64,000 nucleotides of DNA, taken from positions 868,001-932,000 of the forward strand of contig NZ_SCNG01000001.1 of NCBI RefSeq assembly GCF_005503555.1. Reading direction: 5' to 3'. Shown in pieces: positions 1 through 64,000 of the stretch. This stretch comes from Rudaea sp. 3F27F6. Lineage in GTDB: Bacteria > Pseudomonadota > Gammaproteobacteria > Xanthomonadales > Rhodanobacteraceae. The first letter of the stretch is position 1. Every line of letters begins with the position of its first letter. The notes beneath the pieces are model-generated. The model was given only the letters and a program-made list of their open reading frames with translations, had not been told where the DNA came from and searched no databases. A program made the position numbers and the translations under genes.

Positions 1-2702
1 AGAGGATCAGTGATCGAGGCGATTTGGTTATAGTCCGAGGTGTAGGTATAGGTAACGATCGCTGCATTCGCCGTGCCTGCTAGCGCCGTAATGCTGGCCA
101 CGTTGCCGAGCGTATCGTACGCATATGTCGTCACACGTCCGAGCGGGTCAGTTTGCGATGAGACCAAACCCGAAGCGGCCCGACTATAACTGGTGGTTTG
201 CGCGAGAGACGTCCCATAACCTCGGGTAACAGCCAAGGGATAGCCACTCACGGAGTCGAACGTGTAGTAGTCGCTGTTGCCGTTCGGCTTGGTCACCTGC
301 GTGGCCGTGACGTTGTTGCCCGAGGTCGTATACGAGAAACCGTATGAGGTTCCGTCCGCCAGCGTCTGTCGCGAGACTCGCCGCCAACTTATGCCATTGC
401 AAGGACCAAACGCCGGGCAGTTCTGGCTGTAATAGTCGTTGGTCAGGTACGTATTCCCCTTTCGATCCTGCATGGTTGTCCTGAGCGTGCAGCTGAACCC
501 GCTGCAATTTCTATAAGTATACTTTTCCGTCGTATTGTCAGGATATGTCACCGTACCCAGAGCCGTGGTTCCGGTAGACGTGCCGTCGAACATCGTTGCG
601 TTGTAGGTGTATTTGACCACTCGCCCGGTGTTGTCTGTGGCAGTCGCAATGCGATTGCTGGTGTCGTAGGAAAAGGCCAACGTGCGGCCGCTCGGAGAAG
701 TGATTTGGTTGATCAGCCCCGCGTTGTAGCTGTACTGGGTTTGATTGCCGAAGCGATCTTTGGTCCATTGGAGCCTGTTGGGTGCGTGTGCCTCGAATGC
801 ATACTGAAATCCGCTGCGTAGCGTCACCAGCCAATATCCGAGGAACTGCAATTTGGCTCCGTAGTAGCCAGTGGCGCTCTTCGTATGAGTCCAAACCGTA
901 CCACTGAACGGATACGTCGCTGTCCCTGCAGTCAAGTCGAAGGCGATGCCCTGGCCGCAATCCAAAACGAGTTGAGGCTGGGTGTAACTGCCATCGCTGC
1001 TGTAGAGATGCATGCCGAAGTTTGAACTGCTACCGACACCAAAGGCGTGCGAAACGGTATCTGCGGAATTGAAGGACCGCTTCAGCACCAGCGGCACGAC
1101 GTCGTTTATGACCAAGTCGGCCCATTCGTGATAGAAAATGCCGGTTTGCAGATCAATCGGATCCGCCGCGCAGGCGCCACCTGGGCGATTCGCAGTAGGT
1201 GGCTCACTGTTGCCCAGAGACGCGCCCGCTCCTACAGTCCACACCAACGATACGCCCGGATCAGGGGCAAGATGTTTGGCATCGTCGGTGACGTGACCTC
1301 CACCGTACATTTTCCATCCGGCCTGAACGTCGTAAACCCAGAAATTGCCCTGCGTGCGCGGCGCCGCCTTGCCGTAGTTCGGATACACGACACGAATGCC
1401 TTGCCCCGCCTGCGCAGTCAGCCCCTGAATGACTGCATCGCTTGGCTGGACCGTGAAGTACATCGGAAAATTATCAGGCAGCGGGAACGGAGCCCGATCC
1501 ACCGGCGTCGGCACGATCGCGATCTTGGTCAGCACCTTGCCTTCTCGATCGCGCAATACCGTGCCGGGCGGAATATGAACCTCCAGTCCCGGCATATCGG
1601 GATGCGTTACGACTACTTCCTGTGTAGTCGGTGCCGGCAGAGTCACTTCGTCTCGCGGAAGTACCCGCGGTAAATACATCACGAACGGCATATGGTTGAT
1701 CGCCTTCGCGCCGACATCCGCCCCGACCACGAAACGTCCGTACTGCTTTTGATCTTTTCCGGCACTGCGGCCATCGACGAACACTTCCTGCCGGCCTGCA
1801 GGCACGTCCTTGAGGACAAAGACGCCGTTGATGTCGGTTCGTACTTTGCGAGCGCCGATGCTGACCTCGACATTCGCAACCGGTTTTTCGTCGATCTGGC
1901 GGATTTGCCCTATCAGCGCTGTCGTGCCTGCTGGCAAAGCGCTTTCCATCGCCGAGGTATCCGGCAAGGTCGAACGCGCCTGGTAAAGACGCCAGTGCCC
2001 TCCCGTTGCATCGGGTATGTTGTCGTTGCCAGGATACCAGGCACCGTCGCGAATAAAGCTGTGTTCGCGACAGAGTTCGTCCGTCGCTCCCGGACAACCC
2101 TTGCCATCACCTGTCATCACGACGAGCGGCGGCTGGCCGGAGGATGCCCGCTGATCTGGAACCGTGCGACGGTTGCCGTCGCCGGCCAGCATCACGCTCG
2201 TGGCGGGACTGGCCTGGGTTGCAAAACCGGCAATCGTATCCGACAAAGGCGTTCCGTCCGCCGCGTGCAGACCTTTGACGAACAGCGTGTAACGCGAGCC
2301 CGGGTAGAGATCATCGGGCACTTGCACGAATGCCAGGCGCCCTTCGTTCGTCGCCATCACTTTCGCAGTTACAGGGCCCGTTGGCCCAATCAAAGTAACG
2401 GCATCGGTGTTCAGTTCGCGCACGTTAACCGGCTTGGCGAAGCGCAGCACTAGGGGGCCGTGCAAGGAGGCAGCAAGACTGCGGTCAGCCGGAAAGGTCG
2501 CAATCGCCTGCGCCGCATATTCGGCCGCGAGCTGCGGTTTCATACCCATTTTCGAAACGCGTGGGTCAAAATACGTGGCAGCGGCAAGTACTTTGCCCGA
2601 CGCATTCACGCCGCCCTCGATGCGCACCGTTCCATCCGCCTGCAAAATCGCGCTACCGGCCAAACGAATGTCGGACCCGCCCTTCACTGCAGCGGCTTTA
2701 TG
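1..2702 (-). CDS. RHS/YD-repeat protein, 3' continuation after an in-frame stop (partial, runs off left edge)
   Basis: The frame directly after the TGA at 2703-2705 stays in the same register as the upstream gene. I translated most of the line-length blocks down to base 1 and saw no further stop. It encodes a kelch-like motif ending YFDP, an Ig-like region, a carboxypeptidase-regulatory-like domain (about 1990-1760), and a typical RHS entry segment with ADPIDLQTGIFYHEWADL (about 1175-1120). YD-type repeats follow to the edge (for example YDTLGN, DPLGRVTTYAYD). This is the usual body of a large secreted RHS protein, whose beta-cage normally encloses a C-terminal effector; that C-terminus lies outside the window. 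No convincing ribosome site for re-initiation was seen after the stop, so this part is either silent, made by readthrough, or the stop is an error or recent mutation. Confidence 0.75.
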
Positions 2703-4694
2703 TCATGCAGGCTGCCACAACGCCGACGTACCGATCGGCGCGCCATCAGCGCCCCATCCTCCAGACAGGAGAATCTGACCGTCAGTCAGCACGGTCAGAG
2801 TATGACCTGCGCGAGCCTGCATGCCGAGTTCACCTGTCGGAGTAAACAGTTGGCTGGCCGGATCGAACCATTCGCCCGTAGGAATGACCTTGCCACGAGT
2901 ATCGACGCCGCCCCAGAGCAGCACCTGCCCACCGGGCATGGCCGTTGCCGATGCATAGCGCCGCGGCTCGGGGAGCGAGAGATTTTGTCGCTTAATCCCG
3001 TCGATCAAATAGGCCAGACCCTGCGCGCCGTGAATCTCCAGCGTGCGTCCATCCGCCAATAAGACGCGCTGAACTTCCGCCGAAGGAGGCAAGGAGAAAG
3101 CCATGCGCTCGGCGCGATTTTGAGCCGGTATGGCGACCGGTTTTTTCTGTGCAGATGGCAATCCGACATTGCTCGCCGTCGCCGAATTCTTGCCAGGAAT
3201 CGTTTTCGCCCCAACGGCCGCATTACCGCCACTTTTCTTTCCGGGCACCGTCGCAGCGATTAGACGCTCGGCGGTAGAGAACAGGCTGCGTACAGGTCGC
3301 GCCAGACTCGAGGTAAAAACACCCGTGACGGTCACGGCATAAAGATTGCCGTGATTGTCGTAACTGTATTGGCGCGCGTCCGTCGCATTGCTGGCCGCAA
3401 TGAGTTGGCCGTTGTTGTCGTACATGTAATTCATGACATTGGACGACGTCGGCGGAGCGCTGGGCAACCACCCGACCACGTCGGCAATCAGGTGCGTCGA
3501 GCCGTTGCTGTTGTACAAGGAAACCTGTCCGTTGGCCCCGACTTGCGCAATCACCAGACTCGGAATGACATTTCCCGCGTTGAAATTGATGTCCATCGCT
3601 TGCGGTGGACCGGAAGTCGTCCCCGTTCCCCAGGCGACCACATAACCGGCTGCAGTGGGAACCACGGCCGTTACGTTGAGTGCTACCGCTCCGACACCCG
3701 AACCGGGCACGCCGCCTCGACCTGCAACCGTCAGATTAAGCGTGCCGCCACTACCGACCGCTCCCTGGCCGACAAATTGGCCGTCAATCGTGGCCGTGCC
3801 CGGACGCGTATCCAATAACCTCGCCGGAACCAGTGGAACCAAGGTCGACGAGGACGAGAAAAATCCAACGACATCGACGATTAGATCGGTCGAACCCACG
3901 TTGTTATAGAGCGAAATCGCGCCCCCGGATCCGGGCGCCACGACCACAAGATTGGGAATCGTCTGACCGGCGATCAAATTGAGATTGGACGCATTGGGAC
4001 GAGCGTTGCCGGAGGGCCATGCGGTAATGAACGTCGAACCAGTCGGGCCGGTCCCCGTGACGTTCACCACGACCGCGCGGACCCCACTTCCGGGGACTCC
4101 GCCACGCCCCAGAACCGGCAGATTCAAGGTGCCGCCGGCGGCCACCGCGCCGCCGCCGGCGTACTGGCCATCCACCGTCGCCATTCCGGCTCGAGTATCG
4201 AGCAGGCGCGCCGGAGTCAACGGTGTCAGATCGGAATTCGACGGAAAATATCCCGCAACATCGGCGACCACATTCGCCGAACCACCGCCGGCATAGACAT
4301 AAATCGACACTTGGCCATTGGTTCCGACCTTGGCTATCACCTGGTTGGAAATGCTAAGTCCGGCGACGAAATTGAGATTGGAAGCATTAGGCAGGGGCGA
4401 GCCCGCGGGCCATGCTGTGAGAAAGCCCGCACCGGCCGGATTCGTCACCGTGATGTTCAATGCGACGGCGCTAACCCCGCTGGACGGAATTCCGGCACGC
4501 CCAAGCACCGTGAGATTTGTGGTCGACCAACTGGCAACCGGACCGGAACCCGCAAATTGACCGTCTACCGTCGTGTTGCCGGGGCGTGTGTCCAGAAGGC
4601 GTACGGGCACCATCGGAGCGTAAGTCTGTGCTGAAACCAGACTCGCAAACAGCAACCCAACAAAAAACACCACACACCTGATCAGCTTGCCCAT
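2703..4694 (-). CDS. Secreted RHS-family protein, N-terminal part (three RLLDTR domains, kelch motifs)
   Basis: A 663-residue open frame starting with a Sec signal peptide (MGKLIRCVVFFVGLLFASLV, cut near SAQ). Three homologous domains of about 130 residues follow, each opening with P-x-RLLDTR (residues about 30, 162 and 292) and closing with a V/I-x-DV-x-G-F/W motif. Next comes a short YD-like stretch (YSYDNHGNLYAVTVTG), a Lys/Ala-rich linker, and kelch-like blades with GGV and GGW motifs. The frame stops at TGA 2703-2705 in the middle of the kelch series, and the same frame continues immediately with another blade and an RHS body. Exported, probably cell-surface or released. The gene is divergent from the cytochrome c peroxidase. 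Composition looks less GC-rich than the neighbouring core genes. Confidence 0.8.
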   Translation of the reverse strand: MGKLIRCVVFFVGLLFASLVSAQTYAPMVPVRLLDTRPGNTTVDGQFAGSGPVASWSTTNLTVLGRAGIPSSGVSAVALNITVTNPAGAGFLTAWPAGSPLPNASNLNFVAGLSISNQVIAKVGTNGQVSIYVYAGGGSANVVADVAGYFPSNSDLTPLTPARLLDTRAGMATVDGQYAGGGAVAAGGTLNLPVLGRGGVPGSGVRAVVVNVTGTGPTGSTFITAWPSGNARPNASNLNLIAGQTIPNLVVVAPGSGGAISLYNNVGSTDLIVDVVGFFSSSSTLVPLVPARLLDTRPGTATIDGQFVGQGAVGSGGTLNLTVAGRGGVPGSGVGAVALNVTAVVPTAAGYVVAWGTGTTSGPPQAMDINFNAGNVIPSLVIAQVGANGQVSLYNSNGSTHLIADVVGWLPSAPPTSSNVMNYMYDNNGQLIAASNATDARQYSYDNHGNLYAVTVTGVFTSSLARPVRSLFSTAERLIAATVPGKKSGGNAAVGAKTIPGKNSATASNVGLPSAQKKPVAIPAQNRAERMAFSLPPSAEVQRVLLADGRTLEIHGAQGLAYLIDGIKRQNLSLPEPRRYASATAMPGGQVLLWGGVDTRGKVIPTGEWFDPASQLFTPTGELGMQARAGHTLTVLTDGQILLSGGWGADGAPIGTSALWQPA

Positions 4695-4817
4695 CTTTGC
4701 CTCCGGCGAAGATACTGCGGTTGACGTGCGATTGATTTTTATTTCAAGGCTGGACCCGACGAAGCCCGAATGAAATTTGAACTGTATTGATAGCTCGCTG
4801 TATGCGAATGTAAAAGA

Positions 4818-5918
4818 ATGTACTTCATAAATGCAGAAACGGTCTACTCACCAATGCCAACTGGTTCTCCAGCAATAAATCAGTCACATTTTTCGTGGGC
4901 TCGGATGGTTCTGATCGCACTACTAATGTGTGCGCCTGAGGTTAAAGCGGCTTCGTCGGAACAAGTGGAATTAGGCCGTGCATTATTCGGCTCGGCCGGA
5001 TTGAGCCGGGACGGCAGCGTCAGCTGTCAGAGCTGCCATCATCCCGATCACGCTTATGCCGATATCCAGGCGCGCTCAATCGGACTGAGCAACAAACAAG
5101 GCACGCGCAACGCACCGAGCCTTGTCGATGTGGCGCAGCGGCCGCTGTTGTTTTGGGATGGCCGACGAACGCGCTTGAGCGAAGCAGTGCTGGATCCGCT
5201 CGTCAATCCCGTAGAGATGGGTTGGCCTTCACTGAATGAGCTTGAGGCCAAGCTGCAGGCCGATCCGCAATGGCCTGCGCGCTTCAGAAAGGCGTTTCCT
5301 GAAGCCCAGGCAAAACCCACTTCAAATCAGATTGCCTCGGCTCTGGTCGCATTCCTGGCAACGCTAAAGAGCGAGGACAATCCGTTCGATCGGGCTCGGC
5401 AACAACAGACACCGCTGCCCGCACTCGCCGAGCAAGGAAAGGCACTCTTTCAAGGCAGCGCCCAGTGCGGTCAATGCCACTCGCTCGACGGGAAGGCGTC
5501 CTTCACCGATGAGGCCTTTCATCATTCGGGAATCAACGATCCGTCGCAGCAAGCCGGGCTTCCTCAGCTCGCGAAGACAGTCATGGACGTTGCGCTCACT
5601 GGCAACGCCTTGGCTGCCCGGCTGCTCAGTGATCCGCAGTGGTCGGCGCTCGGACGCTTCGCGGTCTCGCACCGTCCCGCCGATATCGGCGCTTTCCGCA
5701 CGCCTTCGCTACGCAATGTGGCCGTCACTGCGCCGTATATGCACGACGGCAGTATCGCCACACTCGAAGAAGCAGTCGACCACGAAATCTACTATCGCGG
5801 GCTGAACACTGGGCGGCCCATCAACCTGACCGTGCAGGAACGCCGCGCGCTTATAGCATTTTTACGCAGTCTGACTGATATGCAGTACGCCACCGCATCT
5901 TCAGGCACGAAACCCTAG
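4818..5918 (+). CDS. Di-haem cytochrome c peroxidase (CCP/MauG family)
   Basis: A 366-residue protein with two haem c sites, CQSCH at residues 70-74 and CGQCH at 217-221. It also has the family motif FWDGR (112-116) followed by NPVEMG, and a late MHDGS (308-312) whose Met is the usual distal ligand of the electron-transfer haem. In this family the periplasmic enzyme reduces hydrogen peroxide using electrons from small cytochromes or azurin; MauG-like members oxidise other substrates. The N-terminus is ambiguous: the first ATG leaves a 29-residue lead, while Met30 (base 4905) would give a compact signal peptide cut after VKA. It stands alone, divergent from the RHS gene, and no dedicated electron donor gene is adjacent. 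Confidence 0.88.
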   Translation: MYFINAETVYSPMPTGSPAINQSHFSWARMVLIALLMCAPEVKAASSEQVELGRALFGSAGLSRDGSVSCQSCHHPDHAYADIQARSIGLSNKQGTRNAPSLVDVAQRPLLFWDGRRTRLSEAVLDPLVNPVEMGWPSLNELEAKLQADPQWPARFRKAFPEAQAKPTSNQIASALVAFLATLKSEDNPFDRARQQQTPLPALAEQGKALFQGSAQCGQCHSLDGKASFTDEAFHHSGINDPSQQAGLPQLAKTVMDVALTGNALAARLLSDPQWSALGRFAVSHRPADIGAFRTPSLRNVAVTAPYMHDGSIATLEEAVDHEIYYRGLNTGRPINLTVQERRALIAFLRSLTDMQYATASSGTKP

Positions 5919-5996
5919 CAAGGCTGCGCGAATGCAACCGAATAAAATATTCGTCGCCAACGGCTTGATTGCGCGAGCGCCTCTCTTCGCGCTTCT

Positions 5997-6048
5997 CATC
6001 GACATCGATCCGGCACTCAACACAATAAATGCCGGATTTATGTCGATG
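5997..6048. terminator. Long imperfect palindrome between convergent genes
   Basis: CATCGACAT and ATCCGGCA are mirrored after a 14-base loop by TGCCGGAT and ATGTCGATG, giving 8 + 9 paired bases with a 2-by-2 mismatch. It sits between the convergent peroxidase (+) and decarboxylase (-) genes, where a bidirectional terminator is expected. There is no clear T-run on either strand, so terminator function is inferred from position only. Confidence 0.4.
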
Positions 6049-6165
6049 ACATTGGCGCTTCTCTCAGCCCTGCAAATTTCAATCGATAGGGCAACCTTGG
6101 CTTGGCGTTTTCGACTACGGCAGCCCAAACGAAATTCGTCGCGAGTTAATCGTCGAATCGATATT

Positions 6166-6906
6166 TCACTTTGCGAGGTAGTCGTGCACGACCTCGCCGT
6201 AAGGCAGCAGCAGATCGGCCTTGAGATGCACCGCGGAGAGCACTTCGCGCACCGGCAGGTCGGCGACCGGTGCCAGCGCGTGGGCGAACAGTTCGAGCGC
6301 ACCGGGGCCGGTCCACGCGCCTTTGAATTCCTTGCACTGCATCGAGTAGCGCACAAGTTCGCAGATGCGCGGGGTGCCGTCGACATGCGGCACGATCTTA
6401 AGCAGATAGGACGGCGCCTCCATGCTCGCGATCGCCTTGTTCTTATCCATCGGCGCGTACTTGTAGCCCATGGTGCCGCGCGCGACGGGCATGTCCGAAT
6501 AGCGCAGCTCGCCGACCAGGGTATCGCGATGCACTTTGAGGGTCGGCTCGCCGATCTTCTTCGGGAAGCCCCAGATCTCTCGCCCGCCCGCGGTCGGCGG
6601 ATGGTCGTCGAGGAACATCATGCGCACATATCCGCCCGCTTCGCCCTTGTACTTCACCGGAATTACCTGGCCCGATTCGGTGTAGTCGCCGAAGCCGGTC
6701 GAGTCGGGCATGCGGATGAATTCGTACTTCACCACCGGATCGGTCATCTCGAGCGGTGCCGGAATGATCTTCGCGAGCGCGTCCGGATCGGTGCGATAGG
6801 TGATGATCAAGTATTCGCGATTGACGAACAGATACGGCCCCGGCGGATACGCCGGATTGTCGATCGGCATGGCGAACGCGTTCTTGCGGATTTCGTCTTC
6901 GGTCAT
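6166..6906 (-). CDS. Acetoacetate decarboxylase family protein
   Basis: 246 residues from the ATG at 6906, the usual length for the family. The motif [12 protein letters not shown] at about 110-121 contains the paired lysines (116-117) that match the Schiff-base lysine pair of Clostridium acetobutylicum Adc, so the active site looks intact. The family decarboxylates acetoacetate to acetone and CO2 in the cytoplasm, but many proteobacterial members act on other beta-keto acids, so the substrate is open. The frame is open far upstream (to 8133), but that part is the antisense-like shadow of pgpA/thiL and was dropped. A gap of 95 bases separates it from pgpA and no clear Shine-Dalgarno was seen. 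It may be co-transcribed with the riboflavin/pgpA block. Confidence 0.82.
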
Positions 6907-7001
6907 GATGGGGGCTCGATGGGGAGGAGATCGAGAAACACGGCTCGGCACGGCCGCGTCATCGGTTTCGCGCTCGAGGGCGAACGCGAAAACTCGCCGC
7001 A

Positions 7002-7496
7002 CTATCCCACAAGCCGCGTTAAAACCGTCACCGCCGCCGCGGCATAAATACCGGCGAGCACGTCGTCGAGCATCACACCGAGACCGCCTTTCACCTGTCG
7101 GTCCGCCCAAGACACCGGCCAGGGCTTGGCGATATCGAATACGCGGAACAAAGCAAAGGCCACCACAGGCCACCACCACGCGAACGCTATCCACGCGAGC
7201 GGCGCCAGCGCGATCCATTGACCGACGAATTCGTCCCAGACTACGAAGCCTGGATCGTCGTCGCGCAGCGTGCTCACGACCCAGGCGCAGGCCCAGATAC
7301 CGAGCACGAAGGCGCAAGCGATGACGGCGACATACACAGGCCAGGGCAGCTCGCGCAGCGCAAACCATAGCAGTACGGCGGCGAGCGATCCCGCTGTGCC
7401 CGGCGCGACGGGACTGAGGCCCGAGCCGAAACCCGCCGCGATCCACCCAGCCGGGTGCGCAAGCAGAGCGCGCCGCTGTGCGCCGCTCAGGCTCAT
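7002..7496 (-). CDS. pgpA: Phosphatidylglycerophosphatase A
   Basis: 164 residues, the family length. Conserved blocks are all present: [16 protein letters not shown] (about 22-37), WDEFVGQW (85-92), [11 protein letters not shown] and [14 protein letters not shown], which carry the acidic and lysine residues of the PgpA fold. Membrane segments separate them. It removes the phosphate from phosphatidylglycerophosphate to make phosphatidylglycerol at the inner membrane. Its ATG overlaps the thiL stop by four bases (ATGA), so the two are translationally coupled, as is common after nusB-thiL in this group. Confidence 0.95.
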
Positions 7497-8455
7497 GCGC
7501 CGAAATGTTCCCAGCCGGCGCGACCGATGCGTACTTCGCCGCCTGCGCCGTTGCGCACGCGTATGCCGGGGTCCGCAACGATGCGGCCGATGCGCGTGGC
7601 GCCGCAGCCGCTACGTGCGAGATCGCTGAGCAACTCCGATGCGAGCGCTTCGGACGCGGTGAAGCACAATTCGTAATCGTCCCCGCCGCCAAGCTGCAAT
7701 GCGATGCGCGCTTCGTCGTCGAACAAGCCGAGCAAGGCCGGCGACGCCGGCAGCAGCTCGGCTTCGATCTCCGCACCGACGCCGCTGGCCGCGCAGATAT
7801 GGCCGAGATCGGCGAGCAGGCCGTCCGACACGTCGATGCAGGCATGCGCACGCCCGCGCAGCAGCAACCCTTGGGCAACGCGTGGCGTCGGCCGGTCGAG
7901 ACGATCGACGAGCGCCGTGCGCTGGCGCCCGTCATGCGCGGCATCGTGCAGCAGGCGCAAGCCTGCCGCCGCGTCGCCGAGCGTGCCGGTGACGAGCACC
8001 GCGTCGCCGGCCTGCGCGCCGTCGCGGCGCAAAGCCAGATGTTCGGGAACGAAGCCGTGCACGGTGACCGTGATCGCGAGCGGGCCCTGCGTCGTGTCGC
8101 CGCCGACGAGGGCCAGCTTGAATTCTCCTGCAAGTGCCGCGAAGCCGTCGGCGAACGCGGAAACCCATTCGCGGTCGGCCTGCGGCAGGGTCAAGGCCAG
8201 TGTCGCCCAAGCCGGCGTCGCACCCATCGCAGCGAGATCGGAAAGGTTGACCGCGAGTGCTTTCCAGCCGATGTCGCGCGGCGGCGTGTCCTTGGGAAAG
8301 TGCACGCCCGAAACCAGCGTATCGGTGCTGACCGCAAGCGCCTGCCCCGCCGGCACCGCAAGCAAGGCCGCGTCGTCGCCGATGCCGAGCCGTACGTCCT
8401 CGCGCGCGATCTCGCAGCGCGCGCGGATCAGGTCGATCAGGGCGAACTCGGCCAC
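7493..8455 (-). CDS. thiL: Thiamine-monophosphate kinase
   Basis: 320 residues with the ThiL signature GIGDDAALL near residue 24, DTLVSGVHF with the metal-binding aspartate, and [10 protein letters not shown] in the C-terminal half. It phosphorylates thiamine monophosphate to thiamine pyrophosphate in the cytoplasm using ATP and Mg. The start codon is GTG (8455-8453), one base after the nusB stop; the next gene pgpA overlaps its stop. This compact spacing indicates one transcript ribH-nusB-thiL-pgpA. Confidence 0.95.
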
Positions 8456-8456
8456 G

Positions 8457-8918
8457 TCAGGCGCGGGCGCTCGCCGCGTACTCGACGGGTCTGGCTTTGG
8501 CGGCGAGCTTGTCGAGGACGCCGTTGATGTAAGTGTGTCCGTGTTCGGCGCCGAAACGCTTGGTCACTTCGATCGCTTCGTTGATGACGACGCGATACGG
8601 CACGTCGATACGGTGCTGCAGCTCGTAGGCGGCAAGGCGCAGCGCGGCGCGCTCGATCGGATCGACCTGGGCCACTTCGCGGTCGAGATACGGCGCGAGG
8701 CTCGCGTCGAGCTCGGCGCAATGCACGTTGACGCCGCGCAGCAGGTCCTCAAAATAACCGAGGTCGGCGACTTCCATGTCCTGCTCGTGACGGAACTCTT
8801 CCATCACCTTGGCCATCGAATTGCCGCTCAGCTGCCAGGCATAGATCGCCTGCAGAGCGCGACGGCGCGCGCGCGAACGCGCGGCAAGGTCGATGCCGTC
8901 GGGGCGCGGCTTATTCAT
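8457..8918 (-). CDS. nusB: Transcription antitermination factor NusB
   Basis: 153 residues, all-helical, with the N-terminal [19 protein letters not shown] and a central region ending [13 protein letters not shown]. The last matches the conserved NusB helix that, with NusE (S10), binds boxA RNA for rRNA antitermination. The N-terminus overlaps the end of ribH by eight bases, the classic ribH-nusB arrangement in proteobacteria. Confidence 0.95.
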
Positions 8919-9435
8919 TGCGCCCGTCCTTGGCCGCGGCCGCCACAGAACGGCTGTCGAGGCCCGCGCTTTTCAATTTTTCGCATAAATCCACCATTTC
9001 CATTGCAGCGAGTGCGACTTCCTCGCCCTTGTTGCCGTGCGCGCCACCGGCACGCGCCTGCGCATCGGCATGGCGCTCGACCGCAAGCACGCCGTTGAGC
9101 ACGGGCACGCCATGGTCGAGTGCAACGCGCATCAGACCCTGCGCGCAATTGTCGGCGACGTGCTCGTAGTGGCGCGTGTCGCCGCGCACGACGCAGCCGA
9201 ACGCGAGGATCGCCGCATGCCTGCCCGCCCGGCCCAGTTCCGCCGCGACGGCAGGAATTTCCCAAGCGCCCGGCACGCGCACCAGATCGACGGCGTCATC
9301 GGCAACGCCGTGTTCGTGCAGCGCGCGGCGCGCGCCGTCGATGAGCACATCGACGATGCCCGGGTTCCAGCGGCTGGCGATGATCGCGAACCGCGCCGCC
9401 GCGACGGGGCGCAGTTCACCGGAATAATTTTGCAT
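8911..9435 (-). CDS. ribH: 6,7-dimethyl-8-ribityllumazine synthase
   Basis: 174 residues. Family landmarks are [10 protein letters not shown] at the N-terminus, [17 protein letters not shown], and HGNKGEE near the end. It condenses 5-amino-6-ribitylaminouracil with 3,4-dihydroxy-2-butanone 4-phosphate, the penultimate step of riboflavin synthesis, normally as an icosahedral or decameric assembly. It overlaps nusB. It is separated from ribBX by the DUF3300 gene at 9505-11220, which breaks the otherwise continuous riboflavin block. The C-terminal tail after the NKGEE motif is somewhat extended. Confidence 0.95.
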
Positions 9436-9504
9436 CGAGGAGAAATGAAGACGGCGCGGAGGATTCCGCGCCGTCTAGTTTACCGGAAGGCTGCCGTCGC
9501 CGGC

Positions 9505-11220
9505 TCAGCGGTGACGTCCATTCGGCGCGGCGCGGCCGCCGCCACCGCCCGAAGGTGCGCTGCGCGGGGCGGAATAGTGCGGTGCCTGCGCGCGCGGCGC
9601 ATTGGCGAACGAGCGGCTCGCCATCGGCGCCGGGCCGCGCATCGACGCCGGTGGCGCGTAGCTGCGCGAAGGAGCCGAATAGCTGCGCGAAGGACCGCTA
9701 TAGCTGCGCGCCATCGACTGCGGCGCGGAGAAGCTGCGCTGCATGGACGGACCCTGCGCCATGCCGCGCGGCGCGCTCTGCGTGCGATAACCGCCGTCGT
9801 AGGCCTGGCGTTGCGGCGCTGAGGCAAAGCTGCGAGCCTGGCCACCGCCGACCGGGCCACGCGACGAGCCGTCATAGCCGCCGCGCATCGATGCCGGCAC
9901 ATAACGGCTCGACGGCAGCGCGCCGGGGCGATCGAAGGTCTGCGCGGAGCGCGATACCGGCGACGAAACAAAGCTCGACGACGCCAGACCGCCCGGCCGC
10001 GTTTCGGCCATCGAAGACCTGCCCGGCGCAAAGCCGGCGCGTGTGGCAGCAACTGCACTGCGCTGCGCCATCGCCGCGGTGAACTGCGGCCGGCTGAGGC
10101 GGTTGAAATCGGTCGGCGCCGTGTGCGGCGCGAAGCCGGCGTTGCCCGTCATGCCGGGACGCAGCGCCGCGGTGCGCGCAGCCGGATCGAAGTTCGCGCG
10201 GCCGCCGGCAAAGCCGCCACCGGCATCGAAACGATTGATCACCGTCGTCGAGCGGCTAACGTACGGCCGGTTGTTGAACACGACCGAGGCGTTGCGCCAG
10301 CCGCGGTCGCCCCAGTGGCGATCGAAGCCGCGGCCCCAGCCCACGTCCCAGTGATGCCAGCCCCAGCCCCAATGGTGGTAGCTGCCGATCCAGATGCCGA
10401 GACCGAACGCGAAGCTCGGACCCCAATACACCGGCGCGGGCCAGGCGTAGTAGTAGCCCGGCCAGACATCGATCGGCGCACCGTAATAGCTCACCGGATT
10501 GAAATACGGCACGTAGACGTAGTCGGGCTGCGCGGGTTCGATTTCGATGACGTCGTCGGGCGGCGGAATGACCGGCGGGCCCGAATAGCTCGGCGCCTCG
10601 TCGACGTATTGCTCGGTCGGCGTTGTCGTATTCTTCGCCGTCTTGGTCACGGTGATGTACTTATTCGACTTCAGGTTGTTGCAGGCAAGCGCCTGCGCGC
10701 GCAGCGCCTGGATCGCGTTCATCACGTCGTTCGGGTCGTTGACGTAGGCCTCGCCGAGCGCGGTCGTCCACGGCACATTGTTCGCCATCTGATGCAGCAC
10801 GTCAGGGAAGACGACGATGGCCTTCACGCTCGGATCCCAATCCTGCTTGTCGATCGCTTGCTGCAGAGCATCGCCTTTGAGCGATGAATTCTGCGCGAGC
10901 CAGCCGTTCGCCTGGGTGATCTCATCGGGATAGCTCGACGCAGCCAGCACCTGCGCGACGAGTTTGTCGGGAAAAACGGCGATCGGCGCCAGCAGTGAAA
11001 TCAGCTGCGCCGCAGTCGGCGGTGTGTACGCTGGCGCTGCGTGCGGCGGTGGCGGATCGGCCGGCTTATTGGCGTCGGCGGCCGGAGCCGCATCGCCAAC
11101 AAGCTGTGCGACGGAGGCGCCCTGTTGCTGCGCCGTCGGTTTGTTCTGATCGCAGCCCGCGAGCAGCACGAAGCTGCTGCAAACGAGTGCGGCAAAGGTA
11201 AAACGGATCGTGGTGTTCAT
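9505..11220 (-). CDS. DUF3300 domain lipoprotein
   Basis: 571 residues from the ATG at 11220, chosen because it begins a clean lipoprotein signal with lipobox LLAGC. The DUF3300 core covers about residues 75-300: a helical region (LISLLAPIAVFPDKLVAQVL) followed by VYVPYFNPVSYYGAPID and a Trp/His/Gly-rich stretch (HHWGWGWHHWDVGW). The C-terminal half is low-complexity Ser/Arg/Tyr/Ala with repeated RSYSAPSRSY-like units. Function of the domain is unknown; an envelope location is inferred from the lipobox. It is inserted between ribBX and ribH and has its own upstream intergenic region with a possible -10 element, so it may be transcribed separately. Confidence 0.85.
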   Translation of the reverse strand: MNTTIRFTFAALVCSSFVLLAGCDQNKPTAQQQGASVAQLVGDAAPAADANKPADPPPPHAAPAYTPPTAAQLISLLAPIAVFPDKLVAQVLAASSYPDEITQANGWLAQNSSLKGDALQQAIDKQDWDPSVKAIVVFPDVLHQMANNVPWTTALGEAYVNDPNDVMNAIQALRAQALACNNLKSNKYITVTKTAKNTTTPTEQYVDEAPSYSGPPVIPPPDDVIEIEPAQPDYVYVPYFNPVSYYGAPIDVWPGYYYAWPAPVYWGPSFAFGLGIWIGSYHHWGWGWHHWDVGWGRGFDRHWGDRGWRNASVVFNNRPYVSRSTTVINRFDAGGGFAGGRANFDPAARTAALRPGMTGNAGFAPHTAPTDFNRLSRPQFTAAMAQRSAVAATRAGFAPGRSSMAETRPGGLASSSFVSSPVSRSAQTFDRPGALPSSRYVPASMRGGYDGSSRGPVGGGQARSFASAPQRQAYDGGYRTQSAPRGMAQGPSMQRSFSAPQSMARSYSGPSRSYSAPSRSYAPPASMRGPAPMASRSFANAPRAQAPHYSAPRSAPSGGGGGRAAPNGRHR

Positions 11221-11257
11221 GGCTTGCCCCGGCAAGTAGGACGAGGGGAACAACGCC

Positions 11258-11263
11258 ACTATA
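11258..11263 (-). promoter_or_regulatory. Possible -10 element upstream of the DUF3300 gene
   Basis: TATAGT on the minus strand ends 37 bases before the ATG at 11220. The -35 region at 17-18 bases is poor (AGTTTC/CAGTTT). Weak support; position and the TA-rich hexamer in GC-rich DNA are the only evidence. Confidence 0.28.
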
Positions 11264-11319
11264 GACCTCGCGTTGACCGCGAAACTGAGCTGGCTGTAAA
11301 TGACTGAATTTTAATGATT

Positions 11320-11351
11320 GTATGCAAAAGCTCCTGCGAGTTTTTGCATAC
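11320..11351. repeat. Perfect 10-bp inverted repeat in the DUF3300-ribBX gap
   Basis: GTATGCAAAA and TTTTGCATAC are exact inverted copies separated by 12 bases. It lies 100 bases upstream of the DUF3300 start and 110 bases after the ribBX stop. It could be a regulator-binding site or a transcription-stopping hairpin; the arms read TTTTGCATAC-like on both strands, so either strand could form the hairpin. Confidence 0.55.
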
Positions 11352-11460
11352 GCGCCGAGACCGCCAGGCGCTTCGATCTGGCTACGCCGGATCAAGCAAA
11401 ACGCGCTGGATTCGCGAGACGCGCCGGCTCACAGAAACGCTGAATCAACTCAACGTTTCT

Positions 11461-12570
11461 TTAATCTTTCTGATGAACCGAAGACTCTTCGTAGCCGGCA
11501 ATCTCGAGGCCGAATCCGCCGAGGCCGAGGAACCGCCGCGGCGTGCCGAGCACGGTCAGACGGCGCACGCCGAGGTCGGCGAGAATCTGCGCGCCGAGGC
11601 CGTGCTGGCGGCCGTCGTGGGCAGCGTCGCCTTCGCGCTTGGCGTCGGTGTCGAGCCGTTCGAGCGCGCTCGCTGCCTCCTTCGCATCGGCAAGCACGAC
11701 AACGACGCCGCGCCCTTCCGCAGCGACGCGGCGGAGTGCCGCACTGATCGTCATGCCGCAGGGCGTGCCAGTCAGATGCAGCACGTCGGTCAAGGTGTCG
11801 CGCACGTGCACACGCGTGAGCACCGGCGCACCGTCATCGACCTTGCCGCGCACCAGGGCGAAATGCGCCTGACTGGACAAGGCGTCGCGATACCCGATCA
11901 GACGGAACGGACCGAATTCGGTTTCGACTTCGCGTTCGAAGACGCGCGCCACGGTCTTTTCGGTCTGCAGGCGATGGCGGATCAGGTCCGCGATCGTACC
12001 GACCTTGAGCCCGTGCTCGCGTGCGAACGCGATCAACTGTGCGCCGCGCTTCATCGTGCCGTCGTCGTTGACGATCTCGACGAGGATGCCAGAGAGCATC
12101 GGCAGACCGGCCAGGCGTACAAGATCGATCGTCGCTTCGGTGTGCCCGGCGCGCGTCAGCACGCCACCTTCGCTATAGCGCAGCGGGAAAATGTGTCCGG
12201 GCCGCGCGAAATCGCCGGACTGCGAGGTCGGATCGGCGAGCGCGCGGATCGTGCGCGCGCGATCGGCCGCGGAGATGCCCGTCGTCGTGCCGTGGCGATA
12301 ATCGACCGAGATCGTGAACGCGGTGCGGTGGCTCTCGCTGTTCTCCGTCACCATCTGCGGCAGCTGCAGCTCTTCGAGGCGCGCACGCAACATCGGCTGG
12401 CAGATGATGCCGCTGGAATGGCGCACGATGAAGGCGATCGATTCTTCCGTGACCGCCTGCGCCGCCATGATGAGGTCGCCTTCGTTCTCGCGATCTTCGT
12501 CGTCGGCGACGATGACCATGCGCCCGGCGCGGATGTCGGCAACGAGGTCTTCGATGGTGTCAAATTGCAT
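11461..12570 (-). CDS. ribB: 3,4-dihydroxy-2-butanone 4-phosphate synthase with degenerate GTP cyclohydrolase II-like domain (RibBX type)
   Basis: 369 residues from the ATG at 12570. The N-terminal RibB domain (about 1-200) is complete: DDEDRENEGDLI, RPGHIFPLRY with the acidic loop, and HTEATIDL. The C-terminal domain (about 210-369) resembles RibA, but where functional enzymes have an ECLTGD...CDC zinc site this protein reads HVRDTLTDVL...TGTPCGM. Only one of three zinc cysteines remains, so cyclohydrolase II activity is not expected. Such RibBX hybrids are known in proteobacteria; a separate ribA is then needed. Makes the four-carbon precursor for RibH. It lies 56 bases after the CPBP gene in the ribD-ribE run. 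Confidence 0.9.
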   Translation of the reverse strand: MQFDTIEDLVADIRAGRMVIVADDEDRENEGDLIMAAQAVTEESIAFIVRHSSGIICQPMLRARLEELQLPQMVTENSESHRTAFTISVDYRHGTTTGISAADRARTIRALADPTSQSGDFARPGHIFPLRYSEGGVLTRAGHTEATIDLVRLAGLPMLSGILVEIVNDDGTMKRGAQLIAFAREHGLKVGTIADLIRHRLQTEKTVARVFEREVETEFGPFRLIGYRDALSSQAHFALVRGKVDDGAPVLTRVHVRDTLTDVLHLTGTPCGMTISAALRRVAAEGRGVVVVLADAKEAASALERLDTDAKREGDAAHDGRQHGLGAQILADLGVRRLTVLGTPRRFLGLGGFGLEIAGYEESSVHQKD

Positions 12571-12626
12571 GTACGGCCTTTGCTCTTTATGGGCCGCCGC
12601 TGCCGGTTCACGGCAACGGCGAGTGA

Positions 12627-13463
12627 TCAGATGGAATGGCTCGGCTTCCAGAACGGCGCGACGAATCGCCCGCGCCGCCAAGCGTGAATCAGAAATCCGG
12701 CCGCCACGATAGCGCAAAGCGCGACGCTCAAGGCAGACGCTTCGATGCCGAACGCACCGCCGGTCAGCCAGGCCGGGCCGCTCAGCTCGGTGTGCAGCAG
12801 GCCACGCCCCGGATGGCCGGAGTCGGCGATGCCGAATAATCCGGTCTGGGTGAAATTCCACGCCGCATGCACGCCGAAAACCCACCACAGCGAGCGCGTC
12901 GCGACATAGACCGCGCCGAGCATCAGGCCGCCCTCGACGCCGATCGCGGCGATCGACAGCGGCGTCCAGTTCGGGTTGCCGATATGCAGCACGGCGAACA
13001 GCGCCGCCGACAGCACCAGCGCCACAGCACTGCCGAACACGTTCTCGAGATTGCGCAGCACGACTCCGCGCGCGACCAGTTCCTCGAATGCGGCGGCGAG
13101 AATCGCCACGCCCGGCAGCCCGGCAAGCGCAAACGCGCCGCCTTCGCCGACTTTCGCCGTGCCGGTCAGCGCCAGCGCCGCGACGACAAGCCCGATCAGC
13201 AGCGCACCGAGTCCCGCTCCATACAATGCACCGCGCGCGCGCCGCGGCGCCAACTCGTCGGCGCTGCGCTTGGCGAAGAATCGCGCGCAGAGGTTGTAGG
13301 CGTTGCACGCGACCACCGCGGCGATCAACGCGAACAACGTTCCCCACAACGCGTCGAGCCGATAGACGATCTGCATCGCGAAGCGATACGCCAGATTGAG
13401 CGGTATCGCAAGGATCGCGATTTCCACGACCAAGCGGGCGGCCGGATGGCGCAGCCAGTGCAT
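12627..13463 (-). CDS. CPBP-family intramembrane metalloprotease
   Basis: 278 residues with about seven to eight hydrophobic segments. CPBP/Abi motifs are visible: FEELVARGV (about 126-134, the glutamate pair plus Arg), FAVLHIGN (about 155-162) and GVHAAWNF (about 197-204), which together place Glu and His residues in the membrane as in type II CAAX-prenyl endopeptidase-like proteins. The substrate is unknown. Its ATG sits two bases from the ribE stop and it precedes ribBX, so it is embedded in the riboflavin operon although no role in flavin synthesis is known. Confidence 0.82.
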   Translation of the reverse strand: MHWLRHPAARLVVEIAILAIPLNLAYRFAMQIVYRLDALWGTLFALIAAVVACNAYNLCARFFAKRSADELAPRRARGALYGAGLGALLIGLVVAALALTGTAKVGEGGAFALAGLPGVAILAAAFEELVARGVVLRNLENVFGSAVALVLSAALFAVLHIGNPNWTPLSIAAIGVEGGLMLGAVYVATRSLWWVFGVHAAWNFTQTGLFGIADSGHPGRGLLHTELSGPAWLTGGAFGIEASALSVALCAIVAAGFLIHAWRRGRFVAPFWKPSHSI

Positions 13464-13464
13464 A

Positions 13465-14055
13465 TCAGCCGCGCAGCAGCCTTTCGACGTAGCGCGCGAC
13501 CAGATCGACTTCGATGTTCACCGCGTCGCCGACGCACTTGTGTTTGAACGTCGTCACGTCGATCGTATGCGGAATCAGGTTGACGCCGAAGCGCGCACCG
13601 TCGGTTTCATTGACGGTCAGACTCGTGCCGTCGACCGAGACCGAGCCCTTGCCGGCGATGTACTTCGCCAGCTCGGCGGGAACCTCGAAGGTCCAGCGCT
13701 GCGAACGCGCGTCGGGCTCGATTGCGACCACGCGGCCGACGCCGTCGACATGTCCGGACACGAGATGCCCGTCGAGCCGATCGGAAAGACGCAGCGATTT
13801 TTCGAGATTCACCGTGCCGCCCTGACCGAGCGCACCGAGCGCGGTACGCGACAAGGTTTCGTTCGAGACATCGAAAGCGAGCTGCGTGCCGGCGATCTCG
13901 ACCGCGGTGAGGCAGACGCCCGACACGGCAATGCTGTCGCCGAGGGCGACGCCCGCCACATCGAGACTGCCGGCATCGACCACGAGGCGCACATCGCCGC
14001 CGCGCGGCTGCAGCTCGACGACTTTGCCGACTGCCTGGATGATTCCACTGAACAT
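13465..14055 (-). CDS. ribE: Riboflavin synthase, alpha chain
   Basis: 196 residues made of two tandem lumazine-binding halves. The first begins MFSGIIQAVGKV and contains GDSIAVSGVCLT; the second repeats the pattern with GKGSVSVDGTSLTVN near residue 130-145. The enzyme dismutates two 6,7-dimethyl-8-ribityllumazine molecules into riboflavin and the pyrimidine precursor. Three bases separate it from ribD, one from the CPBP gene downstream. The length is slightly short of the roughly 200-215 seen elsewhere but both halves are present. Confidence 0.95.
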   Translation of the reverse strand: MFSGIIQAVGKVVELQPRGGDVRLVVDAGSLDVAGVALGDSIAVSGVCLTAVEIAGTQLAFDVSNETLSRTALGALGQGGTVNLEKSLRLSDRLDGHLVSGHVDGVGRVVAIEPDARSQRWTFEVPAELAKYIAGKGSVSVDGTSLTVNETDGARFGVNLIPHTIDVTTFKHKCVGDAVNIEVDLVARYVERLLRG

Positions 14056-14058
14056 CGT

Positions 14059-15198
14059 CTATTCCCGTAACAACAAACGTAAATCCGCGCCGACCTGGCG
14101 GCTGTCGATCGTGCGCAAGCGCCTCGTTCGAGTCATTTCCGCCATGTCGGGCAAGGCAAGCAGCGGCCGCGCCTTGTCGCCGAGCAGCACCGGTGCGACG
14201 TACACAAGCAGTTCGTCCACCCAGCCGTCCTGCAGCAAGGCGCCGCAGAGTGTCGGCCCGGCTTCGACCTGCAATTCGTTGATGCCCCGCCGGCCGAGTG
14301 CAGGCAATACCTGCGACAGATCGAGGCGGCCATCGCGGGTTTCAACCGCAAGCAATTCCACGCGCCCGAAGCCGTCGTGCGCCGCTTTCGCGCCGGCGGC
14401 ATGAATCACCAGCGTCGGCGCGCTGCCATCGAGCACGTTGGCAGCGCGCGGCGTGCGCAGTTCGCGGTCGAGTACGACGCGCAACGGCGCGATGCTCTTG
14501 TTCTCTTCGCCGTCCGCAGCCAGAGCGGCTAGGCGCAGTGTCAGCCGCGGATCGTCGGCGAGCACGGTGCCGCTGCCGGTCAGAATCGCCGACGAGCGCG
14601 CACGCCAATACTGCACGTCTTCGCGCGCGGCCTTACCGGTGATCCATTTCGATTCGCCGTTCGACAGCGCCGTGCGCCCATCGAGACTCATCGCGAGCTT
14701 CACGCGCAGCCACGGCCGTCCGCGCTCGACGCGCGAAAAAAAACCGCGGTTGAGCTCGCGTGCCGCGCTGCGCATCAAGCCCGATTCGACGGCAATGCCT
14801 GCCGCGCGCATGCGCGCGATGGCGCCGCCCTCGTGCTGAAACGCGTCCTCGCTCGCGATGACCACGCGCACCACGCCCGCGGCGATCAGCGCATCTGCGC
14901 AGGGCGGCGTGCGCCCATGCAAGCCGCACGGTTCGAGGGTGACGTAGGCGGTCGCGCCGCGCGCACGTTCGCCCGCGGCGCGCAGGGCAAACACTTCCGC
15001 ATGCGGCTCGCCGGCGCGCACGTGCCAGCCTTCGCCGACAACGGTGTCGCCGCGCGCGAGCACGCAACCGACGCGCGGATTCGGCTGGGTTGTGTAGAGG
15101 CCGCGCTTGGCCAAGCGCAGCGCGCGGGCCATATGACTGTGATCGACGGCCGAGAAGCCGAAATCCGCGGCGGCGGGATCGCGACTCGAAGCGGACAT
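14059..15198 (-). CDS. ribD: Bifunctional diaminohydroxyphosphoribosylaminopyrimidine deaminase / 5-amino-6-(5-phosphoribosylamino)uracil reductase
   Basis: 379 residues from ATG 15198, which overlaps the nrdR stop by one base (TGATG). The N-terminal cytidine-deaminase-like domain has HAEVFAL and PCGLHGRTPPC, the zinc ligands. The C-terminal reductase has KLAMSLDGRTAL and EAGPTLCGALL. It performs the second and third steps of riboflavin synthesis. The open frame extends upstream to 15807, but that part is opposite-frame shadow of nrdR. Downstream ribE follows after three bases. Confidence 0.95.
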   Translation of the reverse strand: MSASSRDPAAADFGFSAVDHSHMARALRLAKRGLYTTQPNPRVGCVLARGDTVVGEGWHVRAGEPHAEVFALRAAGERARGATAYVTLEPCGLHGRTPPCADALIAAGVVRVVIASEDAFQHEGGAIARMRAAGIAVESGLMRSAARELNRGFFSRVERGRPWLRVKLAMSLDGRTALSNGESKWITGKAAREDVQYWRARSSAILTGSGTVLADDPRLTLRLAALAADGEENKSIAPLRVVLDRELRTPRAANVLDGSAPTLVIHAAGAKAAHDGFGRVELLAVETRDGRLDLSQVLPALGRRGINELQVEAGPTLCGALLQDGWVDELLVYVAPVLLGDKARPLLALPDMAEMTRTRRLRTIDSRQVGADLRLLLRE

Positions 15199-15725
15199 CA
15201 GCGCTTCTTGTTCTTCTCGATCTGCACGACGACTTCGCCGAGCAGCGGAAGCTGCAAGCCTTCGATCGCCGGCAGGTCGCGCTCGAGTTTTTCGATTTCT
15301 TCGCGGAACGCCTGCACGTCCTCGAAGCGGCGATATACCGAGGCGAAGCGCACGTAGGCGACCTGGTCGATGCGCTTGAGTTCGTTCATCACCCATTCGC
15401 CGATCAGGCGCGAGACGACCTCGCGTTCGTTGACCTGGCGCAACTGGCGGATGACGTTGCGCACCACGTCGTCGAGCGCGTCGCTCGCAACCGGCCGATG
15501 ATGCAGGGCGCGCTCGATACCGAAGCGCAGCTTGCGCTCGTCGAAGGCTTCGCGGCGACCGTTGCTCTTGACCACGGCAGGCAACTTGATTTCGGCGGTC
15601 TCGAAGGTATTGAAGCGTTCGCCGCACTGCGGACACTCGCGCCGGCGACGGATCGTTGCGCCGTCGTCGGCTTCGCGCGAATCGATCACGCGCGTGTCGC
15701 TGTGCTGGCAGAAGGGACAGTGCAT
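15198..15725 (-). CDS. nrdR: Transcriptional repressor NrdR
   Basis: 175 residues. It starts with the zinc ribbon MHCPFC...CPQCGERF (Cys 3, 6, 31, 34) and continues with an ATP-cone domain ([18 protein letters not shown], then [11 protein letters not shown]). NrdR senses dATP/ATP and represses ribonucleotide reductase genes by binding NrdR boxes. The glyA-nrdR-ribD order is conserved in this group. The C-terminal tail (after about residue 150) is longer than average and ends KNKKR. Confidence 0.95.
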
Positions 15726-15737
15726 CAGAAAACCGGG

Positions 15738-15825
15738 ATTGGAGATTCCTGATTCGTGATTCGCGAGCAGCGGAAAGCGGCGGCGCGCAATCGCTCTTGC
15801 GAATCACGAGTCACAAAAATCGAAT
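15738..15825. repeat. ATTC-rich intergenic repeat pair (GATTCGTGATTCGC type)
   Basis: Between glyA and nrdR the sequence carries ATTGGAGATTCCTGATTCG followed, after a spacer, by its approximate inverse GCGAATCACGAGTC and GAATTCCCGC. The arms GATTCGTGATTCGC and GCGAATCACGAGTC can pair. The same family of units appears at 46692-46730 and 55493-55585. Comparable runs are common in Xanthomonadales intergenic DNA. Confidence 0.6.
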
Positions 15826-15833
15826 TCCCGCTC

Positions 15834-17087
<1,254 letters not shown>

Positions 17088-17151
17088 TCGATTCTCGTGG
17101 GGCAGCGGCAGCGGGACTGGAAAGTGTAGCGCCACGCCCCCGTTCCAGCCA

Positions 17152-18018
17152 CTAGCAGTACCGTTCGTGGAGTCTGCGCCGATGCAGGGCCGCCACGAGT
17201 ACGTAGCTGATGATCATCAGCAGCAGCCAGGCACCGAGCTTGCCGATCGGCACCGGCTGCCAGGCGCCGCGCTGGCTCGGGTACTGCCAGGCGTGAGCGA
17301 ACGTACCGACGTTTTCCGCCAGCCAGATGAACAAGGCGACGAGGAAAAACCCCAACAGCAGCGGCATGCGCCGATAAACGCGACGAATCCGATAGTGAAT
17401 CCAGGTGCGTCCGAACAGAACGGCGATGCCGACGAACAACGGCAGACGCAGATCCGGCAGATAATGATGGCTGAAGAAATTCAGGTAGATCGACAGCGCC
17501 AGCACTGCGCATGCGGCGAACGGCGGATGTCGGGAAAAGCGGAAATCGAACAGCCTCCAGGCACGCGCGATATAACTGCCGACCGCGGCGTACATGAAGC
17601 CGGTGAAGAGCGGCACGCCGCCGAGGCGCAACAGCGAGGGCTCGGGATAGATCCAGGAACCGACCGCGGTCTTGAACAGCTCCATGAGCGTGCCGACCAG
17701 GTGGAACACGAAGATCGCGGCGGCCTCTTCCCGCGTTTCGAGCCGCGCCAGAATTAGGCACGACTGCACGGCCAGCGCGGCGAGAGTGAGGAAGTCGTAG
17801 CGCGCCAGCAGCATGTCGCGTGGATACCAGCGCCAGGTGACGACGAGCAGCGCGAGCATGATGCCGCCGAAAAGACAGGCCCAGGCCTGCTTGATTCCGA
17901 ACCAGAAGAACTCGTGCACGGCGATGGCATAAGCGCCTCGCCTTCGGCACCAGACTGCCAATCTCCAGTCTTGCGCGCGCAGGAACGCGCGCCACGATGT
18001 CGCCGTTACCTGCCCCAT
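17152..18018 (-). CDS. DUF817 family integral membrane protein
   Basis: 288 residues from the ATG at 18018; another in-frame ATG at 18105 would add 29 polar residues. GGAG lies 11 bases before 18018, favouring it. The protein has about seven to eight hydrophobic segments and strongly conserved DUF817 text: [73 protein letters not shown] and [14 protein letters not shown]. No function is established for this family. It is divergent from ettA and lies upstream of glyA. Confidence 0.82.
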
Positions 18019-18186
18019 TCGCCCGCTCTCTCCGTCGCCTCGATCCGGCTTGAGGATGGTCGTGCGCCAACGCGTTGCGTTTGCGACGGAACGGGCAAAA
18101 AACATGGCAAGAAAGGGGGCTATCGGCGATAATTCGCGGCCTTTGCGAGCGGCCTTCTCTCGCCGTCGCCACCCACGGAGTCAGCA

Positions 18187-19848
<1,662 letters not shown>

Positions 19849-19861
19849 GGCGCGATCCGGC

Positions 19862-20719
19862 ATGAGCTTCATCGCGGCATTGACGCAGGCGGCGCGGGCG
19901 AACGATTCGCTCGTCTGCGTCGGCCTCGATCCGGAGCCGGCCAAGTTTCCGGCGCACCTGCACGGCGCGCCGGACGCGATCTTCGCGTTTTGCCGCGAGA
20001 TCGTCGACGCAACCGCCGATCTCGTCTGCACATTCAAACCGCAGATCGCTCACTTCGCCGCGCGTCGCGCAGAAGATGCGCTCGAACGGCTGATCGCACA
20101 TATCCACGCGCAGCATCCCGGCGTTCCGGTGATTCTCGACGCCAAGCGCGGCGACATTGGCTCGACCGCGCAGCATTATGCAACCGAGGCGTTCGAGCGC
20201 TATCGCGCCGACGCAGTCACGCTCAATCCCTATCTTGGACGCGATTCGGTACAGCCGTTTCTCGAGCGTGCGGACAAAGGCGTGATCCTGCTCTGCCATA
20301 CCTCGAACCCGGGCTCGACGGACCTGCAGGAACTGACCGTACGCGGCGCCGCGGGCGCGGAACTTCCGCTGTATCAGCACGTCGCCGCCACGATCGCGAA
20401 TGAGTGGAATGCGAACGGCAATTGCGCTCTCGTCGTCGGCGCAACCTGGCCGGAGCAGCTCGCTCAGGTGCGCGCCCTCGTCGGCGACATGCCTCTGCTC
20501 GTCCCCGGCGTCGGCGCCCAGGGCGGCGACGTCGAAGCCGTCGTGCGCAATGGCGCAACGCGCAGCGGCGAAGGTTTGATCATCAGTTCGTCACGCGCGA
20601 TTCTCTATGCCGGCAATGACGAGAACTTCGCCGGAGCGGCACGCGAAGCCGCGCTCGCGTTGCGCGCGGAGATCAACGGACACCGGCATGCCCTCGCCCG
20701 CGAACGCGGCATTCGATAA
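19862..20719 (+). CDS. pyrF: Orotidine 5'-phosphate decarboxylase (type 2)
   Basis: 285 residues with [14 protein letters not shown] at the N-terminus, FKPQIAHF, and the catalytic [10 protein letters not shown] around residues 97-106. Later blocks [13 protein letters not shown] and [15 protein letters not shown] fit the longer type-2 OMP decarboxylase subfamily rather than the 230-residue type 1. It converts OMP to UMP, the last step of pyrimidine synthesis. It follows ettA by 13 bases and probably shares its transcript. Confidence 0.93.
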
Positions 20720-20746
20720 GCGACCGTCAGTCGCTGCGGTTTCCCA

Positions 20747-21739
20747 ATGAGCGATTCCGCTTCAGCAAGACCGCTCGTCTCGATCCTGATCCGCAGTATG
20801 GATCGCCCTACATTTGCGCGCGCCCTCGACTCGGCAGCGGCGCAGACCTGGTCCAATATTGAAATCGTCGTCGTCGCGGCCTGCGGCAGTGTGCACCGCT
20901 CGTTACCCACGAGTTGGAAGGGCCGCCCCTTGCGTCTGGTTTATCCGCAGCCCGACCGCAGACTACCGCGCCCCGAGGCGGCCAACTTGGCTCTCGACGA
21001 GGCTCGCGGCGAATGGCTCAATTTTCTCGATGACGACGACGAGTTGCTGCCGCAACATGTGGCGACGCTGCTCGGCACATCGCGTTCGCGCGGTGAACTT
21101 GTGGTCTATGCGCGCACGCGCGTGCTCGATGCGCAAGGCCGCCTGCTCGGCCATATCAGCCATGCCGGCAATCACGTGCAGTTGTATTTCCACAGCCGCG
21201 CGACGACCTGCGCGACCTTGTTTCACCGCAGTCTCGTCGACGACGGCGTGCGTTTCGATCCGGATTTCGCCGTGCACGAAGACCACGACTTTCAAGTCGC
21301 CTGCGCGACGCGGACCGAATTCCGCTATGTCGACGAGGCGACCAGCGTCTGGCATGCGCAGGCCGGCGATTCGGGCTGCGGATTCGGTGTCAACGACGAC
21401 GCCTCGCTGCGATCGAAGAGCATAGAGAAGATTCGCAGCAAGTGGGCCGAGCCCTTCCTGCGCTGGCTGACGGACGCCGATGCCGTGTTCTTCACCGCAC
21501 GCCAATATCTGGAAGGCGGCGATCACGTCGCCGCGTCCATGTGCTTCGACCAGGTCCTGTACCTGCGCCCCAGCGACATCAACGCGCTCAATCTCGGCGG
21601 CATGGCGAATCTGCGTGCGGGAAGACTCGATCGCGCGGAACAGCTACTGACGCAGGCCGCGAACAAATTGCCCGGCCATGCCGGACTGCAACAGAATCTG
21701 GACCTGCTACGTCGAGCGCGCGCGGCGCAACAGCAGTAG
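20747..21739 (+). CDS. Family 2 glycosyltransferase with C-terminal TPR-like tail
   Basis: 330 residues. The N-terminal GT-A domain begins VSILIRSMDRPTFARALDS and contains NFLDDDDELLPQH (about 91-103), the metal/nucleotide-sugar DDD element. Around 245-325 there is a helical repeat region (FDQVLYLRPSDINALNLGG, RAGRLDRAEQLLTQAANKL) like two TPR units. It most likely transfers a sugar during assembly of a surface glycan or modifies a protein; the acceptor cannot be told. The 3' end overlaps the 3' end of the convergent glycosyltransferase by 33 bases. A GT gene on the plus strand next to a minus-strand polysaccharide cluster suggests functional grouping. Confidence 0.8.
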   Translation: MSDSASARPLVSILIRSMDRPTFARALDSAAAQTWSNIEIVVVAACGSVHRSLPTSWKGRPLRLVYPQPDRRLPRPEAANLALDEARGEWLNFLDDDDELLPQHVATLLGTSRSRGELVVYARTRVLDAQGRLLGHISHAGNHVQLYFHSRATTCATLFHRSLVDDGVRFDPDFAVHEDHDFQVACATRTEFRYVDEATSVWHAQAGDSGCGFGVNDDASLRSKSIEKIRSKWAEPFLRWLTDADAVFFTARQYLEGGDHVAASMCFDQVLYLRPSDINALNLGGMANLRAGRLDRAEQLLTQAANKLPGHAGLQQNLDLLRRARAAQQQ

Positions 21740-22621
21740 CGGCACGCTGGCTGCGAACGCCATCCATATTCCGCACCAGACCAGGACGCGCAGCAAAGGA
21801 TTGTGTGCCGCGGGATCGAACTTGGTGAACCAGCGCCACATGCCGCGACGCTTGTGCCAAGCAACGAAGACGGGACGGCGCCGGCTCGAACCGCCCTTGC
21901 CGTGCACGACGCGCAAGTCGTTCACACAGGCAACACGATAGCCTGCGTCGCGTACACGTCGGCAAAGATCCAGATCCTCGCAGTGGAGGAAGTAACCTTC
22001 GTCGAACCCGCCGACGCGGTCGAACACGATGCGCGGCAACAGCATCAAGGCGCCGGATACGGCGTCAATTTGTTCGACAACGGCATCGTTACGATCCGCC
22101 GGCATTTCCACGCCGGCGAACGCCGGCCAGCGCGCGGCGAAACGCGTCAACCCGGATGCCGTCGCGAAGGCGCGTCGAAGCAAGGGATCATGTCGGCGCG
22201 AAGCGGGATCGACACGCCCCTCGGCATCGATCTGCAAGACGCCGAGCAACCCAATATCAGGATCGGAAGCGAGCACGGCACGCAGCCGTGCAATCGTGTC
22301 CACGTCGATCGCACAGTCCGGATTGAGCAGCAGGATAGTGTCGCCTTTCGCCGCGGCCGCGCCGCGATTGCAGGCCGTGCCGAAACCGAGATTCCGCTCG
22401 TTGCGAAGAATGCGCAGCGCAGGAGTCTGCGCAAAACGCGCGGCAAGGTGCTCGACGCTGCCATCCTGTGAGGCGTTGTCGACGACGAGAACCTCAACCG
22501 GCACCGCACTCGCAAGAACCCGGGCGATGCACTCGCCGATGCCATCGCCGCTGTTCGCCGTCACGACGACGACGCTGGTCAAGCCTGGCATCGCGGGCAA
22601 TCGCTCGGCGGTATCGCTCAC
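21707..22621 (-). CDS. Family 2 glycosyltransferase (rhamnosyltransferase-like)
   Basis: 304 residues with a GTG start. GT-A landmarks: VVVVTANSGDGIGECI, VLVVDNASQDGSV, RNERNLGFGTACNRG and LLLNPDCAID, then a late GGFDEGYFLHCEDLDLCRR. These match rhamnosyltransferase/WbbL-type enzymes of O-antigen or glycan assembly. A hydrophobic C-terminal segment (VWCGIWMAFAASVPLLLL) may anchor it in the inner membrane. Lies ten bases after the preceding minus-strand gene and at the end of the transcript that starts with the ABC exporter. Confidence 0.85.
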   Translation of the reverse strand: MSDTAERLPAMPGLTSVVVVTANSGDGIGECIARVLASAVPVEVLVVDNASQDGSVEHLAARFAQTPALRILRNERNLGFGTACNRGAAAAKGDTILLLNPDCAIDVDTIARLRAVLASDPDIGLLGVLQIDAEGRVDPASRRHDPLLRRAFATASGLTRFAARWPAFAGVEMPADRNDAVVEQIDAVSGALMLLPRIVFDRVGGFDEGYFLHCEDLDLCRRVRDAGYRVACVNDLRVVHGKGGSSRRRPVFVAWHKRRGMWRWFTKFDPAAHNPLLRVLVWCGIWMAFAASVPLLLLRRARST

Positions 22622-22631
22622 GAGAGAAGAC

Positions 22632-24524
22632 TCAGAGTGCGCCGAGCAACTTCTCGCCCTGCTCGGCCGCGTGGTGCCACAGCGCCGGCCAGTGCTCGAG
22701 GGCGTCGGCCATGCCGTTCAGCTCGGTGACTAAGGCTTTCGCACAACCCGAGTCGTCGATGTCTTCAGGCCAGTCGCCGAGGCGCGGCGGCGCTTTCGCG
22801 AGGAGTGCCTTGGCGTTGCTTTCGACGATTGCGCGCGCGTCGGCCTGCCAATAGATCGGCGCTTCGGTCGCGGCTTCGATCTGATGTTGAAGGCGATCGA
22901 TAAGGTCGGCACGCGCAAAGCTCAAGTATTCGCGGAGGTGTGCCACGCGCTCGGCCGGAGTCGCTCCAGCCAGATCACGCAACACTTCGGCGAAGAACGA
23001 GAGACGCTGGCCGCCATCAGCGGCCTTGTACAAACCGAACTGACGCTGGATGTAGTCGCGCAGGAATAGATTCACCCGCGGGACGAAGGCCTTGCGTGTG
23101 ATGTCCGAGCGGATGCGCTGGCTCTCCTGGACATGCGCGATGGCGTCGGGTAGTTCGAGCACGACCGCATCGGGGTGCGCATAGCGCGTCAACGCGCTCC
23201 ACAGACTGTCCTCACCGCGGCCGATCGGATTCGTACACGGCAACAGCAAGCTATTGTCGAGCGTGAACGGCGTGAAGCCGGTGACTTCCTTCGGCTGCGC
23301 CTGGGCGACGCCGAACCAGATGTGCTGTGCTTCGGCGTTGCGCAAATAGCTCGCGCGCTCATGCCAGAATTCGTCGCGGCTGCGGCCTTCGAGTCGATAC
23401 AGCCAAAGCCCGTTTTCGGTGCGCGCGCTGCCGTAGGTGCCGACTTGAGTCGCAACGACGCGCGAAGGGGCGGACAGGAGTTCGAGCCGCGATAGATTCA
23501 GCCCGCGCAGAGCTTGGCGCGACAGCGGATACAAGGTTCGTGTCAGTGCGCCGAGCGTCTGCCCGCACGCGTCGAGATGCATGGCGAACGGATCCTCATC
23601 CACATCTTCGCCGTAGCCGAGCGCTTCCTCCATGTTCGCCAGGAACGCGGCTTCCATCGGCGCCGACGGGTTCGGATCGAGGCCCGGCTGCGCAAACGGC
23701 GGCCGCTTGAGATTCAAACGCAGGTCGTCGTCAAGCAACGCCAATCGCGATCCGGCCGAAAGCAGCAAGGCCATGTTCCAGCCGCGACCTCCGCCGAAAC
23801 GTTGCGTGCCGGCGTTCTTGTCGCGCATGAACAGACTTTGGACCGTCGCTTTCGCCTGAGGAAATTCGCGCACGAGCTTGTCGACGATCTTGGTGCGCTC
23901 GGCATTGCCGATGTAGTGCACCTTGCATCCGGTGGTGCGCGCGAACTCGCGCAGCAGATCGCGTTGCTCGTTGATGCTTGCCTGAAGTACCGAATCGTCG
24001 AGCAGGACATAGCGCCGACCGGCACGAAACCGCCGCTCGTAATCGGCGAGCGAAGTCAGCAGATGGGCGAGTTGCTGCGGCCGGTCGCAGGCGCGGATGA
24101 AGACGGCGCGCATCGGTGCCTGCGCGATGGCGGCGGACGAACCGAGCCGCTCGACGAAGCCCGCGTCCGATATCAGCAACTGGCGCTGCACCAGGCTTTC
24201 GAGCACACGCCTCACGTCTTCGCGCTTGTTCGCGAGCGCCGGCTGGGTCGACTGGATGCGCGCCACATGCTCATCGAGCGTGCGGAACTCGCGGCATTGA
24301 TCCATCGCCTGCAGCACCTGGAACGTCATCACGTGAGGCTCGCCGGTGCGGCGGATCTGGAAGATGCATTCCTGGCTCGACAGCGACGCAACCATGCCGT
24401 CTTCCGAGGCATAGGTCGGCGCGTTCGGGTCGGCCTTGGGCGCCGCGGCATTCAGCGGCGGCAGGGTGTAGTTGAATTGATAGCTCAAGAGATTGCTCGA
24501 AGGATGAAGATGCCGCCGCGGCAC
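22632..24524 (-). CDS. Large glycosyltransferase-like protein with N-terminal PqqD-like/winged-helix region
   Basis: About 630 residues from a GTG at 24524, just after the methyltransferase stop; the ATG at 24704 would overlap that gene by 158 bases and adds a shadow-like Arg/Ser-rich lead. Residues about 40-120 (ECIFQIRRTGEPHVMTFQVL then VRRVLESLVQRQLLIS) look like a PqqD/winged-helix fold. From about 135, FIRACDRPQQLAHLL and later LALLDDDLRLN suggest a GT-A type nucleotide-sugar domain with a DDD motif. The remaining 300 residues are helical and match nothing I recognise. By position it belongs to the polysaccharide operon. Function is not assigned; the glycosyltransferase link rests on weak motif similarity. 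Confidence 0.6.
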   Translation of the reverse strand: MPRRHLHPSSNLLSYQFNYTLPPLNAAAPKADPNAPTYASEDGMVASLSSQECIFQIRRTGEPHVMTFQVLQAMDQCREFRTLDEHVARIQSTQPALANKREDVRRVLESLVQRQLLISDAGFVERLGSSAAIAQAPMRAVFIRACDRPQQLAHLLTSLADYERRFRAGRRYVLLDDSVLQASINEQRDLLREFARTTGCKVHYIGNAERTKIVDKLVREFPQAKATVQSLFMRDKNAGTQRFGGGRGWNMALLLSAGSRLALLDDDLRLNLKRPPFAQPGLDPNPSAPMEAAFLANMEEALGYGEDVDEDPFAMHLDACGQTLGALTRTLYPLSRQALRGLNLSRLELLSAPSRVVATQVGTYGSARTENGLWLYRLEGRSRDEFWHERASYLRNAEAQHIWFGVAQAQPKEVTGFTPFTLDNSLLLPCTNPIGRGEDSLWSALTRYAHPDAVVLELPDAIAHVQESQRIRSDITRKAFVPRVNLFLRDYIQRQFGLYKAADGGQRLSFFAEVLRDLAGATPAERVAHLREYLSFARADLIDRLQHQIEAATEAPIYWQADARAIVESNAKALLAKAPPRLGDWPEDIDDSGCAKALVTELNGMADALEHWPALWHHAAEQGEKLLGAL

Positions 24525-24546
24525 AACCGCGCGTTCGGACCTGGGC

Positions 24547-25437
24547 TTACGGCGCTGCTCCGCCGCGCAGTCGTTCGACCTCGGCGCGCAGTTCCTCGAC
24601 CTGCGTTTCGAGTTCGACGATGCGCCCGCCGGCGGCGATGTTCTTGCGCACTTCGTGGTTGTAGTGCTGGTACACCGACTCCTCTCGATCGCCGAACAGC
24701 GCAAGCTGGGGCAGATCGTCGAGCGGCCGGCGCGAACAGACAGCGATGAAATACAGCGGGTCGTAGCGCAAGCCGGATTTTATCAAAGTCGAGCCGTCCG
24801 CGGCCTGCTCGGTCGTCGCGGCAGCGGCGGCCGCCGCAGAGGGACCTTCGTCCAAGGACCAGATCGCCGACTGAAACAGCAGCTTCTGTCCGAACAAGCG
24901 CACCTCGGGGAAATGCGCCTTCAGCAAAGCCAGCAATTCCTCGCGATACAGCTCGCGCACGTGGAATTCGTTACGGAAACCGGTGATGTCGCTGTAGGTG
25001 CGCTTGTCCGGAGAGGAGACGATAAAGACGCCGTCGTCCGCAAGCACGCGGGCGAATCCGGCAACCATGTCCTCCTGCGCCGCGACATGTTCGAGCGTTT
25101 CGATCGAAATGGCGAGATCGAAGCTCGCCGGCGGCAGGTCGAGACGGGTGCAGTCACCCTGCACATAGCGCAAGTTGGCCACGTCGCCGTAGCGGGCCTG
25201 CGCATGCGCGACCGCCTGGGCGGAAATATCCAGCCCCGTCACCTGACGGGCCACGCGAGCCAACGCCGCACTGCCGAACCCCTCGCCACAGGCGGCGTCA
25301 AGCACGCGCTTGCCCTTGGCGAGATCGAGCGCAAAGGCATAGCGCGCCCAATGCTCGTACCAGATCTCTCGCACGCATTCGGGCGTGAAGCGCTCGCCGG
25401 TGAAATCCAAGGTCGGAACGGGTTGCGGAGTGGTCAT
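24547..25437 (-). CDS. Class I SAM-dependent methyltransferase
   Basis: 296 residues from ATG 25437, which overlaps the stop of the ABC ATPase by four bases (ATGA). Motif I VLDAACGEGFGSAAL, the acidic GLDISAQAV, and SIETLEHVA are clear. A C-terminal coiled-coil (RIVELETQVEELRAEVERLR) follows from about residue 265. The position directly behind a Wzt-type ATPase suggests it methylates the nonreducing end or another residue of the exported glycan, a known way to end chain growth and to mark chains for the Wzt C-terminal domain; that role is inference. Confidence 0.82.
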   Translation of the reverse strand: MTTPQPVPTLDFTGERFTPECVREIWYEHWARYAFALDLAKGKRVLDAACGEGFGSAALARVARQVTGLDISAQAVAHAQARYGDVANLRYVQGDCTRLDLPPASFDLAISIETLEHVAAQEDMVAGFARVLADDGVFIVSSPDKRTYSDITGFRNEFHVRELYREELLALLKAHFPEVRLFGQKLLFQSAIWSLDEGPSAAAAAAATTEQAADGSTLIKSGLRYDPLYFIAVCSRRPLDDLPQLALFGDREESVYQHYNHEVRKNIAAGGRIVELETQVEELRAEVERLRGGAAP

Positions 25438-26708
25438 GGGGAATCGGAGGACGCGGAAGCCGCCATATTTTGCCGCAGTAGCCGTTCGCTCGCCTCGCCC
25501 CAACGGTGATGCAAACGCACCAGGCCAAATTCACGTGTGCTGCCGCGCACGACAATGCCACGCTCAAGTGTGTCGAACAGACGCACGCCTTCGGTATCCA
25601 TCGGGTGCGCTTTGATGGTGTAGGCGCCGGGCAACAGAGCGAGATCGTCGAACACGATCTCGCCGACGAAGGTATCCGCGCTGTCGAGATACGGCGCTAC
25701 ACCGTCCATTTCGCTGCTGACGCCGTACACGGCGGTGCCGTCCGCACGCGTGATGCCGAAGGCCACCGTCGGTACGCGCCCGTCGCGCGAGCGCACGCGC
25801 GCTCTGAGACGCAGCGTATCGCCTTGATTGAGGAAGACCGGGGTTTCCTGATCGACGCCGTTGACATCGAATCCAACGAGATGGAACTCGATACCTTGTG
25901 CGGCAATCGCACCGCGATCGGGCGTTCCGGCGAGCTTGCGCTCATGATAGGCGAGGTAGGCCTGAGTCACGTCGAACACATCGCCCGCCGCCGCCACTTC
26001 GCCCTGCCGCAGCCATAGCGCGTGCCGGCAAAGCTTCTGGATGTGATACATGCTGTGCGAAACGAGGATCAGTGTACCGCCGTCGGCGAGGTAATCCTCC
26101 ATCCAGCGCACGCACTTCTTCTGGAACGATTCGTCGCCGACCGCAAGCACTTCGTCGGTAATCAACAAATCGGGCCGGAGCGCGGCGACGATCGCGAAAC
26201 CGAGGCGCACGACCATGCCGGAGGAATAATGTTTGACGGGTTCGTCGATATATCGACCGATGTCGGCGAAGGCGATGATCTCCGGCAGCTTTTCGCGCAA
26301 CTCATCGGCGCCAAGGCCGTATAACGCAGCGGACATCGAGATATTGTCACGCCCCGTATATTCCGGGTGGAAGCCTGCACCGAGCTCGAGCAGCGCGCCG
26401 ACGCGTCCGCGCACTTCAACGCTCCCCTTGGTCGGCGTCAACACCCCGGTCAGCAGCTTCAGCAAGGTCGACTTGCCCGCACCGTTCTCGCCGATCAGAC
26501 CTAGCGATTCGCCGCGCACGACTTCCAGGTTCACTCCGCTCAGCACCGGCACCGAATCGATATTGTCGATGCCGACGAGCAGCTTGCCCAGAGCGCGCAG
26601 ACGATCGCGAGGGCGGAATACCTTGGGATAGGACTTGCCAAGATCGCGCGCGACAGCGAGCAGACTGCCGTCGACCGCCGACACTGCAGAGGTGTTCGCT
26701 GCGCTCAC
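25434..26708 (-). CDS. Polysaccharide ABC transporter ATP-binding protein (Wzt/TagH type)
   Basis: 424 residues from a GTG at 26708 that overlaps the permease stop (GTGA). The nucleotide-binding domain has Walker A GENGAGKST, signature HYSSGMVVRLGFA and Walker B LLITDEVLAVGDE. After about residue 250 comes a beta-rich C-terminal domain of the Wzt carbohydrate-binding class (GIEFHLVGFDVNGVD, PTVAFGITRADGTAVYG). It powers export of an undecaprenyl-linked polysaccharide across the inner membrane with the adjacent permease. The ATG farther upstream at 26765 would overlap the permease by 61 bases and was rejected. Confidence 0.9.
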   Translation of the reverse strand: MSAANTSAVSAVDGSLLAVARDLGKSYPKVFRPRDRLRALGKLLVGIDNIDSVPVLSGVNLEVVRGESLGLIGENGAGKSTLLKLLTGVLTPTKGSVEVRGRVGALLELGAGFHPEYTGRDNISMSAALYGLGADELREKLPEIIAFADIGRYIDEPVKHYSSGMVVRLGFAIVAALRPDLLITDEVLAVGDESFQKKCVRWMEDYLADGGTLILVSHSMYHIQKLCRHALWLRQGEVAAAGDVFDVTQAYLAYHERKLAGTPDRGAIAAQGIEFHLVGFDVNGVDQETPVFLNQGDTLRLRARVRSRDGRVPTVAFGITRADGTAVYGVSSEMDGVAPYLDSADTFVGEIVFDDLALLPGAYTIKAHPMDTEGVRLFDTLERGIVVRGSTREFGLVRLHHRWGEASERLLRQNMAASASSDSP

Positions 26709-27574
26709 AGGAAGTCCTCGAAACGAGGGTTGAGGCGCCGAAATACCGCATAGCCAACCGCGCACATCACGATGGCAAGCGCGAGTGCCATCAATTGAGC
26801 ACCGATACCGACCGTGCCGATACCGAGCAATTCGGCACGCAGGTACTCCGGGTAGAACGTGAACGGGTTCCAGTCGAGCAACGAGCGGAATCTCTCGGGC
26901 AGAAATTCGCGCGCATACAGCACCGGCGCCGTGAACATCATCAACGGCAACACTTGGCCGAGCACCTGGGAAAGATCACGCACGAACACCTGCACTGCGG
27001 CGAAGAGATAGCCGAATCCCAAAGCAAGCATGAACAACATGGCAAACACCGCGAGCGCCAACGGCAGCATCGCGAGCCGCACGGGAATGCCGAGCAACTC
27101 GATGACGATTATCACGACGACGAAACCGAAGGCATGCAGCAAGAAACTTGCGCTGCTCGCGGCGAACACGAGGACCCCGCGCGGAAACGCCACCTTGCCA
27201 ATCAATCCGGCGTTGTCCTGGATCGACGTGGCCGAACGCATGACCGCCTCGCTGAACGCATTCCACGGCCATACTCCGAGCGCGAGGAATGGCACGATTG
27301 CCGCGGGCGAACTTCCTTCGTCGCCCGGCAGGCGCATCTTGAACACATAAGTCCAGACGAAACTGTAGATCGCCAGTTGGATCAGGGGCTGTAGCAACGC
27401 CCACAGGCCGCCGCTGATGCTGCCGAGGTAGCGGTTACGCAGTTCGCGGCGGATGAAATGGGCGGTGAGAGCAAGCATGGCCGTCAGCGCCCCGCGCCGG
27501 CCGCGTGCTTTCGGCGCATTCCACGAACTACCGTGTTCGACATTCCGGCCGTCCGCCAATTCGGATACTGCCAA
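26705..27574 (-). CDS. Polysaccharide ABC transporter permease (Wzm type)
   Basis: 289 residues with about six membrane segments after a soluble N-terminus. The lead LTAHFIRRELRNRYLGS is typical for ABC-2 polysaccharide permeases, followed by LWALLQPLIQLAIYSFVWTY, and PWNAFSEAVMRS is the usual reentrant/loop block. It forms the channel for the Wzt-driven exporter. Only two bases separate it from the isomerase gene upstream, and it is translationally coupled to the ATPase downstream. An internal ATG (MLALTAHFIRRE) could be the true start. Confidence 0.88.
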   Translation of the reverse strand: MAVSELADGRNVEHGSSWNAPKARGRRGALTAMLALTAHFIRRELRNRYLGSISGGLWALLQPLIQLAIYSFVWTYVFKMRLPGDEGSSPAAIVPFLALGVWPWNAFSEAVMRSATSIQDNAGLIGKVAFPRGVLVFAASSASFLLHAFGFVVVIIVIELLGIPVRLAMLPLALAVFAMLFMLALGFGYLFAAVQVFVRDLSQVLGQVLPLMMFTAPVLYAREFLPERFRSLLDWNPFTFYPEYLRAELLGIGTVGIGAQLMALALAIVMCAVGYAVFRRLNPRFEDFL

Positions 27575-27576
27575 AG

Positions 27577-28512
27577 TCAGTTGCTCGGCTTGCCCTTGAC
27601 AGCGTCTTCGATCGACGGCATTCCGTTTGGCGCATAGCGGTTATGCAGGAGCTCCATGACTTGCGGATCCACTTTCGGAGCGCCGCTATCGAATTTCGCC
27701 ATCCAGTTCTTGCGCTGCTCGTTGACGTAATTTTCCTTGAGTTTGGCTTCGAGTTTACCCTTCACTTCGTCATAGGGAATCGGCTTTCCAGGAACGCTGG
27801 TAACCAGCCTGAGCACATGTAGGCCGTATTTGGTCTGTACGATCGGCGAGATTTCGCCCGGCTTCTTGAGCTTGCCCGCGGCTTCGGCAAAGGCAGCCAC
27901 CATCTTGTCGGAAGCCGCTTCTGGAATATGTCCCTTGTTGGATGTTTTCGAAGGATCGTCGGAGTACTTCTCAACGAGATCGTCAAACGCTTTCGGATTG
28001 GCAAGCGCTTCGCTACGTACCTTTTCGGCCAAGGCTTTTGCGTCGGCCTCGCTGCGACCGTTGAAAGAAATCAGCACGTGCTGGACTTCTACGTCGGGAG
28101 GTATGACGTACTCGCTCTTGTGCGCCGCGTATTCCTCTTTGGCCGCGGCAGCCATTGACGGCACATTCAGCGAATCGTCGAACGACCGCACACGCGCACG
28201 AGCAAGTACGTCATCCGTCAAGAAATTGACCTCGGCTTTAACCTCGGGGGCCTGGTCAAGCTTCATGTCGGCGGCCTCGCGGGCTAGCTGCTTGTTGCGC
28301 AGGATGCTGATCAGCATTTGGTTGACTCGCGTCGGATTGGCAAAAAAGCCGGCCCTGCGCTCCTCCGGGATGCGCTGCATAAAGGCATCGACATCGCCCA
28401 TTGTCACTGACGCGCCGCCCTGCGTGACTATGGATTTGTCCAGATCACCTGCCCAAGCCGTCCCTGCCGAAACACAGAGCATGAGGCCACCGATCACTAC
28501 GCTCTTCAACAT
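27577..28512 (-). CDS. Periplasmic peptidyl-prolyl isomerase (parvulin/PpiC type)
   Basis: 311 residues with a Sec signal peptide (MLKSVVIGGLMLCVSAGTAWA). A helical SurA-like N-domain covers about 25-135, and the parvulin domain spans about 140-250: VQHVLISFNGRSEADAKAL, FDDLVEKYSDDPS, GEISPIVQTKYGLHVLRL. It would help fold outer-membrane or secreted proteins. It heads the minus-strand polysaccharide export operon; parvulin-type proteins named EpsD occur in some exopolysaccharide clusters, so a link to glycan assembly is possible but not shown. Confidence 0.82.
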   Translation of the reverse strand: MLKSVVIGGLMLCVSAGTAWAGDLDKSIVTQGGASVTMGDVDAFMQRIPEERRAGFFANPTRVNQMLISILRNKQLAREAADMKLDQAPEVKAEVNFLTDDVLARARVRSFDDSLNVPSMAAAAKEEYAAHKSEYVIPPDVEVQHVLISFNGRSEADAKALAEKVRSEALANPKAFDDLVEKYSDDPSKTSNKGHIPEAASDKMVAAFAEAAGKLKKPGEISPIVQTKYGLHVLRLVTSVPGKPIPYDEVKGKLEAKLKENYVNEQRKNWMAKFDSGAPKVDPQVMELLHNRYAPNGMPSIEDAVKGKPSN

Positions 28513-28534
28513 GTCTTCACTCTCTATTGAAACT

Positions 28535-28570
28535 CATAAAAAAGAAGCGCCGGAAAACTCCGGCGCTCCT
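28535..28570 (-). terminator. Rho-independent terminator
   Basis: On the minus strand GCGCCGGA and TCCGGCGC form an 8-bp stem around a GTTT loop (28547-28566), followed by TTCTTTTTT. It lies 140 bases beyond the stop of the 28706-29770 gene and 34 bases before the isomerase ATG, so it closes the secreted-protein transcript. Any isomerase promoter must overlap or read through it. Confidence 0.85.
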
Positions 28571-28705
28571 GATTCTATCTTGCGCCCCACCGAACCTAGA
28601 GTCAGGTTCTGCGTGACTTGTTGACCATCGAAAAGCAGCCCAGTTCAATTTCTTACAAAGAACTTGTTCCGGGCTATCGGCGATTCCGGTCGATTTGCCG
28701 CAAGA

Positions 28706-29770
28706 TCAAGGATTTCTGCTCACGTATTCCGTGTAGGAAATCTTTGACGTGGTGCAGGTACCCGGGGTCGAGTTGTAACAGTACTGCACGCCCGTGTAGT
28801 CCGCATCGGCGAAATTGATGTAGTACGTAGTACCAACATTGATCTGGCACTGCGAGCCCGGATCGGTGCTGATATAGATACCGTTGCTACCGCCCGCGCC
28901 CTGGCTACAGATGACGCCCGGCTGGCCCAAAACGAGACCACCCGGCCGCGTGCTGACCGAGATGATACCGCCGTCGCCGTAGCTCGGGTTGGCCGCAAAG
29001 TTCAGAGCACCCGACTGGGTCGGCGTGATCGCCAACGCAACGTACGAGCCCGAGTTCACCGTCATGATCATCGGCGCGCCCGAAAGCAGGCTCATGAAGT
29101 TGCGACTGCTACCACCACTGAGGATGTTCGTGAGATCCCACAGATTACCCGTATAGTCCGCCTTAGGGCTATACGAACTCTGCGGACCATGGAACTGAAC
29201 CTGACCAGTACACTGGCGACTTAACTGAATCGAACCCAGGTAATCGCTCTTCTGCGTAGGATCACACGGCCCTTGCGGGGTACCTCCGACCTGCATGCTA
29301 GACGAGTTACCGGGCGACCAGGTGATCGACGTATAAGTAGCCGGCAAAGCGCACGAGATCGAGAAATTGTACGTTCCATTCACGGTCGGCGCAGCGAAGG
29401 TCACCGTCGTGCCGGAAGTTTGCTGCGAAAGCGTAGCGGGGCCGGTCTGGGTTACGGTACAGGTCGTCGCTGGGGTGCTGCTCCAGCTTACCGTCGGACT
29501 TCCGCTCGTGTAAGTCGCAGCAGGGAAGGTCACGGAAACAGCAAGCGGATTCGGCTGCGGACCGATGCCGCAACCAGAATTACCAGTAACGCCCTGAAGC
29601 GTAATCGTAGAACCACTTACTTGAATGCCAGTGGCACCTTGATGGATACAGGCTCCGGCGGAGTCATAGACGGTCGCACCGCCAGAGAACGTCATGCTGG
29701 TTGTAGTTTGCGCCAGCGCGCAGGCGGGTGCCGCGCATACTGCGAGCGCGACTAAAATTAGCTTTTTCAT
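28706..29770 (-). CDS. Secreted protein of unknown function, Ig-like
   Basis: 354 residues with a Sec signal peptide (MKKLILVALAVCAAPACALA, cut before QTTT). A TTGGAG ribosome site precedes the ATG by eight bases. The body is Ser/Thr/Gly-rich with about ten cysteines, consistent with a disulphide-stabilised beta fold: PTVSWSSTPATTCTVTQTG and VNGTYNFSISCALP resemble Ig-like strands. I do not recognise the family. It lies between the surface-protein gene and the polysaccharide operon and is close to the type II secretion genes, so it could be a secreton substrate, but only the neighbourhood supports that. Confidence 0.7.
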   Translation of the reverse strand: MKKLILVALAVCAAPACALAQTTTSMTFSGGATVYDSAGACIHQGATGIQVSGSTITLQGVTGNSGCGIGPQPNPLAVSVTFPAATYTSGSPTVSWSSTPATTCTVTQTGPATLSQQTSGTTVTFAAPTVNGTYNFSISCALPATYTSITWSPGNSSSMQVGGTPQGPCDPTQKSDYLGSIQLSRQCTGQVQFHGPQSSYSPKADYTGNLWDLTNILSGGSSRNFMSLLSGAPMIMTVNSGSYVALAITPTQSGALNFAANPSYGDGGIISVSTRPGGLVLGQPGVICSQGAGGSNGIYISTDPGSQCQINVGTTYYINFADADYTGVQYCYNSTPGTCTTSKISYTEYVSRNP

Positions 29771-29923
29771 TACGGGTACTCCAATTTGCAGGTACAGGCA
29801 TGTTTGGTTGGCAAACCAGCTGACCTTACCACTTGATGAATAAAGTGGACGTTAAATGCCTAGCGGATTTGTCCGAGCTTTTCTACCACTTATCATTTTA
29901 TTAAATCTGCGACATATGCCGCG

Positions 29924-29965
29924 ATTACAAAAAAACAGAGGGAAGCAGTGCTTCCCTCTGTTTGT
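29924..29965 (-). terminator. Strong rho-independent terminator
   Basis: ACAGAGGGAAGC and GCTTCCCTCTGT form a perfect 12-bp stem with a 3-base loop (29935-29961). On the minus strand it is followed by a run of T (GTTTTTTTG). It is 30 bases after the stop of the 29991-31457 gene, as expected for an abundant transcript. Confidence 0.92.
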
Positions 29966-29990
29966 AACACTACTCAGCAACTCGACTCTA

Positions 29991-31457
29991 TTAGGAGCAC
30001 GACGAGCCGCTGCTGCTGCAGATGCGATGCAGCTTGTGGCGATACAGACCGCTGTAGTTCGACAGCACGCCACCAACGTTGCCGTTGACGAGCTGGCCGA
30101 CCCAGAAGCCCGTGACCGGGAGACCACGGTACTGGTTGCCCGAACCCGTGCTCGACAGGATGTGCGAAGCGTTGCCGTTATACAGGTCGATCTGCGCCCA
30201 ACCGTTCGGGTAGCCCGTCGAGATGTTCGCCGTCAGACGCGAGCCGAGGATGGTGCTGCCCGCGCTGCCCTGGTTGAACGTCACGACCTGAGCCTCATAG
30301 CACAGCGAGTTGCCGTACACCGGCGCCGGCGAGAAGCCGACGTCGCCGCCCGGCTGACCTTCTTCGCGATCGTAGTAAGCGATACCGATCGAGGCGCACG
30401 AAGTACCACCGTTAGCGCTGCTGAACGCCACTTCAAACGGCGGCAGCGGAGCGGTCGGGGTGGTGTAACGGTCGACGTAGAAGCGCTTGGTCGGGAAGGT
30501 GATAACCCACTCGGAAGAAGCGTTGGTGCCCGCACCGGTCCAATACTCGTTGTAGATCGCATCGGCCATGAACAGCGACGAGACCGCGTCAACCGAACGC
30601 GAGTAGGTCGTGGTCACGAGCGACGGAACCGCACTGGTCGGGCTCGGAGCAAACACGTAGCTCGTCGTCGACGTACCGTCGTTCAAGCTCGGAGCCAGAG
30701 ACTCCGGCGCCGTGTGCTTCGGAATGCCGTTCGCCAGATAGAACTGGTCGATCGCATCGGCATTGTAGCCTTCGATCGTGCCCATCGGAACGTTGATGAT
30801 GCTGGCCGAGCCGAACAGGCCGCCCGTCGGGCTACCCGTATCGTTGGCACCAGCAGACTGGGTCCAGTAGCCACCCGACCACGCCTTGACGACCTGCGGG
30901 CAGTTAGCCGGAACGCCCGAGCTGTGCGTGATCGCCGACAGCGAGTTGTTCTCGTCGTTGGTGACCGTAGCCATTTCGATCAGCTCGATATAGCCTTCCA
31001 GCGTACGCGACAGATCACGCGGACCACCGTCGACCGGCGCAACACGGCCGTCGAACGCAGCCGTCGAGAACTGACCCTTGCCAGCGGCAATCGCACCAGC
31101 GGACTTCTGCAGGGCCGGAACCGTGCAGCTGTTGTCGGTGCTGAACACGCCAGCGCCCGTGCCCGACGGAACGACAGCAGCCGTCCACACGTCATGCGGC
31201 GACAGGTAGAGGTTGAAGTCGAGTACTTCACGGCTGTTGTACGCTTCGAGGAAGCGAACCTTGACAGCCTTGCCGGCGTTCGTCGTATTGACGACCGACA
31301 GGAGCGTCTGGTTGTTGCTGTTGACGGTGTAGTACGGGTAGATGAGAACTTGGCCCAAGCCGTCGCTGTTCAGATAAACGGCGCTCGCCATGTTGGAAAT
31401 GCCAGCCACGCCAGCGATACCGGCGATGACGGCAGTCGTAAGACTGGTTCTTTTCAT
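29991..31457 (-). CDS. Putative cell-surface protein, unknown function
   Basis: 488 residues from ATG 31457, chosen because AAAGGAG stands seven bases upstream and it gives a compact signal peptide (MKRTSLTTAVIAGIAGVAGI, cut near ASA). The mature protein is Asn/Ser/Thr/Gly-rich and beta-like, beginning VYLNSDGLGQVLIYPYYTVN. Cysteines are few and paired late (CASIGIAYYD, SLCYEA), and it ends with ICSSSGSSC. Proteins beginning with this LNxxGxGQVLIYPYYT pattern are known to me as uncharacterised surface proteins in gammaproteobacteria. Strong ribosome site, possible promoter and strong terminator suggest high expression as a single gene. No anchor is visible at the C-terminus. Confidence 0.72.
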   Translation of the reverse strand: MKRTSLTTAVIAGIAGVAGISNMASAVYLNSDGLGQVLIYPYYTVNSNNQTLLSVVNTTNAGKAVKVRFLEAYNSREVLDFNLYLSPHDVWTAAVVPSGTGAGVFSTDNSCTVPALQKSAGAIAAGKGQFSTAAFDGRVAPVDGGPRDLSRTLEGYIELIEMATVTNDENNSLSAITHSSGVPANCPQVVKAWSGGYWTQSAGANDTGSPTGGLFGSASIINVPMGTIEGYNADAIDQFYLANGIPKHTAPESLAPSLNDGTSTTSYVFAPSPTSAVPSLVTTTYSRSVDAVSSLFMADAIYNEYWTGAGTNASSEWVITFPTKRFYVDRYTTPTAPLPPFEVAFSSANGGTSCASIGIAYYDREEGQPGGDVGFSPAPVYGNSLCYEAQVVTFNQGSAGSTILGSRLTANISTGYPNGWAQIDLYNGNASHILSSTGSGNQYRGLPVTGFWVGQLVNGNVGGVLSNYSGLYRHKLHRICSSSGSSCS

Positions 31458-31564
31458 TACTAAACTCCTTTCGGTCACAGGGCTTAATGTTATTTGCCGG
31501 CCCGCCCATTCGTACTCTAGCCATGACAGCTAAAGTTTCGACGAGTCCAAGCAACAGCAACCTT

Positions 31565-31593
31565 AGCTTACGACAATCGAAAAGGCAACGCAA
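31565..31593 (-). promoter_or_regulatory. Possible sigma70 promoter for the surface-protein gene
   Basis: On the minus strand TTGCGT (31593-31588) and TAAGCT (31570-31565) are 17 bases apart, about 108 bases before the ATG at 31457. A separate consensus-like TTGACA lies at 31606-31601 but lacks a good partner. Moderate to weak support. Confidence 0.35.
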
Positions 31594-31680
31594 CAGCCGT
31601 TGTCAAATTTTGACGCGGGTTATCACACCTTCAATTGCTGTAATTCCAAGGGGCGGAGCAATTGAACAAATCAGAGGGAA

Positions 31681-32238
31681 TTAATTGTTTTGCTTGGCTT
31701 TTTCCGGATTGGTCTCGGGCCCAGGTTGCGTCGACGCGGGCGCTTCCGCCGCCGGCACCGAAGGTTGCCCGACCTCCGCCTTCACTTGCTCACTGAGACT
31801 TTCGGCCTTGATCTGCGAATCGGGCAGGAAATACCACTGCCCGTCGCTGCGCACCCATCTCTCGGTGACGGGACCAGAGTGCTCGATGTCCTTGGGTACC
31901 CTTAGTAGAGATCCGGGAATTGCCGATGTCACGATCAGATGTGCCGTGCAAGCATCTTCATCGCATTGCACCGATTCGATCTTCGCCGATTTCCATTGCA
32001 GCCGCGCTGTCGCGATGAAAGCTACATACTGCTCTAGGGTATGGGTGGTGCGATACCCCGGGCTCAGATAGTCGTAGGCCTTGATCGCATGCCTTCCCGC
32101 GAGCAAATCCCAGCGCTCAAGTGCTCGTTCACGAACGAGATCCGCCGGATCTTTTTTGCTGCAGCCGGCAATGGCGAACAGCGACAGGCCGATGCCACAG
32201 GCGAGGAGGATGTTACGGACATTCTTCATAGCGATCAT
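31681..32238 (-). CDS. Lipoprotein downstream of the secretin
   Basis: About 185 residues. The ATG at 32238 overlaps the gspD stop; a second ATG at 32229 gives the cleaner lipoprotein signal (MKNVRNILLACGIGLSLF, lipobox AIAGC). The mature part has an NTF2/DUF-like look: RALERWDLLAGRHAIKAYDY, then SPGYRTTHTLEQYVAF, and a late WVRSDGQWYFLP. A Pro/Ala/Gln-rich tail ends it. No family name can be given. Being the last gene of the secretion operon and coupled to the secretin suggests an accessory or pilotin-like envelope role, which is inference. Confidence 0.72.
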   Translation of the reverse strand: MIAMKNVRNILLACGIGLSLFAIAGCSKKDPADLVRERALERWDLLAGRHAIKAYDYLSPGYRTTHTLEQYVAFIATARLQWKSAKIESVQCDEDACTAHLIVTSAIPGSLLRVPKDIEHSGPVTERWVRSDGQWYFLPDSQIKAESLSEQVKAEVGQPSVPAAEAPASTQPGPETNPEKAKQNN

Positions 32239-34661
32239 CACAGATTCGGTTTTTGAGTGGGCGTCGGTGTTGCAGCCGGCGCGTCCTGCGGAAGCGGTGT
32301 GGTGACCGCCCCCTGCCCATCATTGGGGACAGCTCCCTCCGATTGCGCTTTCTTAGCCTTCATTTTGGCGCGGATAGGGGCAAGGGATTCGAATTTGTCC
32401 TGGTACTCCTGAGTAATTGTCTGCGCATCCTCGGTGTTATAAATGACCCGCGGAGTAATCAGTACGATGATCTCAGTGCGAGTCCGGGAATTCTGCGAGC
32501 TCTTGAACAAATTCCCCAGGACAGGAACGCTACTGAGAAACGGGACACCGGTATTCGAGACGACATTGTCTTCGCGGATCAAACCACCGAGCAGAACGGT
32601 TTGCCCACTCTGCACCGCAACCTGAGTGTTCAGATTGCGCTGACTGATTGGCGGATTCGGATTCGCTGCAGTGCTGGAACCTGGAGTAGTGATCTCTTGG
32701 GCTACGTCCATGTAAACCAAACCACCGGGGTTCACTCGCGGAGTGATCTGCAGCGTAGTACCTGTGCTGATGTACGACGTGGAGCCGATGCCGGTATTGC
32801 TTCCGAGGTTGTTCGTTCCATTTGAGACCGTCCCAGTACCGTAGCCGACGATGGATGTGGTCACAATCGGAATCTGGTCGCCAACCGTAATGCTCGCTTG
32901 TTGGTTATTCAACACGACCATGGATGGAGCGGAGAGCGTCTTGGCCGTTCCGTCCGTCTGCAGCGCATTGATCGCCACCTCAAAATTCTTGTTCAGAAAG
33001 GAATAGAACAACCCACCCGTATTCGGATTGGGGGGCTGCGCGCTGCCACCTCCGCCCATCATGGCACGATGGCGATCGTTAGGATTGCCCGAGAAATTCA
33101 GAACGCGCCCAGTAGTAGGATCGACCGTAGTGCTCGTACCGTACCGTACTCCGGTGTCTCCCGAACCGCCCGGTTGATTGATGAGGCCGGTGAACCACCA
33201 CTGCACCCCAAAATTGAGCGCGCCCGTCAATTTTACTTCCAGGACTTTTGCTTCGATCTGCACCTGCAAGGGCGATACGTCGAGGCGGTGAATCGCGGCC
33301 AATATCGAGTCGTACTCCCCCGGCGTCGCCATGATTAGCAACTGATTATTCTCTTCAATTGCGGTAATGCGGATATCGGTATCCTTGTTGCCGCCGCCGG
33401 CAAGCGCTCCGCCAGTGCCTGTCGTGGTCAGATTCGGCGTTGCGGGGCGCTGCTGATTGTTGATACTCATCGCACCGCTGCCGATACCGCTACCGAGCGA
33501 ACCACCGATCGAACTACCACGAAGGCCGGGAGCCGTATTGCCCGAATTGCTCTTCGAGGATCCGCTGCTCTTGCCGGTGAAAATTGCATTCAAGTGATCA
33601 GACAAATCCACTGCCTTGACGTTCTTCACGTCGTAGACGTAAAGCTGCGTACCGTTCTCGCCGACGCCAAGGTCGAGGCGATATATCCACTCCTGCGCGC
33701 GCCGGAGGTAGTCCGGCTGCGGCGTGATGACGACCACGGAATTAGTGGCCTCCATCGGGATGAAGCGGAACATCCCTGCCAACGGGGTATCCGCCTTCTC
33801 ACCGAACATCTTATCGAGCTCAGGCATCAGCTTGCCGACTTCCATATTGCGCAAGCCGACCACACCGACCGACATGCCTTTGAGCCAGTCGACGTCGAAG
33901 ATGTTGATCGTGTGCTCATAGTTCTGCAGTTCGAAGGCGGTACCGGCCATCACGATCATCGCGCGCGCGTTGTCGGCCGAAACGATCGCATCTGGCTTCG
34001 CGTAAGGCTTGAGCAGCTTCTCCATCTCCTTCGGTGAGATGTATTTCAGCGGGAACACGCGCACCTGATAGCCAGGCACCGATTTCACCGAATACAGGCG
34101 CGGACTCAGGCTGCCGGCGATAGCATCCTTGACCGGCACGACTTCGTAGCGACCCTGCTTGCGCACAAGCGCATTGTTCGTCCAAGCCAGCAGCATCTCG
34201 AGGATAGGCATCGCCTGATCGATCGCAACCGGCTTCGAGCTGGAGAACGTGACGTTGCCGGTGACGGCCGGAGAAACCGTGTAGTTCTCGTTCAGCAGTC
34301 CACCGAGTATGTTCTGCACCACCGCCTGGATCGGTAGATTCTCGAAGTTAAACGTGATTTCGCCCGAACCTGCCGACGCGGCCTTGGGCGGCGGAGCATC
34401 CGCCGCCCCGTAGTTGATCAACTGCCCAGTGCCCGGGGTCAACTTGGAATCGGTGCGCGGCTTGCTGCCCGCCCCGTTCTTGATCGTGATTGGCTTCGAT
34501 TCGTCCGGCGCATGATAAGGCGGAGGCAAAGGCGGGGGCTTGTCGGTGCTCAACTCTGCAGTGACGGCATCCTGCTTCATGCCAGGCAGGTTCGCACAGC
34601 CGGCAAGCAGCACTTGAGCGAGAAACAGGACGACAACAACTGGACGTAGGGTCACGTGCAC
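32238..34661 (-). CDS. gspD: Type II secretion secretin GspD (XpsD)
   Basis: 807 residues with a lipoprotein signal (lipobox LLAGC, Cys22), as in Xanthomonas XpsD. An N0-like domain (ITFNFENLPIQAVVQNILGG) is followed by N1-N3 repeats with FPLKYISPKEMEKLL and YDVKNVKAVDLSDHL. Between N-domains lies a Gly/Ser/Asn-rich loop (about 375-425). The secretin core follows with VQIEAKVLEVKLTGALNFG, LSAPSMVVLNNQQASITVGD and GTTLQITPRVNPGGLVYMDV, then VLLGGLIREDNVVSNTGVPF. The C-terminal tail is Pro/Thr/Gln-rich. It forms the outer-membrane gate through which folded exoproteins leave. Last structural gene of the E-to-D cluster. Confidence 0.94.
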   Translation of the reverse strand: MHVTLRPVVVVLFLAQVLLAGCANLPGMKQDAVTAELSTDKPPPLPPPYHAPDESKPITIKNGAGSKPRTDSKLTPGTGQLINYGAADAPPPKAASAGSGEITFNFENLPIQAVVQNILGGLLNENYTVSPAVTGNVTFSSSKPVAIDQAMPILEMLLAWTNNALVRKQGRYEVVPVKDAIAGSLSPRLYSVKSVPGYQVRVFPLKYISPKEMEKLLKPYAKPDAIVSADNARAMIVMAGTAFELQNYEHTINIFDVDWLKGMSVGVVGLRNMEVGKLMPELDKMFGEKADTPLAGMFRFIPMEATNSVVVITPQPDYLRRAQEWIYRLDLGVGENGTQLYVYDVKNVKAVDLSDHLNAIFTGKSSGSSKSNSGNTAPGLRGSSIGGSLGSGIGSGAMSINNQQRPATPNLTTTGTGGALAGGGNKDTDIRITAIEENNQLLIMATPGEYDSILAAIHRLDVSPLQVQIEAKVLEVKLTGALNFGVQWWFTGLINQPGGSGDTGVRYGTSTTVDPTTGRVLNFSGNPNDRHRAMMGGGGSAQPPNPNTGGLFYSFLNKNFEVAINALQTDGTAKTLSAPSMVVLNNQQASITVGDQIPIVTTSIVGYGTGTVSNGTNNLGSNTGIGSTSYISTGTTLQITPRVNPGGLVYMDVAQEITTPGSSTAANPNPPISQRNLNTQVAVQSGQTVLLGGLIREDNVVSNTGVPFLSSVPVLGNLFKSSQNSRTRTEIIVLITPRVIYNTEDAQTITQEYQDKFESLAPIRAKMKAKKAQSEGAVPNDGQGAVTTPLPQDAPAATPTPTQKPNL

Positions 34662-34692
34662 ACTCCAAATAGCCGGCGCTTCCGCGGCGGCA

Positions 34693-35097
34693 TCAATTCG
34701 ACTGCGATTTGGCGGCCCCGTTCTGAGCCTGCTCTGCTTTGGCTTTGCTTTCGCGCTTCTTTTTTAACTCCAGCCAATATGCCTCGCGCTCCGCTTCGGT
34801 CATCGTCGACTGGTTTGCATCCTGGTTCGGACCGGGCCCGAAGGACGCTTCGTCCTTTGCTGGAATATGAGGCGTTGCCGAATCTTGCGGAGAAGCCGTC
34901 GCAGCCGGCGTCAAATTGGATTGCGCCTGCGGCGAAGACGCTTGCTGTGAAGCATCGGGCGGAGTGGAGTTCGCCGCGTCGTCGGCAGCGAGCGCATCGA
35001 CCGCAGTCGACTTGGAAGACTCCGGCTTGGACCGACCGCAACCCGCCAATAGGGCAAGCGCGACGCACAGACTTAAAAATAGGGCTTTCATAGACAT
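34693..35097 (-). CDS. Small lipoprotein between XpsN and GspD genes
   Basis: 134 residues from ATG 35097 (GAGG nine bases upstream); MKALFLSLCVALALLAGCGR is a clear lipoprotein signal with lipobox LLAGC. The rest is disordered Ser/Ala/Pro/Gln/Asp-rich and ends in a charged helix TEAEREAYWLELKKKRESK and AEQAQNGAAKSQSN. No known domain. It lies inside the secretion operon between the N and D genes, so it may act in secretin targeting or stability; that is inferred from position. Confidence 0.7.
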   Translation of the reverse strand: MSMKALFLSLCVALALLAGCGRSKPESSKSTAVDALAADDAANSTPPDASQQASSPQAQSNLTPAATASPQDSATPHIPAKDEASFGPGPNQDANQSTMTEAEREAYWLELKKKRESKAKAEQAQNGAAKSQSN

Positions 35098-35128
35098 TGC
35101 TTCATACCTCTTCAAACTCAATCTCGAA

Positions 35129-35902
35129 TTATTGTTGCTGCGGCAACGGCTGCGGCATCGGTGATGGCGCTTCCTGCGGCGGCACCTGCTGCTGTAATTG
35201 CTGCTGCTGTTGCTGTTGTTCGCGAATCTGCTGACGGCGGGCATCGATACGCTGTTGCAAATCGGCGGCCGCAGCGGCATCCGGAGGCAACGGTTGTGCC
35301 GGTGCTGGCAGAATCTGCGGCTGCGGCGCTTGCCCCGGTGCGGGTGGCGGGGGGGGCGCCACACGCGGCGGCGGCGGCGGTGTGGGCTTCTGACTGTTGG
35401 CGACGGCGATGAGTTCCACGGTAGCACTCTCTCCGATCGAATTCTTGAACACCGCACTGCGCGGCTTGACCTCGGCCAAGCTCCATGCGCCGAGCTCGCC
35501 CGGCATCGCACCGCCCTCCTTGACCGTCGTCGACTTCTCCTTGCCCTTTTCCTTGATCATCGCAAGGCGCACCTTTGAAGTGATGATGACGCCGGCAAGG
35601 ACCACGTCGAGCTTCGGAATCGGTTTTACGTCAGCCTGCTGTTCAGGCGGCATCGGCGGAGTCGGCCTGCGGTCCTCGTTAAACAGAGGCCGCGCGTTGA
35701 CCTCAGCGAAATTGTCCCAGGACCCGAGTTTGTACTGCGCATTGACCAGTTTCTTCTTGCCTGCGGCATCGTCAGTCGGATCGAGTGTCCACCAACTGTA
35801 GCCCCGCCCCACACCGAACCAGAACAGCACGACCAGCAGAAGGAATAGCGCACAAATACCGGCCAGAACCAGAGTCAGGCCGCGGGAGACTCGCAGATTC
35901 AT
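35129..35902 (-). CDS. xpsN: Type II secretion protein N (XpsN, GspC-like inner-membrane connector)
   Basis: 257 residues: a short cytoplasmic start, one membrane segment (LTLVLAGICALFLLLVVLFW), then a periplasmic HR-like domain (LDVVLAGVIITSKVRLAMIK through SAVFKNSIGESATVELIAVA, about 96-165). The tail is extremely Pro- and Gln-rich, including a seven-Gln run. In Xanthomonas, XpsN takes the position of GspC, linking the inner-membrane platform to the secretin; the cluster has no separate gspC. Overlaps gspM by four bases. Confidence 0.82.
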   Translation of the reverse strand: MNLRVSRGLTLVLAGICALFLLLVVLFWFGVGRGYSWWTLDPTDDAAGKKKLVNAQYKLGSWDNFAEVNARPLFNEDRRPTPPMPPEQQADVKPIPKLDVVLAGVIITSKVRLAMIKEKGKEKSTTVKEGGAMPGELGAWSLAEVKPRSAVFKNSIGESATVELIAVANSQKPTPPPPPRVAPPPPPAPGQAPQPQILPAPAQPLPPDAAAAADLQQRIDARRQQIREQQQQQQQLQQQVPPQEAPSPMPQPLPQQQ

Positions 35903-36537
35903 TTGACCCCCTTCGCGTTGCCGGGCTGCTGACCGCCGGGCTGACGCAGAAAGCCGGACAAATTGAACTGGGCATTGACCAAAGTCGCCCCTGGCGGAGC
36001 TTTACCCCCGGGGGTGAACATGGCTTGCTGGCGATACATCACGAGCCGATCCACGAACAAATAAGGATTGCTCGTCTCGAGCGAATAGAGCACTTTGGCA
36101 AACGTTTCCGCCTGGCAGCTCAAGTTGACGTTGGCCGAGACACGCAGATATACCTCAGGCGCGGGGTTGCCTGCAGGCGAAATGCCGTTGACGATACAAC
36201 GCGCGTTCGGGTCGTGATTTTCCTCCACCGCACGCTTCAATCGCTCGGACAAATCCGAGAATGCGCTCGCCGCATCCGCGTCGTTGAGAAATGCCTGATT
36301 CTGCTGCTCGAGGCCGGCGACCTCCTTGAGCTGCTTTTCGATCTGCGGCTTGCTCTGGATCAGCTCGGCGAAGTGATACTGTTGGTCTCGCAGATCGTAA
36401 TACTGGTCGCGCATCTCCAAATACGGCGATACCAGCCACCAGTGGACTAGCAACAAATAAGCGAGCAGCAACGCGATCAGCAACAGCCCAATCGCGAAAA
36501 CTCGCTGACTGCGGGCAGACTCAGGCAGCAGGCGCAT
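35899..36537 (-). CDS. gspM: Type II secretion protein M
   Basis: 212 residues with one N-terminal membrane segment (VFAIGLLLIALLLAYLLLVHWW), a coiled-coil (YDLRDQQYHFAELIQSKPQI and following), and a ferredoxin-like periplasmic domain (EVYLRVSANVNLSCQAETFAKVLYSLE split over about 125-155). GspM pairs with GspL in the inner-membrane platform. Its start overlaps the gspL 3' end by 17 bases. C-terminal Gly/Gln/Pro-rich tail. Confidence 0.88.
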   Translation of the reverse strand: MRLLPESARSQRVFAIGLLLIALLLAYLLLVHWWLVSPYLEMRDQYYDLRDQQYHFAELIQSKPQIEKQLKEVAGLEQQNQAFLNDADAASAFSDLSERLKRAVEENHDPNARCIVNGISPAGNPAPEVYLRVSANVNLSCQAETFAKVLYSLETSNPYLFVDRLVMYRQQAMFTPGGKAPPGATLVNAQFNLSGFLRQPGGQQPGNAKGVK

Positions 36538-37735
36538 CGGCGGCCTCCGCAGGTTGCTTGCCGGCCTTGCCGTTCGGTTTCTTGTCTTTGTCCGTGGCCT
36601 GCGCGTCAGCTCGCTTATGCAGCTGGAAGTTCATGGTGAAACGATCCTTCTTCGTACGCGCATCCGGCTGCACCGTACCGATGAAAGCCGCGTTTTCGAG
36701 CACTTCAGATTTCTGCAGGTCTTCAATCAGCTTGTTCGCATTGCCACTCTGGCCTTGCACTTCCACCTTGCCCTTTTCATCAACCGTCAGACGTTCGAGG
36801 AACGTATTGTCGGGCAGGCGCTTGGTCAGGTCGGCGAGCATCGCCGTCATGGGCGTCGTATCGCGCTTGACTCGATACAGATAACTGGCAGAGGTCGTAT
36901 TGTCTTTGAGCTTTTTTGCCAAAACCGCAGTCTGCTTCGCGTCGGCCTTGGCTTTTTCGACTTCGGCGCTCATCGCATCGAGTGCCGTCTGCCGATTGCT
37001 CAGGAACAGCATTCCGGCCACCACGAACAGCACTGCAGCTCCCGCGCCAAGCGCCAGATTGAGACGCAAACGCTGGTTCACGCGCTTGACACGGCGTTCC
37101 TGGGGCAACAGGTTCAGACCTGCGCGGCCGCTGCCGGGCGCATCGCGCCAGCAATCGACACCGTCGAGGGCAATGCCCAACCCCGACAACGCAGCCAACT
37201 CCTGATCGAGCTGGCCGCGCGGCACGACGTACAAATCGATCTTGAGACTCTTAGCGGCAACATCCCGCTGTACGACACGGCAATCGAAGTACACCTGATC
37301 GGCTTTGAACGGCGTCTGCCGATCCATTTCGAACGCGAGCACTTGACGCAATTTATCTTCGGCTGCGGCCGGCAGATTTAGCTCTCGGCGCAAAGCGCGT
37401 CGCGCCGGTATGCAGTAGAACACACGCAAGTTGGGATCATCGATGCGATCGCGCAACCGGGAAAACTCATTGCGCTGATCTTCCGGAGCCTGATCGCGGA
37501 GGATACGACCGTATTCGGCGGAGCGCCCACCCGACTGTCGCCATACGCCGATCTCGCCCGCGCTCGCATCGACGAGTAGCTCTTGCGCGCCGTCGGCAAA
37601 GAGCCCACGCCAGCGCTGTGGCAACAGCTCTTTCAGCTCGCGCGCCCACCACGCCAAGAACTTCGGAACACCGCTGTTCGCGTAGCGCACGCGCAAGCGT
37701 GCAAGCTGAATATTGATGGCGGAGATTGCACTCAT
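36521..37735 (-). CDS. gspL: Type II secretion protein L
   Basis: 404 residues. The N-terminal cytoplasmic actin-like part is reduced and PilM-like in text (VFYCIPARRALRRELNLPAA, then FEMDRQTPFKADQVYFD). A single membrane segment (LALGAGAAVLFVVAGMLFL, about 233-251) is followed by a coiled-coil and a PilN/ferredoxin-like domain (MTAMLADLTKRLPDNTFLER). The C-terminus is Lys/Ala/Pro-rich. It anchors the GspE ATPase to the inner-membrane platform. A 172-base gap separates it from gspK, so L-M-N-lipoprotein-D may have their own promoter. Confidence 0.88.
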   Translation of the reverse strand: MSAISAINIQLARLRVRYANSGVPKFLAWWARELKELLPQRWRGLFADGAQELLVDASAGEIGVWRQSGGRSAEYGRILRDQAPEDQRNEFSRLRDRIDDPNLRVFYCIPARRALRRELNLPAAAEDKLRQVLAFEMDRQTPFKADQVYFDCRVVQRDVAAKSLKIDLYVVPRGQLDQELAALSGLGIALDGVDCWRDAPGSGRAGLNLLPQERRVKRVNQRLRLNLALGAGAAVLFVVAGMLFLSNRQTALDAMSAEVEKAKADAKQTAVLAKKLKDNTTSASYLYRVKRDTTPMTAMLADLTKRLPDNTFLERLTVDEKGKVEVQGQSGNANKLIEDLQKSEVLENAAFIGTVQPDARTKKDRFTMNFQLHKRADAQATDKDKKPNGKAGKQPAEAADAPAA

Positions 37736-37907
37736 TGATAAAACATCGGCACGTCAAAAAGTTGTATTGGTTTCTTCTTGTTCGCAACGCAACACGCGGC
37801 TTAAAGACTGCGCCGGAAAGGATAAGTTCTCAAAACATAATGAAAAACAACGAAGCCGGGCGCGATGGCCGCAGCGCAAAACCGCCCCTTTGCCGACACG
37901 ACCTGCG

Positions 37908-38819
37908 CTACGAGGCTTCCCCGTCGCGCCAACGCAATATCGTGTACGGCCTCCCCGACGAACTTACCCCGCCTATGCGAATGGTGGTGTCGAACATGAT
38001 GTTGACACCGTTCTGGAGGGTGGCCTTGGACTTGATACTATACGTGAGACCTCCACCCGAGGCCATGACCCCACCGCCGCCGGGCAGTGTCAAGCCTTGG
38101 ATCGCGCCTGTCGTTCCAGGCGGAGCCGCCTGTCTCGCGGCAATGATTTGCTGAGCGAGCTGCGGAGTCATACCTGGAATTGCCATCAGCGCCTCGTACG
38201 GCGCGAAAGCGGGATTGGGTGTGCGCGTACCGGAATACACCGTGATTGCCGGCTCGATCTTCTTGAACAGATCGTAGGTCATGCCGAGTACCTGCTGGAC
38301 CTCGGACACGGTCTGAAACGGCAGGTTGGTCGGACCGTAGTCGAGCCCTGCGGCGGCATATTGCGGCGCCTCTGCGCCGTGCGGGCGCACCTGGCTGTCC
38401 GCGTCGCGCCAATCCTGGATTGCATCGGACAAGGCTTCGGCCGCACCAAGATCCACTCCGACGGATTGGAACAGAGCCATCAAGGTAGGGCTGTCAGCAA
38501 CATTGAGGTCGATCTTGCCCGACTCGTTCGTGACTTCCACATGCACGATCGCTCCCTCGTACGGAAACTCGTAGGGCCGGCCGTCGGCGACCCAGCGTTG
38601 CAGAGGGTCGGGATTTCGCAACTGGAACAAGGCAAGTTCTACGCCGGCGATCGCGTCGTAGCGCGCCGCCGTCGTATCGAACATATGCCGCGACTCGAGA
38701 TTTTCGGTGCGCGCAATCAGCGCGAAACTGCCGAGCAGCACCGCCATCAGTGCGACGACCCACATGACGAGAATCAGTGCAACGCCGCCCTGGCGGCGCA
38801 TCGGGCGCAGGCGCTTCAT
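37908..38819 (-). CDS. gspK: Type II secretion minor pseudopilin K
   Basis: 303 residues from ATG 38819, which overlaps the gspJ stop (ATGA). The longer frame to 38975 is shadow. The prepilin signal MKRLRPMRRQGG precedes VALILVMWVVALMAVLLG. As typical for GspK, there is no Glu at +5. A large helical insert (DLNVADSPTLMALFQSVGV and following) matches the GspK alpha domain that caps the pseudopilus tip with I and J. Confidence 0.92.
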   Translation of the reverse strand: MKRLRPMRRQGGVALILVMWVVALMAVLLGSFALIARTENLESRHMFDTTAARYDAIAGVELALFQLRNPDPLQRWVADGRPYEFPYEGAIVHVEVTNESGKIDLNVADSPTLMALFQSVGVDLGAAEALSDAIQDWRDADSQVRPHGAEAPQYAAAGLDYGPTNLPFQTVSEVQQVLGMTYDLFKKIEPAITVYSGTRTPNPAFAPYEALMAIPGMTPQLAQQIIAARQAAPPGTTGAIQGLTLPGGGGVMASGGGLTYSIKSKATLQNGVNIMFDTTIRIGGVSSSGRPYTILRWRDGEAS

Positions 38820-39475
38820 CGGCTCAACCCTACCGGACCGGAGCGGCGTGCGCCGACATCCATCATCAGCGGGATCGTCATTTCCGGCCATTGCACCTGC
38901 GCACCGTTCATCAGGCGCAAATCCAAACTGACCAGCAAGGGTGTCGTGCTCGGATCCTTCCAGCTCTCGCCCCAATTCATCAGGTCACCCTGCTGGTTCA
39001 GGCCGCGATAGCGAAATGTGCCTTCCTCGATGCGGTCGAGCAGAACCACCGTCGACTCCTCGCTGGCTTTGCCTTTGTCCTTGCTGAAACCGTTCAGCAG
39101 TGTGCTCGTGAACACAAGCTGCATTCCATCATTGCCGGAGGTCAACTCCAGGGTTTGTACATAAGCGCCGCCACGCGAAAGATAGCCGGGCATCGGTGCG
39201 ACGAAGCGCATAAACTTGCCGTTGCCCTGGAATATCTCGACCTTCGTGCCTTCCTGCGCATACGGGAAAGGTAGGATGCGCGAAACCTGACGGCGCAGGA
39301 ATTCCTGCACGGTGCGCACTTTGTCGACACGCTCGATCAAAGCCTCACCCGACTTCATGCTGTGTCGGGCCGCGGTAATGCCGCTGTACGCGCCAGCAAT
39401 CAAAAGACCGAGCAGCAGGATCGCCAGCATCACCTCAAGCAGGCTGAATCCGCATTGGCGCAAAGACGCGCGCAT
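38816..39475 (-). CDS. gspJ: Type II secretion minor pseudopilin J
   Basis: 219 residues. Prepilin site LRQCG before FSLLEVMLAILLLGLLIAGA, with the conserved Glu+5. C-terminal beta domain with FRYRGLNQQGDLMNWGESW typical for GspJ. Two bases separate it from gspI and four overlap gspK. Forms the tip complex of the pseudopilus. Confidence 0.93.
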   Translation of the reverse strand: MRASLRQCGFSLLEVMLAILLLGLLIAGAYSGITAARHSMKSGEALIERVDKVRTVQEFLRRQVSRILPFPYAQEGTKVEIFQGNGKFMRFVAPMPGYLSRGGAYVQTLELTSGNDGMQLVFTSTLLNGFSKDKGKASEESTVVLLDRIEEGTFRYRGLNQQGDLMNWGESWKDPSTTPLLVSLDLRLMNGAQVQWPEMTIPLMMDVGARRSGPVGLSR

Positions 39476-39477
39476 AC

Positions 39478-39960
39478 TCAGCCGAACCCTGCCGGCAGCC
39501 CGGGCTGCGCCTGACCGCCCGGTCGCGCCGGCGCCATCGAACGCAAGGTGACGAAACGCGCGTGATGCTGCAGATATTGATTGCCCCAGCTCACCACCAA
39601 CTCGATTTGGTAAAGCTCAGGCTGCCCGGGCGTCGCCATGGCCGGCGCCAACGTCGAACCGGCAGTGGTCTGCGGCTGGTATCGCACCACGGCGAGCTGC
39701 CAGTGATAGGTATCGTCGAAATCGCCGCTACTGCCGCCTTCCTTGAGCGGTTGGCCGATGCCCTGCACGTCGAGCAGAGATTGCGCGTAGAGCGCTGCCT
39801 GCGTCGCCTCCTTTGCCTGCTTCGCGGTGCGCACGGAGTCGCCCAGTATCTGCAGCAGCACACCGAAGCCTAGGGCGAAGATGACGAAGGCGGCAATCAG
39901 CTCAACCAGGGTAAAGCCACCCTGATGCCGCGCTGCCGCGGTGGGAAATCCAGCTCTCAT
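39478..39960 (-). CDS. gspI: Type II secretion minor pseudopilin I
   Basis: 160 residues from ATG 39960, coupled to gspH by ATGA overlap; the upstream ATG at 40017 lies inside gspH. Prepilin site RHQGG before FTLVELIAAFVIFALGFGVL. A short globular domain follows with Gly/Pro-rich end. Seeds the tip complex with J and K. Confidence 0.91.
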   Translation of the reverse strand: MRAGFPTAAARHQGGFTLVELIAAFVIFALGFGVLLQILGDSVRTAKQAKEATQAALYAQSLLDVQGIGQPLKEGGSSGDFDDTYHWQLAVVRYQPQTTAGSTLAPAMATPGQPELYQIELVVSWGNQYLQHHARFVTLRSMAPARPGGQAQPGLPAGFG

Positions 39961-40415
39961 CGGTTCAGCTCCTCGCGCGTTATCGCGCCGGTCAGCCAGT
40001 CGACGTTGATGCGCCACTCCACGCGCTCCATGAGCACGGAAATGTGGCCACCAGTCGAAGCGCCATCGGCGAAGAAGCGAATGCGCCCTGAGGTCTCGCT
40101 GGTGATTTCCTGGTCGGCCGTATACAACGTCAGGCGCATGTTCTTGGGCAACTGCACCGTGGGCTTGCCCGGCGCCTGGTAACTGTTGCCGCCAAGATCA
40201 AGATTGAACGTGGTTTCCTTGCCTTTGACGATCGCTTGCCCGCGCGTGTAGCGCAGTGCGGCAACGAGATCGCGCGTCGCCGCCTGCACCTTCGCGCCGC
40301 TCATGCTCTTCGAGAACGAAATCGACACGGCGCCGATCGCCAAGGCGATCAGGAACACCACCGTGATGATTTCGATCAGGCTGAAGCCACGCGATTTGCG
40401 CACGCAGGTTGTCAT
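39957..40415 (-). CDS. gspH: Type II secretion minor pseudopilin H
   Basis: 152 residues. Prepilin site MTTCVRKSRG before FSLIEIITVVFLIALAIGAV. Central text DLVAALRYTRGQAIVKGKET is the usual GspH helix and strand. It connects the GspG filament to the I-J-K tip. 33 bases after gspG. Confidence 0.92.
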   Translation of the reverse strand: MTTCVRKSRGFSLIEIITVVFLIALAIGAVSISFSKSMSGAKVQAATRDLVAALRYTRGQAIVKGKETTFNLDLGGNSYQAPGKPTVQLPKNMRLTLYTADQEITSETSGRIRFFADGASTGGHISVLMERVEWRINVDWLTGAITREELNR

Positions 40416-40448
40416 CGGAGTAGCGCGGCACGGCCCGACCGGCGCAGG

Positions 40449-40922
40449 TTACTGCCAGCTACCCACGTCGCGGTCCAGTCCGTCGCCGCCGGCCTTGCCG
40501 TCCTTGCCGAGGAAGACCAGGTCGAAATCGCGCCCGTCATTGCCCGGCATCCGGTAATCGAACGGATGACCGAACGGATCCTTGAGCGCGGACTCGGTGG
40601 CGTATGGGCCATTCCAATTCGCCGCGCTGCTCGGCCGCGAAATCAGGTCGTTGAGGCTGGCCGGGGGGCCGCCGTTGTCGAGCGCGTAGTTTTCGATCTT
40701 CGTCGACAGCGAACGCATCTGCGCAATGCCCGCATTCACCTTGCCGCGATTGATGCTGTCACCGACGCGGTTCGCGACCACGCCCATGACGATGCCGATC
40801 AGGACGAGCACGGCGATCATTTCGATCAGGGTGAAGCCCGCGCTGCGCAGCATGTTCGCGGGCATATTGCGACGCATGCCGGCCGTACCGGACTGCGAAA
40901 AATTATACTTATTCATGGCCAT
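40449..40922 (-). CDS. gspG: Type II secretion major pseudopilin G
   Basis: 157 residues, with a somewhat long leader ending NMLRSAG before FTLIEMIAVLVLIGIVMGVV, Glu+5 present. Typical GspG elements follow: the conserved ALDNGGPPASLNDL, NWNGPY, LKDPFGHPFDYRMPG and a calcium-site-like GKDGKAGGDGLDRDV near the C-terminus. Builds the pseudopilus shaft. An alternative start two codons later is possible. Confidence 0.95.
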   Translation of the reverse strand: MAMNKYNFSQSGTAGMRRNMPANMLRSAGFTLIEMIAVLVLIGIVMGVVANRVGDSINRGKVNAGIAQMRSLSTKIENYALDNGGPPASLNDLISRPSSAANWNGPYATESALKDPFGHPFDYRMPGNDGRDFDLVFLGKDGKAGGDGLDRDVGSWQ

Positions 40923-40925
40923 TTC

Positions 40926-42143
40926 TCATTGAATGGAACTGCTCAAACTCAAGATCGGCAGCAGGATCGCCATCATAATGATCGCCACCATGCCGGTCAT
41001 CACCACCGTCAACAGGGGAACCAGCGCGGCGAGCATGCGATCGACCGTATTCTTCGCGTCGATGTCGAACGTATCCGCGATCTTCATCATCATTCCGTCG
41101 AGCTCACCGGATTCCTCGCCGACCGAAATCATCTGCGTCGCAAGTTTCGGGAAGCGCTTGCTCTGTGCCAGGGCATGAGCCAAGCCACCGCCGGTCTTCA
41201 CGTCCTCGGTCGCCTTGTCGATCGACTCGGCGAGTGCCGAATTGCCGAGCACGTTGCGCGCGATCGACAAGGCCGTGAGCAATGGAACACCATTCTTGAG
41301 CAAAGTTCCCAGCGTGCGCGACAAGCGCGCCGTTTCGAGCTTGCCGACCAGTGGCCCGACCACGCGCAGGCCGAGCACGCGCGTATCCCAGGCGAGCTTC
41401 TTTTCCGGATCGGCGAGGCGATTGCGCATCCACACGATGCCGGAGACAGCCGCAATGATCATCAGCCACCACCAGTTCTGTAGCAGCGTACCAACGAACA
41501 GCGTGCCCTTCGTGATCAGCGGCAGCTCGACGTTCATGTCGCGGAACATCGGCAGGAACTGCGGCACCACGACAGTAAGCAGAACGAACAGCGCAGCGAA
41601 CACCATCACGACGAGGATCGCCGGATAGATCAACGCGTTGACCACGCTTTCCTTCAGCGACTTCGCGCGCTCGAGGTAATCAGCAAGGCGCGTCAGCGTC
41701 GAATCGAGCGAACCACCGACCTCGCCCGCGCGCACCATGTTCACATACAGGCGCGTGAACACACCGGGCTCGGCTTCGAGCGCCTCCGACAGCGGCGCAC
41801 CGCTGCGCACGTGATCGCGGATACGCTCGACGACGCGTCTGGCCTTCTCGCTTTCCGGCAGCTCAAGCAGAATCTGCAGCGCACGGTCGAGCGGTTGGCC
41901 AGCACCGAGCAGGGTCGCGAGCTGCTGAGTGAACTGCAGCACCTGGGTCTGGTTCATCGCCTCGCGCTTGAACAGCCCGGCGAGGCCACCTCCGCCCGCT
42001 GCGCCGTCCGCAGCGAACACTTCGAGCGGAATATTGCCCGCGTCCTGAATCTTCGCGATCGCCTCGTCGTTCGAAGCGACGTCGTACTGGCCTTCGACGA
42101 TCTCTCCGGCCGGCGTGACGGCTTTGTAGCGGTAAAGTGCCAT
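40926..42143 (-). CDS. gspF: Type II secretion inner-membrane protein F
   Basis: 405 residues, the usual length, starting MALYRYKAVTPAGEIVEGQ. Two T2SSF domains: LLGAGQPLDRALQILLE in the first and TLLKNGVPLLTALSIARNVL in the second. Three membrane segments include YPAILVVMVFAALFVLLTVV. Platform protein beneath the pseudopilus that couples GspE motion to assembly. Start overlaps the gspE stop by one base. Confidence 0.95.
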   Translation of the reverse strand: MALYRYKAVTPAGEIVEGQYDVASNDEAIAKIQDAGNIPLEVFAADGAAGGGGLAGLFKREAMNQTQVLQFTQQLATLLGAGQPLDRALQILLELPESEKARRVVERIRDHVRSGAPLSEALEAEPGVFTRLYVNMVRAGEVGGSLDSTLTRLADYLERAKSLKESVVNALIYPAILVVMVFAALFVLLTVVVPQFLPMFRDMNVELPLITKGTLFVGTLLQNWWWLMIIAAVSGIVWMRNRLADPEKKLAWDTRVLGLRVVGPLVGKLETARLSRTLGTLLKNGVPLLTALSIARNVLGNSALAESIDKATEDVKTGGGLAHALAQSKRFPKLATQMISVGEESGELDGMMMKIADTFDIDAKNTVDRMLAALVPLLTVVMTGMVAIIMMAILLPILSLSSSIQ

Positions 42144-43882
42144 CAGCTTTCCGAAGTGACGCGCAGCACTTCCTCGATCGTGGTCTGTCCTTGCAGCGAT
42201 TTGACCAATCCGTCTTCGTACATGGTGCGCATGCCTTCGGTGCGCGCGAGCTCTTCGAGCTTGCCCATGTCGGCGTGTTGCATGACGAGGCGACGCAGCG
42301 GCTCGCTCATGACGAGAAATTCCATGATCGTCGTACGGCCGTGATAGCCCGTCGAAGACACCGGAGAGGGCATCGGCTTGTACAACTCGATCTTGCCTTC
42401 GGGTTGGAAGCGGCGCAGGCCAAACTCCTCAACCACTTCGGGCATCGCTTCGTACTTGTGCGCATGCTCGGTGTCAAGCCGGCGCACGAGGCGCTGCGCA
42501 AGCACACCGTTCACGGTCGAAGTGAGCAGATAGTCCTCAACACCCATATCGAGCATACGCGTCACCGCGCCGGCGGCGTTGTTCGTGTGCAAGGTCGACA
42601 ATACCAAGTGACCCGTTAAGGCGGACTGGATCGCGATCTTCGCGGTTTCCAGATCGCGCATTTCGCCGATCATGATGATGTCCGGATCCTGACGCACGAT
42701 CGAGCGCAGCGCATGGCTGAAGTCGAGACCGATCTGCGGCTTGGCCTGAATCTGGTTGATGCCCTCGATCTGATATTCGACCGGGTCTTCGACCGTGATG
42801 ATCTTCACGTCGGGCGTGTTGAGCTTGGACAGCGCGGTGTACAGCGTCGTCGTCTTACCCGAACCGGTCGGACCGGTGACGAGCAGGATGCCGTGCGGCA
42901 GCTCGAGCACCTTGAGGAACTTGGACAGGAACTGGTCGGTGAAGCCGAGCTTGTGGAAATCGAACACGACCGATTCACGGTCGAGAATACGCATGACCAC
43001 CGATTCGCCGAAGCTCGTCGGCACGGTCGACACGCGCAGGTCGAGCTCCTTGCCCTGCACGCGCAGCGGAATGCGGCCGTCCTGCGGCAGGCGGCGTTCG
43101 GCGATGTTGAGCTTCGCCATGATCTTGATACGCGAGATCACCGCCGCGGTCGACGCCGCCGGCGGCGATTCGGCTTCGAGCAACACGCCGTCGATGCGGT
43201 AGCGCACTTTCAAGCGGCTCTCGAACGGCTCGATGTGCACGTCGGACGCGCGCTGTTCGACCGCACGCTGGATGATCAGGTTGACGAGGCGGATGACCGG
43301 CGCTTCGGAAGCGAGATCGCGCAGATGCTCGATGTCGTCTTCGCTGCGCGTCGCATCGTCGGACAGACTCTCGACGATCGAACCCATCGCCGAACGGCCC
43401 TGGCCGTAATAGCGCTCGATCAGATCGTCGATCTCGGAACGGAAGCCGACCTTGATCTCGGCCGCCTTGCCGGTCGCGAGCTGCACCGCTTCGATCGGAT
43501 ACTCTTCGGCCGGATCGGCGACGAGCCAGATGACTTTGTCCTCGGTTTCGCCGATCGGGACGATGTGATGCTGCTTGAGGAAGCGGATCGACATCGACAC
43601 GTTCTGCGGTGGAGTCTCCGGAAATTCCTTCGCGGTGACGAGCGGCAGGCCCATCACTTCGCTCAGCGCATCGCCCATCTCGCGCTCGGAGACGAGGCCG
43701 AGGCGCGTCAGCAGCGGGACGAGATTGCCCTCGCCGTTTTCCTCAAGCAGGCGCCGCGCACGCGCGAGGTCGTTTTCCTTCAGGCGACCGCGGCCGACGA
43801 GGTAAACACAGATGCGCTCGTCGAGCGATTCGTTCTGATCCTGCATGGATGGCGGTTGCGGCAATGGTTGTACGGCGGACAT
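42143..43882 (-). CDS. gspE: Type II secretion ATPase E
   Basis: 579 residues. N1E-type domains lead (to about 190), followed by the ATPase core with VTGPTGSGKTTTLYTALSKL (Walker A), EDPVEYQIEGINQIQAK (Asp box), RSIVRQDPDIIMIGEMRD (Walker B) and TGHLVLSTLHTNNAAGAVTR (His box). It powers pseudopilus assembly from the cytoplasm. Odd point: the region after LAQRLVRRL that usually carries a CxxC...CxxC zinc domain reads DTEHAH...PSPVSSTGY, with no cysteine at any of the four places. First gsp gene; only seven bases separate it from the upstream membrane protein. Confidence 0.94.
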   Translation of the reverse strand: MSAVQPLPQPPSMQDQNESLDERICVYLVGRGRLKENDLARARRLLEENGEGNLVPLLTRLGLVSEREMGDALSEVMGLPLVTAKEFPETPPQNVSMSIRFLKQHHIVPIGETEDKVIWLVADPAEEYPIEAVQLATGKAAEIKVGFRSEIDDLIERYYGQGRSAMGSIVESLSDDATRSEDDIEHLRDLASEAPVIRLVNLIIQRAVEQRASDVHIEPFESRLKVRYRIDGVLLEAESPPAASTAAVISRIKIMAKLNIAERRLPQDGRIPLRVQGKELDLRVSTVPTSFGESVVMRILDRESVVFDFHKLGFTDQFLSKFLKVLELPHGILLVTGPTGSGKTTTLYTALSKLNTPDVKIITVEDPVEYQIEGINQIQAKPQIGLDFSHALRSIVRQDPDIIMIGEMRDLETAKIAIQSALTGHLVLSTLHTNNAAGAVTRMLDMGVEDYLLTSTVNGVLAQRLVRRLDTEHAHKYEAMPEVVEEFGLRRFQPEGKIELYKPMPSPVSSTGYHGRTTIMEFLVMSEPLRRLVMQHADMGKLEELARTEGMRTMYEDGLVKSLQGQTTIEEVLRVTSES

Positions 43883-43889
43883 AGTCGGT

Positions 43890-44582
43890 TCATTCCCCCT
43901 GGTGCCGCGTTTCGACCGCGGTCTCGCGATTAGGTTCCGCGGATACGCCGTCCGCCGGGCGTGTCAGCTCTTCGATGAACGGACGATTTAACAGAATCCA
44001 CAGCACAGCGGGCACGAGCGGAGGCAGGATCAGATAACCGAACTGATAGCACAGTGCGATCACCTCCAGCGAATAGCCCAGTTCGTGCATCTTGGCCGTG
44101 CCTTCAGGCAATTGCAAACCGAGCACCTTGAACGCCTCGGCGACCACGCCGAACGTCTGGACCAGAAAAAGGACGACGAGGCCTAGGCCGATCTGCGCGA
44201 GCCGCTGCCATTTTTCCAGAGGCGTGGCCATGACCAAACCGCCGAACAACGGCAGGCTGTAACCGTAGATCATCGGATTGATGATGTAGTCGAAGAACGC
44301 ATACTTCGGCGGCCCGTTGGCGACAGCGTTGTAAAGAACATTGCTGTTGACCTGCAGCCAGTCGGAATGATGCGCGACGAGCTGCCCGGTCGCCTGGTTG
44401 ATCTCGTCCGCACCGACGAGGACGTCGACGAACAGCCCAGGCCATATATGCAACAGCACCGCCTTGGCGATCTGTACCACCGGCCAGGCGAACTGCGCGC
44501 GGAACGCGAACCAGAGAAAGAACGCGAACGGCAGCCAGAGGACGGCGGCCAGCATGAAGCGCCGGAGCGGGGAGATCGTCAT
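43890..44582 (-). CDS. Inner-membrane protein of unknown function (resembles exosortase-H-associated proteins)
   Basis: 230 residues from ATG 44582, seven bases after the purL stop. Five to six hydrophobic segments: FMLAAVLWLPFAFFLWFAF, LLHIWPGLFVDVLVG, a central NPMIYGYSLPLFGGLVMA, LAQIGLGLVVLFLVQTFGVV and LILPPLVPAVLWILL. The NPMIYGYSLPLF block is like proteins annotated as exosortase-H-associated membrane proteins, but no exosortase gene is in the window, so the assignment is tentative. It lies between purL and gspE in one run and may be co-transcribed with either. Confidence 0.6.
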   Translation of the reverse strand: MTISPLRRFMLAAVLWLPFAFFLWFAFRAQFAWPVVQIAKAVLLHIWPGLFVDVLVGADEINQATGQLVAHHSDWLQVNSNVLYNAVANGPPKYAFFDYIINPMIYGYSLPLFGGLVMATPLEKWQRLAQIGLGLVVLFLVQTFGVVAEAFKVLGLQLPEGTAKMHELGYSLEVIALCYQFGYLILPPLVPAVLWILLNRPFIEELTRPADGVSAEPNRETAVETRHQGE

Positions 44583-44589
44583 CGGCCTG

Positions 44590-47500
44590 TCAACAAGCCC
44601 AGACGCGCGCGTTGCGGAACATGCGCATCCACGGCGAATCCTCACCCCACTCCCGCGGCGCCCACGACATCTGCACGCTGCGGAACACGCGCTCGGGATG
44701 CGGCATCAGCGCCGTCACGCGGCCATCGGCAGCGGTGATGCCGGCCAAGCCGCCCGACGAACCGTTCGGATTGAGCGGATAGGCTTCGCTCGCGCGACCG
44801 TAGTTGTCGACGTAACGCAAGGCCACCGTCGTACGTCGCGCATCGCCGGCCTTGGCGAATTCGGCACGGCCTTCGCCGTGCGCAACCGCGACCGGAATGC
44901 GCGATCCGGCCATGCCCTTGAAGAACAGCGAAGGCGAATCGGCCACTTCGAGCGTGACCAGGCGCGCTTCGTACTGCTCCGAGGCATTGCGCTCGAAACT
45001 CGGCCAGCCTTCGGCGCCCGGGATGATTTCTTTCAACGCGGCGAGCATCTGACAACCGTTGCACACGCCGAGCGCAAACCGGGTCTGGTCGGCGAAGAAC
45101 GCGGCGAACTGGTCGCGCAATTGCGCATTGAACAGAATCGACGTCGCCCAACCACGGCCCGCGCCGAGCACGTCGCCGTACGAGAAACCGCCGCAGGCGG
45201 CGAAGCCGCGGAAGTCGTCGAGCTTGCGTCGGCCGCTCTGCAGATCGCTCATGTGCACGTCATAGGCATCGAAGCCCGCGCGCGTGAACGCCGCGGCCAT
45301 CTCGACCTGACCGTTGACGCCCTGGTCGCGCAGAATCGCGATCTTCGGCCGTGCATCGGTGTGGATGTACGGCGCGGCAATATCCTCGGCCGGATTGAAC
45401 GTGAGCTTCGGCGTGATGCCCGGATCGCCGTCGTCGCTGCGCCAGCCGTCTTCGTCGCGCGCGCTCTGCGGGTTGTCGCGCAACTTGGCCATCTGGTAGC
45501 TCGTTTCCGACCAGCCACGCATCAAGTCTTCCCAGGTCCAGCGCGCGAGCGACTCGCCGCCGAGCCAGAGTTTCACGCGCTTGCGCTTGTGCGGGTTACC
45601 GCAGAAATTCGCGAGCTTGTCGAGCCCGTACTCGGCGAGCAGGGCGAGAAATGCACTGCGGTCGCTCGCGCGGATCTGCACGACCGCACCGAGCTCTTCA
45701 GCAAACAGCGAAGACAGGATCGACTCGCCCCAGCCGTTCATTTCCACGTCGATGCCACAGTGGCCGGCGAGCGCCATTTCGATCAGGGTGATCAGCACCC
45801 CGCCGTCGGCGCGATCGTGATAAGCAAGCAGCAGGCCCTGCGCGTTCGCCTTCTGGATCGCGGCAAAGAAATTCTTCAAGCGCTGCGGATCGTCGACGTC
45901 GGGCGGCAGGCCCGCGGAGCGGTTGTAGACCTGGGCCAGCATCGAGCCGCCAAGGCGATTCTTGCGCGCGCCGAGATCAATCAGCCACAACTCGCTTTCG
46001 CCCGCGTCGGTGCGCAACTGCGGCGTCAACGCCTGGCGCACGTCGGTCGTGCGCGCGAATGCGGTGATGTTGAGCGACACCGGCGAGACGGTTTTCTGTT
46101 TGCGTCCGTCGAGTTGCCACACCGTCGCCATCGACAGCGAATCCTTGCCAACCGGAATCGAAATGCCGAGCGCCGGGCACAGCTCCATGCCGACCGCCTG
46201 CACCGCATCGAACAGCGCGGCGTCTTCGCCGGGTGCGGCGACCGCGGCCATCCAGTTCGCCGACAATCTGATTTCACCGATATCGGCGATCGGCACCGCA
46301 GCGATATTCGTGATCGCTTCACCGACCGCAAGCCGCGCCGAAGCGGGCGCCGACAGCAGCGCGACCGGCGTGCGCTCGCCCATCGCCATCGCCTCGCCGG
46401 CATAGCCGTCGAAGTCGGTCAGGGTCACCGCGCAATCGGCGACCGGCACCTGCCATGGGCCGACCATCTGATCGCGCGCGCAGAGACCGCCGACCGTACG
46501 ATCGCCGATCGTGATGAGGAATGATTTCGATCCCACCGTCGGCGAACGCAGTACGCGCTGCAGGGCATCGTCAAGCGCGATGCCGTCGAGATCGGGCACG
46601 ATGTCGAGGCGTGCCGCCTTGCGCTTGCTGTCGCGCTGCATCTTCGGCGGCTTGCCGAAGAGCACGTCCATCGGCAGGTCGATCGGAGAGCGCTGGGATT
46701 CGGGACTCGGGATTCGGGATTCGGCAGCGGCCGCGTCGCTGAGAACAAGTTGCCGCTCCGCGGTGACTTCGCCGACGACGGCGAACGGACAACGCTCGCG
46801 CTCGCACAACGCGGCGAAATGTGCGACGTCCACGGCGCGCAGGCCGATCACGTAGCGTTCCTGCGACTCGTTGCACCAGATTTGCATCGGCGACAGCGAC
46901 GGATCGGCGGAAGGAATCTTGCGCAGCTCGATGCGTCCGCCGACGTTCGAGTCGTTGAGGATTTCCGGGATCGCGTTCGACAAGCCGCCCGCGCCGACGT
47001 CGTGCACGCTGACGATCGGATTGGCGTCGCCGAGCGCCCAGCAGCGGTCGATCACTTCCTGGCAGCGCCGCTCCATCTCGGCGTTGTCGCGCTGCACCGA
47101 AGCGAAGTCGAGCGCCTCGGACGAATCGCCGCCGGCAAGCGACGACGCCGCGCCGCCGCCGAGACCGATCAGCATCGCCGGGCCGCCGAGCACGATGATC
47201 GCATCGCCGGCGCGCAGCATGCCTTTCTCCACATGCGCAAGACGCATATTGGCGAGACCGCCGGCGATCATGATCGGCTTGTCGTAGCCGCGGCGGTAGC
47301 TCGGATCGGCGCCTTCCTGCTCGAACGCGCGGAAATAGCCGCCGAGGCACGGGCGGCCGAACTCGTTGTTGAACGCGGCGGCACCGAGCGGTGCGTCGCG
47401 CATGATCTCGAATGCGGTCGCCATGCGCGGTGGCAGCGGACGTTCTTTTTCCCAAGGCCGCGGCCATTCGGGAATGCGCAGATACGACGTGGCGTAGCCG

Positions 47501-48477
47501 ACCAGGCCGGCCTTCGGCTTGGCGCCGCGGCCGGTCGCGCCTTCGTCGCGGATCTCGCCGCCCGCACCGGTCGCCGCGCCCGGATACGGCGCGATCGCGG
47601 TCGGATGGTTGTGCGTCTCGACCTTGATCGCGTACGGCACCGCTTCGTTGCTCGCGACGAAGCGGCCGTCTTCGCGCGGGAAGAATCGCGCGGCGGCATT
47701 GCCTTCGATCACCGCCGCATTGTCCTTGTACGCCGACAGCGTATGCGCCGGCGCAACCTGATGCGTGTTCTTGATCATCGCGAATAAGGACTTGTCCTGC
47801 TCTTTGCCGTCGATCGTCCAACTCGCGTTGAACACCTTGTGCCGGCAATGCTCGGAGTTCGCCTGCGCGAACATCATCAGCTCGACGTCGGTCGGATCGC
47901 GGCCGAGTTCGGCATAGCGCGCGATCAGGTATTCGATCTCGTCGGGCGCGAGGGCAAGGCCGAGACGTGCATTCGCTTCGTTCAGAGCCAGGGCCGGATC
48001 GGCACCGAGCACGATGCATTCGAGCGGCGCCGGCGCGCCGGCGCGGAACAACTGCGCCGCCTCGTCCAGCGTCGCGATCACCGACTGGGTCATCGGATCG
48101 TGCAGCGCACCGGCCAATTTCTGCCACGGCGTCGAGCCCGGCTTCGGCGGCTGTTCGATCGTGAAAGCAATGCCGCGCTCGACGCGCTTCACCGCGAAGC
48201 CGCAGCCGACGAGAATCTCGGTCGCCTTCGTCGACCACGGCGACAACGTGCCGAGACGCGGCGCGACCCAAAGCGTCGCGGGCTTCGCCGGCGCGTTCGT
48301 TGCGCGCAGTACGCGGCACAGTGCGTCCCGATCGACCGTGGCAGCCGGATCGACGTCGACGAAGTAGACGTAGCGTGCCGCGCCGACGCGAAAGTCGGGC
48401 GATACGCGGTTCAAATCACGATTGAGACGCTCGAGGCGGAACGCCGAGAGGGCGGGTTGCCCGTCGAAAACCAACAT
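44590..48477 (-). CDS. purL: Phosphoribosylformylglycinamidine synthase (large, single-chain)
   Basis: 1295 residues, the proteobacterial single-chain form. N-terminal domain, ATP-binding synthase halves ([43 protein letters not shown]-like VGKDSLSM) and a C-terminal glutaminase with GVCNGCQML and AHGEGRAEF. It converts FGAR and glutamine to FGAM in purine synthesis. Odd point: at 46692-46733 the gene contains the intergenic GGGATTCGGGATTCGG-type repeat, read in frame as [11 protein letters not shown] just before [16 protein letters not shown]. The upstream 174 bases hold a TAAAAT -10-like element about 30 bases from the ATG but no clear -35. Confidence 0.95.
46692..46733. repeat. ATTCGGG-type repeat inside purL
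   Basis: GGGATTCGGGACTCGGGATT followed by CGGGATTCGGCAG: three to four near-tandem units of (G)GGATTC of the family otherwise seen between genes at 15738-15825 and 55493-55585. On the minus strand it is read as coding sequence for [11 protein letters not shown] in PurL. Confidence 0.75.
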
Positions 48478-48651
48478 GGCGCGCGTCGGCAGGAAGCGGA
48501 AGGGGCGCGCATTTTAACGGATGCGGCCAAGCACCGCGAGAACTACCTCATTCGGACCCGATTTTCGCCCATCTTGCGCGAAAACACCGGCTTGTTGCGA
48601 GCCGGCCGCAGGTTTTCCTGCGCCCGCACAAGGCGAGCGCGGGATATTTCG

Positions 48652-49485
48652 TCAATTCGCCGCCGCGACCGGGCCTTTCGCCGCCTGTGCGGCCAACCGG
48701 TCGAGCTCGGCCAGGAACTGCTTCGGATCCTGCGCCGCGTTGCCGTTCACCTGCACTCCGTACTCGTTGAGGATAGTCGGTGTGCCGCCGATGCCGATCT
48801 TCGTCGCCAGCGCGGTGGTTTCCGCGACCGGATTGGCGCAGGTCTTCTTGCCGGGATCCTGACCGTTCATCGCCGCGGTGTAGGCGGCATTGCGGTCCTG
48901 CGAGCACCACACGGCCTCGGCTTTCTTGTCCGCGCCCGGATGGATCGACAGCGGGAACAATACGTATTCCACCGCGATGCCGACCTGGTTGTAGGCCGCG
49001 ATCTGCTTATGGAACTGACGGCAGTACGGGCAATCCACGTCGGTGAACACGGTCACGGTGTGCTTGGCGTTCGCCGGCGCGAAGACGAGGCGCTTGCTCT
49101 GCGGCAGCGTCTTCAGCGCGGCGAGGCGGATTGCCGCCTGCGCGCGGCCGGTCAGACTGGCCTTCTGGGTCACGTCATAGACGTCGCCCTGGATCAAATA
49201 CTTGCCGTCCGCGCTGATGTAGACCACTTGGCCGTTGCTGACGACCAATTCGTAGAAGCCCGGCAGGTCGGACTTCGCCACCGCCTCCACTTTCGCGGTC
49301 GGCGCCAGCTTGGCGAACGCGTCGCGGACGATCTTTTCTTCACCGCCGGCCGCAGCAGGCGCCGCACTCGCCGTCGCCGCGGGCGCGCCGCTGCTGGTGA
49401 CGTCGGCAAACGAATTTCCGGTCTGCGCGAGGGCGGCCGACGCAAGAATCGCGAGACTGGCGGCGGTCAGGAACTGTTTGAACAT
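48652..49485 (-). CDS. dsbC: Thiol:disulfide interchange protein DsbC
   Basis: 277 residues with a signal peptide (MFKQFLTAASLAILASAALA) and an Ala-rich spacer. A small dimerisation domain (VRDAFAKLAPTAKVEAVAKS to VYDVT) precedes the thioredoxin fold with FTDVDCPYCRQFHKQI; CPYC is the active site. A second cysteine pair (AVWCSQD and KKTCANP) matches the structural disulphide of DsbC. It isomerises wrong disulphides in the periplasm, useful for Cys-containing secreton cargo. xerD lies upstream, the common xerD-dsbC pairing. Confidence 0.93.
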   Translation of the reverse strand: MFKQFLTAASLAILASAALAQTGNSFADVTSSGAPAATASAAPAAAGGEEKIVRDAFAKLAPTAKVEAVAKSDLPGFYELVVSNGQVVYISADGKYLIQGDVYDVTQKASLTGRAQAAIRLAALKTLPQSKRLVFAPANAKHTVTVFTDVDCPYCRQFHKQIAAYNQVGIAVEYVLFPLSIHPGADKKAEAVWCSQDRNAAYTAAMNGQDPGKKTCANPVAETTALATKIGIGGTPTILNEYGVQVNGNAAQDPKQFLAELDRLAAQAAKGPVAAAN

Positions 49486-49686
49486 GGCGGTACTCGTCAG
49501 GTTGGGCGGGCGAAGCGAACGATGTCCGACCCGCGCGGAAAGCGAAAGTTCGGTCTCGACTCAAGCTCGACTCAAGACCGGGAATGTCCGCAGATTCTTG
49601 CGATTATCGCATGCCCAATGCAATCGGGCCGATTTCGCCCGGACATGGACGTTCGCCCCGGATAACTGCGGCCGCGCCGCGCGATG

Positions 49687-50640
49687 TCAACCGCGCGGGT
49701 GATGCTCGGCATGCAAACGCTTGAGGCCTTCGCGCGCGACCAGGGTGTAGATCTGCGTCGTCGACAGCGAACTGTGGCCGAGCAGCATCTGCAAGGCGCG
49801 CAAATCAGCGCCGTGATTGAGCAGATGAGTAGCGAAACAATGCCGCAGCACATGCGGCGAGATGCGTTTGCCGTCGATGCCGGCCTTGGCCGCATGCTGC
49901 TTCACCATCGTCCAGAACATCTGCCGCGTCATCGCGCCCTTGCGCGTGGTGACGAAAACCGCATCGACCACCTTGCCGGCCAGCAGCACCGGCCGCGCGT
50001 CGCGGTAGTAGCGTTCGAGCCAGTCCTGCGCTTCCTCGCCGATCGGCACGAGACGGTCCTTGCCGCCCTTGCCGGTGACGCGCAGCACACCCTGGCGCAG
50101 ATTGACCTGGTCGCTGGCGAGATTGACCAGTTCGGACACGCGCAGCCCGGTCGCATACAACACCTCGAACATCGCGCGGTCGCGTAGGCCGAGCGGCGCA
50201 TCGACGTCGGGCGCGCGGATCAGCGCCTCGACCTGCGTTTCGGTCAGCGCTTTCGGCAACGGCCTCGGCAGCTTCGGCGTGTCGAGCAGCAAGGTCGGAT
50301 CGACCGTGATCGCACCGAGCCGCTGCTGCATGCGGTAGAAATGGCGCAGGCTCGACAGCAGCCGCGCGTTGCTGCGCGAGGAATAGCCGCCCTCGCTGCG
50401 TTCGGCCAGATAGCGGTGCAACTGTTCGCGCGTGCAGGCCAGCAGACTCGCGCCCGCACTCGCGCACCAGCGTGCGAGACCTTCGAGATCGCGGCGGTAG
50501 CTCGCCAGCGAGTTTTCGGCGAGCCCCGACTCCGACCACGCGCGCTCGAGAAAGCTCTCGATCAGCATGCGTTCGTCGTCGCCGAGCCGGTCGCTGACCC
50601 GCAGCGCGGCGTTCGCAGACTGTTTTGCGGATTTCTTCAT
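49687..50640 (-). CDS. xerD: Site-specific tyrosine recombinase XerD
   Basis: 317 residues from ATG 50640; the upstream ATG at 50733 gives a shadow-like lead. The SAM-like N-domain (about 18-105) is followed by the catalytic domain: ATGLRVSELVNL (Arg), VTGKGGKDRLVPIG (Lys), SPHVLRHCFATHLL (His-x-x-Arg), LLGHSSLSTTQIYTLV (His and Tyr nucleophile). Works with XerC at dif to resolve chromosome dimers. It is a housekeeping recombinase by its xerD-dsbC context, not the integrase of the nearby prophage. Confidence 0.93.
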   Translation of the reverse strand: MKKSAKQSANAALRVSDRLGDDERMLIESFLERAWSESGLAENSLASYRRDLEGLARWCASAGASLLACTREQLHRYLAERSEGGYSSRSNARLLSSLRHFYRMQQRLGAITVDPTLLLDTPKLPRPLPKALTETQVEALIRAPDVDAPLGLRDRAMFEVLYATGLRVSELVNLASDQVNLRQGVLRVTGKGGKDRLVPIGEEAQDWLERYYRDARPVLLAGKVVDAVFVTTRKGAMTRQMFWTMVKQHAAKAGIDGKRISPHVLRHCFATHLLNHGADLRALQMLLGHSSLSTTQIYTLVAREGLKRLHAEHHPRG

Positions 50641-50738
50641 GTTCGCGTCGAAGATAGACTTTGCGGCGGCATATCCGCCCAGACCCCGATGGTCGCCGTT
50701 CCCGCGAAGTCGCGAACGACGGCCGAAAAGCATACCCG

Positions 50739-51191
50739 ATGAACTCGATTCCCGAACGCAAAGCCGCCTCCCCCGCCCACCTCGGATGGCGCCTGACCGC
50801 TGCCGTCTACGATTTCCTGCCGCTGCTCGCGCTGTGGTTCCTCGCGTCCGGCATCGCCCTCGCGATCACCGGCGGTGCGCTCGACGTGCACCGCTTGGGC
50901 TACAAGCTGCTCGTGCAGATTTTCGTGCTCGGCGCGAGTGCGGCGTACTTCATCGTGTCGTGGATGCGCGGCGGCCAGACCGTCGGCATGAAACCGTGGC
51001 GCCTGCGCGTCGTCGGCGAGGACGGCGAATCGATCGGATTCCGCCGCGCACTGCTGCGCTTCGTCGTCGCCGTCGCGTCGCTGGCCGTACTCGGCCTCGG
51101 CTTTCTCTGGTGCCTGGTCGACCGCGAGAAGCGCAGCTGGCACGACATCGCCGCGGGCACTCTTCTTGTGCGCCTGGACAAGAATCCCTAA
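50739..51191 (+). CDS. RDD family membrane protein
   Basis: 150 residues from ATG 50739. Three to four hydrophobic segments with the RDD pattern: RLTAAVYDFLPLLALWFLAS (here Arg and Asp positions of the motif are R...YD), GGQTVGMKPWRLRVVGEDG, and the closing DREKRSWHDIAAGTLLV. The family is found in ion antiporters and uncharacterised transport proteins. It is divergent from xerD and convergent with lptG. In related genomes RDD genes often sit beside lptF/lptG, as here. Confidence 0.85.
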   Translation: MNSIPERKAASPAHLGWRLTAAVYDFLPLLALWFLASGIALAITGGALDVHRLGYKLLVQIFVLGASAAYFIVSWMRGGQTVGMKPWRLRVVGEDGESIGFRRALLRFVVAVASLAVLGLGFLWCLVDREKRSWHDIAAGTLLVRLDKNP

Positions 51192-51222
51192 GACCCGCGG
51201 CTTGCGCGCGGATGCTCAACGG

Positions 51223-51247
51223 CGCGGGCTCGACGAATCGAGCCGCG
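51223..51247. terminator. Hairpin between convergent RDD and lptG genes
   Basis: GGCTCGA and TCGAGCC form a 7-bp stem on a CGAA tetraloop, extended by CGC/GCG with one bulged G. It is the only structure in the 63-base gap between two convergent stop codons. No T-run is seen, so function is inferred from position. Confidence 0.4.
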
Positions 51248-51254
51248 ACGCCGA

Positions 51255-52391
51255 TCACGCATTTCTGCGGAAATAGACGAATGCCGCCACGGCAAGGAAC
51301 AGCGACGGCAAGGCATTCACCACGGCGAGGTTGAAATTGTAGACCGCACCCATGCTGACCACCGACTTCTGGAAGAAGTAGTAGCTGATCGCCAGCGCCA
51401 TGCCCATAAACAAGCGCTTGCCGAGACCGCCCGTGCGCAACGAGCCGAACGCGAAGGGCACCGCACAGAACGCCAGCACGAGCACATTGAGCGGATAGAA
51501 GATGCGGCCCCAGTAGGCGAGCTTGTAGCTGGTCGCGTCCTGGCGGTTGCGGTTCATGTAATCGATATTGCGTGCCAGGTCGGCCATCGACAGGTATTCG
51601 GGATGAATCATCGACACGGCGAGCACGCTCGGATCGAGCGCCGACTTCCACTGCGCGGTCTGTTCCAGCTTGCTCGTCGCCGAGCGGCCCGCAAACTCGG
51701 TGCGGCGCACGTCGTGCAGAGTCCATTCGCCGTCCACGTGGGTCGCCGTCTTCGCGATCGACAGGGCCGAGAGCTGGCCGATCGGAGTGAACTCGAACAC
51801 GCGCACGTCGGACAGTTCGATCGACGGCTGGCCGTTCTTGTTCGGCAGCTTGCGTCCGCGTTTGGCGTTGATCACCGCTTCGCCGTCGCGCGCCCACAGG
51901 GTACCGCCCTTGCCGATCGTCACGTCGCGATTCTTCGCGGTCAGCGCCAGCGCCTCGGCCTTCTGCTGCGCGCGCGGCGCAATCAGTTCGCCCATCAGCG
52001 CGACGAACACGGTCAACACGGTCAGTGCGAGCACCACCGAGGCGCAAATGCGCAGCTTCGACAGGCCGGCCGCGCGCAGCGCGGTCAACTCGCCGCTCGC
52101 CGCGAGCGCGCCCATGCCCATCAGGCCGCCGATCAGGCCGCCGTAGGCGAAGAACTGATACATGCGCCGCGGGATCGTCAGCAGGATATAGGTCACCGCC
52201 TTCGCCAGCGTGTAGTCGCCCGTGCCGACGTCGTTGATTTCGTTGACGAAGGCCATCATCGCGTCGAGCGCGACGACGACGAACCAGGCGAGCATCACCG
52301 CACCGATCACCGAAAGCGCGACGACCTTGTCGACCTTCTTGAAGCGCAGCCGGTCGAGGCCGCTGCGCGCCGCCAGCGCGAGGCTTGTCAT
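51255..52391 (-). CDS. lptG: LPS export ABC transporter permease LptG
   Basis: 378 residues from ATG 52391, coupled to lptF by an ATGA overlap; the frame to 52499 is shadow. Membrane segments at the N-terminus (KVVALSVIGAVMLAWFVVVA), two around YGGLIGGLMGMGALAASGEL (the ABC-facing coupling helix with the conserved ALRAAGLS), and three at the C-terminus, with a periplasmic jelly-roll between. With LptF and LptB it pulls lipopolysaccharide from the inner membrane into the Lpt bridge. Confidence 0.95.
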   Translation of the reverse strand: MTSLALAARSGLDRLRFKKVDKVVALSVIGAVMLAWFVVVALDAMMAFVNEINDVGTGDYTLAKAVTYILLTIPRRMYQFFAYGGLIGGLMGMGALAASGELTALRAAGLSKLRICASVVLALTVLTVFVALMGELIAPRAQQKAEALALTAKNRDVTIGKGGTLWARDGEAVINAKRGRKLPNKNGQPSIELSDVRVFEFTPIGQLSALSIAKTATHVDGEWTLHDVRRTEFAGRSATSKLEQTAQWKSALDPSVLAVSMIHPEYLSMADLARNIDYMNRNRQDATSYKLAYWGRIFYPLNVLVLAFCAVPFAFGSLRTGGLGKRLFMGMALAISYYFFQKSVVSMGAVYNFNLAVVNALPSLFLAVAAFVYFRRNA

Positions 52392-53731
52392 GCGGCCCCC
52401 TTCGCGAGAGCGGCTTTCGGCGGTTTCGGCCGCGGCAACTGCTGGCTGCGCCAGAGCAGGAACAATGCAACCAGCAGCACCGGAATATGCACCCACCACA
52501 TGCCGAGCGCGAAGCTCAGCTTGCCGACGCTGAGCTGGTTGCGCGCGATATTCATCAACGCGTAGTAGATCGACCAGGTCAGGAACGCGATGATCAAACC
52601 CGCATAGCGCGGCTGGCGCGGACTCGATTTCGACAGCGGCAGCGCGAGCATGATCAACACCAGGGTCGAGAGCGGCGCGGCGAGCCGCCAGTGCAGTTCG
52701 GTGCGCTGGACCAGGTCCGTACTGCGCAGGAGTTCCGAAGTCGGCGCCGCGCGCTTGACCGCGTCGGCGGTGGCATCGGGCTCAGACTCGGTCAGTTTGA
52801 CGTCGTTGCGCTCGTAGCGCAGCAGGCGGTAATTGTCCTGGCCGACGATGCCTTCGACGCGGAAGCCGTCGTTGAGGCCGAGGTAGCGTTCGGCGCCGTT
52901 GACGTCATGGTACAGCTCACCGTCGGTCGCCGTGACCACGTTGATGCGCACGCGCGGCGGTGCGCCCTTGTCGTCGGCATTCTGCGCGACCGCCTCTTTT
53001 TCGCCCGCCTCTTTCGCGCTTGCGTCCTTTGCCTCCTTATCTTTCTTGCTCACGTCTTTCGCGCTCACATCCTTCGCATTCTTGTCCTTCGTGCCCGCAT
53101 CCTTGGCACTGCTGTCTTTCGGATCTTTTGCGTCGGTGCCCGGCGCGGGGGCGTGCTTGTCGGCAAGCTCGGTGCGCTCGCTCGCGACAAACATTTTCTT
53201 GAACTTGGTGCCGTCCTCGTTCATCGCCTCCACGTACATCACACCGTCATTGTTCGGCAGCTCGACGAAACGCCCCGGCTCGAGGCCGGCGATGATCAGC
53301 GAACGATTGGCCTGCAGCACCAGGCTCTGCGACAGGCGCACCGCGGCTGGCGCGAGCCAGAACGAGATCAGCCCCATGACCGCGACCAGCGGAACCGCGA
53401 GCAGCATCAACGGCCGCAGCAGGCCGGTCATCGGCAAGCCGGACGCGGCGAACACGGCCATTTCGCTCTCGCGGTACAAGCGGCCATAGGCGAGCTGCAC
53501 GCCGATGAACACCGCGAGCGGCGCGAGCAGGGTCAGCGCGTCGACCGTGCGCAGGCCGATCAGGGTGAACAGCAAATCGGCCGGAATGCGTCCGCGCGCG
53601 ATCTTGCTGAGCAAATCGGCCACCGTGCCGCCGATGCTGACGAGCAACAGGATCGCGGTCGCGGCGATGAAGCTGATCAACAACTCGCGGGCGAGGTAGC
53701 GATCGATGATGCGCAGGGTGGGGAGTCGCAT
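52388..53731 (-). CDS. lptF: LPS export ABC transporter permease LptF with a charged insertion
   Basis: 447 residues from ATG 53731 (RIIDRYLARELLISFIAATA), well above the roughly 360 usual for LptF. The membrane parts are normal (YRESEMAVFAASGLPMTGLL coupling helix; six segments). The extra length is one block at about residues 190-256 in the periplasmic jelly-roll, almost only Lys, Asp, Ala, Ser and Glu with recurring AKD units. LptF works with LptG and LptB to extract LPS. Divergent from pepA with 261 bases between them, in which I see no clear promoter. Confidence 0.94.
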   Translation of the reverse strand: MRLPTLRIIDRYLARELLISFIAATAILLLVSIGGTVADLLSKIARGRIPADLLFTLIGLRTVDALTLLAPLAVFIGVQLAYGRLYRESEMAVFAASGLPMTGLLRPLMLLAVPLVAVMGLISFWLAPAAVRLSQSLVLQANRSLIIAGLEPGRFVELPNNDGVMYVEAMNEDGTKFKKMFVASERTELADKHAPAPGTDAKDPKDSSAKDAGTKDKNAKDVSAKDVSKKDKEAKDASAKEAGEKEAVAQNADDKGAPPRVRINVVTATDGELYHDVNGAERYLGLNDGFRVEGIVGQDNYRLLRYERNDVKLTESEPDATADAVKRAAPTSELLRSTDLVQRTELHWRLAAPLSTLVLIMLALPLSKSSPRQPRYAGLIIAFLTWSIYYALMNIARNQLSVGKLSFALGMWWVHIPVLLVALFLLWRSQQLPRPKPPKAALAKGAA

Positions 53732-53992
53732 GATGCGGTAAACTTCGTCTCTTGTGTGTGCGCCGCGGGCGTCGCGCGTCGCGATTGCACACGCAAGCAC
53801 GTTTACGCAGGCTTAATTGTAGCCGAGTCGGGCGACGCCCTCGCCCGCTCGACGCGCGCCGGCAGATCGTAGCGCCCGCGGATCGGGAAGCCTGCAGCCT
53901 CCGGGCGCGGCGCACGTTTCGCCCGGTTTTCCTTGCGCCGTTTGCCGCGCGCACTCGTTTTTCGCTTTTCATTCCATCGACACGGTAACGAA

Positions 53993-55501
53993 ATGACTCT
54001 TCAATTCAGCTTCGATCCGCACACTCCCGAAACCGCGGAAGCCCCCTGCCTCGTCGTCGGCCTGTATGACGAGCGCGTGTTTTCCGCGGCGGCCCAGCGC
54101 GTCGACGCGGCCGCGGGCGGTGCGCTCTCGCGCCTGGTCGAATCGGGCGATTTGTCCGGCAAACCCGGTACCGCGCAGGTTCTGTTCGGCCTCGCCGGCA
54201 TCAAGGCCGCGCGCGTGCTCGTCGTCGGCCTCGGCGAAGTGAAGAAATTCGATGCCGCGCGCTACGCACGTGCGAACGCCGACGCCGCGCGCGTGCTGAA
54301 AGGCCTGCCGATCGACGCCGCGCTGTCGTATCTCGCCGAACTCGACGTGCCGGGCAAGGATTTGACCTGGAAACTGCGCACCGCCGCGCTCGCCAGCGAT
54401 GCCCAAGCGTACAAGTACACCGCCACGTTCAAGCCGCGCGATCGTTCTGCGTCGGAGCGTACCAAGGCAACGGAACTGCGCGCGCTCGCATTCGCCGCGA
54501 CCGAAGCCGATGCGGGCGTTCTCGCCCAAGCCACCGCGATCGCCAAGGGTGTGCGTTTTGCGCGCGAACTCGGCAACCTGCCGCCGAACATCTGCACGCC
54601 CGCCTACCTCGGAGAGCAGGCGCAGAAGCTCGCTGCCGAACACGCCGGCGTCACCTGCGAAGTGCTCGAAGAAGCCGAGATGAAGAAACTCGGCATGGGC
54701 GCCCTGCTCGGCGTCGCCCAGGGTTCGGCGAACAAGCCGCGCCTGATCGTGCTGCAGTGGAACGGCGCCGCTGCGGGCGACAAGCCCTATGCGCTGGTCG
54801 GCAAAGGCGTCACCTTCGACACCGGCGGCATCTCGATCAAGCCGAGCGCCGGCATGGAAGAAATGAAATTCGACATGTGCGGCGCGGCCGGCGTGCTCGG
54901 CGCGTTCCTCACCGCGGTCGAGTTGAAGCTCAAGCTCAACCTCGTTTGCGTGGTGCCGGCCGTCGAGAACATGCCCGGCAGCAACGCACAGCGGCCGAGC
55001 GACGTGGTCACGACCATGTCGGGCCAGACTGTCGAAGTGCTCAACACCGACGCCGAAGGCCGCCTGATCCTGTGCGACGCGCTGACCTACGTGCAGAAAT
55101 ATCAGCCGCAGGTCATCATCGATGCAGCGACCCTGACCGGCGCCTGCGTCGTCGCGCTCGGCAAGCATGCGAGCGGCCTGATGACCACGGACGACGAACT
55201 CGCCGACCAACTGCTCGCCGCCGGCAATGCCACCCTCGACCGCGCCTGGCGCCTGCCGCTCTGGGACGACTACCAGAGCCAACTCGAAACCGGCTACGCC
55301 GACATCGCCAACATCGGCGGCAAGTACGCCGGCGCGATCACCGCGGGCTGCTTCCTCGCGCGCTTCACCGAAGGCTACCGCTGGGCGCACCTCGACATCG
55401 CCGGCAGCGCATGGGACGAAGGCCGCAAGGGTTCGGCGACCGGACGCCCGGTGCCGCTGCTCGTGCAATATCTGCTCGACAGAGCCGAGAGTCGGGAATA
55501 G
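53993..55501 (+). CDS. pepA: Leucyl (cytosol) aminopeptidase
   Basis: 502 residues from ATG 53993; an earlier ATG at 53933 adds a Phe/Arg-rich lead. M17 signatures are complete: VGKGVTFDTGGISIKPSAG with metal-binding Lys and Asp, MKFDMCGAA, and the family signature NTDAEGRLIL. It removes N-terminal residues from peptides using two metal ions, and in relatives also binds DNA as a Xer accessory factor; xerD is 3 kb away. The extreme C-terminus DRAESRE is encoded by the start of the ATTCGGG-type repeat. Confidence 0.95.
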   Translation: MTLQFSFDPHTPETAEAPCLVVGLYDERVFSAAAQRVDAAAGGALSRLVESGDLSGKPGTAQVLFGLAGIKAARVLVVGLGEVKKFDAARYARANADAARVLKGLPIDAALSYLAELDVPGKDLTWKLRTAALASDAQAYKYTATFKPRDRSASERTKATELRALAFAATEADAGVLAQATAIAKGVRFARELGNLPPNICTPAYLGEQAQKLAAEHAGVTCEVLEEAEMKKLGMGALLGVAQGSANKPRLIVLQWNGAAAGDKPYALVGKGVTFDTGGISIKPSAGMEEMKFDMCGAAGVLGAFLTAVELKLKLNLVCVVPAVENMPGSNAQRPSDVVTTMSGQTVEVLNTDAEGRLILCDALTYVQKYQPQVIIDAATLTGACVVALGKHASGLMTTDDELADQLLAAGNATLDRAWRLPLWDDYQSQLETGYADIANIGGKYAGAITAGCFLARFTEGYRWAHLDIAGSAWDEGRKGSATGRPVPLLVQYLLDRAESRE

Positions 55502-55585
55502 AGATTGGAGATTCGGAAGAGCGCGCCTGATGCGCTCTTCCGCCTTACTCAATCCCGAATCTCAAATCTCGAATCCCCGCTCTCG
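55493..55585. repeat. ATTC-rich repeat with central 10-bp hairpin between pepA and holC
   Basis: GAGATTGGAGATTCGG on the left and AATCCCGAATCTCAAATCTC with CGAATCCCC on the right are roughly inverted. In the middle GGAAGAGCGC and GCGCTCTTCC form a perfect 10-bp stem with a 7-base loop (55515-55541). The left end is the 3' end of pepA. May limit transcription from pepA into holC; no T-run follows. Confidence 0.65.
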
Positions 55586-55588
55586 ACC

Positions 55589-56011
55589 ATGCCTCGCGCC
55601 GACTTTTATCTCATCGCCAAGCCGCGCTTCCGTGACGATCCGTTGCTGCTCGTCTGCGAACTTGCCAAGCGCGCGTTCGAGTCGGGCCAGCCGACCCTGA
55701 TCCTCGCACGCTCGGCCGACCAGGCCGACGCGCTCGACGAGAAACTCTGGGAATTCGACGAACAGGCTTTCGTCCCGCACCAGATCGCCGGCGACGATGA
55801 CGACGCCATCACGCCCGTGCTGATCGCAGCACCCGGCATCGCCACCGCCGACCGCAGCCTCGTCATCAACCTGCGCGACGAATGCGCACCGGGCCTGTTC
55901 GAACGCGTCCTCGAAGTCGTGCCCGCCGACGAAGCAGAACGCCTCGGATCGCGCGAGCGCTGGAAAACCTACAAGGCGGCGGGGTTTGAGGTGAACAAGC
56001 ACGACATGTGA
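55589..56011 (+). CDS. holC: DNA polymerase III chi subunit
   Basis: 140 residues from ATG 55589, the family length; the upstream ATG at 55505 lies in the repeat. Text such as MPRADFYLIAKPRF, LACELAKRA-like VCELAKRAFESGQPTLILA, and DEKLWEFDEQAFVPH matches HolC, which links the clamp loader to SSB. pepA-holC is the usual order. In relatives valS normally follows, but here a repeat element and a prophage module follow instead. Confidence 0.9.
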   Translation: MPRADFYLIAKPRFRDDPLLLVCELAKRAFESGQPTLILARSADQADALDEKLWEFDEQAFVPHQIAGDDDDAITPVLIAAPGIATADRSLVINLRDECAPGLFERVLEVVPADEAERLGSRERWKTYKAAGFEVNKHDM

Positions 56012-56049
56012 CGGGGGCTGCGCTTTGCTTTCGTGTAGGTTCAAGAGCT

Positions 56050-56602
56050 AGAGCTTCCACTCGCCCTGCGGGCGAGCGGCTTACTTTCTCTGCTCGTGCA
56101 GAGAAAGTAAGCAAAGAGACACGCCCCAGAACATTGCGCCCTTCGGGCTCCTGCCCGAAGGGTCCGCGTCAGCGGCCGGGTTCCGCTAATTGCACATCCC
56201 TGTGCAATAGCGGAATCGGCGCGATCCATCGCGCCGACCCTAGCGGGCCTTTTCGTCCGCTGCCGCCGCAATGTAATGGGGACCCGGAAGAGCCGGAGCA
56301 GCGCGCATCCTGCGCGCCCAAGCAACAGCCGCCTTCGTAGGTACGGCCCTTGATCTGTCTTTTGATCTCGGGTCCCCGTCAGCCGCGGCGAGGGCATGAC
56401 GGATTCGCCCGCTAGGGTCGCGCGCAGGATGCGCGCGAGTTCGCGAATGGACACGGATGTCCATCGAGCGAACCCCGGCATGACCTCGCGAACTCGCAGC
56501 GAAGCTGCGAGCGCGGCTCCCGGGGTGTGTTCTCTTTGGTTACTTTCTCTTGCACAAGCAAGAGAAAGTGACCCGCTCGTCCGCAGGACGAGTGGAAGCT
56601 CT
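56050..56602. repeat. Highly structured ~553-bp intergenic element with ~70-bp terminal inverted repeats
   Basis: The left end 56050-56119 and the right end 56531-56602 are imperfect inverted copies, beginning AGAGCTTCCACTCG and ending GCAAAGAGA / CCAAAGAGA. Each end holds two hairpins, CTCGCCC-TGC-GGGCGAG and a TTACTTTCTCTGC stem on the left, CTCGTCC-TGC-GGACGAG and a CTTTCTCTTGC stem on the right. Inside are further perfect or near-perfect stems at 56139-56162, 56181-56215, 56217-56236, 56439-56473 and 56493-56511. Long-range inverted pairs are 56237-56248/56407-56418, 56278-56286/56369-56377 and 56301-56317/56420-56436. The open frames across it read like translated hairpins and have no credible starts. 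It may be a non-autonomous repeat or a structured RNA; nothing in it encodes a transposase. Confidence 0.85.
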
Positions 56603-56685
56603 GCTCCTAAAGCACAAAAGAACCAAAGCTGATGCGGCGCGCGATAACTGCGGCCGGAATTGCTTGATAACTGCATCGTCCAAAG

Positions 56686-56722
56686 TTTTCGCCATGCAAA
56701 ACAAAATGCCGCATGGCGAAAA
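56686..56722. repeat. Perfect 12-bp hairpin beside the prophage methylase gene
   Basis: TTTTCGCCATGC and GCATGGCGAAAA are exact inverted copies around a 13-base loop. It starts 17 bases after the stop of the methylase gene and lies near the outer border of the prophage module. No strong T-run follows on the minus strand, so it is either an unusual terminator or a protein-binding/junction site. Confidence 0.6.
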
Positions 56723-56738
56723 TCCTACCTGATCAGCG

Positions 56739-57506
56739 CTACCAAGTGCGATAGATCAGTTCGCCGAACGCCTTACTCTTCACTTCACGGTTCATCGAGT
56801 ACTTCAGCTCGACCCTTTGCCGGCGAAACGCACCGAACACGCGCCGCATATCAGGATGATCGTTGATCGTCAACACGGCGCGACCTTCCAAAGCTGCCAG
56901 CTTTGCCGCGAGCTGCTCGTACTGCTCGATGCCGAACTCGACGCCATAACCCTGCGTCTGCCAGTACGGCGGATCGACGAAGAACAGCGTATGCGGCCGA
57001 TCGTAGCGCCCGATGCAGTCTGCCCACGGCAGATGCTCAATCGTGACGCGCGAAAGCCGAAGATGCGCCGCGGAGAGCGTCTCTTCCAGCCTGCAGAGGT
57101 TCAGCGCGGCCGGCCCGGTTGTCGAGGTGCCGAACGTCCGGCCCGCGACCTTGCCGCCGAACGTCAATTGCTGGAGGTAAAAGAACCTTGCAGCGCGCTG
57201 GACGTCGGTCAATCCGTCCACGTGGGCCTTCTGCGCCCATTGGAACATCTCCCGGCTCGTTAGTGCCCACTGGTACTGGCGGACAAACTCGACCAGATGA
57301 TGCTGGACGACGCGATACAGGTTGACCAGGTCGTGATTGATATCGTTCAAGACTTCCGAGCGCGCCGGCTCCGGCCGGGCGAAGAGCATGGCGGCGGCGC
57401 CAGCGAAGGGCTCGACGTAGCAGGTATGAGGGATTTCAAAGAGCGGCAAGAGGTGTTTCGCGAGCCGGCGCTTTCCGCCAGGCCAAGGAATGATCGGTTG
57501 AGCCAC
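56739..57506 (-). CDS. D12-class DNA N6-adenine methyltransferase (phage)
   Basis: 255 residues with a GTG start at 57506 (GGAG about nine bases upstream). The AdoMet motif PWPGGKRRLAKHL opens it, with YVEPFAGAAAMLF next and the catalytic DPPYW near residue 178. This is the Dam/D12 class, which methylates adenine, often GATC, and protects phage DNA from host restriction. It is the last gene of the tail module on this strand. The spacing of 142 bases to the next gene includes a 14-bp palindrome TCCCTGGCCAGGGA (57542-57555). Confidence 0.9.
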   Translation of the reverse strand: MAQPIIPWPGGKRRLAKHLLPLFEIPHTCYVEPFAGAAAMLFARPEPARSEVLNDINHDLVNLYRVVQHHLVEFVRQYQWALTSREMFQWAQKAHVDGLTDVQRAARFFYLQQLTFGGKVAGRTFGTSTTGPAALNLCRLEETLSAAHLRLSRVTIEHLPWADCIGRYDRPHTLFFVDPPYWQTQGYGVEFGIEQYEQLAAKLAALEGRAVLTINDHPDMRRVFGAFRRQRVELKYSMNREVKSKAFGELIYRTW

Positions 57507-57648
57507 GTTTTCTACTCCGAGTTTTTGTTAGGCTCGGCTCGTCCCTGGCCAGGGATGGGGAGCCTTGCCTGTGCTCACGGGTCTGTAGCCCGCGTGTTTC
57601 GGGGGCCGGCCCGTGTTGACGCACGTTCCGGCCGCTCCTCTTTGCTTG

Positions 57649-58434
57649 TTAAACCGGGATCGGAATCTCGTCGACCAAGATCTCCGAAGGGTCGTACCAC
57701 TTTCCCGACAGATGCGCGGTTCCGGGCGGCTGCTTAGCGATGCCGAAGATCGCGTTCGCCGCGATCAGGCCGGGCGAGAGCAGGCCGGCATCGTCAAGCC
57801 AGCGCGTGATATAGATCGCTCGCTGGCGGCGATTGATTCGCGCCCAGAGCGCCTTGAAACCCATCGACATGACATTGCCGGCGCCGTACACATCCGCCTC
57901 TTTGATCTGTGTGACGGCGAAAGTGCGCTGACGGCGTACTTGGCCGCGCCGATCTGACTGCTGCGAGAACTCGGACATATCGCCTTCGGACTTATCGACC
58001 TCTTGATCGCGCCAGCCCTTCTTGATCGGTACGTCGCTCATCGGCGCATGCCAGGCTTCTCCGATATCGACCAACGTACCCGCGCCCAGCCCTGACTCGA
58101 TCGAGAGCGTCACGGCCGACGAGGCGGCCAGACCGAAGTGCATGACCAAGAAAAGCCGCTCGCCTTGCGGCAGCGCGACGACGGTTCCGGTGGTCGAGTA
58201 CGCACCAATGGTCACCGTCACAGGACTGCCGACCGGCAGCGTCGTATTGAGGAAGCCAGTTAGGCCAGGCACGATCGACGCAGTGAGCGATCCGGTCAGG
58301 GTTAAAGGGCCGGCAACGGGCGTTGCGATACGGGCGGTCTCAGCCGGATTGCCCGACGATAGAACCGCCAGATCATCGACCGCGGTCCCATTCGTCGTCC
58401 AGACAATCTGAGGCCGGCTATGACTGATCTTCAT
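57649..58434 (-). CDS. Phage tail-region protein, unknown function
   Basis: 261 residues, beta-rich at the N-terminus (TGSLTASIVPGLTGFLNTTL; VGSPVTVTIGAYSTTGTVVA) and helical at the C-terminus (FKALWARINRRQRAIYITRW). A central charged stretch KKGWRDQEVDKSEGDMSEFS is distinctive. No family is recognised. It begins three bases after the 859-residue tail gene, so it belongs to the same module and is probably a virion or assembly protein. Confidence 0.65.
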   Translation of the reverse strand: MKISHSRPQIVWTTNGTAVDDLAVLSSGNPAETARIATPVAGPLTLTGSLTASIVPGLTGFLNTTLPVGSPVTVTIGAYSTTGTVVALPQGERLFLVMHFGLAASSAVTLSIESGLGAGTLVDIGEAWHAPMSDVPIKKGWRDQEVDKSEGDMSEFSQQSDRRGQVRRQRTFAVTQIKEADVYGAGNVMSMGFKALWARINRRQRAIYITRWLDDAGLLSPGLIAANAIFGIAKQPPGTAHLSGKWYDPSEILVDEIPIPV

Positions 58435-58437
58435 TGT

Positions 58438-61017
58438 TCAACCCCACCCAACAGAAATTTCGTAGCGGCATGGCAGCGGGTAGTGACGACGCTGCTTGAT
58501 GTAGAGATTTTTCCCAGCCGTGAAGGCGCCCGAGTCGCAGATCACACGCAAAGCCAATCCGGGCCGCAAGATCGGCGCGGGGGGCCACGCATAAGTGAAC
58601 GTCACGGGGTAGTCGAAGCGGGCGTCGGCAAATAGCCCGCACACGCTGTCGTGTTGCGTTTGGACATGCGCCGGGATATCGAGCAGTGTCCAGAGTTCCT
58701 TTGCGTTCTCGGCAAACGAATAGAGGTCTGGCAGATTCGCTGACGACTTCACGAGGAACTGACATTGCCTCTTGAATTTGGCGCGCGTAGCGGCGTCGAT
58801 GCCGGTGGCCGGATTGAAGTCGAGAACGAAGTCACTGTCGCCGTGGACCTTCCAGTTGTAGCGACCGCCCGCGTTGAGCGTCAGGCCCTTTGCTTCGTCC
58901 GGGTCGCCCAGCGGCGCGTCAGCTGCGCGCGCAAACGTGACCGTCATCGCCGGCGTCATCGCGTCCGGGTCTTGCAGGGTGACGATGCGCATGCGGCCGT
59001 ACTCGTCCGTCGTGACCGCCGCGCAGAATGAATCGAGCGGCGCGCGGATCGCGGCCATCGTCGTTACGACATCACGGATATACACACCGAACGGATACGG
59101 CTTCGCGGCGTCAATCGCCTCGGCGTCCGCGCGTACCCATTCTGTCGACTTGGCACCGAATCGGTTTTCCAAGATCTCCTGCATGTAGTTCGCAAGGGAG
59201 ATGCCTTCGAGCGCCACGTTCGCGCCGGGCGCGCTGGGCAGTTGGAACAACGTTACGTTGTCGAAGTCGATGATGAACGTGTCGCTGACGGTGCTGGGTT
59301 GAACCTCGATGTAGGCGCTCACGCCGAGCGCGACGGCATCGATCGGAGCGGTGAAGTCCGCAGTGTAATGGCCGATATCGAACGAACCCCACTGTGCACC
59401 GGGAAGCGTGCGATAAACGCCACCGGAGTCCACCAGCTTGACGGAGAGAATCGCCCGCGCCAACGCGGTCGTCTTCGTGAATCTCGCGACGTCCAGCGCA
59501 ATCCGGTAGCGTTTGCCCGACACAATTGCAACCGGAGTGCTCGCATTTGAGGCATTCGCCATGTTGAAGGCTTGGCCCTGCCAAGCGGACATGGTCAAGC
59601 GAAGCCGGCCGCCGCCGTCGCCGGTCCATGCCTGCGTCACCGTACACAAACTGCCGGCCGGTGCCCGATCCGTCCAGCTCGCCGGCATGGCGCCGCTCGC
59701 CGTCGTCATTGCGCCGACACCACCCAGCAATTCAGTTGGGTTCGTGGGCGTGAGATTGCTCGATCCTGTTGACGATACGTCAACGACGAATGGACCGAGC
59801 GGCTGTCTCTCGAGGACCGTTCCGCGTAAATCGTTCGTGGGCGTGTAATCGGGCGGATCGGCAGCGGGGTTGTAGGGGTCACCGCGATCGCGCTCGATGC
59901 CAATCATCGTCAGTGCGGCGTCATGTATCGCATAGATCGGACGGCCGCCGTTGGGATCGAGCAGCACTGGTTCGGCGTTGCGCACGGCACCGAGCGCGAT
60001 CGGCCAAGGCTGATTGGCCGATCCCGAGTCAGCCCAAGGCGGAATTGTCTTCCGCATCCAAGGGTCGTCGTAGATCGCGAGCGGGCTACGCTGCTTGATG
60101 CGAATGACACCGCGCTTCGGAATCGTGACCAGATCGACGCGCGTCGTCTCTACGCGCGTTGGCGGATCGTCAGGATTATCGAGATCGAGCGTCTCCCAGA
60201 TCACCAACGCATTGCGCGGCTGTTCTAGAAACAGCGGAGTGAGCTTGCCGTTTTCGTTGTCCAGGTCCACATCGGATGCGCTCCAGCTACTGCCGCTTGT
60301 TCCATCCGTCCAGACCTGAATTCCGCCGTCGAAATACACCTTCTCGGCTTCCAAAATGCAACCTGCAAATCGTTGATTCGGCGGCGAGCCGGTCGGCGCA
60401 TTGCGATGCGCCTGGCTGGCAAAAAACCAAGCGCCGCTGCTCTGCGAATTGATGAATACGCCGGGTTTATAGTTCGTCGGGGGCACGTACTCGCACGCGC
60501 GCTTGCCGAAGTTGACGAGTGCGTTCAGGCCGTAGGCGGTTGCGCCGCCGATCGACGCTGCCGGACGCCAGCTTTGCCCGGCAGGCAGATTGAACGTGTA
60601 GAGCATCAAATTGCCGACGCGGATCTGCAGCGTCGGCGTGGCCGCAACGAGATCAAGCGCGAACTGGATGTAGGTCTGCTTGCCGATCGTCGGGATCGTG
60701 TCGATCTTCGAGCCATCGACCCATATGCCGCCATCGCCGGGCGTGAATCCGACGCTGCCTACCGCATTGCCGACACGCACGTTGCTCGCCACGTTCGATT
60801 TCACGAGGCCGAAGGCCACGTTCGTCGCTGTCAACGCCTCGGTGCCCCATGCTGCGCACTCCCACGTCCAGCGGGAGCCGCTCAGCGATTGCGTCGCGCG
60901 CGCGTTGCGGTCGCTGCTCGTGCCGTCCGTGTCGTACGTGAGCACGAGACCACCTTGCTGCAGCTCCAACTGCGCAGGGAGCGTCGTCACATCGAGAATG
61001 GCGTATCGACGGCTCAT
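58438..61017 (-). CDS. Large phage tail protein with N-terminal SPRY-like domain
   Basis: 859 residues. Residues about 20-175 look like a SPRY/B30.2 beta-sandwich: VAFGLVKSNVASNVRVGNAV, GIWVDGSKIDTI, YIQFALDLVAATPTLQIRVG, NALVNFGKRACEYVPP. A central region (about 225-420) includes ALVIWETLDLDNPDDPPTRV, and a jelly-roll-like module follows at about 430-590 (LRLTMSAWQGQAFNMANASN). The C-terminal 250 residues include TFARAADAPLGDPDEAKGLT and PVTFTYAWPPAPILRPGLAL. It overlaps the upstream gene by four bases. Most likely a central tail/host-contact protein; I do not recognise a named family for the full length. Confidence 0.7.
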   Translation of the reverse strand: MSRRYAILDVTTLPAQLELQQGGLVLTYDTDGTSSDRNARATQSLSGSRWTWECAAWGTEALTATNVAFGLVKSNVASNVRVGNAVGSVGFTPGDGGIWVDGSKIDTIPTIGKQTYIQFALDLVAATPTLQIRVGNLMLYTFNLPAGQSWRPAASIGGATAYGLNALVNFGKRACEYVPPTNYKPGVFINSQSSGAWFFASQAHRNAPTGSPPNQRFAGCILEAEKVYFDGGIQVWTDGTSGSSWSASDVDLDNENGKLTPLFLEQPRNALVIWETLDLDNPDDPPTRVETTRVDLVTIPKRGVIRIKQRSPLAIYDDPWMRKTIPPWADSGSANQPWPIALGAVRNAEPVLLDPNGGRPIYAIHDAALTMIGIERDRGDPYNPAADPPDYTPTNDLRGTVLERQPLGPFVVDVSSTGSSNLTPTNPTELLGGVGAMTTASGAMPASWTDRAPAGSLCTVTQAWTGDGGGRLRLTMSAWQGQAFNMANASNASTPVAIVSGKRYRIALDVARFTKTTALARAILSVKLVDSGGVYRTLPGAQWGSFDIGHYTADFTAPIDAVALGVSAYIEVQPSTVSDTFIIDFDNVTLFQLPSAPGANVALEGISLANYMQEILENRFGAKSTEWVRADAEAIDAAKPYPFGVYIRDVVTTMAAIRAPLDSFCAAVTTDEYGRMRIVTLQDPDAMTPAMTVTFARAADAPLGDPDEAKGLTLNAGGRYNWKVHGDSDFVLDFNPATGIDAATRAKFKRQCQFLVKSSANLPDLYSFAENAKELWTLLDIPAHVQTQHDSVCGLFADARFDYPVTFTYAWPPAPILRPGLALRVICDSGAFTAGKNLYIKQRRHYPLPCRYEISVGWG

Positions 61018-62555
61018 GAGTAGTGGTCCGCAGAGATGTCCGTTCTTTCCGACGCCGTAACGACGCGCGAAAGAAGGATGGCGCTATACATCCGGCCCTT
61101 GAAGTCCACCCCCGCCAAGCTGGGGTAGTAGCCGACATTCAGCGCGTTGTTTGTGATGCTGGCGGGACCGGCAACCGTGCCGCTGTAGCCGGACGTGCTG
61201 TCCGTATAGATCGCGAGATTGTTGCCGCTCTTGGTGGCGATGATCGCGTAGGAGCCCGCCGCTATTGAGGCGCCCCCGATGCCGTGTCCCGAACCTTGCT
61301 CGAATACCGCGAAGCCTCCCATGACGCTGTCGCCATTGCCAATCGCAAAGCAGCCGGCAAACGCGTTCGCGCCGTACAGCAATGGTGTTTCGTTGACAGT
61401 AGGACCGCCGAGCGTGCACACCGCGACGATCGACTTGCTCGCATTTCCGGCGAGAGTGATCGGTACGGCCACCGTGCCATGAGCCGCGCCTCCACTCGGG
61501 AACTGCGCGTAGTACACCGCGCGGGTCGAATCGTATTGCAGAGTCGGAGCCGCTCCGGTGAAGACGCAGAGACTTCCAGAGACGCGATCTCTGATCGAAT
61601 AGATCGACTGTCCGACGGTGGTAACCGGCATTGTTCCCGCGCCGTTCTGAAACATCGTCGCGAGGTCTTGGAAGTCGAGCACGACTCCGGTTTCATTTGA
61701 GGCAAACAAGGGCGCGTAGTACGGAACGCGGATCGACATAGGCACGTCGACGTGCTGACCGTCGTTGGACGTATAGCGAAGCGTGAAGCTGTAGGTGCCA
61801 ATGACCAGGCAAATGCCGCTCGCAACGCAAGACGAGCCCGATATGACGAACGCAATGCCCGGCGGTAATGTGCCGGACAAAACGGAGACGCTATAGGGCG
61901 ATGCACCGCCGGAAAGAACTTGCGAGCCGACGACCGAGCTTGTCGTGATGCCATAGGCAAAGGAGCCGGAGACAGCGAGCGGGGCGTAGGCAATCGCGAT
62001 CGTTTCGGTGCGCGTGGCAACCGTTCCTGCGCTGTCCGTCGCGGCGACGACATAGGAATACGCGCCTCCCGTTGTCGGCGCACCAGTGAGTAACCCGCCG
62101 CTGGAAAGCGACAGCCCAGGCGGCAGCGCGCCGGACTGGATGGAGAAGGTCACCGCACCGGCACCGCCGCTCGTCGCGTAGCTAAACGAGTACGGTGTAG
62201 CGACGGTGCCATTCGGGGCTGAGTTGGTAACGATGAGCGGCAGCGCAACGACGGAAATGACGAAGGTCTGCTCCAGCTCGTAGTCCCATTCCGAGTCGCG
62301 CACATAGAGGGCAAGCGTCACGACGTCGGTGACCAGCGGCGACGCCGCAGTAACCGTGCCCGTGGCCTCGTCGAATGCCCAGCCCGCGGGCAGAACGGAA
62401 CGTAGCTCGAACGCATAGGGCGGGGTTCCGCCGTAGATGTTGAATCGGTGCGAATACGCGGTGCCGACATACGCCTGCGGCGGCGGATTGAGGACCGTAA
62501 TCCCGCGCACGATCGTCATGCGCAACACGAGGCGCGGCGGAATGATGACCGTCAT
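61014..62555 (-). CDS. Phage tail protein with putative-Ig repeats and a LamG-like C-terminal domain
   Basis: 513 residues. After a short start come three bacterial Ig-like (He_PIG type) modules with the hallmark GTPPYAFEL, ALPPGLSLSSGGLLTGAPT and GASPYSVSVLSGTLPPGI. From about 290 a concanavalin/LamG-like domain follows (VVLDFQDLATMFQNGAG to GYYPSLAGVDFKGRMYSAIL). Such domains bind carbohydrate surfaces and decorate phage tails. The gene overlaps both neighbours by four bases (ATGA), indicating strict co-translation. Confidence 0.75.
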   Translation of the reverse strand: MTVIIPPRLVLRMTIVRGITVLNPPPQAYVGTAYSHRFNIYGGTPPYAFELRSVLPAGWAFDEATGTVTAASPLVTDVVTLALYVRDSEWDYELEQTFVISVVALPLIVTNSAPNGTVATPYSFSYATSGGAGAVTFSIQSGALPPGLSLSSGGLLTGAPTTGGAYSYVVAATDSAGTVATRTETIAIAYAPLAVSGSFAYGITTSSVVGSQVLSGGASPYSVSVLSGTLPPGIAFVISGSSCVASGICLVIGTYSFTLRYTSNDGQHVDVPMSIRVPYYAPLFASNETGVVLDFQDLATMFQNGAGTMPVTTVGQSIYSIRDRVSGSLCVFTGAAPTLQYDSTRAVYYAQFPSGGAAHGTVAVPITLAGNASKSIVAVCTLGGPTVNETPLLYGANAFAGCFAIGNGDSVMGGFAVFEQGSGHGIGGASIAAGSYAIIATKSGNNLAIYTDSTSGYSGTVAGPASITNNALNVGYYPSLAGVDFKGRMYSAILLSRVVTASERTDISADHYS

Positions 62556-64000
62556 CGCTGGACCACCACGTTAGGCGAGGTGCGGTCGCTGGGCTGGCTG
62601 CGCGATTTATCCACCGCGCCGCGCAGGGTGCGCTCCATGTCTTTGAACGCGTCGAGCAATTTGGCTTGGCCGTCGTCGTTGCTGCTCGCGCCGCTCGCTA
62701 CCACTTTGATCAGGTCGATCATTGCGTTGACGAGCGTCTGCGTCTGTTGCGCCTGGCCGTCGATCAACTTCTGCTGCAGCTCTTCCATGCGCGGCAAAGC
62801 TACCGGCAACGGCACCGGCAGCTCGCGCGACGTGCGCGAGTCGTTGATCTGGCCGATCGAGTCGCGCAGAGCGTCCTGGTTCGCCGTTGCGATGCGCGCA
62901 AGCTCCAGCGTCACGGTGCTGGCAATGGTGCTCGGCATCGCCTCGTAGGTCGCGCCCAGGCGCTTCGCGCCCGCGTCGGCCGAGCTGTCGAGCGACGGGC
63001 CTTTCACCTCGATCGGCGTCGGCTTGTTCTTGTCGACCGCGACCGGCTCGTTGTTCATGTTGTAGCTGCGCTGGATCGCCGCGACGATGCGATCGACTTC
63101 CTTGGAGAGCACAGACGAGAGGTCGGCGAGCGAGTACGTCTGCGACTGCAACGACTTCAAGAAATCCTCGACCGACTTGCCCTGCAAGCCCAGATCGCGG
63201 CTGAGATCGGTGAGCGAGAAGCCCAGGCGCTTAGCGACGTCGGTGAAGTTCTCGCCGCTGAAACCGGCGAGGTCGGCGACGTTCTGCGCGAGCTGCTGGG
63301 CGAGCTGGCTGCGCTGCAGATCCGTCAGCTGCGTACCGCCGACCGACGAGCCGGCGCCGGCATCGGCCGAGTTGTCGGCCTTCGGGCGCACCATGCCCGT
63401 GATCTGATTGAACGCGTCCGTATAGTCCGCGCCCGTCGCCATGAGCTTGCGCGCGAGCTCCAGCGCCGTGCGCGCGGTGCCTTCGTCGCCGGTCTGCGCG
63501 AGCTGCTTGAGTGCCTCGTCGTACTGCTGCTGCGTATTGAGCGGGCTCAACGACGAATCGAGCAGCATCGAGTTTCGGAAGGCGTCGACGGCTTGCTGAA
63601 TCGACTGCAGGCCCTGCGCGACCGACTGCAAGCCCGCGCCGGCCGCGCTCGCCGTGCGGCCGAGATCGCCGCTGCCGTAGAGCTGGCTGACGAGGTCTTT
63701 GGCACCGAGCTCCAGCGTGTGCGCGGCGACGGCGGCCTTCGCGGCGGCGAGCTGGTGCGCGAGCGCGAGATCCTGCTCGCGCGCCGCTTGCATGCCCGCG
63801 GCGCGCGCGGCGGCGTTGAGCTTGTCGATGTTGTCGTTTAGCTGCGATGCAATGTCGCGCAGCTGCTGCTGGAACGCGCTGGCAGGATGCAGCGTGTCCA
63901 ACAGCTCGGCGCCGAGACCGGCCGCAACGCTCGCATAGTCCTGATACGCCTTCTTCTGCGCTTCCGCCGCGGCCTTGCGCGCCGCGTCGGCCTGCATCGC
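62552..64000 (-). CDS. Phage tail tape measure protein, C-terminal part (runs off right edge)
   Basis: At least 483 residues, frame still open at the edge. The sequence is long-helical, Ala/Gln/Leu/Asp-rich with few aromatics: ADAARKAAAEAQKKAYQDYA, QLRDIASQLNDNIDKLNAAA, LAQQLAQNVADLAGFSGENF. This is typical for the region behind the hydrophobic core of a tape measure protein, which sets tail length. The position directly before tail-tip genes supports this. An annotated ATG at 63997 is probably internal. Confidence 0.75.
   Translation of the reverse strand, partial: AMQADAARKAAAEAQKKAYQDYASVAAGLGAELLDTLHPASAFQQQLRDIASQLNDNIDKLNAAARAAGMQAAREQDLALAHQLAAAKAAVAAHTLELGAKDLVSQLYGSGDLGRTASAAGAGLQSVAQGLQSIQQAVDAFRNSMLLDSSLSPLNTQQQYDEALKQLAQTGDEGTARTALELARKLMATGADYTDAFNQITGMVRPKADNSADAGAGSSVGGTQLTDLQRSQLAQQLAQNVADLAGFSGENFTDVAKRLGFSLTDLSRDLGLQGKSVEDFLKSLQSQTYSLADLSSVLSKEVDRIVAAIQRSYNMNNEPVAVDKNKPTPIEVKGPSLDSSADAGAKRLGATYEAMPSTIASTVTLELARIATANQDALRDSIGQINDSRTSRELPVPLPVALPRMEELQQKLIDGQAQQTQTLVNAMIDLIKVVASGASSNDDGQAKLLDAFKDMERTLRGAVDKSRSQPSDRTSPNVVVQR

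Follow-up and report, generated by a model that had tools for sequence, protein, structure and literature searches.

A repeated inverted pair of ~200-nt structured arms in a Rudaea genome: a possible RNA module of mRNA 3' ends

What is the hairpin-rich stretch at 56050-56602 of the window, flanked by holC (which ends at 56011 and was identified as HolC by Pfam) on one side and a prophage on the other? The window is the whole 64-kb stretch of DNA analysed here, C8:868001-932000 in a 5.7-Mb genome of Rudaea (Xanthomonadales, the order in which the initial annotation proposed to search), and positions are given in it unless a contig is named. The initial annotation described terminal inverted repeats of ~70 bp, at least five local stems and three long-range inverted pairs, and all of these were recovered by an inverted-repeat search. 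The terminal repeat pairs 56050-56091 with 56561-56602 (42 nt, 90%) and is continued at 56100-56119/56531-56550 (20 nt, 95%). The long-range pairs are 56235-56257/56398-56420, 56301-56317/56420-56436, and 56124-56138/56267-56281. Local stems occupy 56060-56076, 56079-56112, 56139-56162, 56181-56215, 56216-56237, and 56301-56317 in the left part and centre, and 56418-56438, 56439-56473, 56493-56511, 56538-56573, and 56576-56592 in the right part. The minimum free energy of the element is -369 kcal/mol, compared with -230.5 (sd 6.3) in 100 dinucleotide shuffles (z -21.9); the single strand folds much more stably than its shuffles.

No Rfam family reached its gathering score anywhere in the 64-kb window, the element included; weaker matches, among them RsmY at E 0.41, are at chance level, and a known RNA family was rejected as an identification. 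Inside the element no sigma-70-like promoter scored above chance, and a terminator scan of 55950-56700 gave one site where 1.0 was expected.

The features are as follows, with a strand where one is assigned. The GGA strand is the one on which the hairpin loops read GGA; R1 is a covariance model built from 19 arms, and the stem test is that on 28 full copies, both taken up below.

56050..56602, no strand: full element, an inverted pair of two arms plus a centre; one of 28 full copies, with 83-100% identity to it
56060..56076, no strand: left outer hairpin B; stem-test helix 1
56079..56112, no strand: left S1 hairpin (= C), GCTTACTTTCTCTGC-TCGT-GCAGAGAAAGTAAGC; inverted repeat, stem-test helix 2
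56083..56284, minus strand (GGA-loop strand, proposed RNA): left arm; R1 match on plus, C8:924083-924284, 195.2 bits
56113..56119, no strand: left linker AAAGAGA, mirror of the S1 purine strand by the mirror test, proposed third strand
56120..56123, no strand: left S2 partner CACG, complementing loop CGTG at 56095-56098 (putative pseudoknot; complementarity test)
56124..56281, no strand: left multibranch domain, closed by P1 (56124-56138/56267-56281), with P3 at 56170-56175/56257-56262; helices 2, 3, and 6 of the arm fold
56139..56162, no strand: left hairpin D, TCC loop (GGA on minus); inverted repeat, stem-test helix 3
56181..56215, no strand: left hairpin E, TCC loop (GGA on minus); stem-test helix 4
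56216..56237, no strand: left hairpin F, ATCCAT loop (AUGGAU on minus); inverted repeat, stem-test helix 5
56285..56370, no strand: centre between the arms, with hairpin H at 56301-56317; site of a passenger gene in some relatives
56371..56569, plus strand (GGA-loop strand): right arm; R1 match on minus, C8:924371-924569, 202.5 bits
56418..56438, plus strand: right hairpin F, CAGGAUG loop; stem-test helix 7
56439..56473, plus strand: right hairpin E, with ACACGGAUGU at 56451-56460; stem-test helices 8 and 9
56493..56511, plus strand: right hairpin D; stem-test helix 10
56526..56529, plus strand: right S2 strand TGTG, complementing CACA at 56553-56556 (putative pseudoknot; complementarity test)
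56530..56537, plus strand: right third strand TTCTCTTT, parallel to purine strand AAGAGAAA at 56560-56567; proposed U.A-U and C+.G-C triples
56538..56573, plus strand: right S1 hairpin, GGTTACTTTCTCTTGC-ACAA-GCAAGAGAAAGTGACC; inverted repeat, stem-test helix 11
56576..56592, no strand: right outer hairpin B; stem-test helix 12
56624..56629, no strand: 6-bp duplication CAAAGC at the prophage junction, belonging to the prophage and not to the element

From the outside toward the centre, each arm consists of hairpin B, the S1 hairpin (C), a purine linker, CCCC, the P1 domain, and GGGG. P1 encloses hairpin D and P3; within P3 lie hairpins E and F, together with a small CCC..GGG hairpin.

The genome holds at least 28 full-length copies, the window copy included, with 83-100% identity to it (40 of 110 candidate places were scored and 40 loci taken, 28 of them full-length). 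Single arms and pairs with other centres also occur. With R1, 74 arms were found in the genome when 150 of 8,695 candidates were scored, making up 31 inverted pairs and 12 singles; the spacing within pairs is 74-163 bases, except for one pair at 676. The repeating unit is the ~200-nt arm, present here as an inverted pair, and not the 553-bp whole. The ~553-bp extent first assigned to the element has to be revised on this count and also at its right end, since the other 27 aligned copies run on past the equivalent of 56602 into a module like AAAGCAAAGTC[AG]CTGGAT..CCCGC..GCGGGAATGACGAGC. In the window copy this right flank is cut at 56629/56630 by the ~41.9-kb prophage (C8:924630-966563), and the missing part was found beyond the far prophage end, resuming at C8:966564. 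The prophage itself, from window position 56630 to C8:966563, starts within the element's right flank and has TG..CA ends; by these ends and a 591-aa gene at C8:954912 it is Mu-like, and its one profile-tested gene is a D12 methyltransferase.

The fold of the arm (a hairpin, a purine linker, then a stem around three hairpins) is alike in every ~200-nt arm. Among 25 arms from seven genomes in three genera, two in Rudaea's family and one in another family of the order, 96.4% of cells are paired, both sides change in 31 of 48 pairs, and covariation is 0.473, against 0.182 in shuffled alignments and at most 0.116 with partners slid; here the structure was taken by RNAalifold from the same sequence-based (MAFFT) alignment, which favours it over the slid versions. 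Much of this covariation comes from the long stems P1 and P3. Further pair types show no excess (54 against 51.7 shuffled). For the local stems of the 28 full copies, with a structure drawn from the window copy that is likewise favoured over slid versions, covariation is 0.126, compared with 0.050 after shuffling; further pair types (37, and 39.9 in shuffles) are not in excess here either. An initial doubt, that the stems might be unconserved or the copy unique and decaying, is settled by these results, since the stems are conserved and there are many copies. The terminal repeats behave differently from the local stems. They are real, but their pairing on the 28 copies shows no covariation (0.077 against 0.079 shuffled, with 88.2% paired against 88.5%), and a long-hairpin or DDE-type function of the terminal inverted repeat was rejected on this ground.

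A more particular pattern is seen at the outer end of the arm. End motifs with an S1 hairpin were collected 637 times (some loci overlap), giving 147 distinct hairpins, 52 from the window's and other Rudaea genomes and 95 from further loci, a few of them Rudaea. In 144 of the 147 the purine linker is the mirror of the S1 purine strand across the whole overlap. The search motif required a purine-rich linker, not the position of a G within it. An inner G is present in 32 types, and in every one it lies equally far from the outer end in linker and hairpin strand, with four distances represented. Mean identity between linker and mirror is 0.986, compared with 0.769 for linkers shuffled among hairpins, none of 2000 shuffles reaching the observed value. 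The S1 loop also complements the bases after the linker: across 72 types the longest run averages 3.96, against 2.91, and none of 1000 shuffles reaches it, with a run of three or less in 27 of the 72. A mirror repeat is the product of neither direct nor inverted duplication, and it fits the requirements of base triples. Read on the GGA strand, a pyrimidine third strand runs parallel to the purine one, and the triples would be U.A-U and C+.G-C; according to Holder et al. (2015; PMC4666352), RNA can form pyrimidine-motif triplexes but not purine-motif ones. Together, mirror linker and loop complementarity are the signature of an H-type triple-helix pseudoknot, which would be telomerase-like if the GGA strand is RNA. 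As a physical structure, the triple helix is predicted from these sequence patterns.

Which strand matters is less easily read from base pairing. Scored on the non-GGA strand, the mismatches in S1 are A.C or C.A in 74 cases and G.T or T.G in three, and would be G.U on the GGA strand; however, 73 of the 74 fall at one base pair, so they represent few independent events. In the RNAalifold arm structure, which was itself predicted on the non-GGA strand, there are 48 G.T and 21 A.C on that strand, pointing against the GGA strand, and the consensus energy of the same structure is slightly better there (-38.6 versus -36.6). Internal hairpins give one G.T context versus four to seven A.C contexts, and an early mismatch count gave 16 G.T and 46 A.C, yet 10 versus 14 distinct contexts. 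Fold energies make the GGA strand more stable in 21 of 25 arms and in 71 of 76 of a larger set, the latter with 315 G.U versus 171, but this advantage is what base composition leads one to expect, and the argument was dropped for that reason: against dinucleotide shuffles, z is -6.71 for the non-GGA and -6.30 for the GGA strand.

Since pairing counts point both ways and energies favour neither strand, the choice of strand rests mainly on gene orientation (genes called by a codon-usage script). Where a single arm follows an upstream gene, the GGA strand is in sense in 11 of 12 cases in the window's genome; five further Rudaea genomes give 22 of 29, although this second figure overstates independence because several of these loci look orthologous. 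Combined, 33 of 41 are in sense and eight are not. For the relatives, 31 of 32 fetched loci were analysed, and two of these, a possible pair and an arm that had no gene upstream, do not count among the 29; 20 of their 22 sense arms begin 23-76 bp past the gene. The 28 full pairs lie between convergent (15) or codirectional (13) genes and never between divergent genes or inside a gene, against a background of 256 gaps of at least 30 bp in 464 kb, 33 of them convergent and 36 divergent. The window copy was counted as convergent, its right neighbour being a prophage gene. The orientation of the single arms suggests that the GGA strand is the one that matters; it would then be transcribed as RNA. 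The proposal that the element is a structured RNA thus gains from the covariation, from the covarying triple-helix and pseudoknot signature, and from the sense orientation after genes; the choice of the GGA strand is tentative. Short tandem repeats of GGGATTC are also found after genes, in two loci (L051 and L058) just before an arm, with about 40 further matches in the genome; they occur in other genomes of Rudaea as well.

Outside S1, the hairpins have a TCC loop on the non-GGA strand in 90 of 153 cases and a GGA loop in three, a one-sidedness that can stem from homology. Of the 76 distinct arms that supplied these hairpins, drawn from 150 that passed a length filter, 46 have at least one GGA-type loop and 30 have none; among the 150, GGA-type loops sit on 44 distinct stems. 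The commonest loops on the GGA strand are AUGGAU, AGGAU, and AGGGAU, the window copy having ACACGGAUGU at 56451-56460. CsrA/RsmA recognises GGA-type hairpin loops, and the genome has one CsrA gene. By analogy, the GGA loops may be CsrA/RsmA binding sites.

Relatives of the arm occur in various Beta- and Gammaproteobacteria. Of 299 genomes from the phylum, 27, among them the window's, have an R1 match, by a search with rough E-values and strict filters that lose weak matches; they fall within the same family and order, in further families of the class, and in a single family of a different class. Scanning named genomes with a pattern turned up 88 loci, and R1 run on 80 of these gave 141 matches at E<=0.01. 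The taxa of the 88 loci include Xanthomonas, Pseudoxanthomonas, Lysobacter, Rhodanobacter, Rudaea, Thioalkalivibrio, and Thiobacillus, and further Pseudomonas sp. N040, Mannheimia, and MAGs labelled Cystobacterineae and Syntrophaceae. Plasmid records matching the arm end are from Caballeronia, Burkholderia, Variovorax, Aeromonas, Pasteurella, Pseudoalteromonas, and Ilyobacter (Fusobacteriota). A stricter 16-base string was found in nine of 398 genomes. Where end motifs lie at most 4 kb apart (L118-L235, some overlapping), 35 pairs are convergent, three divergent, and four on the same strand.

In the Thiobacillus loci examined the interior of the arms differs. A small gene is enclosed by inverted arms in seven of 10 loci examined, from Thiobacillus or related Hydrogenophilales MAGs, and all of these genes are different: their families are HEPN_AbiU2, DUF3592, RDD, SHOCT, and DUF4279, and two have no Pfam match. 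The seven loci (L161, L171, L174, L188, L193, L196, and L201) look cassette-like, with a near-constant inner border GGTCAAAACCAGGGCGGTG.TGACT. In one Rudaea pair a COQ7 gene lies between the two arms (L047:2136-2846).

Several observations bear on mobility. No arm follows holC in any of 15 other genomes of the genus (by eye, over ~100-900 nt). Between two genes taken by eye for frr and uppS, an arm is present in the same orientation in the window's genome and in a second one (G002) and is truncated in a third (G008); among the 11 genomes besides the window's that are readable there, the spacer is filled in just these two, short and plain in six, and replaced by other genes in three. The suggestion of a multi-copy mobile repeat is borne out as to copy number (at least 28 full copies, 74 arms) and by the holC site that is empty elsewhere. 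No transposase, target duplication of the element's own, or clean ends were found, and for this reason the element is called a likely, rather than an established, non-autonomous mobile repeat. It does have terminal inverted repeats, as MITEs of the DDE type do. By eye, in part of the 28-copy alignment with 100-bp flanks, no target site duplication was seen, the flanks being repeats themselves. Transposase families are absent from the eight passenger genes, two of which have no Pfam match. A single Y1_Tnp (RAYT-like) gene was found in the genome, at C13:324627-324956 (L080); the 3.3-kb locus around it contains no perfect hairpin of eight or more pairs and none of the element's family. The idea of a RAYT-driven REP element was rejected, since this one gene has other flanks.

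The copies also appear to exchange parts. In a linkage analysis of the 28 copies with 122 variable columns, mean r2 is 0.47 within one hairpin, 0.163 up to 30 bp apart, and 0.036-0.047 between different hairpins more than 30 bp apart, where 0.037 is expected for unlinked sites. The type of a hairpin on the left shows no association with the type of its counterpart on the right (B/B2, p 1.0; C/C2, p 0.97). The simplest cause is short exchanges, about one hairpin long, among copies. Exchange must be incomplete, since six of 45 block pairs have p<0.05, two of them <0.01 (D-centre 0.002 and C-D2 0.008 are the lowest).

We tentatively read the element as an inverted pair of a ~200-nt structured-RNA module at mRNA 3' ends, with somewhat less than even confidence. 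From the centre outwards (right arm on plus, left arm on minus), each transcribed arm would present a multibranch domain displaying GGA loops and then an H-type pseudoknot with a pyrimidine-motif triple helix (U.A-U, C+.G-C). The transcript of a neighbouring gene would run into the arm and so gain a structured tail, whose GGA loops would bind CsrA/RsmA, with all copies together forming a dispersed sponge, and whose end would be shielded by the triple helix; CsrA binding and end protection are, we infer, its two likeliest activities. Copies would spread to new places past stop codons and would swap single hairpins. What the data show are the number of copies, the covarying fold, the covariation of mirror and pseudoknot, GGA loops on many different stems, the placement and orientation of arms past genes, and site polymorphism; the choice of strand, transcription, the physical triple helix, CsrA binding, RNA protection, mobility, and the manner of spreading are proposals built on these. 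A much broader version, which we think unlikely as a whole, is that such transposable mRNA-tail modules, with telomerase-like triple-helix pseudoknots and CsrA-binding hairpins, are widespread in Proteobacteria (with an end motif on an Ilyobacter plasmid), that dozens of insertions after unrelated genes form a distributed CsrA sponge and mRNA stabiliser, and that inverted pairs may give passenger genes such tails.

The chief competitor is a DNA element of the BoxC/PIT kind, a substantial possibility that we rate a little below the RNA module. The arms would then act as folded single-stranded DNA (intrastrand triplex and hairpins) in replication, recombination, or transposition by some enzyme, RNA being incidental. 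The same three-block logic is described in PMC4666352 for class II intrastrand triplex repeats, which can form inverted pairs in Proteobacteria; corrected for composition, fold energy gives no preference for a strand, pair counts are divided, sites are polymorphic after holC and between frr and uppS, and passenger genes are enclosed by inverted arms. Against a DNA element stand the sense orientation of single arms, the absence of full pairs between divergent genes, the lack of covariation in the terminal inverted repeat, and the flanks of the genome's single Y1_Tnp gene, which do not have these hairpins.

Two other explanations carry less weight. The element could be a functionless repeat in which quasipalindrome template switching keeps the stems perfect, while short-tract gene conversion keeps the copies alike. 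The linkage data are much as this would have it (r2 of 0.47 within a hairpin and 0.036-0.047 beyond, with B/B2 and C/C2 independent at p 1.0 and 0.97), but template switching within hairpins leaves unexplained both the mirror repeats and the covariation of stems that lie ~90-140 nt apart and enclose other hairpins (helices 3 and 6 of the arm fold); moreover, GGA-type loops are kept on 44 different stems, and six of 45 block pairs at p<0.05 show exchange to be incomplete. We consider neutrality improbable. Least probable of all, and very improbable, are bidirectional terminators between convergent genes: 15 of 28 full pairs are so placed and none is divergent, but the one predicted site in 55950-56700 equals the 1.0 expected, single arms also occur between codirectional genes, for instance past frr, and the triple-helix signature goes beyond what a terminator needs.

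If the RNA module is real, bacterial intergenic repeats would include RNA triple helices of the telomerase type, and the old puzzle of what BoxC/PIT-like repeats do could be tested by looking at the 3' ends of mRNAs. Hairpins assort almost freely between the copies of a single genome, an unusual instance of short-tract exchange that can be measured. The passenger genes may reflect a route by which single genes move, for which no enzyme was found.

No published account or function of this arm family was found in the open-licence literature, and the matches listed in a literature search by sequence string were all unrelated by title. Among known systems, the element shares palindromes, intergenic position, many copies, and mosaic modules with REP/BIME sequences and RAYT-associated REPINs, but its arms are ~200 nt long compared with units of 20-40 bp, and the Y1_Tnp gene here is without such hairpins. 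With the neisserial intergenic mosaic elements (NIMEs) it shares the nature of a mosaic intergenic repeat. The outer flank hairpin ATTCCCGC..GCGGGAAT resembles neisserial dRS3; NIMEs are not known to contain the core arm fold. Outer hairpins TCGTCATTCCCGCG..GCGGGAATCCAG, likewise similar to dRS3, flank most full copies (for instance L020, L034, and L043) and are also found farther out without the core.

CsrA/RsmA-binding RNAs such as CsrB, RsmY, and TwoAYGGAY have several hairpins with AnGGA loops. The element would share such loops if its GGA strand is the one transcribed; it is below Rfam thresholds (RsmY E 0.41). Telomerase RNA and the ENE contain an H-type pseudoknot in which a pyrimidine third strand runs parallel to a purine strand. 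The pseudoknot proposed here is of the same type; a sequence relation is not claimed, the motif having been derived from covariation alone.

The nearest published kind is the BoxC/PIT/TM_ECO group of triplex repeats (Holder et al., 2015; PMC4666352). As described there, these carry on a single strand one pyrimidine and two purine blocks, the last of which is mirror-like, are intergenic with some in inverted pairs, and occur in Proteobacteria, where they are linked with genome instability and are otherwise without an assigned function. The TM_ECO consensus, CCCTCnCCC..GGGnGAGGG..GGGnGAGGG, is G/C-rich and 34-37 nt long; the element does not match it, and the blocks of the window copy are A-rich. 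In a Variovorax plasmid (L238), a BoxC/TM_ECO-like triplex motif, CCCTCTCCC..GGGAGAGGGTTAGGGTGAGGG, lies at the centre of an element with the same end motif as ours. What is shared with BoxC/PIT, by sequence, is the Y-R-R arrangement of blocks fit for an intrastrand triplex, seen here in the mirror linkers of 144 of 147 hairpins; what the Rudaea element alone has, as far as the others are described there, is a covarying loop pseudoknot at the end of a conserved 200-nt arm.
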